Origin: Craspedostauros australis
Taxonomy: Eukaryota > Bacillariophyta > Bacillariophyceae > Mastogloiales > Achnanthaceae
Assembly: GCA_026770025.1 (NCBI GenBank)
Contig: JAMXDE010000015.1
Location: 186,001-250,000, forward strand
Length of the DNA stretch: 64,000 bases
Reading direction: 5' to 3'
Position 1 is the first letter of the stretch, and each line of letters opens with the position of its first letter. The notes beneath the pieces were generated by a model that was not told where the DNA came from, did no database searches, and saw nothing but the letters and a program-made list of their open reading frames with translations. Below are positions 1 to 64,000 of this stretch, in pieces. A program made the position numbers and the translations under genes.

Positions 1-645
1 CGGCGATCTGTGTTGCTCCTCGTCCATCTCGGCTTCTATATTGACCGAGTGGTTGCGAGGCAGCTCCATTCTTGCAGGGTAGGTAGGAAGCTCTCATTGC
101 TTCCTCAATTGCATCTCATTGAGCTCCATCAGCTGTCTCGCCCTTATGGCACAGTCTGCTGAATCCGATGCATCCGAGAGCGTGGCCTGCTGTGTCCGAA
201 TCTCTTCTCTTGCGTACAGCTCGCTCTCGTACTCCAACACAGCCATGAAGGTCTCCATGCCTTCCTTGACTTCATGGTCCCATGACCATGGACAGTTCTT
301 CCAATGCGCGTGTTCCGAGCGCCTCCTTGCTTCAGCAATACGTGTAGTGTCTGTACTTGCCTCAGCTGCGGTCTCCACTCTGCTGGTGGACTCGCGGTGG
401 TGCTCGATTCGATCATCATCATCGTCTTGATATCGTTGTTCGTGTGGGGGTTACCATGCCGATCTTGGCGTTCATTGGCAAGGAGCATCATGCTCCAGAG
501 CGGCTTGCTCTCCTCTCTCTTCACACAGGGGACCATTACTCGCGATGGTCTTGAGTGTAGATGGTGGTCATGTTGATGATGGTGATGTTGGCTAGTGTTG
601 GTGGTGGTGGAAACGTTGGATTTCAATCATAAACGTTTCGAAACG
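1..645 (-). pseudogene. 5' internal end of a family-2-like copia element, cut by window edge
   Basis: Read on the minus strand, this stretch starts next to the LTR at 646-1565 with the palindrome CGTTTCGAAACG. It continues with a leader similar to that of the intact family-2 element (24769 onward), including a shared opening MKSNVS and a His-rich stretch. The coding part is broken: the leader frame changes, and a separate 94-residue frame (378 to 94) rich in Glu, Ala and Arg ends at a stop. I do not recognise a Gag domain in it. It is a diverged or decayed element whose remainder lies outside the window to the left. Confidence 0.6.
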
Positions 646-1565
646 TGTTGGAAATCCGGGGTACCCCAGTCTCTAGTAGTAGTATCTGGTTACCTATTCA
701 TGTTATTGCATTGTTGGAACTGTGAGTACAACATCTTCATCACTTTCAATTCCATTTGCCAAAGCATACATAATCCACAGTAGCACATAGTCTTGCCCTT
801 GCTCATGCAGTGCTGTCCTCCTGCTTCATCATGTCATGCAGCATGTACTCCATGTACATCTCATCTTGTAGTATTGATGCATCTCATCATGCATCTCAGA
901 TATTCCATCTCCTGCCCTCTACCAATAGTTTCGTCAGCATAGACATCATTGATTCACAGGCGTTACCGACTCGTTTCACTCAGTCGGATCATCATCTTCG
1001 TGTTTTCACAAAACACAAGAGACACAACTGTTCTCACGGTTGAACCGTTGTTCTCACGATTTCTCACACGATTGCTCGTGTTGAGGCATCCATCCCTTAT
1101 CACATTCTCACACGATTTCTCGTGTTGAGGCAGCCATCCCTTATCACATTCCTTTCGCTGGTTCGTTACCAGCCATCATCCATTATCACCTGAGGGTTCT
1201 CTCGCGATCCTTTTTGCACTTCGTGGTAATGGGATATTTCGACTCCTTGGTTCTTTGTCCGGCATGACATAAGGGCTGCAGTGATGTGTGTCTTCATGCT
1301 GGTCACGAACACAACATCGCTGCCCCTTGTGACATGCAATAGTGTATTGGATGTTTGCATTACCCTTCACAGTCATCACCATTCAATCCACACTTGTCAT
1401 TCGCCATTCGTCTCAGGACAGCCTTCGCCTCATCATGTACCTCACATTTTGATGCTCATAATGTCACATCGGGAGGTGCGGTAATTTAGTGTTTCACAAC
1501 ACTTGACTCCAAATACTCCTGGGAGGTGCGGCAATCACGTGTTTCATAACACCCGATTCCTGACA
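646..1565 (-). mobile_element. LTR (family 2-like), 920 bp, 5' LTR of the minus-strand element
   Basis: On the minus strand it starts TGTCAGGAATCGGG and ends GGATTTCCAACA, the same termini as the family-2 LTRs at 23992 and 30598 and the solo LTRs at 9878 and 35430. It is longer than those (777-829 bp), partly because a block of about 46 bp containing CTCGTGTTGAGGCA is tandemly duplicated at about 1060-1151. The opposite LTR and second target duplication are outside the window. Confidence 0.85.
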
Positions 1566-3747
1566 AGTGGTTAATTGTTGTACTTGCTTGGTGTGGAACA
1601 GAACGGACATGTCTCACGCAAGAACAACTCGTTTGTTGCCATGAGGATGATGGACGTCGTTGCTTCGTTGATGTTGTGTATGCAGGCATGTTTCCGCACA
1701 AGACAGACACATGTGCGTTGTTGTGGCAAACAGTCACGTCGCCATGAAGTCCAGTCGACAACGTGCGACGTTGGTGGGACCAGCGTGCACACCAAGCTGA
1801 TCAACATCCGACGTCAGTATGCAATCAGCAGACAAATATCATACATCAGTATGATGTATGTATGACATGTTACATCCGTTATTGACATTTTTGCAAGGAG
1901 TAAGGCTAATCACACCAATTTAGACACCCCCTGTAGAGATAACTATAATATTAATGGGAACAAAAGCGCCACTACGTGATAGGGGAGGCCTCCTTTGGTC
2001 ATTCTATGTGTCTAGTTGCAAACTAATCATACTCAGTGACTGCAGAGGGGGGTGGCAAGTTGCGCCTTCGAAAAGTGGAAAACCCTGCCACCGCAATGTC
2101 ATACTTCACCTTCACTTCAGTCAAACATCGGTCAAACATTGATCGGACGTCAGATGACGTAGGTTGGTTGTTGAGATGACATGATCCGACGGAGGTACGA
2201 CTTTGGTCGGATGTTGCAACGACATCGTCTTCCCCACGCAGTGTGTTGGAAAGGCGCGGCACACTGACATTCCACACGTCCAAGAAACACGAAGCAGCAG
2301 ACAGCCATTCTCCAACAACGCGTGCATGAACTTGACACTGGCTCGATGGTAACGGACAGAAGTGGTGGTCGCTGTGCGAACTTCTGTCGGCGAAGAATGA
2401 CCGTCTTTCTGTACATTGACGTACTAAGTTGGAATTTTGTTCGCAGATGTACGACCACGAGACATTTGTCATGGTCACAACAGGTGCTTGTGACAACAAT
2501 TGTTTCCATTGCGCGTATCTCCGCTATCATCAATGCCCACACATAATGATCATCAGCAAGGAACAGATTTAGTGACGAACATGTTTGTTCGGCACTACAA
2601 CGTGGTGCGCTTGTTTTGCCTGTTACGTGTGATGTGGTGTGTGTTAGCAACAAGACCTGTTCAGACGCCTTTCCCGTGCGGCCATGTAGTCGTGCAATCT
2701 CACATCGGCAATGTCGAAGCCACAGGGAATCTACGAACATGTAGTGTGCCTATGAACCAGCGACCTCCACGAACTGTTGCGACCACAGCCAATGATTGCG
2801 CCAGACAAAAGGGGTATCGGGATAGAGTGGAACCCGCTGTGCTTCGCGTATCTTGTGATTTGGAAGACAATTCATCACCAGGCGATCGCATGCAGCAAGG
2901 GTATTGCATGTCTGTCACAACACCCCTTCTCCATTGTATGTAGTATGGAGAGTCTGGTCTCTCGTCCGCGTGGCAACAAAGAGAAAACGTGCAGAGAATA
3001 TCCGCGACAAACATCCGAAATAGCTCACTTGTCAAATGTCAGAGAGTGAAAGCAGCTCAAGGTGTTCCATATGTGTAGTAGCTTCAATACCATGGTCAAT
3101 GCTGACCGATTCGGGTGGTGCCTTACATGTCCAGCATTCGAAGATAGAACTCTGATTGCAAACATCTTCAATGCTATCGATACCATGATTCACAAAGATG
3201 TCTCGATTACTTGTTTTCGACGAATAGCCAACCTTGAAGCAGGCATCTCACAATCATTGGCCTATGTGTTATTCCACTCAACGATGTCAACTGGTGCAAG
3301 AAGTGTGAATGTAGCAATGAGAAGGAGGCCATCGATGTTCTTTGCCATCCAGCACACTCAAAAATGAGAAGTTAAGGTGATTTTACGGTGGAGGAACATG
3401 CGATTGAAGTATGCTTTTAACGTGGAACAGTGCAGTCAAGTGCGTGCCTAAGTATGATGTACACCTTCGTGCTAATCGAATTCGGGACTGCGTTTTCAGA
3501 AGTCTAACTTTGGGTAGACTTCAGGTCGACATTGGTCGTCTGTCGTGCATACGTCAGGTTCTTGAGCATACCGAAGTTTTCGGTGTGATTTCCAACTATA
3601 CGGCAACCTCCAAGGAAAACAAGAATGTGAGACCGGTCACACAAAACCGAAAACAATGGTATCACAAAACATGCTAAAAAATGACAAGAAGATGATATTA
3701 CATTGAAATGAATCTATACACTATTTCAGTGAATGGCCACCTATCAA
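1566..3747. other. Stretch with no supported gene
   Basis: Several short frames exist on both strands (the longest is 196 codons), but they overlap each other, are rich in Cys, His and Arg as expected of non-coding DNA, and show no recognisable motif. A short inverted repeat lies at about 1845-1865. Nothing here is annotated with confidence. Confidence 0.5.
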
Positions 3748-4812
3748 TGTGGATGCTATTGTGGAGCTTGGACATGGACGGCATGCTTCAATCGAAGTGG
3801 ATGTGGTTGTTGATGTGATGCTGTTGGAGAGCATGGACATGGACGGCATGCTTGGATCGAAGTGGATGTGGCTGTCGATGTGATGCTGTTGGAGAGCATG
3901 AACATGAACGGCATGGTTGGATCGAAGTGGATGTGGTTGTCGATGCGATGCTGTTGGAGAGCATGGACATGGACGGCATGATTGGATCGAAGTGGATGTG
4001 GTTGTCGATGCGATGCTGTTGGAGAGCATGGACATGGACGGCATGATTGGATCGAAGTGGATGTGGTTGTCGATGCGATGCTGTTGGAGAGCATGGACAT
4101 GGACGGCATGATTGGATCGAAGTGGATGTGGTTGTCGATGCGATGCTGTTGGAGAGCATGGACATGGACGGCATGATTGGATCGAAGTGGATGTGGTTGT
4201 CGATGCGATGCTGTTGGAGAGCATGGACATGGACGGCATGATTGGATCGATGCGACTGTGGTTGCCGATGCGATGCTGTTGGAGAGCATGGACATGGACG
4301 GCATGATTGGATCGATGCGACTGTGGTTGCCGATGCGATGCTGTTGGAGAGCATGGACATGGACGGCATGCTTCAATCGAAGTGGTTGTCGATGCGATGC
4401 TGTTGGAGAGCATGGACATGGACGGCATGATTGGATCGATGCGACTGTGGTTGTCAATGCGATGCTGTTGGAGAGCATGGACATGGACGGCATGCTTGGA
4501 TCGATGCGGCTGTAGCTGTGGATGTGATGCTGTCGTGGAGCATGGACTCGGACGGCATGCTTCAATTGCAGTGGTTGCGGTTGTGGATGTGATGCTGTCG
4601 TGGAGCATGGACTCGGACGGCATGCTTCAGTTGCAGTGGCTGCAGCTGTGGATGTGATGCTGTTGGCGAGCATGGACTCGGACGGCATGCTTCAATCACA
4701 GTGGCTGTAGCTGTGGATGTGATGCTGTCGTGGAGCATGGAGTCGGACGGCATGCTTCAATCGATTTGGATGTGGATGTGATGCTGTCGTGGAGCATGGA
4801 CACGGACTGCAT
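3748..4812. repeat. Minisatellite, 65-bp unit, about 16 copies
   Basis: Head-to-tail copies contain the core GGAGAGCATGGACATGGACG. The inner copies at 3904-4240 are almost identical, and copies diverge toward both ends, as expected of unequal exchange. Because 65 is not a multiple of three and the unit lacks minus-strand stops, all three minus frames stay open for 193-310 codons. The apparent Ser/His/Pro-rich proteins are therefore not evidence of a gene. Confidence 0.9.
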
Positions 4813-4849
4813 CCGTCACTCTGTGGGGTTGGCTTCTCGTCTGCATGTG

Positions 4850-5337
4850 GATGTGATGATGAGGGGCTGGGGTTTTCAGTTTGGTTTTGTGCTGTTGATG
4901 TTGATGTTGTCATTGTCTTTGCTGTTGTGGTCACTGTCATTGTCGCTTTCATTTTCACTTTCGTCGTCGCTGTCGTCGTCGCTTTCGTCGTTGCTGTGCT
5001 GACGGCTTTTCGTCTTCTGCCCATCCTGTTGCCATGATGTGCAATGGACATGAACAATGACGCAAGCTCACTCCAAACAAGCCAAGTTTCTTGTTCTTGG
5101 CCATCCAAAACCGATGACTTTCATTGCCGCAGAAACCGACACAACTGTCCAACCCAGAACCTGGATACCACGAACTGTCGTTGCAGACATCAAAACGACT
5201 ATTTTTACATAATGGAGTGATTTCGCAGTTTTTTCCAACGCCTCGATGAAATTTGTTTGAAATCGAGTGTAACATGTGGAAGACGTCTCATGCTGCTTGA
5301 AATCGATCAAAACACGACCGAGGTCGACGCCGAGCAC
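4850..5337 (-). pseudogene. Possible gene remnant with acidic Ser-rich tail
   Basis: On the minus strand a frame opens with MLGVDLGRVLIDFK, which superficially resembles a HAD-like hydrolase start. It runs 89 codons to a TGA. The same frame then continues with a Ser/Asp/Glu-rich stretch encoded at about 4920-5010, a composition often seen in real protein tails. Either a stop or frame break has destroyed the gene, or a short intron spans the TGA (GTGAGC and CAACAG are nearby). Family assignment is a guess. The tail runs into the adjacent minisatellite. Confidence 0.2.
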
Positions 5338-6038
5338 AACCAGAGGAGAGGAATCGGAACCACCTCATCTACACGTGGAGGAGGGACGTCCTCCCGCATC
5401 TGTCAGTCTGAACGTCGACTTGCACGTAGACGTAGCAAAGCAACCATGAAGGCAACTGTACTAAAGTAACATAGTAGAAATATATGCATTCCTATTACCA
5501 TTATCGATCTTCCACATGCATAGGAGACGTATAGACCAGCTAGTGTCGAAGGAGAGGCATTGGTGTATTATTCGTGCTCACATCAAGTGCTGCATGAGTG
5601 CGCTGCAATTTTGGCACTAGTCTGTAAAGCACAGGAACCAGAAGTAAATTTGCGGTTGCAACGTCCGTATGTATCGCGTAACGCAAAAACCGTGTTGTTT
5701 CCACGCAGTGGGGTGTCATGTTTGCGTTGGGGTCTGTTTTTTTGTGATTTTGACCCCCTCTGAGGGGCCGGAATTCTGCCTTTAAAGGCAGGCCTGCCTT
5801 TGAAGGAAGAATTGGGGCCCTCTGACCCCTCCGATCTTCCTTTGAAGGAAGGTGCACTAGGAAAGCTTCCTTCAAAGGAAGGAAAAAACTCACCATGGAT
5901 ATGGTGACGAAGGCATGCACGTATGGATGTATGTATGTAGGTACTAGTATGTATGTATGTAGGTACTAGTATGTATGTGTATATGGTCGGTCATCACGCC
6001 TTCACACATTCCCATTCGGTTCTGCATCATGCTTCTCC
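5338..6038. other. Intergenic stretch with clustered palindromes and GTAT repeats
   Basis: No supported gene. 5757-5886 holds a run of short near-palindromes (GCCTTTAAAGGC and several variants of TTCCTTTGAAGGAA). 5925-5980 holds a (GTAT)-rich repeat with two copies of GTAGGTACTAGTATGTATG. The part next to 6039 would be the 3' flank of the minus-strand NTPase gene. Confidence 0.6.
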
Positions 6039-9000
6039 TCAGCTTTTGTCTGTCTTGCTTCTCTTGCGGCCTCGAGTTGATCCATCTCCTGCCGATTTTC
6101 TTTTTTGGTCCAGCTCCCCGCCCCTTCCCCGGAATGCCTCGAGGCCGTCCAGATAATCCCGCAACCAAGGACACTTGCTCTTTATCCAAGCGGCTATATC
6201 CTCCGCATCCTCCAAAGACTGAGGGTTGGTGATACGGTTCGCTTTCTCGTTGGTCTTCCGACTTCGCCGGCGACAATCATCGAGCTTGTTCATCGATTCA
6301 CCCAGCAGTGGACTCTTATCGGTGGGAAAGCCTACGTAGAAAGATGTTCCGTCGGCCGCCTCTCCGGAGTACTTTTTCTTCAGATAGAGTTTGTCTTCCC
6401 TGCTTGCAACGCAGTACAGTCGATTCGAGCCAAATGTGATGCTAAGGAGGCTGTCGTAGACCCTGTCTCTGTTCTTGCGGATGTTCTCGTATTTGATTGT
6501 GCTGGAATCAAAATAATCTTTGGCTTGGATGCAGACCGTGAAGAATCCCACTTCCCATCTCGAGGAATTACTTGCGCTGTTTGTGGTCTTCTTCACGCCA
6601 GCAGTGGAAACGTATCCATCCGCGAGGTTGCTCGATCCCTCCGCCACAGTTGTGAGTGATGGACAGAAATTCTGTTTGGTTGGATTGAATTGGGGCGCTT
6701 CTGTCTTTCTGATCGTTTTCTCAAGATGACCGCATGCCTCCCTCATCTTGAAAAGCCCATCTGTTAGGACAATGTCCATGTCGAACGATGGAACCAAGGT
6801 CTCAAACTTGGAAGCATCGAAACCCTTGGCTTTCTCCCATTTCGAGATCAGTTTACGACGCCTGCTGCCAAAGTCTGGATCGACTTGCTTTGTTTTCAAC
6901 TTGTCCCAACGGTTCTTCCGCATGCGAGTCTTCTGGGCTTCGAGTCGTTTGTTTACTTCCTTGTTCATCCACTTGTTGACCTGAGCTTCGGTCATGGATT
7001 CAAAGTTTTTGGGCTTTGTTGGTATGGTCGGTTCGTTGACGTTCATTTCAGACTGCTGATAGTACATTCCATCCATCGCGAGCTCAGACTCATCAGAAAC
7101 AGGAATCACACCTTTCAGCGCGTCCCATGCCATTGTCACGTGGTCTATCTTGTCACCAAGGACTCCGTCGGACAACTTGAGCTTCAATCCGAGGGTATCC
7201 TTGAAGATGGATTGGATGCATTTCCTGTGCTTGAATGAGACGGTCTTGGCTGCAGTGATGGCAGCACCAATGATCTGCGTTGACAACGCCTCGTAGGCAA
7301 ACGGCGTTGTTCCAAGAAAGCCAACACCACCTTTCAGCCTGATTCCGCCCTCCAAAAGCCACACACAGAACAGTTGAATTGCCTCATCCACTATGTATGG
7401 CTTCTCCAGTTCCTCTTGATCCTTGAACTCTGGATCGACTTTGTTCTTGCCGTCGTCACCCACAATAATGTTGTCGAAGATCTTGAAAGGCACGGGTGTC
7501 ACCAGTCCGTACTCCGTGACGAGATCTTGCATGATGTTGATGTCGTTGTCTCCGAACTTCTCGAAGTTGATTCCATAGTCGAGTGCCATCGCGTGTTTCC
7601 TTGCTAGGTCGATGTCCAAGGGCACTTTGAATGTTGTTTGATACAGAAGAATGGCAAGCGTCCGTGCCACTGCCAGAGCTCGTTTGCTGCCAAGTTCGTC
7701 AAAATTGCTTGGTTCCCACAGTTCTGACATGCCATTGCTTCTCGCGAATTTATCAAACACCAAAGACACCAACTCCATCTCATCATTCGGCTTGCCGAAC
7801 TTCAACACCGACTCTGCCAGCTGGTTGACCAAGATCGAGGCCATCCTTGCATTGTGTGATACAATGACGCTCAGGAATGGCGTCTCCATTATCTCCTTGT
7901 AGGAGGGGAGCTTGTGCCTTTTCCAGGTTCCTTTGTGGTATTCCTTGCGGAGGGCTTCGTACACTTCCTTGGGATCCTTTTGGGCGCTGGGGATAAGACA
8001 GACGAAATTGTTGCTTTGAGAACCGACAGTCCCACCGTACATCCCAGTACCTGCAATAGAGAAGACCACCTCGATGGCTGACAGGGTGTCGAATACTGGG
8101 AGCTCGCCATCACCCGGGCTGGCTTCTGCCTTCTTGCTTCCAATGGCCTTGTTCATGATGTAGTGACCGAGGTCTCTTCCAAGGTGTCTATAGTTTCTGA
8201 TGATCTCTTTCGCGAAATTGGGACACTTCCGTGCTTCATCGATGGCAAGCACTATACGAATCATGTTGTCCTTCACCTTCGGGTGTGCATCGTCTCCAGT
8301 CGAGTCGCTCATGCGTTCCTTCTTCTTCTTCTTCTTCTTCTTCTTGAGTGTATCCAACCGCTGCCGCACCGTGTTTACGATCGTTGATAGCACCACACCG
8401 TCACGTGTGAAGAAAGCATTCACCCATTCCTTCAAGTAAGCTCGGCACTGCTCCGTTCGAGCATCGTTTGGATCCGCCGCCGCTATGTCACCGTCTGCTT
8501 CATGCATCAGAGTGATGACAGCATGTCTTGACTCTGAGCTTGTTGCCAGCTCGACTGTCTTTCCTGTACCGCTGCCGGAGAAGAAGACACGGACTACGCT
8601 GGTGTGTGCAGCTTTGTCATTTTGGGTGACATGAACTCTTGGGGGGATTCTAGATTCGCTGCCCATGTGTCGAAACTTGCAATCGCCGATGTAATATACT
8701 CTTCTCCTCCCACCACACTGTATGCTCCGAAGAGAATGCTTTGTGTGTTCGGTTCGAGCGTTGAAGAGCTTCTCCAGGCTGCTCTGTACCGATTGGCGGA
8801 GATCCACGTTTGGGTCATCGAGTCCACCGAGGCCCTTGATCAAGTTCCATGCGTATGCTGTGTTGCTCTGATTGCCACCGTTGCCGAGCCATTTGGCCAG
8901 GACGTTGTCTTCTTGAGACTCGGCGTAGTCCTCACACAGCGTATGTACTTCCCCCTCCAATTTGCGCTTTTTTGCAACCAGATTGATGATCTTCTGTCGG

Positions 9001-9278
9001 AAGGTCATCGTTCTGTTGAGCCAATCAACCTCCCATGCGCTCCTCTTCTCGTCTGTTAGTTCCGCCTTTTGATTCATTCCCATCCTCTCCATGATGACGC
9101 TTTCGTCGGGCTTCGGCAACGTCTTCAGCATCTTCATGATGCGTTCGTCGTCATCCTTGAGGGTCCAGAAGAGGTAGTTCTTGAAGACAGAATCGCAGAT
9201 CGTCTCAACGAGCGGCGCGTTACCACCGAGATCGCCGGCCCGACCGGGAACTTCAGCCATATCAAAGCGAGGGCGCAA
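6039..9278 (-). CDS. Crinkler/RHS-type P-loop NTPase with nuclease-like C-terminus
   Basis: One open frame of 1079 codons. A Walker A motif GSGTGKT lies at about residues 234-240 and a Walker B-like IRIVLAIDEA at about 338-348, the NTPase pair of Crinkler (CRN) and trypanosome RHS proteins. Near residue 917 the segment VCIQAKDYF resembles the (D/E/Q)xK strand of a restriction-endonuclease-like fold, the usual C-terminal partner in this class. The last 25 residues are Lys/Arg-rich and look like a nuclear localisation signal. Known members are thought to come from transposons and in pathogens serve as secreted effectors. Here I see neither a signal peptide nor the LFLAK header, so a secreted role is unsupported. 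A (TTC)n tract at about 8316-8345 encodes a run of about ten lysines that may vary in length. The class call is from motif order only. Confidence 0.7.
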   Translation of the reverse strand: MRPRFDMAEVPGRAGDLGGNAPLVETICDSVFKNYLFWTLKDDDERIMKMLKTLPKPDESVIMERMGMNQKAELTDEKRSAWEVDWLNRTMTFRQKIINLVAKKRKLEGEVHTLCEDYAESQEDNVLAKWLGNGGNQSNTAYAWNLIKGLGGLDDPNVDLRQSVQSSLEKLFNARTEHTKHSLRSIQCGGRRRVYYIGDCKFRHMGSESRIPPRVHVTQNDKAAHTSVVRVFFSGSGTGKTVELATSSESRHAVITLMHEADGDIAAADPNDARTEQCRAYLKEWVNAFFTRDGVVLSTIVNTVRQRLDTLKKKKKKKKKERMSDSTGDDAHPKVKDNMIRIVLAIDEARKCPNFAKEIIRNYRHLGRDLGHYIMNKAIGSKKAEASPGDGELPVFDTLSAIEVVFSIAGTGMYGGTVGSQSNNFVCLIPSAQKDPKEVYEALRKEYHKGTWKRHKLPSYKEIMETPFLSVIVSHNARMASILVNQLAESVLKFGKPNDEMELVSLVFDKFARSNGMSELWEPSNFDELGSKRALAVARTLAILLYQTTFKVPLDIDLARKHAMALDYGINFEKFGDNDINIMQDLVTEYGLVTPVPFKIFDNIIVGDDGKNKVDPEFKDQEELEKPYIVDEAIQLFCVWLLEGGIRLKGGVGFLGTTPFAYEALSTQIIGAAITAAKTVSFKHRKCIQSIFKDTLGLKLKLSDGVLGDKIDHVTMAWDALKGVIPVSDESELAMDGMYYQQSEMNVNEPTIPTKPKNFESMTEAQVNKWMNKEVNKRLEAQKTRMRKNRWDKLKTKQVDPDFGSRRRKLISKWEKAKGFDASKFETLVPSFDMDIVLTDGLFKMREACGHLEKTIRKTEAPQFNPTKQNFCPSLTTVAEGSSNLADGYVSTAGVKKTTNSASNSSRWEVGFFTVCIQAKDYFDSSTIKYENIRKNRDRVYDSLLSITFGSNRLYCVASREDKLYLKKKYSGEAADGTSFYVGFPTDKSPLLGESMNKLDDCRRRSRKTNEKANRITNPQSLEDAEDIAAWIKSKCPWLRDYLDGLEAFRGRGGELDQKRKSAGDGSTRGRKRSKTDKS

Positions 9279-9877
9279 GCGTTGATTCTTGGCTTTGGTG
9301 TGAGTGTACGTGCGGGCTTGACGTACCGCTCCAATCTGGTTACTTGAGAGGTACTCCTGTGGTCTGAAGCTTGGGTCGGGCAGAGATAGTGTGGATGCTA
9401 AGGTTACTGGGTGGGGTGGAGTTGATGGTGATGGTGATGGTGATGGTGTCAGCGCTTTGTGCGATCGTACGGTGTGGCACAGCAGATCGATGATTGGGTT
9501 GTGTGCCTGTGATGGTGTCGCAAGCCATTCAAATGGGGGTCCGCTGCTGTTGTGTGTGGGATGTTTGTGGCGTCCAAGATCACAGCAACATGGCGGCCTT
9601 CGTTCTGACGCTTTCGTTGTGATTCGGAAACGTTGGCGCCCGAAGTCTGCGTGCGTGGTTTGGCTCGATTGACGACGTCACGTTTGGCAAAACTCCTGCA
9701 CTTTGCTCGACATGACAGAATTCTCGTGTTCGACACGTTCGTGGCCAGCGCTCATTCTCTCGTATCGACGGACAGGCGCGAACAGGTTATTGGCGCCGAC
9801 CACTTGGATTCTGACGATCTCCATTGATTCGCACAATGTTGTCGTACGAGCTCGTGTCGCGTAGACGAAAACACGAT
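9279..9877. other. Upstream flank of the NTPase gene, no further gene seen
   Basis: This is the putative promoter side of the minus-strand gene ending at 9278. It contains a short (GGTGAT)n run at about 9424-9450 and the dispersed repeat annotated at 9650-9795. No TATA box or other promoter element stands out. Confidence 0.5.
9650..9795. repeat. Dispersed repeat, copy 1 of 2
   Basis: This stretch is closely similar, in the same orientation, to 33545-33688. Shared blocks include CGTGGTTTGGCTCGAT, GACGACGTCACGTTTG and TATCGACGGACAGGCGCGAA. Similarity ends abruptly on the right after AACAGGTTAT. It is an unclassified interspersed repeat or the edge of one. Confidence 0.75.
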
Positions 9878-10706
9878 TGTCAGGAATCGGGTGTTCTGAA
9901 ACACCATATTGCCGCACCTCCCAAGAGTAAGGAGCCGAACGTCGGGATATTCTACATTACCGCAACTCCCACGTTTGATCATTGTGACACAGAAAAATGT
10001 GAGCTGCACGTTTCATGCGGTGGAGAACGACACGTGCCGAATGCGAACCATGCCCTGACGTTCATGACTCCAATGCAGGAATGCGAATCACACGTGTATG
10101 TCGCAGGGGGCGGGGATGTTGGAATCGTGACCAACATCACGATACGAGCGACTACGGCCCCCATGTCGCAACCAATGAGAAAAGAGTACTGGAGGAAGGT
10201 CAACATCACGAAGTGTGAGATGGCCTGTGAACGAACCTGGCATGAGGAACTTCCAGGAAGCCGGTGAAGTGATCGGCGAAGAAACAGAGAGAAACGATCG
10301 GAGTCGACCGGAGTTGATCGGAGATGATCGGAGATGTTTGATGATCAAGGAGCTGGACGACTCCCCAACCAAGGCGTTCCCGCAACGCATGAGATATCGT
10401 GATCTGATCGAATGAGCCGATCTGTGTCATGCCTACGACTCGTTGATGTCTACGGCATCGAAACTATCAGCGGAGGACATCGTGCTAATGTGCACGAACA
10501 TGGGGTACTCGGTGGTGCATGCATGTCTATGATGAATTTGCGATGAATGCAAGATGGATGCCTGCTAGACCAACAGAGGGACCCGCGGCGATCTCAGGAG
10601 GAGATTGGACTTTGCAATTGAGAGCCATGAAGAGCTCACAGTTCAGAGAAGTAGATTCTAACAAACGATTAGTTCTCTACTATCACACCACCCCGGATTT
10701 CCAACA
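9878..10706 (+). mobile_element. Solo LTR, family 2-like, 829 bp
   Basis: It begins TGTCAGGAATCGGGTG and ends GGATTTCCAACA, matching the termini of the family-2 copia LTRs. It is flanked by perfect 6-bp target duplications CACGAT at 9872-9877 and 10707-10712. No internal copia sequence is attached, so this is a solo LTR left by recombination between the two LTRs of a former full element. Confidence 0.9.
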
Positions 10707-10712
10707 CACGAT

Positions 10713-11289
10713 TGGCAGTACACGTTTGGGACCACGCAATTGCTCGCGGTTTGATTCCCTCCGACACGTCAATCAACAAAAACACAAAACTTCGATTTCA
10801 TCGTCTCCTCACTGCACCCTCATCCGCTTCCGTAGCGGTGGACGATGGACGGGGACATACATGTTCCCGCTCTTTCTCAAGTTCACCTTCGTGTTCATGT
10901 TCCTGTCCTCTCTGCAAAACACGATACTATCTGCATACGGGAGCACCAATACCAAGTGCGATTCCATTGAGTATGATACCATTCATAATTGTTGTTGACT
11001 GCTTTGTCATCATGAATGTAATCATTTCTCCATCAACCCCTTGTGGTGGCGACATGACGAGGAGGACACTGCCGTCGTGAGCAATCAATCATCTCCAAGG
11101 CACTGCCCACCCATGCACCGCACCATCTGACGAGCACTGAGCTTTGGTAATGTTGACAGCGCTGCAGACTGCAAAATGGACTCCATCGCAATCTGCGACA
11201 GAGCAAACGCCACCGAGAAGACCAACGCAAAGACCAATGCCAACAGCCACACTCGTATGTACAGAGCAAACAAGTTAGACAGGCACACA
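10713..11289. other. Intergenic stretch, nothing recognised
   Basis: Lies between the solo LTR and the nested copia complex. Short frames on both strands carry no motif and have no codon pattern I trust. Confidence 0.5.
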
Positions 11290-12076
11290 TGTTGGCAAGT
11301 TCCGCTCATGGTAACCTACGATCGTGGAAGATGGTGTTGGTTGATAGTCGTCTGTTTGCTATTTCATTACTTGGCTACTCCGATCCTCTCAGTGCACGCC
11401 CGTTCTCTTGCCCGATGCTCTCGGCGCTTCAATCTGTTTCGTAGATTCGGTCTCCGACTATGAGTCGGTACGCGAGATACTCTCTCGCTCTTCTCTCTTT
11501 ACTCTCAACATCGTGTATTTGCACTACACGATACTCCGTGTTCGATGCGTACTCCGCATTCAACACTCCGTTCGTTCAGTACTGGCTCCTACTCCGTGAG
11601 TACTCGCCATTTGAAGTTCACCTTCAGTATCCATGATGCTGATGCCCTTCGGTCATTGGATCTTCGCCTCCTGCTCTGAGTTGGAGACAGATGTCGACGT
11701 GGTGACATGATGACATCCTGTCGACGTCAGTAGGTGTCCTTCTGCTCTCCAGATGTCACGTTCCATTGGTGATGCAGCAGCCTGTCAGATGATATCGTCA
11801 TCTGAGGTTTAGTTGGGAAGTACCTCGAGATTCTCTTGGTACCATTGATGGATGGACGGACGATCTTCCAATTCTCTCGGAAATCGTCATTTGCAAATTT
11901 CCTCCAGAAATCTTGCCCCTTTTCGTGTGTTCCATTTCCCCTGTAATTCTGACAAATCACAGTATACTATCGACACGAATGTAGTTATACCGTCCAAGTG
12001 CGTATGAGAGAATAACGGGTGAACGATGCACATATACACGTACATCTTGACATATACTCACATGTACATCTCGACA
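11290..12076 (-). mobile_element. LTR subtype A, 3' LTR of the decayed host element
   Basis: On the minus strand it starts TGTCGAGATGTACATG and ends GAACTTGCCAACA, 787 bp. It closely matches the 793-bp LTRs of the intact family-1 element at 13183 and 20330 throughout, but only short blocks of the LTR at 32057-32819. Confidence 0.88.
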
Positions 12077-13182
12077 CCCTTCCTATGTGCATTCGGTCAT
12101 TCGAATGTTCTCGATGTATCAAGGTATGACTTCTCATGTTCACGTTGTAAGTCGGCCTTGATGTTCTTGGTGAATCCGTCGCTTGTGTTTTGCTCGGATT
12201 TGACGAAAATGATTTCGATGGTTTTGTTGATTACCATGTTCCTCACGTAGTGATGGCGCACGTCGATGTGCCGCGATCGTTGGGATGTTGATGGGTTCTT
12301 GGCGATGAAGATCGCTCCGATGTTGTCCACACGGACCTTGATCGGCGTCTTCACTGGGACGCCCACACTTTCGAGTAGCTGCACGACGAAGAAGATCTCC
12401 TTTGCCGCTTCGGAAAGGACAACGTATTCTGCTTCGGATGAGCTGAGTGTGACGGCCTTCTGTGCCTTGGATCGCCAAAGGATTGGCACCTTGCACAGGT
12501 ATAGGATGAATCCCCCTACGCTGATTCTCGTGTTCTTATCTCCTGCATATTCGCTATCGCAAAAGAGCTCCATGTCCCAGCCGTCGTCGTCTGGACGCGC
12601 TGGATGGATCTTCAATCCATAGTCCTTTGTATCGATCACATACTTGATGATCCGATACATCTCCTTCATTGCGGCCTTGGTGGGCCCGATCAATACCTTG
12701 GAGAGTTCTCTCACAGGGTTCGCGATATCTGGTCGCGAGTGCTTGATGAGGAAGAGTAGCATGCCGACGCCTCGGCGGTATTCTTCATGTTCTTCCGGTC
12801 CGACCTTTTGTAGTCCGTTGTCTTCGGATGGTCGTACTATGATTTGACCCGGGGTTCCCGGTGTCGCGTAGCGTTGCATCTTCTCAACCTTGGTCCCGAA
12901 CTCTTCGATGAGATGTCGGATGAGATGTGGTTGACGCAATGTCGCTCTGGTCTTGTCATGGTTCAGTTCGATGTTGCAGCTGAGGTAGTCTCCGAGTCCG
13001 CGCTCGATTGTTACCTTGAATTTGCTGCCTTGGATGTTCTTCAGGAATGTCTCCAATGCCTTGGAGTCTCCGCAGCAGAAGCAATCGTCCACGTAAATGG
13101 CCACGATCATGCTTCCTTCGTTCGTCTTCCTGCAGAACAGGCACGGGTCTGCTGCGCTCTGTTTGAAGTTGATATTCTTGAG
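12077..13182 (-). pseudogene. C-terminal pol fragment of host copia (RT end and RNase H)
   Basis: The minus frame encodes the second half of reverse transcriptase with YVDDC, then RNase H to the terminal RTFE and stop, nearly identical to the C-terminus of the intact family-1 protein. It is cut at its 5' side by the family-1 insertion inside codons for STLK (target CTTGAG on the plus strand). The apparent start codon of this frame lies in the inserted LTR, so the frame was not made as a protein of its own. Confidence 0.9.
13177..13182. repeat. Target site duplication CTTGAG (left)
   Basis: Identical hexamer at 21123-21128 directly beyond the other LTR of the family-1 element. It lies within the host pol gene. 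Confidence 0.9.
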
Positions 13183-13975
13183 TGTCGAGATGTACATGTG
13201 AGTATATGTCGAGATGTACGAGTATATGTGCATCGTTCACCCGCTATTCTCTCATACACACTTGGACGGTATAACTACATTCGTGTCGATAGTATACTGT
13301 GATTCGTCAGAATTACAGGGGAAATGGAACACACGAAAAGGGGCAAGATTTCTGGAGGAAATTTGCAAATGACGATTTCCGAGAGAATTGGAAGATCGTC
13401 CGTCCATCCATCAATGGTACCAAGAGAATCTCGAGGTACTTCCCAACTAAACCTCAGATGACGATATCATCTGACAGGCTGCTGCATCACCAATGGAACG
13501 TGACATCTGGAGAGCAGAAGGACGCCTACTGACGTCGACAGGATGTCATCATGTCACCACGTCGACATCTGTCTCCAAGTCAGAGCAGAAGGTGAAGATC
13601 CGATGACCGAAGGGCATCAGCATCATGGATACGAAAGGTGAACTTCAAATGGCGAGTACTCATGGAGTAGGAGCCAGTACTGAATGAACGGAGTGTTGAA
13701 TGCGGAGTACGCATCGAACACGGAGTATCGTGTGCGACGAGTACACGATGTTGAGAGAGAGAGAATACAGAGAAGAGCGAGAGAGCATCTCGCGTACCGA
13801 CTCATAGTCGGAGACTGAATCTACGAAACAGATTGAAGCGCCGAGAGCATCGGGCAAGAGAACGGGCGTACACCGAGAGCATCGGAGTAGCCAAGTAATG
13901 AAATAGCAAACGAACGACTATCAACCAACACCATCTTCCACGATCGTAGGTTACCGTGCGCGGAACTTGCCAACA
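13183..13975 (+). mobile_element. 5' LTR of family-1 copia
   Basis: Starts TGTCGAGATGTACATG and ends GGAACTTGCCAACA. The opening TGTCGAGATGTAC is repeated once about 24 bp inside. It should hold the element's promoter and polyadenylation signals; none is identified with certainty. Confidence 0.92.
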
Positions 13976-13987
13976 CGTTTATAAACG
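13976..13987 (+). promoter_or_regulatory. Putative primer-binding position, palindrome CGTTTATAAACG
   Basis: A perfect 12-bp palindrome abuts the 5' LTR exactly where a tRNA primer-binding site is expected. The usual initiator-Met pattern (TGGTATCAGAGC) is absent. The same CGTTTNNAAACG form abuts the LTRs at 24769, 634-645 and 32045-32056. Confidence 0.5.
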
Positions 13988-14057
13988 ATAGATCAGGGCG
14001 AGCCCGCGAATCGTATCGTGCGAGGAAGACGAACATCATTCAAGAGCAGCAGACTGA

Positions 14058-17000
14058 ATGAGTGAGGAAGAGGAATTGAGAGACATCCCTCTGTCCAACC
14101 CGACTATCAAGCAAGAAGAAGGTGCGAGTGAGACTCCACCACGAGAAGAGAAGGAAGCAGCCGCGGCTACTGTCCTATCAGGCGCAGACGCAAGCGCGAT
14201 CGACGAGACCGAAGAGGAACGGTCTGCAAGGCTACACCGCGAGAAGGAGAGTATCCTCAAGGCGTACAAGCAAGAGGAGACTGGTGTGACGGAGAGCATT
14301 CGCACAGCCAAACGGAGTGGTAAAAGTGAGACACCACCAGGAGGAGAATTTGTGAGCAAATCAACCCTCGCGAAACAACAAGCGAAAATCGAAGAATCGA
14401 CAACACAGAAACAAACGGAAATCAAGGGCGCGAGCGCACCAACAACGAAACAACGAATCAACATGGCGACATCAGCCAACGTGAACAAGCGACGCATCAA
14501 GGCGCCGATGTTCAGCGGTGAACAGGAAGACTACAGCGCATGGGAGTCCCAAGCGAAGGCATACGCTCGTGCACAGAAGACGAGAGACGTGATGTTGGGC
14601 AAGACCAAGGTGCCAACAGTGAGCGAGATCGCGGCAGCCGCCGGTGAAGCCAAGGAAGCGATGGAAGAGATCTACGAGCTGGGATGCGACTGCTTCAGCG
14701 ATCTGATCCTCATGATGGATGCAGAGAAAGGAAAAGGCAAGCAAGCCATCCAGTACATCAACCAGTGCATCTCCGACGACTACCCCGAAGGAGACGCACA
14801 CGCAGCGTGGAACGTTCTCGCGGAGAAGTTCCGACCATCCGACGCGGTGACGAAGATCAAACTCAAGCGCCAATTCAACAACGAAAAGATGAAGAGAGAC
14901 ACGGACCCCGACATCTACATCACGCAACTCGAGAGTCTACGATCGCGTCTCCACGATGTCAAGTACGAGATCACGGACGAGGAAATGATCATGCAAATCC
15001 TCAGCACGGTGAGCAACGAGTACAGAACCCACATCGTGAACTTCCAACATCAACTCACGTTCAATCCAGAACTGGTCACCATCAACACGATCAGAGGAGT
15101 ACTCCGTACTGCATACGCCACTCACAGAGGAGGCAAGGCATACGTCGACGACTTCCAAGACAGTAACACGAAGAGCAACGACACCGGCTTCACAAGCACC
15201 GGTAACTTCAAGGGTACTTGTCACAACTGTGGCGTGTATGGCCATAGATCCGCCGATTGTCCAGAACGCAAGAAATCGAACAACAAGAAAAACAACAACA
15301 ACAACAACAAAATGAACGGAAAGCGTAACAAGGGAAGCGGCTTCAAGGGCAAGTGCAACTACTGCGGCATCTTCGGACATCGCGAGGCGGAGTGCCGAAA
15401 GAAGAAGTTCAACGAAAGCAAAAAGAACAACGAACAAGCCAACGCGGCTACGGAAGGACACGACAAGAGCGGGCACGAGATGGTACTCTCTGTGAAGGAC
15501 ATGCCGCTCTGCATGTTGGTGTCCGACGACTACATCGAAGACTCCTTCTTCGATAACTTCGAGTGCGTCGGAAGTGACGACGAAGTGCAGGACGATGAGA
15601 TCGTCCCGGAGTGGCTCAGCGAGGAGCCAATCATCCACGAGGTGGATCCAAGACGCGAGGTGAGCTACGAATGCTGCTTCAACGCGCACGACCTGATCGG
15701 TTCATACGGCGACGGAGCCGAGATGGACAGCGAGGCCATCGATAGCGACATCGAAGAGGCCATGAATGATGACGACGACGACGCCGACGAGAACGGCGCA
15801 GATGAAGACGACGAGGCGAATCGCGACGAAATGCCTCCTCCCCAAGTTGGGAGATACGAGAGAACGGGAACCTTCATCAACCAAGGCCAAGGCGAAACGA
15901 ACCGCGCAGCGGCGCCACCTCCTCCAGCGGCAGGGAACAACAGATCGGGCATCTTCGACGAGGATGACAGCGACGAATCCGAGGACGGCAATCATCCAGA
16001 CGACAGCTTCAATCCAAACGAGCGTGTCGTCTATCCAGCGAATATCGACTTCCCGGATATTGAGGATCCCAACAGTGTCGACTATCTACTCCGTCACACT
16101 GTCACACCAGACGCAACGGCAACGGCATTGACGATCCAAAAGCAGCTCATCTTTGATGCTGTAATGGAAGCGGGGATGCGACTGTTCCCAGAAACCACAC
16201 GAGGGGTACTCATGCCGACATGGGTGAACATGATGGGATCCATCCTATCCGAGCACTTCGAATCAATCGAAGAGATCCTTGCCAATGCGATCGTCGTCAA
16301 CCGCATACTGGAAGCGAACGACTCGGAAACGATCCCAGAAACGGATCTGCACTACATCCTTGGAGGATGTATGCGTGTACTCTTGCGAGAGCGATCACGC
16401 GTCCACCCATACGATCCAGTCACAGGATCACACCGAAGCAACACGACTCCATCGGACTACGCGCAGCTATCCGATGAGACCGACGACGAACATCACGAGA
16501 ATCCATGGAACGAATATGGAGTCCACATCGACGAAGAGGACGAAGACAACGTCATGACCGATACAGCTGCGGCAGCCGTGGAGCAGCTCCACAAGCTGAG
16601 CACCAAGCACAAGGACAAGGTCAACAAGGACACCTGGCTCGCCGACAGTGGAGCTTCGTGTCACATCGTCAATTCAGACGCCGCTCTCTTCAACGTGCGG
16701 CACATCAAGTCATTCGTCCAAGTGGGAGACAGCACGAAGCTGGACTCTCCCAAAATGGGATCCATTCGCTTGAAGGTCAAGCAGCGAGACAACACTGGCC
16801 ACGTCATCCGGCTTGATGATGTGAAGTACACACCGAAAATGGCGGTGAACCTTTTCTCCACGAACAAGGCTCTGTACAACGGTTACCAGCTTGGTAGCAA
16901 CGGCATTCTGATGGACATCATCAACGGATCCGGAACGAAGATCGTATTCGACCGAGTCTTCCCCACGGCCAACGGATTCATCACGGGAGTGCAGATGCAT

Positions 17001-20000
17001 CCCATCATGCCAACGAACGACGACAAGGCTTGCACAGCCCTCGTCAAGAACCCATCCAAGGAGATCAGCGCGGTGAGCTTGCATCGAATGCTCGGCCACG
17101 CGCCACTTGAGGCCATGAAGCGAACGGCCGCCCAATACGGATGGAAAATTATCGGCGAGATGCCGGTATGTCGCGACTGCGCGGTCGCGAACGCAAGAGT
17201 GAAGAACATTCCGAAGGCAACCATTCCGAGAGCAACTCGCCGCGGCGAACGGCTCTTCATTGACATTAGTTACACTAAACACATAAGCTTCGGAGATAAA
17301 CGCTACTGGACCCTGATCGTGGACGACTGCACGGATCACTGCTGGAGTTTCTTTCTCAAGAACAAAAGTGATCAACCAGGATACATCAAACGATTCGTCC
17401 AGACGATCAAGTCACAGACTGGTGACCAACAGATCATCTTCCGAGGTGACAACAGCGGAGAGAACAAATCCACGCAGGATATTCTCATCGATGCAGGACT
17501 CAACGTGAAATTCGAATTCACGGCATCGAACACGCCGCAACAGAACGGTAGAGTAGAACGCAAGTTCGCGTACCTCTACACCAAGATCCGCTCCATGCTC
17601 AACGGAGCACAGCTCGACGAAGAGTATAGGCATGGCCTGTGGGCAGCAGCTGCTAGCACTGCCACCGCCATCGCCAACATCACCGTAGCGAAGAATCAAA
17701 AGGAGTCACCACATCGACAATTCTTCGGCAATGATCCACCGTACGCGGATGCACTCCGCACTTTCGGAGAGGTGGGTGTTGTGAAGACTACCTACAGCGG
17801 GATTACCGCTAAACTCAAGAATAGAGGAGAAGAGATGGTGTTCATCGGATATGCACACCAACACGCATCAGGGGTCTACAACATGTACAGACCATCGACC
17901 AAGTCACTCATCTGCTCACGCGACATCAAGTGGCTCAATCAATCATACGGACAGTTCCGTGGCTGGGCACCAGCACCGAACGTATCCAACGAAACAGAAA
18001 CGACGGACGCAGACGGCTTCACAACCATCGGACGGAAGGGAGCAACGCCAAGGACGGCAACGCGTCAAGCATCGGAAGCGAAGAGAGTATCTTTCGCTGA
18101 CAGCAACAGATACTATATCCTATCGGACAGCGACGATGAGGATAATGAGGACGATGGAGCAGTAACTCAACTAATCCATAACGACGAGGAAGATCGGAGC
18201 GAATCCAATCATGAGGATGACGAGATCACACCATCCGGCGACGAAGCCAACGATGACACAGGCGTCACCCCTCCGAACACACCAGCGAGGTCTACACATG
18301 ACACACCATCCAGACCTCCACCGAGTAAGCCAAGCAAACGTGATATAGATAGAAAGGAGAGGATCCGACGTCACGAAGCACGAGGCAGGAAGGGAGAAGC
18401 TAATCCCAAACCGACTACAGGGAAGAGCATTCCCAGAGCTCTGCGTGAGCTCGCAGACTTCAACGAACTAGGTCGAAAAGAAGAAGGATATGAAAGCGAT
18501 CCATCATCCAACGAAGACAGTGACGAACTCAGCGACGAAATGATCGACGATTCCAACAACGAAACTACAGATGACGAAGAGATTGCAGATGAAGAAGAGA
18601 TCGAAATCACTCACTATAGCACAACAGGACTGTACGGAATGAATGCAATCACTACTGAATCACCAGCGATCGACATCGGATTGTCGATGCAGGACAAGAA
18701 CAAGGAACCAGAGAAGCACATCGAACCTACAACATTCGATGGAGCCTTCAATCATCCAGACCCTATCCATCGAAAGGGATATCGAGCAGCCATCAAGAAG
18801 GAGTTCGACTCCATGGACACACGCAAAGTGTACAGCAAGATCAAACGAGACGCCATTCCACGCGGCCGCAGATGCTGCAAGTGCAAATGGGTCTTCAAGC
18901 TGAAGCGTGACGGCACACATCGAGCGCGGCTCGTTGCATGTGGCTATTCACAAGTCGCAGGAGTAGACTTCCAAGAGCATTACTCACCCGTCATCCATGA
19001 CGTGACCTATCGAGTCATGATGGTGATCATGCTGATCAAGAAGATGGACTGCGCACTCGTCGATGTCGTAACGGCATTCCTACACGGAGACCTCGACGAG
19101 GAGATCTACATGAACTGTCCCAACGGGATGGATCATCAACCAGACGAAGCCCTGACCCTACACAAACCAATCTACGGACTTGTGCAGAGCGCCAGGCAAT
19201 GGTTCAAGATGTTGGTATCGACCCTCAAGAATATCAACTTCGAACAGAGCGCGGCAGACCCGTGCCTGTTCTACAGGAAGACGAACGAAGGAAGCATGAT
19301 CGTGGCCATCTACGTGGACGATTGCTTCTGCTGCGGAGACTCCAAGGCACTGGAGACATTCCTGAAGGACATCCAAGGCAGCAAGTTCAAGGTGACAATC
19401 GAGCGTGGACTCGGAGACTACCTCAGCTGCAACATTGAACTGAACCACGACAAGACTAGAGCGACATTGCGTCAACCACACCTCATCCGACATCTCATCG
19501 AAGAGTTCGGATCCAAGGTTGAGAAGATGCAACGCTATGGGACACCGGGAACCCCGGGTCAAATCATCGTACGACCATCCGAAGATAACGGACTGCAGAA
19601 GGTCGGAGCGGAAGAACATGCCGAGTACCGCCGAGGCGTCGGCATGCTACTCTTCCTCATCAAGCACTCGCGACCAGACATCGCGAACCCTGTGAGGGAA
19701 CTCTCCAAGGTATTGATCGGGCCCACCAAGGCCGCAATGAAGGAGATGTATCGGATCATCAAGTACGTGATTGATACAAAGGACTATGGATTGAAGATCC
19801 ATCCAGCGCGTCCAGACGACGACGGCTGGGACATGGAGCTCTTCTGCGATAGCGAATATGCAGGAGACAAGAACACGAGAATCAGCGTAGGGGGATTCAT
19901 CCTATACCTGTGCAAGGTGCCAATCCTTTGGCGATCCAAGGCACAGAAGGCCGTCACACTCAGTTCATCCGAAGCAGAATACGTTGCCCTTTCCGAAGCG

Positions 20001-20309
20001 GCAAAGGAGATCTTCTTCGTCGTGCAGCTACTCGAAAGTGTGGGCGTCCCAGTGAAGACGCCGATCAAGGTCCGTGTGGACAACATCGGAGCGATCTTCA
20101 TCGCCAAGAACCCATCAACATCCCAACGATCGCGGCACATCGACGTGCGCCATCACTACGTGAGGAACATGGTAATCAACAAAACCATCGAGATCATTTT
20201 CGTCAAATCCGAGCAAAACACAAGCGACGGATTCACCAAGAACATCAAGGCCGACTTACAACGTGAACACGAGAAGTCGTACCTTGACACATCGAGAACA
20301 TTCGAATGA
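14058..20309 (+). CDS. Gag-Pol polyprotein, Ty1/copia family 1 (2083 aa)
   Basis: A single intact frame for the proteins of a copia retrotransposon. In order: Gag; two CCHC knuckles at about residues 388 (CHNCGVYGHRSADC) and 433 (CNYCGIFGHREAEC); a long acidic Asp/Glu linker; an aspartic protease active site DSGAS near 863; a GAG_pre-integrase motif HRMLGH near 1009; an integrase core with Asp near 1067, Asp near 1128 and Glu near 1167; reverse transcriptase with YVDDC near 1753; and RNase H to the C-terminus. Integrase before RT is the copia order. The ATG at 14058 follows a leader of about 80 bp. No internal stop or frameshift separates gag from pol, so the Gag excess must come from some other mechanism. 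Confidence 0.95.
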   Translation: MSEEEELRDIPLSNPTIKQEEGASETPPREEKEAAAATVLSGADASAIDETEEERSARLHREKESILKAYKQEETGVTESIRTAKRSGKSETPPGGEFVSKSTLAKQQAKIEESTTQKQTEIKGASAPTTKQRINMATSANVNKRRIKAPMFSGEQEDYSAWESQAKAYARAQKTRDVMLGKTKVPTVSEIAAAAGEAKEAMEEIYELGCDCFSDLILMMDAEKGKGKQAIQYINQCISDDYPEGDAHAAWNVLAEKFRPSDAVTKIKLKRQFNNEKMKRDTDPDIYITQLESLRSRLHDVKYEITDEEMIMQILSTVSNEYRTHIVNFQHQLTFNPELVTINTIRGVLRTAYATHRGGKAYVDDFQDSNTKSNDTGFTSTGNFKGTCHNCGVYGHRSADCPERKKSNNKKNNNNNNKMNGKRNKGSGFKGKCNYCGIFGHREAECRKKKFNESKKNNEQANAATEGHDKSGHEMVLSVKDMPLCMLVSDDYIEDSFFDNFECVGSDDEVQDDEIVPEWLSEEPIIHEVDPRREVSYECCFNAHDLIGSYGDGAEMDSEAIDSDIEEAMNDDDDDADENGADEDDEANRDEMPPPQVGRYERTGTFINQGQGETNRAAAPPPPAAGNNRSGIFDEDDSDESEDGNHPDDSFNPNERVVYPANIDFPDIEDPNSVDYLLRHTVTPDATATALTIQKQLIFDAVMEAGMRLFPETTRGVLMPTWVNMMGSILSEHFESIEEILANAIVVNRILEANDSETIPETDLHYILGGCMRVLLRERSRVHPYDPVTGSHRSNTTPSDYAQLSDETDDEHHENPWNEYGVHIDEEDEDNVMTDTAAAAVEQLHKLSTKHKDKVNKDTWLADSGASCHIVNSDAALFNVRHIKSFVQVGDSTKLDSPKMGSIRLKVKQRDNTGHVIRLDDVKYTPKMAVNLFSTNKALYNGYQLGSNGILMDIINGSGTKIVFDRVFPTANGFITGVQMHPIMPTNDDKACTALVKNPSKEISAVSLHRMLGHAPLEAMKRTAAQYGWKIIGEMPVCRDCAVANARVKNIPKATIPRATRRGERLFIDISYTKHISFGDKRYWTLIVDDCTDHCWSFFLKNKSDQPGYIKRFVQTIKSQTGDQQIIFRGDNSGENKSTQDILIDAGLNVKFEFTASNTPQQNGRVERKFAYLYTKIRSMLNGAQLDEEYRHGLWAAAASTATAIANITVAKNQKESPHRQFFGNDPPYADALRTFGEVGVVKTTYSGITAKLKNRGEEMVFIGYAHQHASGVYNMYRPSTKSLICSRDIKWLNQSYGQFRGWAPAPNVSNETETTDADGFTTIGRKGATPRTATRQASEAKRVSFADSNRYYILSDSDDEDNEDDGAVTQLIHNDEEDRSESNHEDDEITPSGDEANDDTGVTPPNTPARSTHDTPSRPPPSKPSKRDIDRKERIRRHEARGRKGEANPKPTTGKSIPRALRELADFNELGRKEEGYESDPSSNEDSDELSDEMIDDSNNETTDDEEIADEEEIEITHYSTTGLYGMNAITTESPAIDIGLSMQDKNKEPEKHIEPTTFDGAFNHPDPIHRKGYRAAIKKEFDSMDTRKVYSKIKRDAIPRGRRCCKCKWVFKLKRDGTHRARLVACGYSQVAGVDFQEHYSPVIHDVTYRVMMVIMLIKKMDCALVDVVTAFLHGDLDEEIYMNCPNGMDHQPDEALTLHKPIYGLVQSARQWFKMLVSTLKNINFEQSAADPCLFYRKTNEGSMIVAIYVDDCFCCGDSKALETFLKDIQGSKFKVTIERGLGDYLSCNIELNHDKTRATLRQPHLIRHLIEEFGSKVEKMQRYGTPGTPGQIIVRPSEDNGLQKVGAEEHAEYRRGVGMLLFLIKHSRPDIANPVRELSKVLIGPTKAAMKEMYRIIKYVIDTKDYGLKIHPARPDDDGWDMELFCDSEYAGDKNTRISVGGFILYLCKVPILWRSKAQKAVTLSSSEAEYVALSEAAKEIFFVVQLLESVGVPVKTPIKVRVDNIGAIFIAKNPSTSQRSRHIDVRHHYVRNMVINKTIEIIFVKSEQNTSDGFTKNIKADLQREHEKSYLDTSRTFE

Positions 20310-20321
20310 CCGAATGCACAT

Positions 20322-20329
20322 AGGAAGGG
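20322..20329 (+). promoter_or_regulatory. Polypurine tract AGGAAGGG
   Basis: A purine run directly before the 3' LTR, the position where plus-strand DNA synthesis is primed. The same run precedes the LTRs at 30598 and 62095. Confidence 0.7.
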
Positions 20330-21122
20330 TGTCGAGATGTACATGTGAGTATATGTCGAGATGTACGAGTATATGTGCATCGTTCACCCGCTATTCTCTC
20401 ATACACACTTGGACGGTATAACTACATTCGTGTCGATAGTATACTGTGATTCGTCAGAATTACAGGGGAAATGGAACACACGAAAAGGGGCAAGATTTCT
20501 GGAGGAAATTTGCAAATGACGATTTCTGAGAGAATTGGAAGATCGTCCGTCCATCCATCAATGGTACCAAGAGAATCTCGAGGTACTTCCCAACTAAACC
20601 TCAGATGACGATATCATCTGACAGGCTGCTGCATCACCAATGGAACGTGACATCTGGAGAGCAGAAGGACGCCTACTGACGTCGACAGGATGTCATCATG
20701 TCACCACGTCGACATCTGTCTCCAAGTCAGAGCAGAAGGTGAAGATCCGATGACCGAAGGGCATCAGCATCATGGATACGAAAGGTGAACTTCAAATGGC
20801 GAGTACTCATGGAGTAGGAGCCAGTACTGAATGAACGGAGTGTCGAATACGGAGTACGTATCGAACACGGAGTATCGTGTGCGACGAGTACACGATGTTG
20901 AGAGAGAGAGAATACAGAGAAGAGCGAGAGAGCATCTCGCGTACCGACTCATAGTCGGAGACTGAATCTACGAAACAGATTGAAGCGCCGAGAGCATCGG
21001 GCAAGAGAACGGGCGTACACCGAGAGCATCGGAGTAGCCAAGTAATGAAATAGCAAACGAACGACTATCAACCAACACCATCTTCCACGATCGTAGGTTA
21101 CCGTGCGCGGAACTTGCCAACA
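20330..21122 (+). mobile_element. 3' LTR of family-1 copia
   Basis: 793 bp, same ends as the 5' LTR and about 99.5% identical by eye. Confidence 0.92.
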
Positions 21123-23991
21123 CTTGAGGGTCGATACCAACATCTTGAACCATTGCCTGGCGCTCTGCACAAGTCCGTAGATTGGCTTGTGTAGGATCAG
21201 GGCTTCGTCTGGTTGATGATCCATCCCGTTGGGACAGTTCATGTAGATCTCCTCGTCGAGGTCTCCATGTAGGAATGCCGTTACGACATCGACGAGTGCG
21301 CAGTCCATCTTCTTGATCAGCATGATTACCATCATGACCCGATAGGTCACGTCATGGATGACGGGTGAGTAATGCTCTTGGAAGTCCACTCCTGCGACTT
21401 GTGAATAGCCACATGCAACGAGCCGTGCTCGATGTGTGCCGTCACGCTTCAGCTTGAAGACCCATTTGCATTTGCAGCATCTGCGGCCGCATGGGATGGC
21501 ATCTCGTTTGATCTTGCTGTATACCTTTCGTGTATCCATGGAGTCGAACTCCTTCTTGATGGCTGCTCGATATCCCTTTCGATGGATGGGATCTGGGTGA
21601 TTGAAGGCTCCATCGAATGTCGTTGGTTCGATGTGCTTCTCTGGTTCCTTGTTCTCGTCCTGCATCGATAATCCGATGTCGATCGCTGGTGCTTGGGTGA
21701 TGATTGCGTTCATCCCGTATAGTCCTGTTGTGCTATGGTGAGTGATCTCAATCTCTCCTTCATCTGCAATTTCTTCATCATCTGTAGTTTCATTGTTGGA
21801 ATCGTCGATCATTTCGTCGCTGAGTTCGTCACTCGCCTCATCGGATGATGGATCGCTTTCATATCCTTCTTCCTTTCGACCTCGTTCGTTGAAGTCTGCG
21901 AGCTCACGCAGAGCTCTAGGAATGCTCTTCCCTGTAGTTAACTTGGGATTAGCTTCTCCCTTCCTGCCTCGTGCTTCATGACGTCGGATTCTCTCCTTTC
22001 TAGCTATGTCACGCTTGCTTGGTTTGCTTGGTGGAGATCTCAATGGTGTGTCATGTGTAGATCTTGCTGGTGTGTTCGGAGGAGTGACGCCTGTGTCATC
22101 GTCGGCTTCGTTGCCGGATGGTGCGGTCTCGTCATCCTCATGATTGGATTCGCTCCGATCTTCCTCGTCGTTATGGATTAGTTGAGTTACTGCTCCATCG
22201 TCCTCATCATCCTCGTCATCACTGTCTGATAGGATATAGTACATGTTGCTGTCAGCGAAAGATACTCTCTTCGCTTCTGATGTTCGACGCATTGCCGTTC
22301 TTGGCATTGCTCCCTTCCGTCCGATGGTTGTGAAGCCGTCTGCATCCGTTGTTCCTGCTTTGCTGGATATGTTCGGTGCTGGTGCCCAGCCACGGAACTG
22401 TCCGTATGATTGGTTGAGCCACTTGATGTCGCGTGAGCAGATGAGTGATTTGGTCGATGGTCTGTACATGTTGTAGACCCCTGATACATGTTGGTGTGCA
22501 TATCCGATGAACACCATCTCTTCTCCTCTATTCTTGAGCTTGGCGGTGATCCCGCCGTAGGTAGTCTTCACAACACCCACCTCTCCGAAAGTGCGGAGTG
22601 CATCCGCATATGGTGGATCGTTGCCGAAGAATTGGCGATGTGGTGACTCCTTTTGATTCTTCGCTACGGTGATGTTGGCGATGGCAGTGGCAGTGCTCGC
22701 AGCTGCTGCCCATAGGCCATGCCTATTCTCTTCGTCGAGCTGTGCTCCGTTGAGCATGGAGTGGATCTTGGTGTAGAGATACGCGAAATTGCGTTCTACT
22801 CTACCATTCTGTTGTGGCATGTTGGACGCCGTGAGCTCGAATTTCGCATTCAGTCCAGCCTCGATGAGAGTATCTTGTGTGGCCTTGTTCTCTCCGCTGT
22901 TGTCTCCTCGGAAGATGATTTGTTGATCACCTGTGTGTGATTTGATTGTCTGGACGAATCGCTTGATGTATCCGGGCTGGTCACTCTTGTTCTTCAAGAA
23001 GAAGCTCCAGCAGTAGTCACTGCAGCTGTCCATGATCAGAGTCAGATAACGTTTATCTCCGAAGCTTATGTGTTTAGTGTAACTGATGCCAATGAAGAAG
23101 AATTCGCCGCGGCGGGACGCTCGTGGGATTCTGGCCTTTGGGATGTTTTCCACTCTCGCATTTGCGATCACGCAGTCGCGACACACCAGCATCTCGCCAA
23201 TGATTTTCCATCCGTATTGAGCAGCTGTCGGCTTCATGGTCTCGAGTGGCGTGTGACCAAGCATTCGATGCAAGCTTGCTGTGCTCACCTCCTTGGATGG
23301 GCTCTTGACGATGGCTGTGGAAGCCTTGTCATCCTCTGTTGGCATGATGGGATGCATCTGCACTCCCGTGATGAATCCGTTGGATGTGGGGAAGACGCGG
23401 TCGAAGATGATCTTCTTTCCGGATCTGTTGATGATGTCCATCAGAATGTTGTCGTTCCCAATCTGGTAGCCATTGTACAGTGCCTTGTTGTTGAGAATAG
23501 GCTCACTGATATCTTGGGTGTGTACTTCACATGGTCAAGTCGGATGATGTGACTTGTGTTGTCTAGTTGCTTGACCTTCAAGCGAATGGATCCCATCGTG
23601 GGAGAGTCCAGTTTCGTGCTGTCTCCCACTTGTATGAAGGACTTGATGTGCTGCACGTTGAAGACGGCGTCGGGGTTCACGATGTGACACGAGGCTCCGC
23701 TGTCAGCAAGCCAGGTGTCCTTGTTGACCTTGTCTTTGTGCTTGGTGCTCAGCTCGTGGAGCTGCTCCATGGCAGCCGCTGCTATGTCATCATTGTAGTC
23801 TTCATCGTTGGCATCCTCGTTCCCGTCGTCCATGCCGTGGTTCACGCGGTCGAATAATGGTTCTCTGACCGCTGATGGGGTCATGTCTTCTTGATGAGTT
23901 CCTGTCACCGGATCGTATGATGTGACTCGTGGTCGCTCGCGCAGGAGTACCTGCATACATCCTCCAAGGATGTAGTGCATGGCCATGTCAG
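21123..23991 (-). pseudogene. Middle pol fragment of host copia (protease to RT)
   Basis: On the minus strand this encodes protease (WLADSGASCHIV), GAG_pre-integrase (HRMLGH), integrase and the first half of RT up to the family-1 insertion at STLK. It closely matches the intact family-1 protein. A one-base deletion near 23494 splits it: the frame through LFST changes where the intact protein reads LFSTNKALYNGY. The upstream part is cut at 23986-23991 by the family-2 insertion. Confidence 0.88.
23986..23991. repeat. Target site duplication TGTCAG (left of family 2)
   Basis: Identical hexamer at 31375-31380 beyond the other LTR. The target hexamer happens to equal the first six bases of the LTR itself. 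Confidence 0.85.
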
Positions 23992-24768
23992 TGTCAGGAA
24001 TCGGGGGTACGACTTTGCAAAGATACCGTATTCTACCGCAGCTCCCATGAGGACTGACTGGAACCGGAATGGTATTAAGTGCAAAGATACCCACGATTGC
24101 CGCAACCCCCAATAGCATCTCCCAGACAAACCGCAACCTAGCAATCGACCAGTTGCACTCGGACAGCCCAATGGCCTTACCTGTCTTATGCGACATCCAA
24201 GCACCCTCATCCAGTGGCCTACTCGGCCATGTCCCGATAACGGTCGGGAACCGAGAGATCTATGACGATGGCAACATACCAGCCCTGAGTGAATCGAATG
24301 AGCGCGACAACCAATATATCTGAACAAGTCGACGCGTCCCTGAGAACCTAATGTGAGAAAGCGAAACAGAGGCGATCCCTATTCACCCAAGACCACGATC
24401 CAGAAGACAATAAGTTCCAAGCATCCAAAGGTAACCATCGAGATGACCGGAGGGAGGAACTGAAATGAAGTGGGACCAGTGAGGTGACAAGAGACCGAAG
24501 GAGAGGTACCTACAGGTCTACGAGTATGAACTTGACGAATGTAGGTGCTCTCCAATCCGCAGCCAAGCAAGCGATGAACCACGATGAAAGCAAGATGAAG
24601 ATGCAGACGAAAGGAGCCAAGCTAAAGGGTGTAACCTCGGGTGGCTACTGCAGATCATGCTTGTTGTGAATTGGATTCGAAAGGAGATGAGCATGTTGTG
24701 CTCACAGTTCTAAAACGGTACAGACTGATAACAGATTAGTCTACTACTATAACCCCGGATTTCCAACA
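23992..24768 (+). mobile_element. 5' LTR of family-2 copia
   Basis: Starts TGTCAGGAATCGGGGG and ends CCCCGGATTTCCAACA, 777 bp. Confidence 0.92.
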
Positions 24769-24780
24769 CGTTTCGAAACG
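24769..24780 (+). promoter_or_regulatory. Putative primer-binding position, palindrome CGTTTCGAAACG
   Basis: A 12-bp palindrome abutting the 5' LTR, parallel to the family-1 sequence at 13976 but with a different centre (CG instead of TA). Confidence 0.5.
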
Positions 24781-24849
24781 TTACGATTGAAATCCAACGT
24801 TTCCATCACCCACCAACACAGCAACAAACACCACCACCACCAAGTCACC

Positions 24850-27800
24850 ATGAGTTCCTATCTTCGCAAGAGCGACCGCGTTGTCATCTTCGACGGCAAG
24901 CGATCCAGCTGGACGGGTTGGAGCATCAAGTTCCTAGCTCGCGCCGCAAGCAAGGGTCTCGAGGACTTGTATCTCATGGATCTAGACAAGGTGGAGGTGA
25001 AGCCAGCTCCCTTCGGCCCCAGCGCCCTCATCTCCGATGTGAAGATCGAAGAGGGTGAGTCTATCGCGAAGAAGATAGCCTCGATGACTGCTGAGGAGAA
25101 GGAGGTATACAAGAATGGGCTGGCCAAGTGCGCGTTTGAAGAACTGACCATGGCGATCAACCATGAAACTACGGAAGGCGATGTCGCCTTCATGGCTGTG
25201 GTGGGAACCAAGGGTGGACCCACTGAGAGTGGAGACCCACGCAAGGCGTGGAAGGCCCTTGAACGCATCTACGAGCAGCGTACTGCGCCTGTCAAGGCAA
25301 AGTTGTTGGCTCAACTCAACGGGATGCGGTTGAAGAAAGGTGAGCACCCAGACACGTTCCTGACCGAGATGGAAGTGCTGCGTAATCGCCTCGGTAGTAC
25401 TGGCATCAAGATGGATATGCAACAGTACCACATGCTCGTACTCAACGCCCTCGGAAGGGAATACGAGACGGACGTCAAGCTCTTGGAGCTCAAGTTCGAC
25501 GGTATGGAGGACACCATGACCCTCGAAGACATCCGTGAGGCTGTCAGCGCCACCTACGACGGCCGACACCTCAAGCTCGGCGGCAACAGGCGTGAGAGCA
25601 ACAGTAACAGGGAAGAGACTGCATTCGCTGCAGTAGGAGGCTTCAAAGGTCACTGCCGCAACTGTGGCGCCTACGGCCACAAGAAGGCAGACTGCCGCTC
25701 CGCCCCCAAGAAAGGCAACGGCAAGAACAAGAAGAGTGGTCAAGGAGACAACAACAGTAAGCCCAAGTTCAATGGGGAGTGTAAGTACTGCGGTAAGAAG
25801 GGACACAAGATCCTACAGTGCTTCAAGCTGAAAGCAGCTATGAAGGAGGCAGACTCGGCCAACGTGGCGACCGATGGAATGGAAGGAAACAACGACGTGG
25901 CTCTCATGATGACAGATGAGCTAATTTGTGTCCCCACCTCGGGAAACACGAACGAATTGGAAAATGTGACCAACTTATCCGTGAACACAGACGAGGGAAA
26001 AACACGCGACATCGGAAGCAACAATCAATCCGACTCCAACGTAATGGAAGACGTCGCCTTTGCATCCATCGTCGAACAGACTGACACTTCTCCCATTGTT
26101 TCCTTGAGACCACACAACGTCAACAACAAGATGAGCAACTCCAACCAAGGACAAGAGTCCTACTACGACGCAAGCCTCACCAACGAAGGGGCCACCGACA
26201 CGGAAGATGTCGACGATGACATGGGGGAAGCCAACCAAGGAAGACGACCACCCCGCCCGGTGTACAACTTCGCCCCTGAGCACACGCTTGTGGAGCGCAT
26301 GATCGAGAACGCTGCACGGCTCACCACCAACACGGCCTGGTGCCCTTTGTGCCTCAAGCGAGGACCACTCTACGCATGGTGCGTAGAATGCCCCCAAGTC
26401 CCGTTCTTCATCCAGCTCCACAACGACCCACGCGGGGATGTGCCGAGCAACGATGCAGAACGCGCGGAGCGCCGCGCCCTGCTCGCAAGGACCGGTTCCC
26501 TCCGCTACGCCATCCGAGCGTCGTTGAGCAACGTGCTCCCAGCCAACGCAGTGCGAAACGAACTCGCCCTATTGTGCTACGACGCCGTGGATACTCACAC
26601 GGGGGACCATACTCCACAGATTGAACCACGCTCCGTGTACTTCAAGCTGCATGACATCGGCATGATCACCACCATGGCCGTCTGTCGCAACCCCTGCAAC
26701 ATCAACAACAGCTTGGAAGCTCACTATCGCCAACCCTTCCCTAGCAATCTGATCTCCTGCATGACCCTCCATGCCTCGCACTCCATCCTCTGGATGCATC
26801 ACAGCAGCAACAAAGGGGTTCGAGACTCGAACCCAGCGCTCTCAGTGTTACCGCTCTACACGGAACACGGCGATCACCACGAGGTAGCTCTGATGATCGG
26901 GAATGTGAACGACGTCGATGCAAAGAGATCCGCCATCGCACCAGACCACTACGAAAGCAACACCTGGCTGGGCGACTCAGGTGCATCGTGCCATCTCACC
27001 AATTGTGACAAGGGGATGACCAACGTCCAAGTCTCCGAACAATCGGTGAAGATCGGAAACGGACGCTTCCTCAAGGCAACCAAGGTGGGCGACAAGCGCA
27101 TGACCGTCATGCAGAAGAATGGAAGGACATCCATCGTCGTACTCAAGTCAGTGAAGTACGTGCCGAAGCTGTGGGTGAACCTGCTGAGCATCAATAAAGC
27201 TCTCGAAAATGGGTTCGACATTAGTAACCGCGGCATCGTGATCAGCTTGAAAAAGGGCAGCGTGCGCATCAGCTTCGACCGCATCATGGCGACCCAGAGT
27301 GGCTTCGTTTGCGGAGTGAACATGATGAGCAATGCCAAGGCCGACGACCAAGCTCATGTTGGTGTGTCAACCGACGCACCAGTCGACATCAACACTATTC
27401 ATAAAATGTTAGGCCACGTTGATGCGTACACCATCTCTCGAACAGCAGGGAGGTACGGCTGGAACGTGACAGGAAAACTGAACGTGTGTGTTGACTGCGC
27501 GATTGGGAAATCGCGACAGAGACCGATGTCGAAATCGACTCAACAACGAGCGAAAGGAGTCGGGGATCGATTGTTCATGGACACATCAAGCGTTCAGACA
27601 CACAGCCTGGGAAGGGGCAAATACTGGCTTCTTGTGATCGACGATTACAGTGACTACTGCTGGAGTTACTTCATCACAGAGAAAAGCGACGTGGGGTCGA
27701 AGATGCTTTTGTTGTTCCAATGGCTCCAGGCGAATCAGCGAGTAACGGTTCAGAATGTCAGATGTGACAACGCAGGAGAGAATCGTTCTGCAGAGAAACT

Positions 27801-30501
27801 CTTACTTAACAAGGGATTCGCCCCAACCTTCGAGTACACTGCGGCATCGACTCCCCAACAGAACGGTCGCGTCGAAAGGAAATTCGCGACACTCTACGGC
27901 AAAGTACGCGCCATGCTGAACCAAACCCATCTACCAAAAACAACGCGAGGGAAGCTGTGGGCAGAGGCTGCTCACACGGCAACACAACTGGAGAACATCA
28001 TTGGCACGAAGTCAAGGGAGCCAGCGTGTATACTGTTAAACGGAAAAATCCCGAAGTATGCAAATGACCTGCGTGTGTTCGGTGAGATGGGGATGGTACA
28101 CATCGGCGGACAGACTATCAAGGCCAAGCTAGACGACCGCTCCAAACCTGCCATGTTCGTGGGATACGGAGAGTCGCACGCGAAAGGAGTGTACCGCATG
28201 ATGAACCTTGCCACCTCGAGAATCCTGATGACTCGAGACGTAACATGGTTGAATAAGTCGTATGGAGAGTTCAAAGGTATTAAGGATGCCAGCAGATCCA
28301 GAGTAATGAACGCAGACGACGACTCCTCATCAAGAGACTCGTCTCCAGAGAGAGGAGTGACTTGGCTTCGTCAATCGGACAGTATGAGTGACATAGAGAC
28401 CGATGACGATGACCAGCGCAGCAGAACCAGAGAACAAGGAGATTCAGAAGATGCTGCGGTAGAGCAGGACGACCTGCTACCCGTCCAGGAGGATCAGGAA
28501 CCAGACGAAGACGTCGGCGATGAATCCGGAAGGGACGAGAATGGAAGGAGTGAGGAAAGAACGGTAGAGCAAGAACCGCCCTCGACTCCAGACGCAACAC
28601 CTGTTGCGCACGTACCAAGAATGGTCAGAGATCTCGCAGGGTATAACAACTCGCCTGTTCCCAAGGAGGACAGAGACTACGGATCTAGCGAGGCATCGGA
28701 ATCTGACGAGGAGAAGCAAGAGACAGCCCAAGAGACAGAAGCCGAAACAGCGGCGACAGAGGGGCCGAGCTTCCATACAGACGGGTCGATGTTCAACAGA
28801 GACGTCGCAGGGATGATGATAGACACCACTCACGGAAAGATGAGATTGGATGACTTCATCGCTGCGAGCCAAGTGACGAACGATCGAATCAGACCCGAGC
28901 AAGCAAGCGTAGCTATGATGCTAGACCCTACCACCTTCGAAGAATGCTGGGACCATGCAGATCCCGAGAAGAGGAAGAAGTGGAGAGAGGCCATCAATAA
29001 GGAGTTCAACGATATGACCAGAAGAGGAGTATGGGAGAAGATCAAGAGGAACCGAATGCCGAGGGATCGGCGATGCGTGAAGACCAAGTGGGTATTCAAG
29101 GAGAAGAGGAACGGAGTCTTCCGGGCCAGACTCGTCGCCTGCGGCTACTCACAGATCGCAGGAGTGGACTTCTCAGCACACCACGCACCAGTGATTCATG
29201 ATGCAACCTACCGCATCATGCTCACTATGAAGATGCTGCTGCATATGGATAGTATGATCATCGACTTCGAGACAGCATTCTTGCATGGAGAACTCGACGA
29301 AGAGATCTACATGCAATGCCCAAAGGGGATGAGGCATGAGGCCGACGAATGCTTGCTGCTCAAGAAGACCATCTACGGACTAGTGCAGAGCGCCAGACAA
29401 TGGAACAAAAAGCTGGTCGACATTCTACTCAAGCTGGGATTTCGACAGAGCAAAGTGGATCCATGCCTTCTGATTCGGAATCAGGAAGGGAGACTACTGC
29501 TGATAGGCACCTACGTCGACGACTGCCTATGCATCGGAGAAAAGGAGGAGTTGAAGCAACTGACCATCGACATCAAAGCTGAGCAATTCGGAATCAAGGT
29601 GGAGAACGACCTCGAAGACTACCTCAGCTGCAAGATCATCTTCAACGACGATCAGTCGAACTGTTGGGTGAACCAGCCACACATCATCAAGAACATCATC
29701 GATACATTCAAGGATGACGTGCTGACTCTACAACGATACGGAACTCCAGGAACACCAGGACAGGGTATCCAGAGAAACAGCGACCTACCCAAAGTGGACA
29801 GTGACCGACACAGCAGATACCGAAGCGGAGTAGGTATGCTGCTATACTTGGTGAAGCACTCGCGACCAGACATTGCGAATGCGGTGCGCGAACTTACCAA
29901 GGTGCTGGACGGACCATCAGCTGCAGCATACAAGGAGATGCTGCGAGTAATGAAGTTCGTATCGGACACGAGGGACTACGGACTACGAATGCAACCAACC
30001 CCGCTGGAGAACGACGCATGGAAGATCGAGATCTACGCAGACAGCGAGTTTGCGGGAGACAAGGATAACCGGATCAGTGTCGGGGGACATCTCGTCCTAC
30101 TGCAAGGGGTGCCCATCGTATGGAGATCGAAGGCACAACGAAGTGTAACTCTCAGCTCGACAGAGGCGGAATACGTCGCGCTGTCAGAAGCAGGAAAAGA
30201 GATTCGCTTCCTCACGCAGCTAATGGAGGACATCGGGTTGATGATGACCAAACCAGTGGATGTGTACGTGGACAATGTGGGAGCTATCTTCATTGCCTCC
30301 AATCCGTCGACATCAGCGCGAACGAGACACATCGATATACGACATCATTTCACTCGGGAACTGATAGACAACGGAGAGGCACGAATTCAATTTGTGCGCT
30401 CAGAGGATAACATCGCAGACGGCTTCACCAAGAACACAAAGAAGGAGATCTACGATAGACACAAAGGGAGCATCATTCAATTGAGATCGACCATGGATTA
30501 A
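24850..30501 (+). CDS. Gag-Pol polyprotein, Ty1/copia family 2
   Basis: The frame is open from 24787, but the ATG at 24850 (CACCATGAG context, then SSYLRKSDRVV) is the likelier start; residue numbers here count from 24787. Gag is followed by two CCHC knuckles near residues 290 (CRNCGAYGHKKADC) and 333 (CKYCGKKGHKILQC). A further Cys-pair region follows near 520 (CPLC and CVEC). Then come protease DSGAS near 731, GAG_pre-integrase HKMLGH, an integrase core ending in QQNGRVERKF, reverse transcriptase with YVDDC near 1577, and RNase H. It is colinear with family 1 but only moderately similar, mainly in pol. There is no internal stop. Confidence 0.95.
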   Translation: MSSYLRKSDRVVIFDGKRSSWTGWSIKFLARAASKGLEDLYLMDLDKVEVKPAPFGPSALISDVKIEEGESIAKKIASMTAEEKEVYKNGLAKCAFEELTMAINHETTEGDVAFMAVVGTKGGPTESGDPRKAWKALERIYEQRTAPVKAKLLAQLNGMRLKKGEHPDTFLTEMEVLRNRLGSTGIKMDMQQYHMLVLNALGREYETDVKLLELKFDGMEDTMTLEDIREAVSATYDGRHLKLGGNRRESNSNREETAFAAVGGFKGHCRNCGAYGHKKADCRSAPKKGNGKNKKSGQGDNNSKPKFNGECKYCGKKGHKILQCFKLKAAMKEADSANVATDGMEGNNDVALMMTDELICVPTSGNTNELENVTNLSVNTDEGKTRDIGSNNQSDSNVMEDVAFASIVEQTDTSPIVSLRPHNVNNKMSNSNQGQESYYDASLTNEGATDTEDVDDDMGEANQGRRPPRPVYNFAPEHTLVERMIENAARLTTNTAWCPLCLKRGPLYAWCVECPQVPFFIQLHNDPRGDVPSNDAERAERRALLARTGSLRYAIRASLSNVLPANAVRNELALLCYDAVDTHTGDHTPQIEPRSVYFKLHDIGMITTMAVCRNPCNINNSLEAHYRQPFPSNLISCMTLHASHSILWMHHSSNKGVRDSNPALSVLPLYTEHGDHHEVALMIGNVNDVDAKRSAIAPDHYESNTWLGDSGASCHLTNCDKGMTNVQVSEQSVKIGNGRFLKATKVGDKRMTVMQKNGRTSIVVLKSVKYVPKLWVNLLSINKALENGFDISNRGIVISLKKGSVRISFDRIMATQSGFVCGVNMMSNAKADDQAHVGVSTDAPVDINTIHKMLGHVDAYTISRTAGRYGWNVTGKLNVCVDCAIGKSRQRPMSKSTQQRAKGVGDRLFMDTSSVQTHSLGRGKYWLLVIDDYSDYCWSYFITEKSDVGSKMLLLFQWLQANQRVTVQNVRCDNAGENRSAEKLLLNKGFAPTFEYTAASTPQQNGRVERKFATLYGKVRAMLNQTHLPKTTRGKLWAEAAHTATQLENIIGTKSREPACILLNGKIPKYANDLRVFGEMGMVHIGGQTIKAKLDDRSKPAMFVGYGESHAKGVYRMMNLATSRILMTRDVTWLNKSYGEFKGIKDASRSRVMNADDDSSSRDSSPERGVTWLRQSDSMSDIETDDDDQRSRTREQGDSEDAAVEQDDLLPVQEDQEPDEDVGDESGRDENGRSEERTVEQEPPSTPDATPVAHVPRMVRDLAGYNNSPVPKEDRDYGSSEASESDEEKQETAQETEAETAATEGPSFHTDGSMFNRDVAGMMIDTTHGKMRLDDFIAASQVTNDRIRPEQASVAMMLDPTTFEECWDHADPEKRKKWREAINKEFNDMTRRGVWEKIKRNRMPRDRRCVKTKWVFKEKRNGVFRARLVACGYSQIAGVDFSAHHAPVIHDATYRIMLTMKMLLHMDSMIIDFETAFLHGELDEEIYMQCPKGMRHEADECLLLKKTIYGLVQSARQWNKKLVDILLKLGFRQSKVDPCLLIRNQEGRLLLIGTYVDDCLCIGEKEELKQLTIDIKAEQFGIKVENDLEDYLSCKIIFNDDQSNCWVNQPHIIKNIIDTFKDDVLTLQRYGTPGTPGQGIQRNSDLPKVDSDRHSRYRSGVGMLLYLVKHSRPDIANAVRELTKVLDGPSAAAYKEMLRVMKFVSDTRDYGLRMQPTPLENDAWKIEIYADSEFAGDKDNRISVGGHLVLLQGVPIVWRSKAQRSVTLSSTEAEYVALSEAGKEIRFLTQLMEDIGLMMTKPVDVYVDNVGAIFIASNPSTSARTRHIDIRHHFTRELIDNGEARIQFVRSEDNIADGFTKNTKKEIYDRHKGSIIQLRSTMD

Positions 30502-30590
30502 TGGGACAGAAGAGATGAGTGCAAGAGCGAGACAAGGGAGTGAGACGAAAGACGATTTGTGTGTGTGAGTGAGTATGGTGGTGCGACAAT

Positions 30591-30597
30591 GGAAGGG
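30591..30597 (+). promoter_or_regulatory. Polypurine tract GGAAGGG
   Basis: Purine run immediately before the family-2 3' LTR. Confidence 0.65.
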
Positions 30598-31374
30598 TGT
30601 CAGGAATCGGGGGTACGACTTTGCAAAGATACCGTATTCTACCGCAGCTCCCATGAGGACTGACTGGAACCGGAATGGTATTAAGTGCAAAGATACCCAC
30701 GATTGCCGCAACCCCCAATAGCATCTCCCAGACAAACCGCAACCTAGCAATCGACCAGTTGCACTCGGACAGCCCAATGGCCTTACCTGTCTTATGCGAC
30801 ATCCAAGCACCCTCATCCAGTGGCCTACTCGGCCATGTCCCGATAACGGTCGGGAACCGAGAGATCTATGACGATGGCAACATACCAGCCCTGAGTGAAT
30901 CGAATGAGCGCGACAACCAATATATCTGAACAAGTCGACGCGTCCCTGAGAACCTAATGTGAGAAAGCGAAACAGAGGCGATCCCTATTCACCCAAGACC
31001 ACGATCCAGAAGACAATAAGTTCCAAGCATCCAAAGGTAACCATCGAGATGACCGGAGGGAGGAACTGAAATGAAGTGGGACCAGTGAGGTGACAAGAGA
31101 CCGAAGGAGAGGTACCTACAGGTCTACGAGTATGAACTTGACGAATGTAGGTGCTCTCCAATCCGCAGCCAAGCAAGCGATGAACCACGATGAAAGCAAG
31201 ATGAAGATGCAGACGAAAGGAGCCAAGCTAAAGGGTGTAACCTCGGGTGGCTACTGCAGATCATGCTTGTTGTGAATTGGATTCGAAAGGAGATGAGCAT
31301 GTTGTGCTCACAGTTCTAAAACGGTACAGACTGATAACAGATTAGTCTACTACTATAACCCCGGATTTCCAACA
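30598..31374 (+). mobile_element. 3' LTR of family-2 copia
   Basis: 777 bp, apparently identical to the 5' LTR. Confidence 0.92.
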
Positions 31375-32056
31375 TGTCAGGAATTGAATCGTTGTTGTAT
31401 TCCCCCAACAATCGGTTGATGACCGATCCGTTGGCAAGAATCTCTTCGATTGATTGGAAGCTCTTGGACAGTATCGTAGCTGTCGCGCACACCCATAGGT
31501 GTCGCTCTCCCGCATTGGCATCGTCTGGGTACAGATGCATGCCTGCTGTCATCACAGCGTCGTGGATGAGCTGCCATTGCATGATCTCTGCTGTTGCTGG
31601 GGGCCGTGGTGTTATGTCAAGTCTGTATATCACTCTTGTTCCTCTGAACTCTGCAGTTGGTGCGAATGCGGCGTCGGCTGGGTAGGCGACTCGCTCGTCG
31701 GGGTTGAATCCATTTTCTGATTCATCGCTGCTATCTTCATCGAAGATGCCCGTTCTGTTGTTCCTCGCTGCTGTTCATCTCGTCGTTGGAGACGTCTTCG
31801 TTCTTGTTGGGGTCTGCGTCGTTTGCATTCTTGGCAGCTTCTATCTTGATATCGATGGCCTCGGTTCTCATTTCAGCTGCGTCGCTGGATGGATTGATGA
31901 TGTCATTCTCGTTGAAGCAGTACTCATAGCTGACTTCACAATGTGGATTGACTTCGTGGATGATTGGCTCATCGCTGAGCCACGCTGGTACGGCCTTGTC
32001 GTCATGTACTTCACAATCCGAGCCGCGGGCTCGCACTGATCTATCGTTTATAAACG
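31375..32056 (-). pseudogene. 5' gag remnant of host copia, most of Gag deleted
   Basis: From the LTR side (32056 downward on the minus strand) the leader keeps CGTTTATAAACG and about 20 further leader bases. It then jumps directly to the part of Gag that follows the zinc knuckles (EVHDDKAVPAWLSDEPIIHEV, matching residues near 513 of the intact protein). About 1.5 kb of gag, including both knuckles, is missing. The remainder is spread over at least two frames up to the family-2 insertion at codons for SIPD. Confidence 0.85.
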
Positions 32057-32819
32057 TGTTGGCAAGTTCCGCTCATGGATACTCTTGCGACTGTGAATGA
32101 CAGTGTTGGTGGTGGTGGTGGTTGCGATTCTGTTTGCTGGTTCATTACGTTGCTATTCCAATTCTGTCTTGGAGTCTCCTGACTATGAGTCAGCATGCAA
32201 GGTGATCTTTTACGATTGCTCGTTTTCTCTCTCTCTCTCTCTTTCTTGCGTGTTGGTTCTACACAATATTCCGTACTCGATACGTGCTCCGTATTTGATA
32301 CGTATTCAGTTGTCTCATCCTCTACTGGCCTACTACTTTGTGTGCAGTTTCCAACATCTCATTCGAACTCCTCCTTGCATATCCACAATCTCAATGTCCC
32401 TTGGTCATCAAATCTTCGCCTTCTCAATCTGATGTGGAGACAGATGTCGACATGGTGACATGATGACATCTTGTCAACGTCAGCTGTCACCTTCCACAGT
32501 CCTTCTGATTCCATGTTCCATCAATGATGCGATGGTCTGGTGAGGATAACGTCATTTGAGGTTTAGTTGGGAAAGACATCGAGCTTCACTTGATGCCATG
32601 CGTTTCCATTGATGGATGGACGGACGATGTTCCTGATACTCTCAGAAATCGTTGATTGCAAATTTCCTCCAGAAATTCTGCTCGTTTTCATGTGTTTGAT
32701 TTGGTGATGTGATTTCGTTCAATCACAGTTCACTCATGACACGAATGTAGTTGTACCATCCGTAGATGAGCATAAGAGAATGGGTGAGTGATGTGCATAC
32801 ACATTTGCACATTCCTACA
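32057..32819 (-). mobile_element. LTR subtype B, 5' LTR of the decayed host element
   Basis: On the minus strand it ends GAGCGGAACTTGCCAACA like the family-1 LTRs, but the body matches the LTR at 62095-62883 better than subtype A. It carries extra CT and GGT microsatellites. The outer end (TGTAGGAATGTGC) is placed by comparison and is uncertain by a few bases. Confidence 0.75.
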
Positions 32820-33544
32820 GTCGTGGATGATTTTTCCACTTGCTTGCGCCATTGCACAGAGAGTGAGTGATGCATACAACCATGCACACAAAACCCCAAC
32901 AAACAAGTACATGGAAGGCTCTCATTCAAAGCTACACACTGAGGAATTGGTAAGGTGCATCACAGAGACGTTGACAACAACAAGTCAAAACGAAACGAGC
33001 AAGTTCCAGTGTGCAACACACAGCATACACAACTTTGATGCATACAAGAGCGTTGGGTGAACGCAACTAGAATGTGGCGAACCCTGTAAGATCGAGCACC
33101 TTGATAGTGGCGGTAAGCAGTCGTGTATTCTATTGCAGTGCAGATAATAATGCTGTGTTTGCGATCATGATGCGCAGCAGGGTACTCCAAAAAAGATGAC
33201 TCATGCACGCGACGAGCCAGCCTGTAGCATGCGCACGAAGCTCGTATTTGCCCACATGATCGCCGCGAACAGAAAGGAGACAAAATGAACGAATACCTGA
33301 TACTGGGATGGAGGTGTCTCATTGAGCAACTCAGAGAAATGACGTCACATGTTGATGTGGTGTTGCGACACACCCACAAAGACAAAAAAGAGTCTGTTGA
33401 TGACGTGGTTGCGAGCGTGCAGCACTCGGGAAGGGAGTTTTGGGAATAACAGGAAAAGGGTTTACCGCAGCTTTCAACTTAACCCTTTACCGTTAATGAC
33501 AGTCCCAACTCATGTCCCACAGCACACTCGTCCGAGCGGAGTAG
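32820..33544. other. Intergenic stretch, no gene recognised
   Basis: The longest frame (141 codons on the minus strand) is Cys/Ser-rich and without motif. No target duplication of the host LTR was found here. Confidence 0.5.
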
Positions 33545-33688
33545 TACGTGGTTTGGCTCGATAGACGACGTCACGTTTGACAAAGCTCCAACACTTGGCT
33601 CGACACGACAGAATTTTCGTGTTCGGCGCGTTCGTGGCCAGCGCTCTTTCTTTCGTATCGACGGACAGGCGCGAACAGGTTATGACCC
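33545..33688. repeat. Dispersed repeat, copy 2 of 2
   Basis: Same-orientation match to 9650-9795. It lies just outside the left arm of the foldback element at 33713. Confidence 0.75.
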
Positions 33689-33884
33689 ACTTGAGTGACG
33701 GGACCTGCAGTCGGTCCTGGGGCTTCCGGTAAAACGGACTATCGGACGAACGAACAGCATCACGATTTGGTTAACGGACAATGTTAGTCGTGAATGCGAA
33801 ATTATTAGTCCTGGTTGGAATGTCGTACTTGGCATTTATGGTTGTATCAATCCGTGATTGAATTGTCTCTAGCCTGCAGTGAAA

Positions 33885-34002
33885 AAAAGATGCCCTATTT
33901 AGGGCACGTTTTGAAAAGGTGCCCTATTTAAGGCACGTTTTGAAAAGATGCCCTATTTAAGGCACGTTTTGAAAAAGTGCCCTAATTTAGGGCACGTTTT
34001 GT
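33885..34002. repeat. Palindromic tandem array 1 (4 units, about 32 bp)
   Basis: Each unit contains a palindrome of the form TGCCCTATTTAGGGCA, followed by CGTTTTGAAAA. Variants read ATTTAAGG or AATTTAGG at the centre. Confidence 0.9.
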
Positions 34003-34221
34003 TTCACAATAGCCCAGCCAAGATTGGACACATTCCACAAAACCATCAACGGGGAACGATGTGGACATCACTGAATGACGAATCAGAACACTAATACTTA
34101 TCGTCATCTTGGCGTGACATGACTTTGATAATCCTCTGTCGTCGCCTTGTTGCGCGGGATTTGCTCTTGCTCTTTCTGTCGTCCAATCGGCTGCGAACAG
34201 CGACGTGTGGATGAGGGAGAA

Positions 34222-34397
34222 AAGGTGCCCTATTTAGGGCACGTTTTGAAAAGATGCCCTATTTAGGGCACGTTTTGAAAAGGTGCCCTATATAAGGCAC
34301 GTTTTGAAAAGATGCCCTATATAAGGCACGTTTTGAAAAGGTGCCCTAATTTAGGGCATGGTTTGAGAACGTGCCCTATTTTAGGGCATCTTTTGAC
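34222..34397. repeat. Palindromic tandem array 2 (6 units, about 32 bp)
   Basis: Same unit as array 1, with centres TATTTAGG, TATATAAGG and AATTTAGG. Some changes are paired on both sides of the palindrome. Confidence 0.9.
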
Positions 34398-34553
34398 ATC
34401 GTACAGATACGAGTCGCGAGTGGCGACGACAATGTCTGAAGGACATGGCAACCAAGACTAATAAAATCTCGTTCACGACTAACATTGTTCGTAAGTCCGT
34501 TAAAATTCACCCGGACCACCATGTCCGGCAGTTTACCGGAAGCCCCTGGGACA

Positions 34554-35423
34554 CCCCGCAAAACATGGCCAGAGCGGTCCATTCGACCAATCGGACTAAA
34601 TAAAGCACTAAATCCAAATTCCATCCTAATTCACGGAACTTCGCGTGCAAAGCGTTCCAAACTCTTCTTTCACGTTCCAACAATGTCCTCTAGTCGTATT
34701 TCGTTCTTCTACTTAACGCCACCCCGTTGAAATTCTCCGAAAATGACCTACTCTGTTTCAACGCAGTGTCAGTCACGATGAGTCGTGTGAAACTTGCTGT
34801 GCGACTTTTTTTGCATCATGCGAAATATATTGACCTCAGCTGCTTCACAATTGCATCATGCGACTTATTTTGACCTCAGCTGCTTCACAATTGCATCATG
34901 CGGCTATTTTGACCTTAAACGTTAATAACACGTTAAATACAATGTCTTGGCGGGACTCGCAATTACATACTACGACAGAACAGTAACCTTGATGCAACCG
35001 TCACATGGCCGGCATGCTCGCGTTTTTTTTTCGGAGTTGTTCTGGACGCGCACGGTGAAACTGCGCGCACTTTGTCCTCCCGGGTGACTGCAGGACGGTC
35101 GGCGAGGTCCGTGTTGGGCTGGTCCGAGCTCGTCGTGTGTTGAGTCCCGTTGCGTGTTTGCTGCTGAGACCCGTTTTGCTTGGTGGCAAAATTGATCGTG
35201 GCGGGCTGTGTGCACATCATTCACAACTCTGTGTGCTCGCTGCTCGCACCAGGGACACCCGGCAAAATGGGTCGAATTAGTCTATCTTGGAGGCTACTGA
35301 TCCAGCCAATCAAAACTCGTGGTTTTTGCGATGACAAAAGATCCCGCAAGAGGAATGTTCTCGAATCAAATTTTCGTTCTCAGGAACTCTTTGAAGGTCA
35401 TAGCTTCCAGTTTTATTTATGGG
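34554..35423. other. Intergenic stretch with a triple 52-bp repeat
   Basis: No supported gene. At about 34795-34915 three tandem units share CATCATGCG followed by TTTTGACCTCAGCTGCTTCACAATTG. A block CTCCGAAAATGAC near 34735 recurs near 36237 with a related downstream sequence. Confidence 0.6.
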
Positions 35424-35429
35424 TATATC

Positions 35430-36222
35430 TGTTGGAAATCCGGGGTGGTGTTAGTAGTAGAAGACTAATCGATATTAGAATCTACTCTTTCGAACTGTGA
35501 GCTCTTCATTGCTCTTTCATCTTGATGATCGATCTCCTGCTGCAATCCTCGTGGTTGCATCTGCTTATCTCCCATGCATTCATCTTGCAAGGTTGCCCAT
35601 CTCGTGAATTCACCCTGTCTTTCCTCTGATAGATTCATCATCGTAGACATGGTTGATTCACAGGCATCACCGATTCGATTCACTCGGTCGGATCGTCATC
35701 TTCGTGTTTTTCACAAAACACAAGAGACACAACTGTTCTCACGGTTGAACCGTTGTTCTCACGATTTCTCACACGATGTCTCGTGTTGAGGCAGACATCC
35801 CTTATCACTTTCCTTTTGCTGGTTCGTTACCAGCTTCATCCATTATCACCGGAGGGTTCTCTCACGATCCTTTTTGTACTTTGTGGTAATGGAATATTCC
35901 CACTCCTCGGTTCTTTGTTTGTCATTACTTGAGGGCTGTATTCGCTTGTACCTGATGATGGTCACGAATGCATCATTGCAGCCCCGTGTGACATGCAACC
36001 GTGTATTGGATGATTGCATTACCCTTCACAGTCATCATCATCCGATCCACACTTGTCAATCACCATTTGTCTCATGGTACCATTCGCCCTGTCATGTACC
36101 TCACATTTTGGTGTTCATAATGTCACAGTGGGAGGTGCGGTAATACGGTGTTTCATGGTACTTGTCTTCTCACTCTTGGGAGGTGCGGCAATTATGCGTT
36201 TCATAACACCCGATTCCTGACA
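35430..36222 (-). mobile_element. Solo LTR, family 2-like, 793 bp
   Basis: On the minus strand it starts TGTCAGGAATCGGGTG and ends GGATTTCCAACA. Perfect 6-bp target duplications TATATC lie at 35424-35429 and 36223-36228. It is similar along its length to the LTR at 646-1565 but lacks that copy's internal duplication. Confidence 0.92.
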
Positions 36223-36698
36223 TATATCATGGAGAAACTCCGAAAATGACTCTGCAACACTGTCTTGATTTAATCCCGACCAGTCGTGCGAAAACCGAAC
36301 CCTTGATTTAAATAGCCGTCATTCGATTTAAATATCCGTCATTCGATTTATTTATCCGTCTCTCGATTTATTTATCTGTCATTCGATTTATTTAGAATTA
36401 GAAACTGTTTGTCATCGGTATAGACGGGACTCGATCAATTAGACCAGCGGCATCAATGCCTCGTTTTGTTTCTCCGAAATAGGTCCAACAGGGTTTCGCA
36501 CTAAGTTCTTCGAAAGGAGATTCGTTCTTCGCCAATAGAGAGTTATCGCACTCAGCTCGCTCGACCCCCTGTGTCATGTCGCAGTTCACATTGACTCTCG
36601 AGTAGAGAAACTGCACAGGACTGATTCGTGACAGAATCCTGCTTGGATTAGGTCGAGCGATTTTGAGTCTGCGCCACGACTGAGGTACTAATTTAGAC
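36223..36698. other. Upstream flank of the transposase gene, with 20-bp tandem repeat
   Basis: About 36303-36392 contains five tandem units resembling ATTCGATTTAAATATCCGTC. 36609-36658 resembles 59229-59278. No terminal inverted repeat for the downstream transposase was identified. Confidence 0.6.
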
Positions 36699-38120
36699 GT
36701 GTTCGTCGACTCCTCCCGAAGAACACCACAATTGGTGACATCAACGTTGACACATCACCTCCCTCCGATTTGTTGTTGCTGCATGGCAGTTGTCCTCCCT
36801 GCTATACTTGGAACAATGTTTCCTGCGAGATGCATTTTTCGACGTTCGCCACACCATTGCATGAATACTTGTTCTTGCCCACTGGCCATTCTCAGAATCA
36901 CCCCCATGGTGCTACGGACTTGGAACGCTCTCCCCGAGAGGCAGGCTTTGGAGGAAGCCAATCGTTGGTTTGTGGAGGCTGTCACCGAGCTTTCGCAGAT
37001 TGATTGGCAGGGTCTAGACTACTCTGGTGTTGTTCTTCTTCTGCAGCACTACAGTAGCATCATCGCATTAGGCCGCCACGTGCTGGAGATGCAGCAGCTC
37101 TATCTCGGTCCGTTAGGTCCTCCTCCTCTGTACACCAATCGCAACATTGCCATCGCAGAATTGGAGGACAACGAAGCTGTTCCTCACTTCCGCTTCCGAG
37201 TGTGCTACCTCCAACGCTTGGCCGACCGTCTCTGGCCGAAGTTCCAGGCAGTGTCTGGTGAGAATGATCGTGCTTACATTCAAGTGAAGAACAGATACAC
37301 CGTATCATACGAAATGGGATTGCTTCTGATGCTGTACCGTCTTGCACATCGTGGACGATTGTGTGACATGGAGGATAGATTCAGTATGGACAGCAACCGC
37401 ATATCCAACATTCTCTATACTTTTTACGCTTACTTCTACGCAATCGCCAAGCCATACCTGAGCAACATCGGTTTGTTTCATCCTCGTTTTCCGGATTATG
37501 CAAAGAACAACCATCGTCTCACCCACGGCTTGGTAGATGATGTGTTTGGTTACGTCGATGGTACTTTCTGGGAAACGTGTCGTCCCAAGGAGAATCAAAA
37601 GGACCTATACTCCGGCTACAAACGCGGGCATGGCTTGCACTATCAGGGCATCGTCGCGCCAGATGGCTTGTTCATCCACTACTTTGGGCCAATTGTGGGT
37701 GCTCGCGGTGATGGATACATGTTCTCTCAAAGCCACGTTGAGGAGGACCTGGAAGTATTGATGCCCATGGACGAGAACAATCTGCCTCTCCGGCTATACG
37801 GCGACGCTGCATATCCCAATACGCCGTATATTTTCAGTGCATTCAAACACACCGTCCCAGGATCATCAGAGGCGCAGTGCAACAAGGACATGGCATCGGG
37901 ACGCATCTGTGTCGAGTGGGCGTTCAAGGAGATTACCAAGAATTTCCCATTGGTGACTGTCCGCAACGCCAACAAGACTCTCCTGAATCCTCTCACCAGC
38001 ATCCACTACATCGTCAACTTTCTCACCAACATCCATTGCACCATGAATGGAAATCAGCAATCCGCAAGATACCATTCTCACAAGCTCACATTTGAAGAGT
38101 ATATCAATCTCATCCCCTAA
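36699..38120 (+). CDS. PIF/Harbinger-type DDE transposase-like protein (up to 473 aa)
   Basis: A DDE_Tnp_4-like transposase expected to cut and join DNA ends of a Harbinger-type element. The catalytic triad can be seen: Asp287 in FGYVDGTFW, Asp369 in LYGDAAYP and Glu406 in CVEWAFKEI, with spacings normal for the family. The central GYKRGHGLHYQGIVAPDG is also typical. The frame opens at 36699, but the first 40-70 residues are Cys/Pro-rich and look like leader. A start at the ATG near 36817 or 36906 (VLRTWNALPERQALEEANRWF) is equally possible. The gene is intact. It could belong to a transposon whose ends I could not find, or be a domesticated HARBI1-like gene. The gene at 39668-41572 may be its partner. 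Confidence 0.82.
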   Translation: MFVDSSRRTPQLVTSTLTHHLPPICCCCMAVVLPAILGTMFPARCIFRRSPHHCMNTCSCPLAILRITPMVLRTWNALPERQALEEANRWFVEAVTELSQIDWQGLDYSGVVLLLQHYSSIIALGRHVLEMQQLYLGPLGPPPLYTNRNIAIAELEDNEAVPHFRFRVCYLQRLADRLWPKFQAVSGENDRAYIQVKNRYTVSYEMGLLLMLYRLAHRGRLCDMEDRFSMDSNRISNILYTFYAYFYAIAKPYLSNIGLFHPRFPDYAKNNHRLTHGLVDDVFGYVDGTFWETCRPKENQKDLYSGYKRGHGLHYQGIVAPDGLFIHYFGPIVGARGDGYMFSQSHVEEDLEVLMPMDENNLPLRLYGDAAYPNTPYIFSAFKHTVPGSSEAQCNKDMASGRICVEWAFKEITKNFPLVTVRNANKTLLNPLTSIHYIVNFLTNIHCTMNGNQQSARYHSHKLTFEEYINLIP

Positions 38121-38279
38121 GTGCACAGAGAGGTCGACGGAGGCGGTTTAGTTACATAAAATATGAATTAGATATTGCACTATGCATGTACTATTTCCAT
38201 GCCTACATGTGCAGTTGTGTGCGTTGTCGTGGAATGGGTTCGCCGGCGCCCAAGATTTTGCGCACGGATTCTCCTTGCA

Positions 38280-39600
38280 ACGGATGGACGAGTGCATGGA
38301 CGGATGGATGCATGAATGGATGGATGATTGGATCAATGAATGGATGGATCAGTCGATCAATGAATGGATCGATGAATGGATAAATGGATGGGTTGATGAA
38401 TGGATGGGTCGATGAATGAATGGATGGATCAATCGATGAATGGATGGATCAATCGACGAATGGATGGATCAATCGACGAATGGATGGATCAATCGATGAA
38501 TGGATCGATCGATCGATGAATGGATGGATGGGGGGATCGGTGAATGAATGGATCGATGAATGGATGGGTCGATCGATGAATGAATGGATCGATCGATGAA
38601 TGAATGGATCGATGAATGGATGGGTCGATCGACGAATGGATGGATCAATCGACGAATGGATCGATCAATCGAGGAATGGATCGATCAATCGATGAATGGA
38701 TGGGGCGATCGGTGAATGAATGGATCGATGAATGGATGGGTCGATCGATGAATGAATGGATCGATGAATGGATGGGTCGATCGACGAATGGATCGATCAA
38801 TCGACGAATGGATCGATCAATCGACGAATGGATCGATCAATCGATGAATGGATGGGTCGATGAATGGATGGATCGATGGATCGATGAATGGATGGGTCGA
38901 TCGATGAATGAATGGATCGATGAATGGATGGATCGATCGACGAATGGATGGGTCGATCGATGAATGAATGGGTCGATCGATGCATGGATCGATGAATGGA
39001 TGAATGAATGGATCGATGAATGAATCGATCGATGAATGGATGGATCGATGAATGGATGGATCGATGAATGGATGGATCGATGAATGGATGGATCGATGAA
39101 TGGATGGATCGATGAATGGATGGATCGATGAATGGATGGGGCGATCGGTGAATGAATGGATCGATGAATGGATGGGGCGATCGGTGAATGAATGGATCGA
39201 TGAATGGATGGGTCGATCGATGAATGGATGGGTCGATGAATGAATGGATCGATGAATGGATCGATTGAGGAATGGTTCGATCGATTGAGGAATGGTTCGA
39301 TCGATGAATGGATGGTTCGATCGATGAATGGATGGGTCGATGAATGGATGGATCGATCGAGGAATGGATCGATGGATCGATCGATGAATGGATCGACGGA
39401 TCAATGAATGGATGGATCGACGGATCGATGAATGGATGGATCGACGAATGGATGGATGGATGGATCGACGAATGGATGGATGCATGGAGGGGCAATCGCA
39501 CAGATGGATGCGTGAATGTATGGATGGATGGAATGATGGATGCATGAATGGATTGATGAATCAATGGATCGATGCATGGATCAATGGATGCATGGTGGCA
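38280..39600. repeat. GGAT/CGAT minisatellite, about 1.3 kb
   Basis: A low-complexity array built from ATGGATGGATCGATGA and ATGGATCAATCGACGA type units. It lies between the convergent transposase gene and the low-complexity gene. Long Ser/Ile/His/Pro frames on one strand and Trp/Met/Asp frames on the other are artefacts of the repeat. Confidence 0.95.
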
Positions 39601-39667
39601 TGCACGGCGGTGTTGAGAACAGCGAAACGAAATGTGCAGTCATTGGCAATGAATGAAGGGGTGAGTG

Positions 39668-40013
39668 TCAGTTTGTTTTGTTGCTACTGCTACTGCCATC
39701 ACCATCGCGATTTCCATTTCTGCTTCCGTTGCCACTGCCACTTCCGTCGCCGTCACTGCCACGGTGGCTGTTGCTGTTGCTGTTACTGTTGATGTTGCTG
39801 CTGCCATTGCCGTTGCCACTGCCGTTGCCATTGGTGATGCGGTAGTTTTGGGACATGAGGTCCACGAGTGACCTAATATCCGACGAGAGCCTCTCTTGCC
39901 CGTACCGCAACTGTGAAGTCTCTCCCTGAAGGCGCTCGCGATCCTCATCCTGGTGGCGGCTCAAATCGTGCATCATCTGTTGCTGATTCACGATGAGCTG
40001 GATTAATTGGTCG

Positions 40014-40045
<32 letters not shown>

Positions 40046-41263
40046 GGTGGTGGTGGTGGTGCTTGTGGCGGTGCCAATGCTGCTGGTGGTATTGCTGTTG
40101 ATGTTGCTGCTGTTGTGGATAGGCGCCCTTGACCCTGCAGCTGGTGCTGCAAAGGAAGGAGCAGGACAGATTGCCATGATTGGATTTGATCCGGCTTGGC
40201 CAGGACCCAGAGGCATTGCTGCATGCAGCCAATCTGCAAGCTTGTTTTGTGTGTTGTCGAGCCTGTCGAGGAGGCTGGACGTTTCCTGCATTTTTTGTTC
40301 CGTGCTCATGCGTGGCTTCTTCGCAGGCTTCGTTTCGGTTGAGGAGTCGCAAGCAGATGCCACATTGTGTTCACTTCCCGCTGCCTTCCTCTTGCGCGCG
40401 GTTTCGGCGGCCTCTTGCTTCAATTCAGCAGGGCGCTTTGCGATCATGGTGGACCTTTGCCTGCTGGTCAGCCTCTTGCGACATTTGGTTCTTCGGTCCG
40501 AGGCGGCGCAATCCTCAAGATAGTCCTTCCGCTCCTGCATGAGGCAGGTGAGCTCATCCAGCCACTGCTTCACATTCTCTTCCATGCCACTGCGGCCAGG
40601 GGTGGTGTTCAAGAACTGCTCAGTGAATTTCATGAGGTTGGTGAAGCGGTTGGTCAACGAGGACTCCTTTGGCTTGTCAGGAAACACCGAGGGGTTCTCC
40701 TCATGGACTGTATTGCGGATGATTGACCATGCAATGCCGATGGGTGGTATCCATGGCTTATTGGGAAGCCTGGCCACCACATCGATGAGGATTCTGTCAC
40801 ATGGTTGCGGTGCATCCAGCCAAGGGAAGTAGTCGACCTTGCCCTTCAGGTCATAGTACATGGGAGGGAAACGCATTTTGGTCTTGGCGACAGTGGCAGT
40901 GGGAGTGAGCCATGGCATGGACTGATTGCCATTGCTCATGATCATCGCAGTTTCGAAGGTCGAGGTACGAGGAGCTGGCGGGTTGTTGCGATGGTGTGCC
41001 CTCTCGTTGCTGTTCCGCTCTTGAGGTGTTGTTGTTGTAGAGAGTGCGTCGTTGGTGAGAGCCGTAGTGCGGGAAGAGTCGTCGTCACGCTCCGCAGAGG
41101 CGACGCCTGTGTCATGTGGCGGTTTCGCGTCATTGCCATCAGAAGGAGGTTGAAGGACGAAGGTGGACAGCGAAGGAGGCTGCACTGCACTCCCAGCAGG
41201 ACGGTTGCTGCTGTCGTCAAGGCGGAGGGTGGAGGGATCCTGGCAAGGATGGGATGGATCCAT
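39668..41263 (-). CDS. Low-complexity protein, possible Harbinger-associated DNA-binding partner
   Basis: The frame is open from 41572, but MDPSHPCQD at 41263 is the likelier start, giving about 532 residues. The ordered core (residues about 130-240 from that start; includes MYYDLKGKVDYFPW, PNKPWIPPIGIAW and SLTNRFTNLMKF) is predicted helical and Trp-rich. A basic stretch with KRLTSRQRS and KRKAAG follows, then a Gln/Asn/Thr repeat tract and a Gly/Asn/Ser tail. PIF/Harbinger elements typically encode a second, Myb/SANT-like protein, and the neighbouring transposase makes that role plausible, but I cannot match the Trp spacing to a Myb motif with certainty. The low-complexity tails arise from GTT/GGT and GCTGTT repeats. 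Confidence 0.5.
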
Positions 41264-41572
41264 GATGGAAGGAGATGGTATGTTGCTGATTTGGCAACAA
41301 GACGCACAGTGGGGTGGGGTTGGGATGGATTGGCTGTTGTAGCTGTGTGTTGCTGTCACAAAGGGACGGAGGTATAGTGGAGGTGGAGTGATGCGAATGA
41401 TGCGGATGATGCGGAGGAAGAAGGAAATATGTGCTGTGTTGTGCTGTGAATTGGTGTGATGCGATGTGATTTCGTGCCATGTGTCTCGCGGTGATTCTCC
41501 TTGATGTCGTTGTTCCACATGGCACGCAGACGAGGCATCCCAGCCACACAAATAGAGCCATGGAGACGACAA

Positions 41573-41999
41573 GAACGATTGAAACAGAGTGCTAAATCAA
41601 GCAACATGATTGGCTGTTTTTTGTTTACGCGTGGAAGTGCTATTTTTTGCCGGGACTGTACGAGCTGAGAACATTTCAGTTTGGAGCGCCCGAACTGAAT
41701 GATATAGAACGAGTTTTGGGATCATACGGGTCGTACCGTCTGTCAGTCGACCGTTGCGGTCATCTGATCTTGTGCAATGACTCCTACGCGCCAACGGTGT
41801 AGCAGTTTCGTACGTGAGCATGTGTCAGCAACAGAATCCTGTCAGAGCAGGAGAGAACACACAGTTTCGAGGACCACAGCTCGAAACAGCAACAACAACA
41901 ACAACAACAGCCTATAACGATAGATAGGATCGTCTTCTGTGTGTCTTGAGGTCTCTCCTTTGCAGGACCTACCAGCTTGCAAGCATCAGAATTCATTCT
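41573..41999. other. Intergenic stretch, nothing recognised
   Basis: A (CAA)n tract lies at about 41889-41911. The left inverted repeat of the large transposon begins at 42000. Confidence 0.5.
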
Positions 42000-42123
42000 A
42001 TATCCATAATGAGGGTTTTCATGTCTGTGGAGACAAACTCTACGTAACTTGTCTCCACAGGCAAATTGAAGTCTCAATTTGCCTCCACAGACAAATCGAC
42101 CCCCATTTGCCTGTGGAGACAAA
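42000..42123. repeat. Left terminal inverted repeat of the large transposon
   Basis: Contains several self-complementary segments of the type TTTGTCTGTGGAGACAAA and CAATTTGCCTCCACAGAC, so the repeat can itself fold into small hairpins. Confidence 0.8.
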
Positions 42124-42619
42124 CGGAAGGTCGCCGAAAATGGCAACGTACTACTTAAGTCCCACATTCCTCCACGATGTCCCGTGTTGCAGAAAAAAAA
42201 AACGATTTCGCTCCGAAACCCGAAAGTGGTTTTTTTTTCTGACTCCTTCGAGTAACGCGTTTATTTGGCGATTTTATAAAAAAAAACCACGATACAGCAC
42301 GGCGTCATTGGTCATGTCTCAGGGGTTCCTTTCCGTGCGCCTGTCTTGCTTTCTCGACGTCATGGGATCTGGGGTAATCATATTCTACCTTGCTATTTCG
42401 ATGTCTGGTACCTGCGTCCACCAACATGCTTGTCGTGCTTCTCATCATGCATCAGTTTTTCGGCACTGTCTCCTTCACAATCCCGGCACCGGATTCTGGT
42501 GCTTTTGGTGCAGCTTTTCACAAATACTTGGCGACAACAGTGCATCCTCTCTCTCCTCCTGATGGCACATGAGTTCCTTGCAAATCAATTCTTATCATCG
42601 TTTCATTATTCCTGGATCC
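42124..42619. other. Transposon 3' flank between left TIR and the gene end
   Basis: Probable 3' untranslated and sub-terminal DNA of the large transposon. Homopolymer A and T tracts lie at about 42191-42290. No gene is seen. Confidence 0.5.
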
Positions 42620-44715
42620 TTACATACAGTTAGCATTTCTTGTTCGCATCCGTTTCCTCGTACGCTGCCTGGCTGCCGCGAGTTCCCTCTTCATTGTGTG
42701 TGATAGTCTGTTCGGACTTCCATCTCTTGCATTGGCACCTCTGCTTGGACTTGGTGTCGAATTCTCAGCAGCCACATGGATGGACGCAGGGGCTCCCCTT
42801 CTCGTATCCGCGAAAATCACATCTTCGTCACATGCTTCATACTCGGTTCGTCCTCCTCCTGAAGTTCCTTCCGCTGTGGCAGGATGACCGTTGCCGTTTC
42901 CAAAGCGAGGATCGATGCTAACAGACAATGGCGAAGAAGACGCATTGCATGTTGTCTGACCCAGAGTTGCTGGGATGATCCTTCGTTCTCCTCTTCGTCT
43001 CTTCCGAATTCTTGAACCAGATCGTTGCACCACAGTTGCTCCAATATGTACATCTCCACTTGCTGAATTGGTCGATACTGACTGGCAATCGGTGTCTCCT
43101 TCCAGTACATTCCGTCTGTTTCTATCTCTGACCGACGTATGTTGCACCAACATGTTTGTCATTGATGGTGGTATCTCATTGTCCGTTTGCTGTGCCATGG
43201 TTGTTGCACTTCTGCGGCAGTCACTGCCCAGCGCATGCGCATTCTGCGTGGAGGCCGCAGAGGGGGGCTCTCTCCTTGCCCCTGCCTTGTTGACGTCCGG
43301 ATCTCCCCTCTCCATGATCCGAATGGTTGCATCTGGCGCCATGGCACCCCTGCCTCCCTCTGGTCCATCGATAGAATCTGACATGTTTGCACCAGTCGTG
43401 TTCAATCTATATGCAGGAACAGCAGAGGCCTGGGCAAGCAATGCATCTTCGGCATCAGCTTCTGCGGTTGCAGCCATTTCCGTAGCAAGCCTTGCTGCTT
43501 GTTGGGCGATCCTTGCGGTAGCGCGCTTTGCCCGGGTATCTGCCTTCTTCTGCCGGACCTCCTCGTTGGTATTGCGCTGCGTGTAGTTCAGGTTGGTTTC
43601 AGAACACCATAATGTTGGGTTGCTGTGGAGAAGATGATGACATGTGTTCTCGACCACTGCTGCCACACTCTTCACAGGGAAATTGCAAAGTGCCAGGGTA
43701 GGTGATACCCCCTGTGTCTCCATCCATGCCCTCTTTTCCTCATTCGACTGTGCGCACACGAACATGTGGCATCCAGCGCACACCCAGGTAGTCACATTCG
43801 CACAAACGACGCAGGTTCCTCGTTTGGCGACGCACTTCCTGGGGATGTGCTCTCTTTGCTTCATGTTGGTGCGTATCAAGTGTTGCCTTGGGGTATCTGC
43901 GGTGGCCTTCATGCAAAGGATACCTCGTAGCTCCGCTGGTTGTACCGGACTCGAATTTGTTGGAGGATTGCCTTCGAAGAGCCTTGGTATACCGTGTGGG
44001 ATCCTTTTGCAATGGATTGATATAGTGCCAGAATAGTTGCCATCAGCCTCAGCCTGTTGGACCTCGTCCTCATCGCATAGGCGCTGCAACATGTGCCGGA
44101 AGCACGTGTTGATTTCCACCATGGTCTGCTGGAAACTGCGACGCTGATTTACCCTGTTCCTGTAGTGGCCGAGCGTGTCACTTTCGATAACGTCAGTGTT
44201 GTCTGCTGGCCGATTCGGATCCACATGTTGGCTGACTTTGTGAATGGCCATGAACATGACTTGCAGCTGTCGTGAGACGGCAGTGCAGCCCATGGTTGGG
44301 ATGGGCAGGTCCGGAGAGTGTGATTCCATCATCCTGGTCATTATGTCTGAGCCTCCCTTCAACGAATTCCATACGGAGTAGATCTTGGGCAGGAAGGTTT
44401 TCACCTTGGGTACTGGAAACTTCAGGTGCTTGTGACAGGCTTGCCATTTCCGTACCTCCTGCATGAGGTCGTCCTCTGTGAGCGATGCGAGGACCTCGTT
44501 ACACCCTCGAAATGGTGCTTGTGTCGACATGGAAGCAAGAAATCTTGTCAACAATGCATAGGATGGTGATGCTGTCGTCCCCCTCACAGGAGTTTCCGAG
44601 TATGCGAATTCCAGAACCATTTTGTGGAGGTCCTTCAGCACCCTGCTGTAGGCTACAAGAAGTGATGGTCTGAACCTGGTTGCAATGGTGCGAATTGGTT
44701 TTGCTGCCGTGTCGC
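42620..44715 (-). CDS. Exon 3 of the fused transposase: third DDE Asp and Cys cluster
   Basis: The frame is open from 44749 to TAA at 42620, but the acceptor ATCACAG at 44716-44722 joins it in phase to the upstream exon (reading CIG-DTAAK). The first residues complete the YqaJ-like domain. VWNSLKGGSDIMTRMM (Asp codon near 44348) aligns in character with the GGVDxxD region that carries the third catalytic Asp in piggyBac-type enzymes. Further on, CVVC...CAGC...FVC...TCHHLLH is a Cys/His cluster like the piggyBac C-terminal zinc domain. The tail is Ser/Thr-rich, ending with basic stretches (RIRKRRRGERR, RTRKRMRTR) fit for nuclear import. If the intron is wrong, this would be a separate 709-residue protein. 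Confidence 0.65.
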
Positions 44716-44858
44716 CTGTGATGTGGTGACACAGTTCGTCCCGTTGCAATCCAATGTTGTGAGGTGATTTTCATGACAAGTGAAGATAGTGGATGGAGGT
44801 TAGTGATGTGGATTCTCATGCAAAGACGGGAAATGATGATATCACCTCAGATACGTAC
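44716..44858 (-). other. Candidate intron 2 of the transposase (143 bp)
   Basis: Donor GTACGT at 44858-44853 and acceptor CACAG ending at 44716. Removal keeps the frame and bypasses the TGA at 44842. The pyrimidine tract before the acceptor is weak. Confidence 0.55.
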
Positions 44859-46903
44859 CAATGCAAAGGAGGGCGTTCGGAACACCAAAGACAAAGGAAT
44901 GATGCAACAACTGTATCATTTCCTCTGGTCTCGAAAAAGCCGCTCTGAACTCATCATCCTGCAGTGGGAAGAACGCATTGTTGTTGATTGGGTGACCAGG
45001 TCGTTGTTTTGCCTTTGCATGCCACTCCTTTTCGTCCAGTTCTGTCTTTGGTGATGCTCGAGTTTTCATTTCGACCACGAACACCTTTTCTTGTAGTTCA
45101 CTGGCAGATTCTCCCACAACTGCAAGAAAGTCCACTGATGCTCGAGCATAAGGCTGGTCAGGATGCCTCACCAGCCCAGCACTGAATGCAGCTTTCAGTC
45201 GAGTGTTGGGCCCACAAATGTTGGCATGTGTCATCACCTCTTCCATCAAAGGGTCTTCGTTGTCCAACCCGAGCTGGATTGGTTCTCCCTCTTCACCCTT
45301 GCGGGGCTTCATATACCAGGAGGACAGCACCTGTTGCATGAGGCGCATCTGCAGCTCCTGCAGGTATTTGTTGGTACCTGCATCCTCCGACTCCTTCCTG
45401 TTGTTGCACGGTTGAGAAGTGTCTGCAGGTGCGGACGGCTGTGCTTGGTCTTGTTTGACCAGCATTCTCCGGAGGTCTGCAGCGGCGATCTTGTCCCTCC
45501 TGGATGCTGGATATCTTTTGGTGTGGATTGATTTCAGCATTGTTGTAGTCATGAGGCAGTATCGTCGATGAAACTTGCACTTCATTTGTAGGATCTTCTT
45601 CAGTTTTGATAGCAACGTGCCCAGTCCACGAGAGTTGTTGTCACCATAGAAGAGCCCGACCAATGCTCGGATTTCTTCCTCAGCTGCTGCTTGAGACAAC
45701 ACACTGTGGTCACAGAGTAATGCATGTAGCAGTATCTGCTCATCCGACAGTGTGTTGCCTGGAGCTGAATCATCCTCATGAGAGGTACTGGTGGCACTGT
45801 CCGAGTCAGGAACCGATTCTGCACGTTTGCTCAACGCGTCGAGCATCTTCTCTTCCAAAGCAGCCGAGTCGATGCTGTTCTCTGTCAGCGCCTTGTACAC
45901 CGAATGGGCCCTGTCGTTGATCTTCCGCATTTTCTTAGTTCGATCAAGGTCTCCCAATTTTGCGCCATGGTCGATCCCAAGATACTCTGCAACTGTCTTC
46001 CATGCTGCAATATCGAAGGTGCTCATGTTGGCTCTGTCAACCCACTCCTCTGATTGAAGAATAGTCGAAATGAGCTTGTATGTTGATGAGCTTGTGAGTG
46101 CGAACTTCCGTAGCATGAACCAGAGTGGGTCACGTTGGGCACATGTCAGTCCCTCAACCTGAAGGTCATGGATGTGTGACGACCATCTTGCCTTGGCCGC
46201 TTCCCGTCGGTGCCGTAATTCCTCTGTGGCAATGTGGACCTGGGTCATGGCATCTCGTCTTTCGTCTCCACCTTCAGCTGCAAGGAAGAGATGATCAGCA
46301 TGCGCCAAATTCCTCTCTCCTTCTTGCACTGCATGGGATGTACCATAGTTGTAGGCAAATGGCACGAAGTATTGGGGAAAGGAAGACGTCCTCAAGTCTG
46401 CATCAGGAGGAGCGTTGACAAGGTTGTTGTACAGCTTCTCGTCCGCAAAGTTGACAAGAGTCAGGTCCCACTCAAAGCCACCCCTCTTGGTCTCAACCCC
46501 AACCACCATCTTTCCGTTGTCCCTCATGGCATGGCATGTCAATACCTTGTTTGGTATCTTGTCAGTGGAAGCAATCCAAACGTACGGTATCCCTTTCATC
46601 CGAAGATCCATTTGACCTTTCGGTCTCCGTTCACGTTGACCAAAATCAAATGGGAGGTATCCGTCACGCTTGTGGGTGCTGAGGATATCAGCTCCAACTT
46701 CGATGAGGTTCTTGACTATCTCTTCGCAGCTGTAGCCTCGATCGAATAAGACGGTTACATCCTCCAGCCACATCATTCCCTTCCCGAGCTGCTGCTTGAT
46801 GGCATCCAGCGTCAACTTCGTGTCTCCACCTTGAGATTTCCTGAGCCAGAACAGACCACATGGCATACCCGAACAGGTGAATGCCATTGTGTTGGCAACA
46901 AGG
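44859..46903 (-). CDS. Exon 2 of the fused transposase: second DDE Asp and YqaJ-like nuclease
   Basis: It begins after the acceptor TTTCTCAG (46904) with LVANTMAFTCSGMPCG. The segment MWLEDVTVLFDRGYSCEEI (Asp codon near 46742), followed by STHKR, fits the second catalytic Asp of a DDE transposase. About 180 residues later LWFMLRKFALTSSSTYKLI resembles the N-terminal R...LTaS signature of YqaJ/lambda-exonuclease recombinases. ARASVDFLAVVG (near 45128) and VFVVEMKTR (near 45070) supply the D...ExK metal-binding pair of that nuclease fold. A helical linker separates them. Read alone, the frame starts at 46935 only with a non-ATG codon, agreeing with its being an internal exon. Confidence 0.65.
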
Positions 46904-46941
46904 CTGAGAAAGAATAGAAGGAGAGTGGAATGCAAGAAAAA

Positions 46942-47573
46942 TATTAGCGCAACGCTAAATCTCTAACAATAGCGACACCCGTCGACCAATCAGAAATCTC
47001 CACTTTTCTTCCTTTTTCCGTTCCGAACGGAAATTTTGGTCGAAAATCCGTTGTGTCAAATTTGTGTCACATTTCGCGTCGCAAGAACCGTTTTCCCGTT
47101 AATCACAGATTTCGGATGTCGCGGAAATGAATTTCTTGCCAAGATGAACCTCTCTGCCCAATCAGGACAGACTTCGGTCTTGGGTGCGACACGTGCGAAT
47201 CTTGCCATGACCTTCTCAAGTGAATACGATCAATCGTGTGATCGTACTACTAGCAACATCGTGAGAAGACGTAATTCACAACACGGGGTATCGCGGTGTT
47301 TTGTTCATTGACTTTTGCAACTCATCTTCACGCAGTAACACGCACATTTGTCGTGTTGTCTCCGTGTTAATTTTACTTGCAATTGCATGATATCATGTCA
47401 TGCCTCTTTCATGCTCACAGTTCTCAAGAAACCATCTTGTGAGCTCGCCTGCATTCATACTACCATACGAATAATACAGTAAACAAACACTCTCCTCACC
47501 AACAACAACGACTTGATCACTCTACGTTCTCGGTGCGGTATCCTTCACACCCATCTACGATTACGTTCTAACA
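46942..47573 (+). mobile_element. 5' LTR of family-3 copia
   Basis: Starts TATTAGCGCAACGCTAAATC and ends GATTACGTTCTAACA. GTATTAGCGC...GCGCAACGCTAA forms a short inverted repeat near the start. It is identical to the 3' LTR over most of its length except the cluster described in the findings. Confidence 0.88.
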
Positions 47574-47903
47574 GATTAACAGTCGCAAGCTTTCACCTAC
47601 TGAATTGATTGCGTGACAATCCATCCATCCTTCATCCCTCGTCCATCCACGAGCGATCCCTTCACCTTCCATCACGTGACGACGTGATTTCGGCTTTCCT
47701 TCGGCTTTCTCGCATTCGCAGAACGCCCTCCTTTCGGTTCCCCTGCTGAGTTCGGGCCTTCCCACTCAGCCATCCAAGACTTCCTGCAGTACCCTCCCGC
47801 ACCAGAAGACGATTCAGTCAGTGCACTCCAGCCTCAGCTATCCTTCAGCTCTCAGCTATTCTTCGCTTCCATCTTCCATCCGTCCATCCATCCATCGCTC
47901 ATC

Positions 47904-50900
47904 ATGACGACTGCTGAGACGGACCTCGCCACCCTGGATCACATCCTCGGTGTCATCGGCATCCCTTCCGACTCAACTCCTCGCGATATCATCGCTCATG
48001 AGGACATCATCAGCCCTCTCGACCTCGTCTCTCTCACCGAGGATGACCTTCGCAGCTTCCATCTCAGTGGCAACACCGATGATGGCGAGCCCTTCACCGC
48101 ATCCCTCGGCATCAACCACATCCGCAAGATTCTGAACCTCGGCAAGTGGTACCTCACTCAGTCCATTCTGGATGACGATACCTGGAACGAACTTGATCGC
48201 GCTACCTTCATGGCGTTCACGGCTGAGCAGAGCAACCCTTCTCTTCCTTCTTCACGCTCGCATTCGACTGCAAGCACACCTGTGCCATCTCCAACTGGCA
48301 TGGGCATGGGCATGGGCAACCACACCACTCCGGCATCCGCATTCCGTCCTGTGGCCGAAGAACCTCCGCATGTGAACTTCGGATTCGATCCTTCGGCTTC
48401 GGTGCCTGATCCTGCCTTCCCGCAACCGCCTGTGACTCCATCCATGGCACCCTCTTCAAACTTCCCAGGTGTCCAAGCCATGGAGCTTCCAGCTGACTAC
48501 GTCAAGGAGTTCAGCAAGGCAACCAAGCGGGAGAGTCTGTCGCTCCCAACACTGAAAGACGACAAGCACTTCCTCACCTTCATGCGGACCTTCGAGACTC
48601 TTTCCTTCTCCCATGGACTCAACCACCATCTCGACATGGATTTCATGCCGGCACCCAAGGACGAGGCCTTCTTCGCGAGCCAGAATCGCTACCTCTTCGC
48701 CGTGCTCACTGAGCACGTCAAGACTTCCAAGAGTCGGCGCATCATCCGTGCCTACAAGAAGTCTTGCGATGGCCGTGCGGCCTACGCCGATCTCGTTGAT
48801 AGCTACACCAGTGGTGTCGTCGGCGAGACTCTGTCCATCAAGTACCGCGATGCCATCGTCGCATTCCGCTTGGACCAGACTTGGACCAAGACCCGGGAGC
48901 AATTCCTCGATGCCTGGGAAACCAAGCTCGATGACATCGAAGAGCTCGATGATGCATGTGTCGATGAGGCAGTCAAGCAGCAATGGTTGCGCACCGCCAT
49001 CGGTCCCGATGTCGACTTGACTCGGGCCTACACCAACGTCAAGTCCAACTCCCGTCAACGTCACAAGCAATCTCGCGGCTTCATCAAGGTCGGTGTCTCC
49101 TTCGAAGACCTCCTCGAGTTCGTCCGCGATGAGGCGCAGTCCCTTGATGCCAATCAGCCTCGCACCACATCTCGGCGCAAGGTCAACAACGCCAAGACCA
49201 GCGGCTCTGCTGGCAAGGGCAATGGCAAGGACTATGCCAAGGACGACCGCCGTTCCATTCCCAACGACGAATGGCGTGAGATGTCCAAGGATCAGCGTAA
49301 GGCTTTCCTTGAGGCAAAGGGCAAGTGGCGCAAGAACAAGGGCAAGGGCAAGGCTGACTCCCACCGAGCTGCCAACAACGCTGCCACATCTTCGGGCACC
49401 ACCGACACTCCTTCCGCAACTCCGCCTGCTGGTAACACCGACTCTTCCAAGGCTGGTGACCAGTCCACTGCCATCGATCGCCTTCTCGCACAGACCAAGT
49501 CCACCTCTTTGTCTGACGATACTCCTCAACTGGTCTACAAGGGCCAGACCTGGCGCCTTGCCAACTCCACGGTGGTCCGGTACAGCTTCAACAAGCTTGT
49601 CAAGGACCACTCTGGCTCTCTCGTCGACAGCGGTGCCAATGGTGGCTTGGCTGGCGATGACGTCCTCGTTCTCTGCAAGACAGGACACACCGCCGACGTC
49701 AGTGGCATTGGTGACTCTGCCATTGCCAACCTCGACATCGGTACGGTTGCTGGTCTCATCCAGACCACCGAAGGGCCCATCATTGGTAAATTCCACCAAT
49801 ACGCGCTCTACGGAAAGGGCAAGACCATCCATTCATCCAATCAGCTTGGTGCCTTCAGAATGGATGTCAACGAACGCCCACGGAATCTCCCTGGAGGTCG
49901 CCAGACCATCATCACACCAGGAGGCCACATCATCCCACTGGCTGTCCGGCAGGGCCTGTCCTACATGGACATGGCCAAGCCCACCCGCTCTGAACTCGAC
50001 AAGTATCCACATGTCGACTTCACCGCGGACGACGAATGGGACCCTTCTTCCCTCGACCAGGAGATGAACCTCGACGACGTCGACGATGATGACGCCGCAG
50101 CACTCCAGCGCCGCGAGAACAACTCTACCGTTCTCACGGCCTACACTGGTGCTCGCCAAGCCGACATCGCTGACAACCCGGGCAGCATCATTGCCACTCG
50201 CAAGCCTGCCGACTACGAGGCTCTCCGACCCCACTTCGGCTGGATTCCAGCTCGTCGCGTTCGCGACACTCTTCGGTGTACCTCTCAATGGTACCGTACC
50301 GCCGAGCGCTTCTCCATGCGCAAGCATTTCAAGTCTCGGTTCCCAGCGGCCAACGTCGACCGTCTCCATGAGACGGTTGCGATGGATACGCTCTTCTCCG
50401 ATACCCCTGCTCACAACGACGGGGTTCCCGGCCATGGCGGCTGCACCATGCTTCAGGTGTACGTCGCCCTCGACTCTCGGTTCACGGCCGGTTTTCCCAT
50501 GCCATCCGAGAGCCGCATCTCCGACACTCTCCGTGACTTCATTCGACGCCACGGGGCTCCCGACCTACTGATGTCTGATAACGCCAAGGCGCAGATCGGT
50601 AACAAGGTTATGGAGATCCTCCGGCAGTATCACATCCGTGATCACCAGAGTGAGCCGGAACATCAACACCAGAACGGCGCGGAACGCCGGATCCAGGATA
50701 TCAAACGCACGACCAACGGTGTGATGGATCGCACGGGTACTCCCGACCGCTTCTGGCTGATCTGCACGCTCTATGTGATTGATCTCTTCAATCACATCGC
50801 GCAGGTCACCGCTGGCTCCATCACCCCCCTTCAAGCCGCCTTCGGACAGCGACCGGACATCTCCAAGTTCCTGTCCTACCGGTGGTGGCAACCTGTCTAC

Positions 50901-53504
50901 TATCGGGTTGACAACCCCACCTTCCCCAGCCAGTCCAAGGAGCGCAGTGGACGCTGGGCCGGTCCCTGCCTTCACAAAGGCGATGATCTTACCTTCTGGG
51001 TCCTCGACGACGAGACCCAGCGACTCCTCCCTCGGTCTGCCATCCGACCTGCCGACGACTCTGCCACCCGCAATCTTCGTGCGGACTTCCCCTTCCCCAT
51101 TGTTGGGGAGGACGATGGCTCTGATGCCATGAATGTGGCGAATGGGGAGCCAGACGACGACATCTCCGTCCCTCCTGACTCCGACCCCATCGTACACTCC
51201 CTCGCCGATTCCATCCTGGCTGACCGCCGCGGCACAGACCCTGAAACAGTGGGGAATGCCAAGGTCCACATCCCAAAGTTCTCTCCCGAGGATCTCGTTG
51301 GGATGACCTTCATCCACGAGAAGGATGGCCAGCAAGTCAGAGCGGAGGTGGTGCAAAAGGTCAATGACCTTGACGCAGCCAACCACCAACGCATCAAGAT
51401 GCTACTCGCACTGGCTGATGGGGAGACGCATGACCTCATCTCCTACGTTGAGCTCGCCGATATCATCGAACGGCAACAAGAGCACAGCGACGACCCTGAC
51501 GCCAAGTGGGAGTTCGACTCCATCATCGGACACGAGGGTCCCCTCCCATCTTCCTCTCCGTCCTACAAGGGATCGAGCTTCAACGTCATCGTCAAATGGG
51601 GAGACGGCTCCACCTCCACCGAACCCCTCTCCATCATGATTCAGGATGATCCTGTCTCTTGCGCTGCCTACGGCCGCCGCCACGAGCTGCTCGACGAGCC
51701 TGGCTGGAAGCGCCTCAAGCGCCTCGCCATCCGAACCAACCGTCTTGAGCGACAAGTCCACGTCGCCAAGGCCAAGGCCTTCAACCACGCCCCTACCTTC
51801 CAGTTCGGTGTCCAAGTCCCTCGCAACCACAAGGAGGCGATGCGACTCGACGACAAGAACGGCAACACTCTCTGGGCCGATGCCGAGAAGAAGGAGATGG
51901 ACCAACTCTTCGGGTACCATACCTTCAAGTCTCTCGGAAAAGGCGCCCCAGTCCCTTCTGGCTTCCAGAAGATCCGCCTCCAATGGGTCTATGCTGTGAA
52001 GCACGACCTCCGCCACAAGGCGCGCTGCGTCGCTGGTGGTCATCTCACCGACCCCTGCAAGGATGCATCCTACGCAGGTGTGGTCAGTCTTCGCTCTCTC
52101 CGCCTCTCCCTCCTCGCCGGCGAACTCAACGGCATCCCAACCTGGGTTGGAGACATCGGCAATGCGTATCTTGAGGCCTTCACTCAAGAACGCATCTGCT
52201 TCATCGCTGGCGATGAATTCGGTGACTTCGCTGGTCATACCATGCAGATAGTCAAGGCACTCTACGGCCTGCGCACATCGGGCGCCCGATTCCATGAGGC
52301 TCTCGCCGACACCCTTCGCGACATGGGTTTCCTCCAATGCCGCTCCGATCCCGACGTCTGGATGCGTGACGCCAACTCCCATTGGGAGTACGTCTGCGTC
52401 TACGTCGATGATCTCACCGCGACGATGGCCGACCCCAAGGCTTTCTTCGACATCCTCTCTTCGAAGTACGGGTACCAGCTCAAGGGAGTTGGTCCTATCA
52501 AGTACCATCTCGGTGCTGACTTCGGCCGTGATCCCGACGGCACTCTCAAGCTCTCCCCGCAATCCTACATCAAGCGGATGATGGAGAACTACGAGCGCAT
52601 GTTCGGCGAGCTTCCCCGCAAGATCAGCTGCCCCCTCGACAAGGCCGACAGTCCGGAGCTCGACACCTCTTCCGAACTTAGCGAAACCGACAAACGCAAG
52701 TTCATGTCGCTCATCGGTGCACTCCAGTGGTGTATCTCCCTCGGACGGTTTGACATCTCTGTCGCCGTCATGACGCTGGCACGCTTCCGCTCAGCTCCTC
52801 GCCAAGGCCATCTGGACCGCGCCAAGCGCATCTACGGGTATCTTCGAAAACACCCGGATGCAGCCATCCGCTTCCGCACGTGCGTTCCCCGCTTCGATCT
52901 TCACTACGAGGTTCCCAACCATGACTGGATCTACTCCGTCTATGGGAAGACCTCTGAGGAGATTCCGGACGACATCCCCGAGCCGAAAGGCAAACCTGTC
53001 CGAACCACCACGTTCGTCGACGCCAACCTTCTCCACTGCCAAGTCACTGGCAGATCTGCTACCAGTGCTCTCCATCTGGTAAACCAGACCCCCATCGAAT
53101 GGTTCTCCAAGCGCCAAGGCACGGTCGAGACCGCCACCTACGGGTCCGAGTTCGTCGCTGCCCGCCAAGCTACGGAGCAGATCATCTCCCTTCGCCTCGC
53201 TCTCCGCGAGATGGGCATTCCGATCGACGGCCCCAGCTGGATGCTGGGTGACAATCAGTCCGTCATCACCTCCTCCACGGTCCCCAAGAGCATGCTCTCC
53301 AAGCGCCACAACGCACTGGCTTACCATCGCGTCCGGTCCGCTGTCGCCGCTGGCATCCTCTACTTCATCAAGATCCCCGGCACGCAGAACGTCGCCGACG
53401 TGATGACGAAGTTCCTCCCGTGGGCTGTCTTCTGGCCCCTCGTGAAGCCCATCCTCTTCTGGAAAGGACACACCGAGTCCTCTACCCCGACCTACAAGAC
53501 CTGA
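47904..53504 (+). CDS. Gag-Pol polyprotein, Ty1/copia family 3 (1866 aa)
   Basis: An intact frame beginning at ATG 47904 (CATCATG context) about 330 bp after the 5' LTR. Gag carries a Lys-rich basic segment (GKWRKNKGKGKADS, about residue 475) instead of visible CCHC knuckles. Then: protease DSGANGG near residue 575; integrase with Asp 827 (VAMDTLF), Asp near 891 (LMSDNAKAQ) and Glu near 927 (NGAERRIQD); reverse transcriptase with YVDDL near 1500; and RNase H with FVDANLL near 1704 and LGDNQSV. It differs strongly from families 1 and 2 and lacks their HRMLGH and QQNGRVE motifs. It resembles the diatom copia proteins lacking a zinc knuckle. Codons are more C-rich at third positions than in the surroundings. 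Confidence 0.93.
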   Translation: MTTAETDLATLDHILGVIGIPSDSTPRDIIAHEDIISPLDLVSLTEDDLRSFHLSGNTDDGEPFTASLGINHIRKILNLGKWYLTQSILDDDTWNELDRATFMAFTAEQSNPSLPSSRSHSTASTPVPSPTGMGMGMGNHTTPASAFRPVAEEPPHVNFGFDPSASVPDPAFPQPPVTPSMAPSSNFPGVQAMELPADYVKEFSKATKRESLSLPTLKDDKHFLTFMRTFETLSFSHGLNHHLDMDFMPAPKDEAFFASQNRYLFAVLTEHVKTSKSRRIIRAYKKSCDGRAAYADLVDSYTSGVVGETLSIKYRDAIVAFRLDQTWTKTREQFLDAWETKLDDIEELDDACVDEAVKQQWLRTAIGPDVDLTRAYTNVKSNSRQRHKQSRGFIKVGVSFEDLLEFVRDEAQSLDANQPRTTSRRKVNNAKTSGSAGKGNGKDYAKDDRRSIPNDEWREMSKDQRKAFLEAKGKWRKNKGKGKADSHRAANNAATSSGTTDTPSATPPAGNTDSSKAGDQSTAIDRLLAQTKSTSLSDDTPQLVYKGQTWRLANSTVVRYSFNKLVKDHSGSLVDSGANGGLAGDDVLVLCKTGHTADVSGIGDSAIANLDIGTVAGLIQTTEGPIIGKFHQYALYGKGKTIHSSNQLGAFRMDVNERPRNLPGGRQTIITPGGHIIPLAVRQGLSYMDMAKPTRSELDKYPHVDFTADDEWDPSSLDQEMNLDDVDDDDAAALQRRENNSTVLTAYTGARQADIADNPGSIIATRKPADYEALRPHFGWIPARRVRDTLRCTSQWYRTAERFSMRKHFKSRFPAANVDRLHETVAMDTLFSDTPAHNDGVPGHGGCTMLQVYVALDSRFTAGFPMPSESRISDTLRDFIRRHGAPDLLMSDNAKAQIGNKVMEILRQYHIRDHQSEPEHQHQNGAERRIQDIKRTTNGVMDRTGTPDRFWLICTLYVIDLFNHIAQVTAGSITPLQAAFGQRPDISKFLSYRWWQPVYYRVDNPTFPSQSKERSGRWAGPCLHKGDDLTFWVLDDETQRLLPRSAIRPADDSATRNLRADFPFPIVGEDDGSDAMNVANGEPDDDISVPPDSDPIVHSLADSILADRRGTDPETVGNAKVHIPKFSPEDLVGMTFIHEKDGQQVRAEVVQKVNDLDAANHQRIKMLLALADGETHDLISYVELADIIERQQEHSDDPDAKWEFDSIIGHEGPLPSSSPSYKGSSFNVIVKWGDGSTSTEPLSIMIQDDPVSCAAYGRRHELLDEPGWKRLKRLAIRTNRLERQVHVAKAKAFNHAPTFQFGVQVPRNHKEAMRLDDKNGNTLWADAEKKEMDQLFGYHTFKSLGKGAPVPSGFQKIRLQWVYAVKHDLRHKARCVAGGHLTDPCKDASYAGVVSLRSLRLSLLAGELNGIPTWVGDIGNAYLEAFTQERICFIAGDEFGDFAGHTMQIVKALYGLRTSGARFHEALADTLRDMGFLQCRSDPDVWMRDANSHWEYVCVYVDDLTATMADPKAFFDILSSKYGYQLKGVGPIKYHLGADFGRDPDGTLKLSPQSYIKRMMENYERMFGELPRKISCPLDKADSPELDTSSELSETDKRKFMSLIGALQWCISLGRFDISVAVMTLARFRSAPRQGHLDRAKRIYGYLRKHPDAAIRFRTCVPRFDLHYEVPNHDWIYSVYGKTSEEIPDDIPEPKGKPVRTTTFVDANLLHCQVTGRSATSALHLVNQTPIEWFSKRQGTVETATYGSEFVAARQATEQIISLRLALREMGIPIDGPSWMLGDNQSVITSSTVPKSMLSKRHNALAYHRVRSAVAAGILYFIKIPGTQNVADVMTKFLPWAVFWPLVKPILFWKGHTESSTPTYKT

Positions 53505-53518
53505 ATGTCCGGGACACG

Positions 53519-53528
53519 CTTTGGGGAG
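53519..53528 (+). promoter_or_regulatory. Polypurine tract TTTGGGGAG
   Basis: Purine run directly before the family-3 3' LTR, a few bases after the pol stop codon. Confidence 0.55.
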
Positions 53529-54159
53529 TATTAGCGCAACGCTAAATCTCTAACAATAGCGACACCCGTCGACCAATCAGAAATCTCCACTTTTCTTCCT
53601 TTTTCCGTTCCGAACGGAAATTTTGGTCGAAAATCCGTTGTGTCAAATTTGTGTCACATTTCGCGTCGCAAGAACCGTTTTCCCTTCAAACACAGTTCCA
53701 AAATGTCGCGGAAATTGATTTCTTGCCAAGATGAACCTCTCTGCCCAATCAGGACAGACTTCGGTCTTGGGTGCGACACGTGCGAATCTTGCCATGACCT
53801 TCTCAAGTGAATACGATCAATCGTGTGATCGTACTACTAGCAACATCGTGAGAAGACGTAATTCACAACACGGGGTATCGCGGTGTTTTGTTCATTGACT
53901 TTTGCAACTCATCTTCACGCAGTAACACGCACATTTGTCGTGTTGTCTCCGTGTTATTTTACTTGCAATTGCATGATATCATGTCATGCCTCTTTCATGC
54001 TCACAGTTCTCAAGAAACCATCTTGTGAGCTCGCCTGCATTCATACTACCATACGAATAATACAGTAAACAAACACTCTCCTCACCAACAACAACGACTT
54101 GATCACTCTACGTTCTCGGTGCGGTATCCTTCACACCCATCTACGATTACGTTCTAACA
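53529..54159 (+). mobile_element. 3' LTR of family-3 copia
   Basis: 631 bp; same ends as the 5' LTR, one base shorter through a single-base gap in a T/A run (GTTAATTTT versus GTTATTTT). Confidence 0.88.
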
Positions 54160-54262
54160 AAAAGAAAATAGGTTGAGAGTATGGATACAATTGACTGGAA
54201 CTTCACAGAGAAACAAAATCACACGGCCAACTCAACCATTGTGATGATCATCGCACACGTAC

Positions 54263-57200
54263 CCAAACCGATTTTTTTGGATGTGTCGTACTCTGCGAAG
54301 GTTGCTCTTGCTGCCACGACTTCCGCATTGGACTTTGTCATCGTCAAGGGTGATGTACCTCTCGGATGTCATGTTTCGTAGCACCATGTGATCAAGGACT
54401 TCATTGCAGCACTTCTCCAGAGTGAACCATAGGTAAGTTGGTCGGTCACTTTCTGGTACTTCACCATCATCTGAAATGAGGTCCCATGCCTGCATGTACT
54501 CCTCCCTGGTTGGAAATCCACTGCCAGTTTGCAGAATTTTGGTGGAGTACATCTCCTTCACCGACAGATTGAAGCATGCCTGAGTTGTGAAGCCAACCAT
54601 GAACTGTACAAAGTTCTTGAACCCCATGCCCAACCCTGCTGGACCAAAGGCTGAAGAGAAGATGATGGAGTGGTCTCCGAAGACAAACTTTGTGAAGTCG
54701 TCTGTGGTTGGGTTGTGTTTCTTGGTGTTGAGTACTGCACGAGCACGAATCTGAAGAACCTCAGCCACCATGAGCTTGTGGCAAAGCCGCTGTGCAGCGC
54801 TGACGGAGACAGAGAATTTGCATGTACGCCAAGGCAGAAGGTCCCACTTCATCGGCATAGTTTTGATTCCAGAGGCATTGATGTCATGGAGAGTCTGCGA
54901 AGGCAAAGTGACAAGGTAGCCATCATTGCCATTTTCATCTCCATTACCGTTGTCATCTCCATTGCTTATGCTGTCAATATTGCAGCCAACATTGCCATTG
55001 ATATCATTGTCGGAGTTGGTGTTGGCATTGTTGTGGTTGACATTGTTGTGGTTGACATTGTTGTTGCTGGTGTTGTCGTCGCCACTGTTGAGGCATACAC
55101 CGAGGCCAGTGGCAACACCAATCAAGGATTGGTTTGGCGCAACTGAAATATGTTGAGGTGGACTCTGGGACACTTGATGGATGTCACCATCGACAGGTGC
55201 GGTGGCTGACTGTGGATTTGGGTCCTGTGTTGCATTATGCATGCTGAATGCGCCAGTGCTGACACCCTGCCCATTGTTGCTCGCATTGCTGATGCTGTCC
55301 GTCACTGGGGTGGAAGTTGATCGAGCATGCTGCTGTTGGTTTGGTGAGTTGTTTGCATTGATGATGCTCTCCATTGCTGGAGTGGAAGTTGATCGAGCAT
55401 GGTGCCGTTGCTTTGGTGAGTTGTTCGCATTGCTGATGCTGTCCGTCACTGGGGTGGAAGTTGATCGAGCATGCTGCTGTTGGTTTGGTGAGTTGTTTGC
55501 ATTGATGATGCACTCCATTGCTGGAGTGGAAGTTGATCGAGCATGGTGCCGTTGCTTTGGTGAGTTGTTCGCATTGATGATGCTGTCCGTCACTGGAGTG
55601 GAAGTTGATCGAGCATGCTGCCATTGGTTTGGTGAGTTGTTTGCATTGATGATGCTGCCCGTCACTGGGGTGGAAGTTGATCGAGCATGCTGCCGTTGGT
55701 TTGGTGAGCTGTTCGCATTGATGATGCTCTCCATTGCTGGAGTGGAAGTTGATCGAGCACGGTGCCGTTGGCTTTGTGAGTTGCGCGCATTGCTGATGCT
55801 GTCCGTCACTGGGGTGGAAGTTGATCGAGCATGCTGCCGTTGGTTTGTTGAGTTGCGCGCATTGCTGATGCTGTCCGTCACTGGAGTGGAAGTTGATCGG
55901 GCATGCTGCCGTTGGTTTGGTGAGTTGTTCGCATTGATGATGCTCTCCATCACTGGGGTGGAAGTTGATCGAGCATGGTGCTGTTGGTTTTGTGAGTTGC
56001 GCGCATTGCTGATGCTGCCCGTCACTGGGGTGGAAGTTGATCGAGCATGGTGCCGTTGCTTTGGTGAGTTGTTCGCATTGATGATGCTGTCCGTCACTGG
56101 AGTGGAAGTTGATCGAGTGCGCTGCTGTTGGTTTTGTGAGTTGCGCGCATTGATGCTCTCCGTCAGTGGGGTGGAAGTTGATCGAGTGTGCTGCTGTTGG
56201 TTTGGTGAGTTGTTTGCATTGATGATGCTGCCCGTCACTGGAGTGGAAGTTGATCGAGTGCGCTGCTGTTGGTTTGGTGAGTTGCGTGCATCGATGATGT
56301 TCTCCGTCACTGGGGTGGAAGTTGATCGAATGTGCTGCCGTTGGTTTGTTGAGTTGCGCGCATTGATGCTCTCCGTCAGTGGGGTGGAAGTTGATCGAGT
56401 GTGCTGCTGTTGGTTTTGTGAGTTGTTTGCATTGCTGATGCTGTCCGTCACTGGGGTGGAAGTTGATCGAGTGCGCTGCTGTTGGTTTTGTGAGTTGCGC
56501 GCATTGATGGTGCTGTCCATCACTGGAGTGGAAGTTGATCGAGTGTGCTGCTGTTGGTTTTGTGAGTTGCTCGCATTGCTGATGCTGTCCGTCACTGGAG
56601 TGGAAGTTGATCGAGCATGCTGCCGTTGGTTTGGTGAGTTGCGCATATTGCTGATGCTGTCCATTACTGGAGTGGAAGTTGATCGAGTACGCTGCCGTTG
56701 GTTTGTTGAGTTGCTTGCATTGCTGATGCTGTCCGTCACTGGAGTGGAAGTTGATCGAGCATGCTGCCATTGGTTTGGTGAGTTGCGCGCATTGCTGATG
56801 CTGTCCATTACTGGAGTGGAAGTTGATTGAGCACGCTGCCGTTGGTTTGGTGAGTTGTTTGCATTGATGATGCTGTCCGTCACTGGGGTGGAAGTTGATC
56901 GAGTGCGCTGCTGTTGGTTTTGTGAGTTGCGCGCATTGATGGTGCTGTCCATCACTGGAGTGGAAGTTGATCGAGTGTGCTGCTGTTGGTTTTGTGAGTT
57001 GCTCGCATTGCTGATGCTGTCCGTCACTGGAGTGGAAGTTGATCGAGCATGCTGCCGTTGGTTTGGTGAGTTGCGCATATTGCTGATGCTGTCCATTACT
57101 GGAGTGGAAGTTGATCGAGTACGCTGCCGTTGGTTTGTTGAGTTGCTTGCATTGCTGATGCTGTCCGTCACTGGAGTGGAAGTTGATCGAGCATGCTGCC

Positions 57201-58332
57201 ATTGGTTTGGTGAGTTGCGCGCATTGCTGATGCTGTCCATTACTGGAGTGGAAGTTGATTGAGCACGCTGCCGTTGGTTTGGTGAGTTGTTTGCATTGAT
57301 GATGCTCTCCATCGCTGGGGTGGAAGTTGATCGAGCATGCTGCCGTTGGTTTTGTGAGTTGTTTGCATTGCTGATGCTGTCCGTCAGTGGGGTGGAAGTT
57401 GATCGAGTGCGCAGCTGTTGGTTTGGTGAGTTGTTTGCATTGCTGATGCTCTCCATTGCTGGGGTGGAAGTTGATCGAGTGTGCTGATGTTGGTTTTGTG
57501 AGTTGCGCGCATTGATGGTGCTGTCCATCACTGGGGTGGAAGTTGATCGAGCATGGTGCCGTTGGTTTTGTGAGTTGCGCGCATTGCTGATGCTGCCCGT
57601 CACTGGGGTGGAAGTTGATCGAGCACGGTGCTGTTGGTTTGGTGAGTTGCGCGCATTGCTGATGCTCTCCATTGCTGGGGTGGAAGTTGATCGAGCACGG
57701 TGCTGTTGGTTTGGTGAGTTGTTTGCATTGCTGATGCTGCCCGTCACTGGGGTGGAAGTTGACTGAGCACGGTGCTGTTGGTTTGTTGAGTTGCGCGCAT
57801 TGCTGATGCTCTCCGTCAGTGGGGTGGAAGTTGATCAAGTGTGCTGCTGTTGGTTTGGTGAGTTGTTTGCATTGCTGATGCTCTCCATCGCTGGGGTGGA
57901 AGTTGATTGAGCACGGTGCTGTTGGTTTGGTGGGTTGCGCGCATTGATGATGCTGTCCATCACTGGAGTGGAAGTTGATCGGGCATGCTGCTGTTGGTGT
58001 GATGGGTTGCGTGCATTGCTGATGTTCTCAATCGCTGGAGTGGAAGTTGATCGAGTGTGCTGATGTTGGTTTGGTGAGTTGTTTGCGTTGATGATGCTCC
58101 CCATCACTGAAGTGGAAGTTGATCGAGTGCGCTGCTGTTGGTTTTGTGAGTTGTTTGCATTGCTGATGCTGTCCGTCACTGGGGTGGAAGTTGATGGAGC
58201 ACGCTGCTGTTGGTGTGATGGGTTGTTTGCATTGATGATGCTCTCCATCACTGGGGCGGAAGTTGATCGAGTGTGTTGCTGCTGTTTTTTGTGAGAACTG
58301 GAAAGAAGGCATGCTTCAATTCTGTTTTGCAA
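54263..58332 (-). CDS. Exon 1 of the fused transposase: 24-residue repeat domain and first DDE Asp
   Basis: It opens with MQNRIEACLLSSS at 58332. It then carries about 41 tandem 24-residue repeats of the pattern STPVTDSISNANNSPNQQQHARST, a polar region likely to be disordered. A linker rich in Asn/Asp/Gly follows (NNNVNHNN, GNGDENGND), then a globular part (MKWDLLPWRTCKF to the donor). YITLDDDKVQCGSRG (near 54340) looks like the first catalytic Asp region of a DDE transposase. The frame is whole except for one TGA at 57835-57837, where neighbouring repeats have CGA. Many in-frame ATGs lie downstream in the repeats, so a shorter product starting after the stop is possible. Otherwise this is a recent pseudogene. 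Confidence 0.65.
55290..58275 (-). repeat. 72-bp coding minisatellite, about 41 units
   Basis: Units share GGAGTGGAAGTTGATCGAG on the plus strand. Nearly all are 72 bp, a few 69 bp, so the reading frame is never broken by unit-length changes. A 432-bp block (six units) at about 56439-56870 is repeated at about 56871-57302 with very few changes. Confidence 0.93.
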
Positions 58333-58772
58333 CAGCAGAAGAAGCCAGTGTCATTGCAATGTTGGCATGTGGAAGTGTGGGATGGACAGATTGCAAGTGC
58401 ATGTTGAACATGTGTTGATGTGGAGGAAGATGGGGAAGTGATGTGTGCGATGGAGAAACGACGGGGTTGTGGATGTCGTTGGCGAGTGTCCACCGGCAAC
58501 GGTGAAAGCAACGGAATTGGCGGAACAGGTGTGTGTGAGTGCATGGAGAACATCAACCCACGATGACAGCAAATGCAAAAGCATGGCAACGGTGTGACAC
58601 GACCAGGGGGGCGACGCACGACGCATGATCATTGTTTGTTCAATTCCCACAACTGCAACGATTATTATAAATTTAAGACATGAGGCATGTCGTGAGTCGA
58701 GCTGGCCAGCGAAAAAGGGTTAAAAAAAACGGCTTCTCATAAAGCGTATTTGGGCGAGTCCGTTGAGTCGCA
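58333..58772. other. Presumed promoter side of the large transposon gene
   Basis: Lies between the first exon and the right inverted repeat. TTATAAATTTAAG at about 58665-58677 could act as an AT-rich promoter element for the minus-strand gene; this is conjecture. No other gene is supported. Confidence 0.4.
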
Positions 58773-58888
58773 GTTTGTCTGTGGAGACAAATGGACCCCA
58801 ATTTGCCTGTGGAGACAAATTGCACCTCCAATTTGCCTGGGGAGACAAGCCACGTAGGCCAGTACCAGGCCGAAATCATTATGGATAT
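58773..58888. repeat. Right terminal inverted repeat of the large transposon
   Basis: Inverted counterpart of 42000-42123, with the same order of TTTGTCTGTGGAGACAAA-like hairpins, CACGTAG and the outer CATTATGGATAT. Confidence 0.8.
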
Positions 58889-59122
58889 TCTGTTCGCCGA
58901 GGGGGAAGTTCGCATGCCACCCCCTGAGAAATGTCTCTATCAGGTTATGACTCCCTCCTGGGACTGGTCGTGACTGGGTGAGCTGAGTGCGATAACTCTC
59001 TAATAGAGGACTTTCGCATTCTGTTCCCCCAGTCCCGAGCAGTCCCACGAGGGAGTCATAACCTGATAGAGACACTTTTCAGGGGGCGGGATGCGAACTT
59101 CCCCCTCGGCGAGCAGAATATC
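58884..59122. mobile_element. Long-armed hairpin MITE, about 239 bp
   Basis: Arms 58884-58978 and 59028-59122 are inverted copies of about 95 bp with roughly eight mismatches (GATATTCTG...CAGAATATC at the outer ends), enclosing a loop of about 50 bp. No coding potential. Its left end overlaps the last bases of the large transposon's right inverted repeat. A further inverted pair AATATCATTCTG/CAGAATGATATT follows at about 59117-59153. Confidence 0.8.
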
Positions 59123-60423
59123 ATTCTGTTTAGGCGTCGTAATCAGAATGATATTAGAAGATTCTCGCATTCGGATTATTTTACCCCATCTACGTGTCAC
59201 ATTGACATTTTGGGACAATTTGGGCCAGAACTGCACAGGACTCATCCGTGACAAGTTCCTGCTTAGATTGGTTCGACTCATGTAGAGTTCGCGATGGAAT
59301 TGAGGAATGCGAACAAGCAAATTTGGTGGAGGGGTTCGATTCGCTTTTCCATCGTGACGGCTGGCGACCTCAGCCAATCAAAGGGATTTAAACATATCGC
59401 CTTCACGAGCAAGCCATCCCATTGAAGGGCAACTTGAGGGGAGTTTTGGTGATTCATCCCGAGCTTTGTTGCCCTGGGGTTCTCATTTGGAACCGTGTGA
59501 CGCAATCGATCTGTTCCCTTCATGGAACGATTCTCGTTGCTGGCGCTGAGACAGGCAACAATTCAGTGGTGGGACTGCATGGCTGGTTTCGCACGAGGAT
59601 TTGGGTAACTTCCACAATTTCTCAGAAACCACGGTATGGACAAATAAACTGTACTTATTTCCTTGCGGTATCTGCGTATGAGTACCTCGACGAGAGAAAC
59701 ATCATTGTCGTATCTCCTCCGCGTTTCCGGCCAATACGTTTATGGTATTATTGCGATGGGACTATTAAATGTTTCGCGTTGTTGTGGCTCATCACAAGTA
59801 CCTCCAAGAGAATTCCAATTCATGTGGAAAATTGACAAAAATACTTTTTGCAAAATTCCAACAACGAAACGAGGATGGAAGTGTTCCTTTGATGTGAACA
59901 GTGACACAGCGCCATTGCCATCAACAATGCAAACATCAACACCAGGATCGGCATCGACAACGACAATGATATCAACACTGCTATTGAGTCCAACTGTGCA
60001 CAGGCTTGCACCAATGAACAGAATCAACCCATGCTCTGTATAGTGCTTGGAACGACGACGTCCTGGACACATTAACCACCCTTCCAATGATACACATGCA
60101 AGGACGCACATCCAACAATACAGACTCCACCTGCTTCATTGGAGGTGATGGCAACAGCAAGATCGCCAGTTGTATGCATCACACTGTGTGTATCACATCC
60201 AGTTGACAACAGCTGACTTGCAATGATGATGATGTTTGTTGTGAACACAAGAATCCATGTGTTCAACAGGTGCTCACAATCAAGATGACATGGTGGTTGC
60301 CAATGTGAACTCAATTGAAGTATGTCTCTGACTATGAAGTGAGTCTCTCACAGAGCAACACCAAGAAGAAAAGCAAAGTAGCAGACAAGGGCATCGGATG
60401 GGCAAAGCAACATCAACACTGTG
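59123..60423. other. Intergenic stretch, no gene recognised
   Basis: Frames of 120-137 codons on both strands overlap and lack motifs. 59229-59278 resembles 36609-36658. Confidence 0.5.
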
Positions 60424-61228
60424 TGTTGGCAAGTTCCGCTCACGGTAACCTACGATCGTGGAAGATGGTGTTGGTTGATAGTCGTCTGTTTGCTATTTCA
60501 TTACTTGGCTACTCCGATCCTCTCGGTATACACCCGTTCTCTTGCCCGATGCTCTCGGTGCTTCAATCTGTTTCGTAGATTCAGTCTCCGACTATGAGTT
60601 GGTGCGCGAGATGCTCTCTCGCTCCTCTCTGTATTCTCTCTCTCTCTCTCTCTCTCTCTTAACATCGTGTGCTCGTGCTACACGATACTCCGTGTTCGAT
60701 GCGTACTCCGTATTCAACACTCCGTTCATTCAGTACTGGCTCCTACTCCATGAGTACTTACCATTTGAAGTTCACCTTCTGTATCCATGATGCTGATGCC
60801 CTTCGGTCATCGGATCTTTGCCTCCTGTTCTGACTTGGAGACAGATGTCGACGTGGTGACATGATGACATCCTGTCAACGTCAGTAGGCGTCCTTCTGCT
60901 CTCCAGATGTCACATTCCATTGGTGATGCAGGAGTCTGTCAGATGATATCGTCATCTGAGGTTTAGTTGGGAAGTACCTCGAGATTCTCTTGGTACCATT
61001 GATGGATGGACGGACGATATTCTAATTCTCTCAGAAATCGTCGATTGCAAATTTCCTCCAGAAATCTTGCTCCTTTTCGTGTGTTCCGTTTCCGCTGTAA
61101 TTCTGACGAATCACAGCATACTATCGACACGAGTATAGTTATACTGTCCAAGTGCGTATGAGAGAATCATGGGTGAACGATGCACATATACACGTACATC
61201 TCGACATATACTCACATAAACATCTCGA
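60424..61228 (-). mobile_element. LTR subtype A in reverse orientation
   Basis: Matches the family-1 LTR on the minus strand from GCCAACA (60424) to CATCTCGA, where it breaks two or three bases before the expected end. It faces the opposite way from the pol fragment and LTR to its right. Confidence 0.85.
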
Positions 61229-62074
61229 AAGCTACGCCAACCACACCTCATCCGACATCTCATTGAAGAGTTTGGAACAAAGGTTGAGAAGATGCAACGC
61301 TATGCAACACCAGGAACCCCGGGTCAAATCATTGTGCGACCATCCGAAGAGAACGGACTACAGAAGGTCGGACCGGAAGAACATGCCGAATACCGCCGAG
61401 GCGTCGGTATGCTGTTCTTCCTCATCAAGCACTCGCGACCAGACATCGCGAACCCTGTGAGGGAACTCTCCAAGATATTGATCGGGCCCACCAAGGCCGC
61501 AATGAAGGAGATGTATCGGATCATCAAGTATGTGATCGATACGAAGGACTATGGATTGAAGATCCATCCAGCACGTTCAGACAACGACGCCTGGGACATG
61601 GAGCTCTTCTGTGATAGCGAATACGCACAAGACAAGAACACGAGAATCAGCGTAGGAGGGTTCATCCTATACCTGTGCAAGGTGCCAATCCTTTGGCAAT
61701 CCAAGGCACAGAAGGCCGTCACACTCAGCTCATCTGAAGCAGAATACGTTGCCCTTTCCGAAGCGGCAAAGGAAATGTTCTTCGTCATGCAGCTACTCGA
61801 GAGTGTGGGTGTTCCAGGGAAGACACCGATCAAGGTCCGCGTGGACAACATCGGAGCGATCTTCATCGCCAAGAACCCATCAACATCTCAACGATCGCGG
61901 CACATCGACGTGCGCCATCACTACATGCGGAACATGGTAACCAACGAGACCATCGAAATCATGTTCGTCAAATCCGAACACAATACAAGCGATGGCTTCA
62001 CCAAGAACATCAAGTCCGACTTGCAACGTGAACACGAGAAGTCGTACCTTGACACATCGAGAACATTCGAATGA
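61229..62074 (+). pseudogene. Copia pol fragment (end of RT, RNase H), family 1-like
   Basis: Starts abruptly inside reverse transcriptase at QPHLIRHLIEEFGTK, fused to the truncated reverse LTR, and runs through RNase H to the usual RTFE stop. About 95% similar to the intact family-1 protein. It shares GTK and YATPGTPG with the decayed host element rather than with the intact one. It lacks gag, protease, integrase and most of RT including YVDD. Confidence 0.9.
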
Positions 62075-62094
62075 TCGAATGCACATAGGAAGGG

Positions 62095-62883
62095 TGTCAA
62101 GATGTACATGCGTGTATGTGCATCGTTCACCCGCTATTCTCTTATACTCATGTTTGGACGGCATAACTATGCTCGTGTGGATAGTGAAATGTGATTGCCG
62201 AAATCACATCACGAATTTGGACACACGAAAACAATCAGAATTTTGGAAGGAAATTCGTGAACAACGATTTCTGAGAGCATCAGGAATCTCGTCCATCCAT
62301 CAACCAACTGAAACATGTGACATCGAGCAAGAATCGATGTACTTCCCAACTAAACCTCAAATGACGATATCCTTGCCAGACCATTGCATCATCAATGGAA
62401 TATGGAATCTGGAGGACCATGGAAGGTGACAGCTGACATCGACAGGATGTCATCATGTCACCACGTCATCATCTGTCTCCACATCAGATCAAGAAGGTGA
62501 AGATTCAATGACCAAGGGACATTGAGATCGTGGATATACAAGGAGGAGTTGAAGATAAGACATTGGCAATTAATCGTGGAGTTGTGGGCCAGTAGAGAAT
62601 GAACTGACGGAGTATCAAATATGGAGCACGTATCGAGCACGGAATATCCCATGGTATGAACATGTAATACCAAGAGAGAGAATACGAGCAATAGCAAGAG
62701 AGCATCTTGTGTGCCAACTCATGGTTGGGCAGACCAACGAAAGACTCCAAGAGCATCGGACCAACAGCAGCGACTCCAAGAGCATTGGAGTGCCAACGTA
62801 ATGAAATAGCAAACAGAATCGTAACAACAACCATCACCATCTTCCATGATCGCAAGGGTATCCATGAGCGGAACTTGCCAACA
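62095..62883 (+). mobile_element. LTR subtype B, 3' LTR of the pol fragment
   Basis: Starts TGTCAAGATGTACATG after the polypurine run AGGAAGGG (62087-62094) and ends GAACTTGCCAACA, 789 bp. Its body resembles the LTR at 32057-32819 rather than subtype A. No target duplication links 60418-60423 (ACTGTG) with 62884-62889 (CAGACA). Confidence 0.82.
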
Positions 62884-63536
62884 CAGACAACTCCAAGATA
62901 TGTGAACCTGGCCTATTAGCACCATCCCCGCTGTGCTGAAACCACTGTGGAGTAAGCCGCCGCTGCAGGACCAACTCCTGGCACAAATCATTTGGGTTCA
63001 GGCCATGCGGCAAGGCCTCTGCAATGCTGCACCTCCAGCCATGAAGGTGCTCCTCAACTGGATGCGTACCCACTGCAGGCAAGCCCAAGTGCCTGCCCCA
63101 CACAGCCTGATGACGCCAACGCAGGCAGCCCGCCCGCACCATTGACCTACACATGCCACCGACTAAGACACTACACAGCATTAGATCCGTTCCTGCTATG
63201 TGCGCCCACGTAGAATAAACGAGGCGAAATGAAAGCGCCCCTGGTGCATGACTTAACAGTTATCATCAGTGTGGTATATATGGATGTATGTGTTGTTGGT
63301 GTCGATTGGTTGGCAAAACTTGGGTGCTTTGCCTTGCGTGCTTGTTGTTTCATTGTCGATCCCACTGTCACACAAGCTACATACTTGCTCCGCAGATGAA
63401 GGTGAGTTGAAAGGAAGGGAGGAGGCAGCATTGATTGGCAGTCTTGTCAACGAGTGTCTTCATGTTTGTGTTGAGGGTCGGGTGTGGATCATAACACACA
63501 AGAATCCAACGTTCTTGGTCATCGCTAACGACATGA
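62884..63536. other. Intergenic stretch, no gene recognised
   Basis: A Pro/Ala-rich plus frame of 73 codons (62992-63213) and an opposing minus frame overlap. Neither has a motif that would decide between them. Confidence 0.45.
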
Positions 63537-63830
63537 ATGGCTCACAGACCAAAGCATGTAGTTTTTGGCATTATCGTCCCTATTTTTGTGTACTGGTTGA
63601 TGTTTGGACAGAAAGCAACAAGAAGAGGCAGGAATCATGTGGTGATTGGCGCACAGAAGATGCGAAAAGAGATTGATCCGAACAGTCGAATCAACCATTT
63701 TCCTTCAGAATTGGAAAAAAACGCGAAACCATTGTTGGTACCATGCGGAAACGAGCCGTTTGATGAAAAAGTGCGGGACCTGACACATGACGAACGTGCG
63801 CGAGGAGTGTTGGACGAATCGCAAAAATAA
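63537..63830 (+). CDS. Hypothetical small protein (97 aa), one possible membrane segment
   Basis: The ATG at 63537 opens a frame to TAA at 63828. Residues 8-24 (VVFGIIVPIFVYWLMFG) form one hydrophobic segment. The rest is charged and soluble-looking (KMRKEIDPNSRINHF, DEKVRDLTHDERARG). Composition is more protein-like than other small frames nearby, but I recognise no family and see no neighbour that suggests a role. It could be one exon of a larger gene or chance. Confidence 0.3.
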   Translation: MAHRPKHVVFGIIVPIFVYWLMFGQKATRRGRNHVVIGAQKMRKEIDPNSRINHFPSELEKNAKPLLVPCGNEPFDEKVRDLTHDERARGVLDESQK

Positions 63831-64000
63831 GTCTTGTTTGAGAAATCCGCCGCAGCTGTCGTGGGAAAAACACGAATCGTGACGACACATGGGCATTGCG
63901 AAGACCTTAATCCTCGCGAAAGTGAGGATCTCCATCGCGAACACTCAAGTCTCCAAAACGGGGTTCCCCCTGGAAGACGGACCACGCATAGGCTAGTGGT
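63831..64000. other. Window edge, nothing recognised
   Basis: No complete feature. A weak inverted motif CTCGCGAAAGTGAGG lies at about 63914-63928. Confidence 0.4.

Follow-up and report, generated by a model that had tools for sequence, protein, structure and literature searches.

ISL2EU, of the PHIS superfamily, is a DDE transposon with an AT-rich target; as noted in the first-pass annotation, its YqaJ-type nuclease is a separate partner, encoded as a second ORF (PMC4482050). In KolobokE, of the Kolobok superfamily, a lambda-exonuclease-like nuclease is encoded with a DDD/E transposase and lies downstream of the transposase domain (PMC9587614). In a number of other DDE enzymes, an insertion domain occupies the stretch from the second to the third acidic residue. 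The window analysed here, a 64,000-nucleotide stretch of a Craspedostauros australis contig, contains a gene for which the best-supported reading of the sequence is transposase, nested YqaJ-type nuclease, transposase. The first-pass annotation had placed the nuclease between the second and third acids, and this placement is borne out by shared introns and invariant acids (19/19 copies each), by profile alignments and by dN/dS ratios below 1. It had also called such nesting non-standard. No description was found in the literature searched, within which a nuclease nested between the second and third acids of a DDE transposase looks new.

The motifs belong to one three-exon gene on the minus strand, with LDDDKV in exon 1, FDRGY and the nuclease in exon 2, and KGGSD followed by a Cys/His cluster in exon 3 (Table 1). 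This is the motif order first proposed. A point missing from that proposal is that the distance between LDDD and FDRGY in the window copy is mostly Copia sequence. The Copia frame matches Pfam RVT_2 (E 5.9e-21), and the LTR pair is 96% identical over 300 nt and 100% identical over 204 nt. In eight sibling copies (L022-L029), intron 1 measures 133-136 bp as compared to 7,359 bp in the window copy. Splice sites were picked so as to join frames, and GT and AG are present at every one. In all 19 spliced copies, a set that omits two further copies retrieved, the three exons are open and the introns stand at identical places.

Table 1. Positions of the transposon, its gene and motifs, and the inserted retrotransposon in the window.
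Feature	Coordinates	Strand	Remarks
Whole DNA transposon	42000-58888	minus	16,889 bp; 9,671 bp without Copia element
Exon 1 frame	54263-57834	minus	contains 72-bp-periodic coding repeat
LDDDKV (exon 1, first acidic motif)	54331-54348	minus	
Intron 1	46904-54262	minus	GT 5′ end, AG 3′ end; 7,359 bp via Copia element
Copia LTR retrotransposon	46942-54159	plus	inside intron 1, antisense to transposon gene; LTRs 46942-47573 and 53529-54159; frame 47688-53504
Exon 2	44859-46903	minus	FDRGY, STHKR, LTSSS, NE, SVD, EMK motifs
FDRGY (exon 2, second acidic motif)	46732-46746	minus	
STHKR (exon 2)	46648-46680	minus	
Putative nested lambda-exonuclease/YqaJ-type nuclease	44860-46185	minus	long spacer between motif 1 and NE motif
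Nuclease motif 1 (LTSSS), LWFMLRKFALTSSS	46084-46125	minus	
Nuclease NE motif LDNEDPLM	45244-45267	minus	
Nuclease SVD motif ASVDFLAV	45118-45141	minus	
Nuclease EMK motif VVEMKTR	45058-45078	minus	
Intron 2	44716-44858	minus	143 bp
Exon 3 with stop codon	42620-44715	minus	
KGGSD motif LKGGSDIMTRM (exon 3)	44330-44362	minus	
CxxC/CxxC/C cluster (exon 3)	43754-43813	minus	
NTCHHLLH (exon 3)	43625-43648	minus	

A genome search, with matches grouped by locus, gave 60 exon-2 loci, and FDRGY, LTSSS and EMKTR are all present in 44 of them. Of these 44 loci, 42 (42/60 overall) have a complete exon 2 flanked on its own strand by matches to exon 1 upstream and exon 3 downstream, the search reaching 1.5 kb, or 10 kb in the case of the window copy. 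Two of the 44 owe their completion to splicing done for this analysis rather than to search rows. Because the 19 spliced copies are all open with shared introns and 42 of the 60 loci are complete, the composite arrangement of transposase and nuclease motifs is more than chance. The acidic residues of the transposase and nuclease sites, the nuclease lysine and the KGGSD motif are invariant in 19/19 copies (residue and column numbers such as D232, 332 and D983 are those of the family alignment). In six close pairs, dN/dS was 0.11-0.29 for the first transposase part, 0.14-0.39 for the nuclease and 0.04-0.45 for the third-D part, ranges that omit the saturated pairs L030-L031, L031-L032 and L038-L040. 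Both the transposase and the nuclease parts are under purifying selection. The transposase tree and the nuclease tree gave the same four groups.

Once the spacer was removed, the nuclease profile aligned with the lambda-exonuclease/YqaJ profile at E 1.1e-6 (hhalign, probability 91), as compared to E 0.17-0.68 for five controls. With the spacer left in, the lambda exonuclease match was limited to the motif-1 region (hhalign, E 0.0016). In the joint alignment, the lambda-matching residues W24, R28, T33, E85, S117, D119, E129 and K131 are identical in 10/10. Active-site residues E85, D119, E129 and K131 are in register in this alignment (10/10) and in the family (19/19). The same counts hold for W24 and R28, which belong to the 5′-phosphate pocket of lambda exonuclease (PMC7496540). 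Lambda Q157 has no aligned counterpart in the nuclease in the joint alignment. NCBIfam TIGR03033 matches 4 of 11 members (best E 0.0025). Pfam YqaJ (PF09588) matched none of 11 exon-2 members, and one of three composites below its cut-off (16.6 bits vs 22); its single match across the genome is a separate gene on contig C25. PDB profile searches at E ≤1 returned one match for exon 2 and five for exon 3, none of them a relative. Overall, assignment of this putative nuclease to the lambda-exonuclease/YqaJ type is good.

The transposase profile aligned with piggyBac group 1 of the same genome at E 0.0023, motifs apparently in register (hhalign, probability 12.5; reversed controls, E 0.24 and 0.53), and with piggyBac group 2 at E 0.38. 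The first two acids seem to be in register with group 1, apart from a gap of 5 residues directly ahead of the first. In the third-D region, KGGSD falls on the piggyBac GGVD in a weak alignment (E 0.02; reversed, 0.43), which does not hold against group 2 (E 0.26) or when the profiles are aligned globally (E 0.24). Pfam DDE_Tnp_1_7 (PF13843) had no match in any of the four composites of the transposase, with E values as high as 10 allowed. The transposase reached no Pfam cut-off. The transposase appears to be a DDD enzyme related only distantly to the piggyBac/IS4 kind; from conservation and the weak alignment, we infer that its third catalytic acid lies in KGGSD. An AlphaFold model of exon 2 made from a single sequence (mean pLDDT 37.1) was too poor to place the nuclease. 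The position of the nuclease in the sequence fits the insertion-domain slot between the second and third acids.

The transposon termini, ATATCCATAATGA ... TCATTATGGATAT, were set by homology boundaries against sibling copies and by the inverted termini. The 5′ terminus matches at 70 genome places with ≤2 mismatches, and the reversed pattern at none; 64 of these 70 termini start with ATA or are ATAT-like with A. ATAT occurs at the insertion sites of 11/11 elements read at both ends, a reading for which the search required TATCC and GGATA. Depending on duplication length (TA or ATAT), the element starts with CC or TCC. The element belongs to a large family with many intact copies in this diatom and is probably of the cut-and-paste kind. 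A profile scan of viral contigs for relatives gave 23 pattern matches, none confirmed.

One enzyme of this composition may both cut the element out and trim or resect ends. The RNase H-like half would excise and insert the element. The nuclease half, in which the residues that bind the 5′ phosphate in lambda exonuclease are kept, would act at the break left in the donor. Should excision produce hairpin ends on the element, as it does for piggyBac and IS4, free 5′ phosphates would be left on the donor chromosome only. The donor would then undergo resection, which would direct its repair towards a homologous copy as template and so restore the element at the donor site. We hold it reasonably probable that the protein is a DDD transposase with a nested nuclease whose two halves divide excision and insertion from donor-end resection in this way. 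A bolder version, somewhat short of an even chance in our judgment, is that of a new transposon lineage whose insertion domain is an active 5′-phosphate-dependent lambda exonuclease, with one synaptic complex that excises the element and resects the donor chromosome, so that cut-and-paste transposition becomes copy-producing in effect.

The 7.2 kb of Copia sequence between motifs 1 and 2 of the window copy could indicate separate genes mistakenly read together. However, sibling exons lie 133-136 bp apart and join in frame, 42/60 loci are complete, and GT and AG stand at every chosen splice site; in view of the uninterrupted sibling copies, we rejected this explanation as extremely unlikely. 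The nuclease might also be un-nested, if the true third acid preceded it, the nuclease followed the transposase domain and KGGSD formed a separate C-terminal domain. In the family alignment, no acid is strictly invariant between D232 and the nuclease; the sole acid-only column there, 332, is D in 16/19 and E in 3/19 copies. This column is one candidate, but a D/E swap inside one family would be unusual for a catalytic acid, and KGGSD is invariant and falls on the piggyBac GGVD. The low significance of that alignment and the precedent of a downstream nuclease in KolobokE (PMC9587614) speak for the un-nested arrangement, which we regard as unlikely.

A nested nuclease might instead take part in the excision step, where it would trim the second strand or open transposon-end hairpins, and not act on the donor chromosome. 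Such a role would agree with Tn5, Hermes and RAG1, whose insertion domains shape DNA during cleavage (PMC8230255, PMC6900584), but the conserved W and R of the 5′-phosphate pocket would be more in keeping with digestion from an end than with the opening of hairpins. We consider it somewhat doubtful. The unaligned Q157 and the splitting of the fold by a long spacer are what an inactive nuclease, kept as an insertion domain with a structural or DNA-binding role, might display; against this, the catalytic E, D, E and K and the residues of the pocket are invariant (19/19) and the dN/dS of the nuclease is 0.14-0.39, making inactivity quite improbable.

Lambda-exonuclease-like nucleases would now occur with three DDE transposases (ISL2EU, KolobokE and the present family) in three layouts, suggesting a shared need for DNA-end processing in eukaryotic transposition. 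With both active sites in one chain and many intact copies, it becomes directly testable whether a transposon can choose the repair route of its donor break. The RNase H fold would also be shown able to carry a whole second nuclease domain in its insertion slot.

The family shares with ISL2EU a DDE DNA transposon, a YqaJ-type nuclease and an AT-rich target. There, however, the nuclease is a separate ORF and the AT duplication lies in A|AT|T, whereas here one frame spans three exons (19/19) and the sites are ATAT, not AATT; membership was rejected on these two grounds. The ISL2EU transposase has HTH and THAP domains, and a Pfam scan gave no THAP or HTH match in exons 2 and 3, in 322 aa of exon 1 or in the four composites of the transposase. 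KolobokE likewise combines a lambda-exonuclease-like nuclease with a DDD/E transposase, but there the nuclease is downstream, and here it would lie between the second and third acids. The TTAA duplications, 5′-RR termini and C/DxxH signature given for Kolobok were not seen in the present family: the two-ended elements have ATAT sites (11/11), the element starts with CC or TCC, and in the family alignment neither the stretch from D232 to the nuclease nor that from the nuclease end to D983 contains an invariant H. Kolobok/KolobokE membership was rejected accordingly.

A C-terminal Cys/His cluster is present in piggyBac, and the present family resembles it by this motif and in an AT-rich palindromic site; the three acids may also be in register, in weak profile alignments. 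It differs in the lack of a PF13843 match on composites, in ATAT instead of TTAA, and in a D2-D3 interval of 751 residues vs 124 and 132-134. Its likeness to lambda exonuclease/YqaJ is in the catalytic and phosphate-pocket residues in register; the long spacer after motif 1, the location within a transposase and the unaligned Q157 set it apart. The P element insertion domain binds GTP, and none of the P element, Hermes, Tn5 and RAG1 insertion domains is described as an exonuclease, whereas in the present family the same slot appears to hold a nuclease.

The gene of the transposon family was spliced in 19 copies, namely the window copy and 18 of the 20 sibling loci fetched. The two others are L033, which is broken by an insertion and lacks exon 3 in its stretch, and L039, which was missed by the motif filter. 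The criterion for picking splice sites was that the frames join; every one of these predicted introns carries GT and AG. In all 19 copies, a single frame runs over three exons with no internal stop, and the two intron places are common. LDDDKV (exon 1), FDRGY and the nuclease motifs (exon 2), and KGGSD (exon 3) belong to one predicted transposase-nuclease gene. Read on its own, L039 exon 2 also shows the nuclease motifs, with EIKTR instead of EMKTR. Intron 1 of the window copy is 7,359 bp long, as compared to 133-136 bp in the siblings L022-L029. It holds a Copia element antisense to the gene, which fills most of the gap from LDDDKV to FDRGY. Sibling copies are continuous across the insertion place. 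In the compared blocks of the Copia LTRs, identity is 96% over 300 nt and 100% over 204 nt, the differences being concentrated in one short stretch.

Coordinates of the features discussed
Feature	Position	Strand	Remarks
DNA transposon, window copy	42000-58888	minus	ends ATATCCATAATGA...TCATTATGGATAT, common to sibling copies
Copia LTR retrotransposon	46942-54159	plus	RVT_2, E 5.9e-21
Conserved segment of the nuclease spacer	45457-45552		MTxxTLKxxxKxRLP...LV
Repeat in the N-terminal coding region	55276-58295		72-bp period; extent varies among siblings (inferred from matches stepped by 72 bp)
Separate gene L001, outside the family	C25:34761-35165		clear YqaJ domain, E 1.6e-17
Short non-autonomous copies (examples)	L025:649-1405; L040:1697-2448		oriented coordinates
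Deletion copies (examples)	C1:2148926-2150488; C16:330489-332048		
Decayed exon-3 copies	C2:37649; C62:97951; C16:1387706; C17:102701		

The first-pass annotation had proposed that a YqaJ-type nuclease is inserted between the second and third acidic residues of a DDE transposase. Profile-to-profile comparison agrees with the nuclease assignment: with the spacer removed, ten family sequences match a profile built from ten phage exonucleases together with a single gene from this genome, with an E-value of 1.1e-6 (probability 91, 134 columns), five controls giving 0.17-0.68. With the spacer kept, motif 1 alone matches the phage exonuclease profile (E 0.0016). Of 11 members, 4 are matched by the NCBIfam lambda-exonuclease model (best E 0.0025) and 3 by Pfam Viral_alk_exo (best 0.047). 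With Pfam YqaJ itself, one of three composites without spacer gave an end-to-end match (E 0.0096), and the Pfam cut-off was reached by none of the pieces scanned. According to PMC7496540, Trp24 and Arg28 of lambda exonuclease hold the 5′ phosphate, and its active site includes Glu85, Asp119 and Lys131. In the joint alignment, the counterparts of W24, R28, T33, E85, S117, D119, E129 and K131 are identical in all ten sequences; that of S35 is S in seven and T in three, and Q157 is without an aligned counterpart. The conserved segment of the spacer looks SAP-like by eye, and the Pfam scan of exon 2 did not report a SAP motif there.

On the transposase side, two members out of 11 have an exon-2 match to Pfam DDE_Tnp_1, with a best E-value of 1.3e-4. 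A match to DDE_Tnp_1_7, one of the profiles named in the first-pass annotation, was found in none of the 11. Without the nuclease, the transposase profile matches three piggyBac copies from this genome (group 1) with an E-value of 0.0023 and a probability of only 12.5; reversed controls gave 0.24 and 0.53. A second piggyBac set (group 2) gave no match (0.38); comparing the two sets with one another in this way yields 0.0078. Four elements are in register with group 1: the final D of LDDDKV, which follows a 5-residue gap, the D of FDRGY, the THKR segment and VST. In exon 3, the alignment of LPKIYSVWNSLKGGSD with group-1 IPKMIDDYNHWMGGVD has an E-value of 0.02, the values being 0.43 for the reversed sequence, 0.26 for group 2 and 0.24 in global mode.

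Ahead of the nuclease, from D232 onwards, column 332 is the sole column that is always acidic, being D in 16 of the 19 copies and E in the other three. D888 and D983, located after the nuclease, are strictly invariant, as are only D151-153 and D232 among acids outside the nuclease from the first motif to KGGSD. Judged from this conservation, the third catalytic acid most probably follows the nuclease, and the proposed nesting between the second and third acids is upheld to that extent. The intervals would then be 81 (D151-D232) and 751 residues (D232-D983). The corresponding lengths are 75 and 124 residues for piggyBac group 1; those of group 2 range over 103-105 and 132-134.

Transposase and nuclease are both under purifying selection. 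In six close pairs, which are not independent since the window copy enters three of them, dN/dS was 0.11-0.29 in the first part of the transposase and 0.14-0.39 in the nuclease; the third-D part gave 0.04-0.45 and the C-terminal tail 0.16-0.74. Separate transposase and nuclease trees agree on four groups, of which one has modest support in the nuclease tree (87/92), consistent with a single ancestral insertion.

The window belongs to a eukaryotic genome of 74.8 Mb in 90 contigs, which was searched for further copies. Its host is very probably a diatom, as indicated by 88 silicon transporter (PF03842) matches, a family tied to diatoms, and 61 light-harvesting protein matches. The former (best E 4.2e-249; 32 at E ≤4.3e-228) occur several per contig, for instance on C2, C9, C24, C37 and C61, presumably a high number for one diatom. 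The exon-2 frame gave 127 matches in 59 clusters, or 60 loci once two neighbours were split; all of these are lower bounds because the search scores its best candidates only. FDRGY, LTSSS and EMKTR occur together in at least 44 loci (42 from the search, L030 and L032 being completed by splicing). In at least 42 of these 44, exon 1 precedes and exon 3 follows on the same strand, the two incomplete ones being L033, without exon 3, and a locus without exon 1 inside the distance limit. The remaining loci comprise at least five partial and at least 11 deletion copies, whose match ends ahead of SVDF. The latter carry exon 1 (11/11) and about 590 residues of exon 2, but neither the SVDF/EMKTR half nor exon 3 (0/11). 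Since the match ends at the identical residue, 605, in all 11, they may spread as a unit, and they might act as repressors. In the single one read further, the frame passes from mid-nuclease to an apparent C-terminal tail. Four decayed exon-3 copies contain 6-7 TGA stops each and no TAA or TAG, as C-to-T decay at CGA codons would give.

The 5′-terminus pattern was found at 70 genome places with at most two mismatches, and the reversed pattern at none. A is first in 64 of these termini and T occupies position 4 in 68. When termini from this and a further search were paired, 28 pairs lay 586-782 bp apart, corresponding to short non-autonomous copies, and 11 longer copies were obtained. ATAT flanks each of the 11 elements for which both ends were available, in a search that required TATCC and GGATA; the target duplication may be TA or ATAT. 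Inverted termini with 18-21 matching letters, starting with ATATCC, were found in five further copies (L030, L037, L038, L040, L041); the inversion is weaker or ambiguous in L031, L032 and L039, and none was found in L034-L036. In L022 and L027, one element is inserted into the terminal ATAT of a second element, and the L027 site without insertion, with a single ATAT, is visible at the L030 junction. Such insertions (L022, L027/L030, L040/L041) produce head-to-tail junctions with one ATAT in common.

No nested nuclease in a transposase appeared among the literature matches listed, mostly titles or abstract openings with few subscription papers and without Repbase; within this coverage, the arrangement may be new. 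Hairpins on the excised transposon, as described for IS4 and piggyBac in PMC6900584, would leave free 5′ phosphates on the donor chromosome. We infer that an active nuclease would then resect the donor break, which would favour repair from a homologous copy. In ISL2EU, the YqaJ protein is encoded by a second ORF (PMC4482050), in line with the separate partner named in the first-pass annotation. PMC8230255 and PMC6900584 describe RNase H folds interrupted by a domain ahead of the third acid in Tn5, Hermes, RAG1 and the P element. The domain inserted in the P element binds GTP. In the present family, the corresponding slot would be occupied by an exonuclease.
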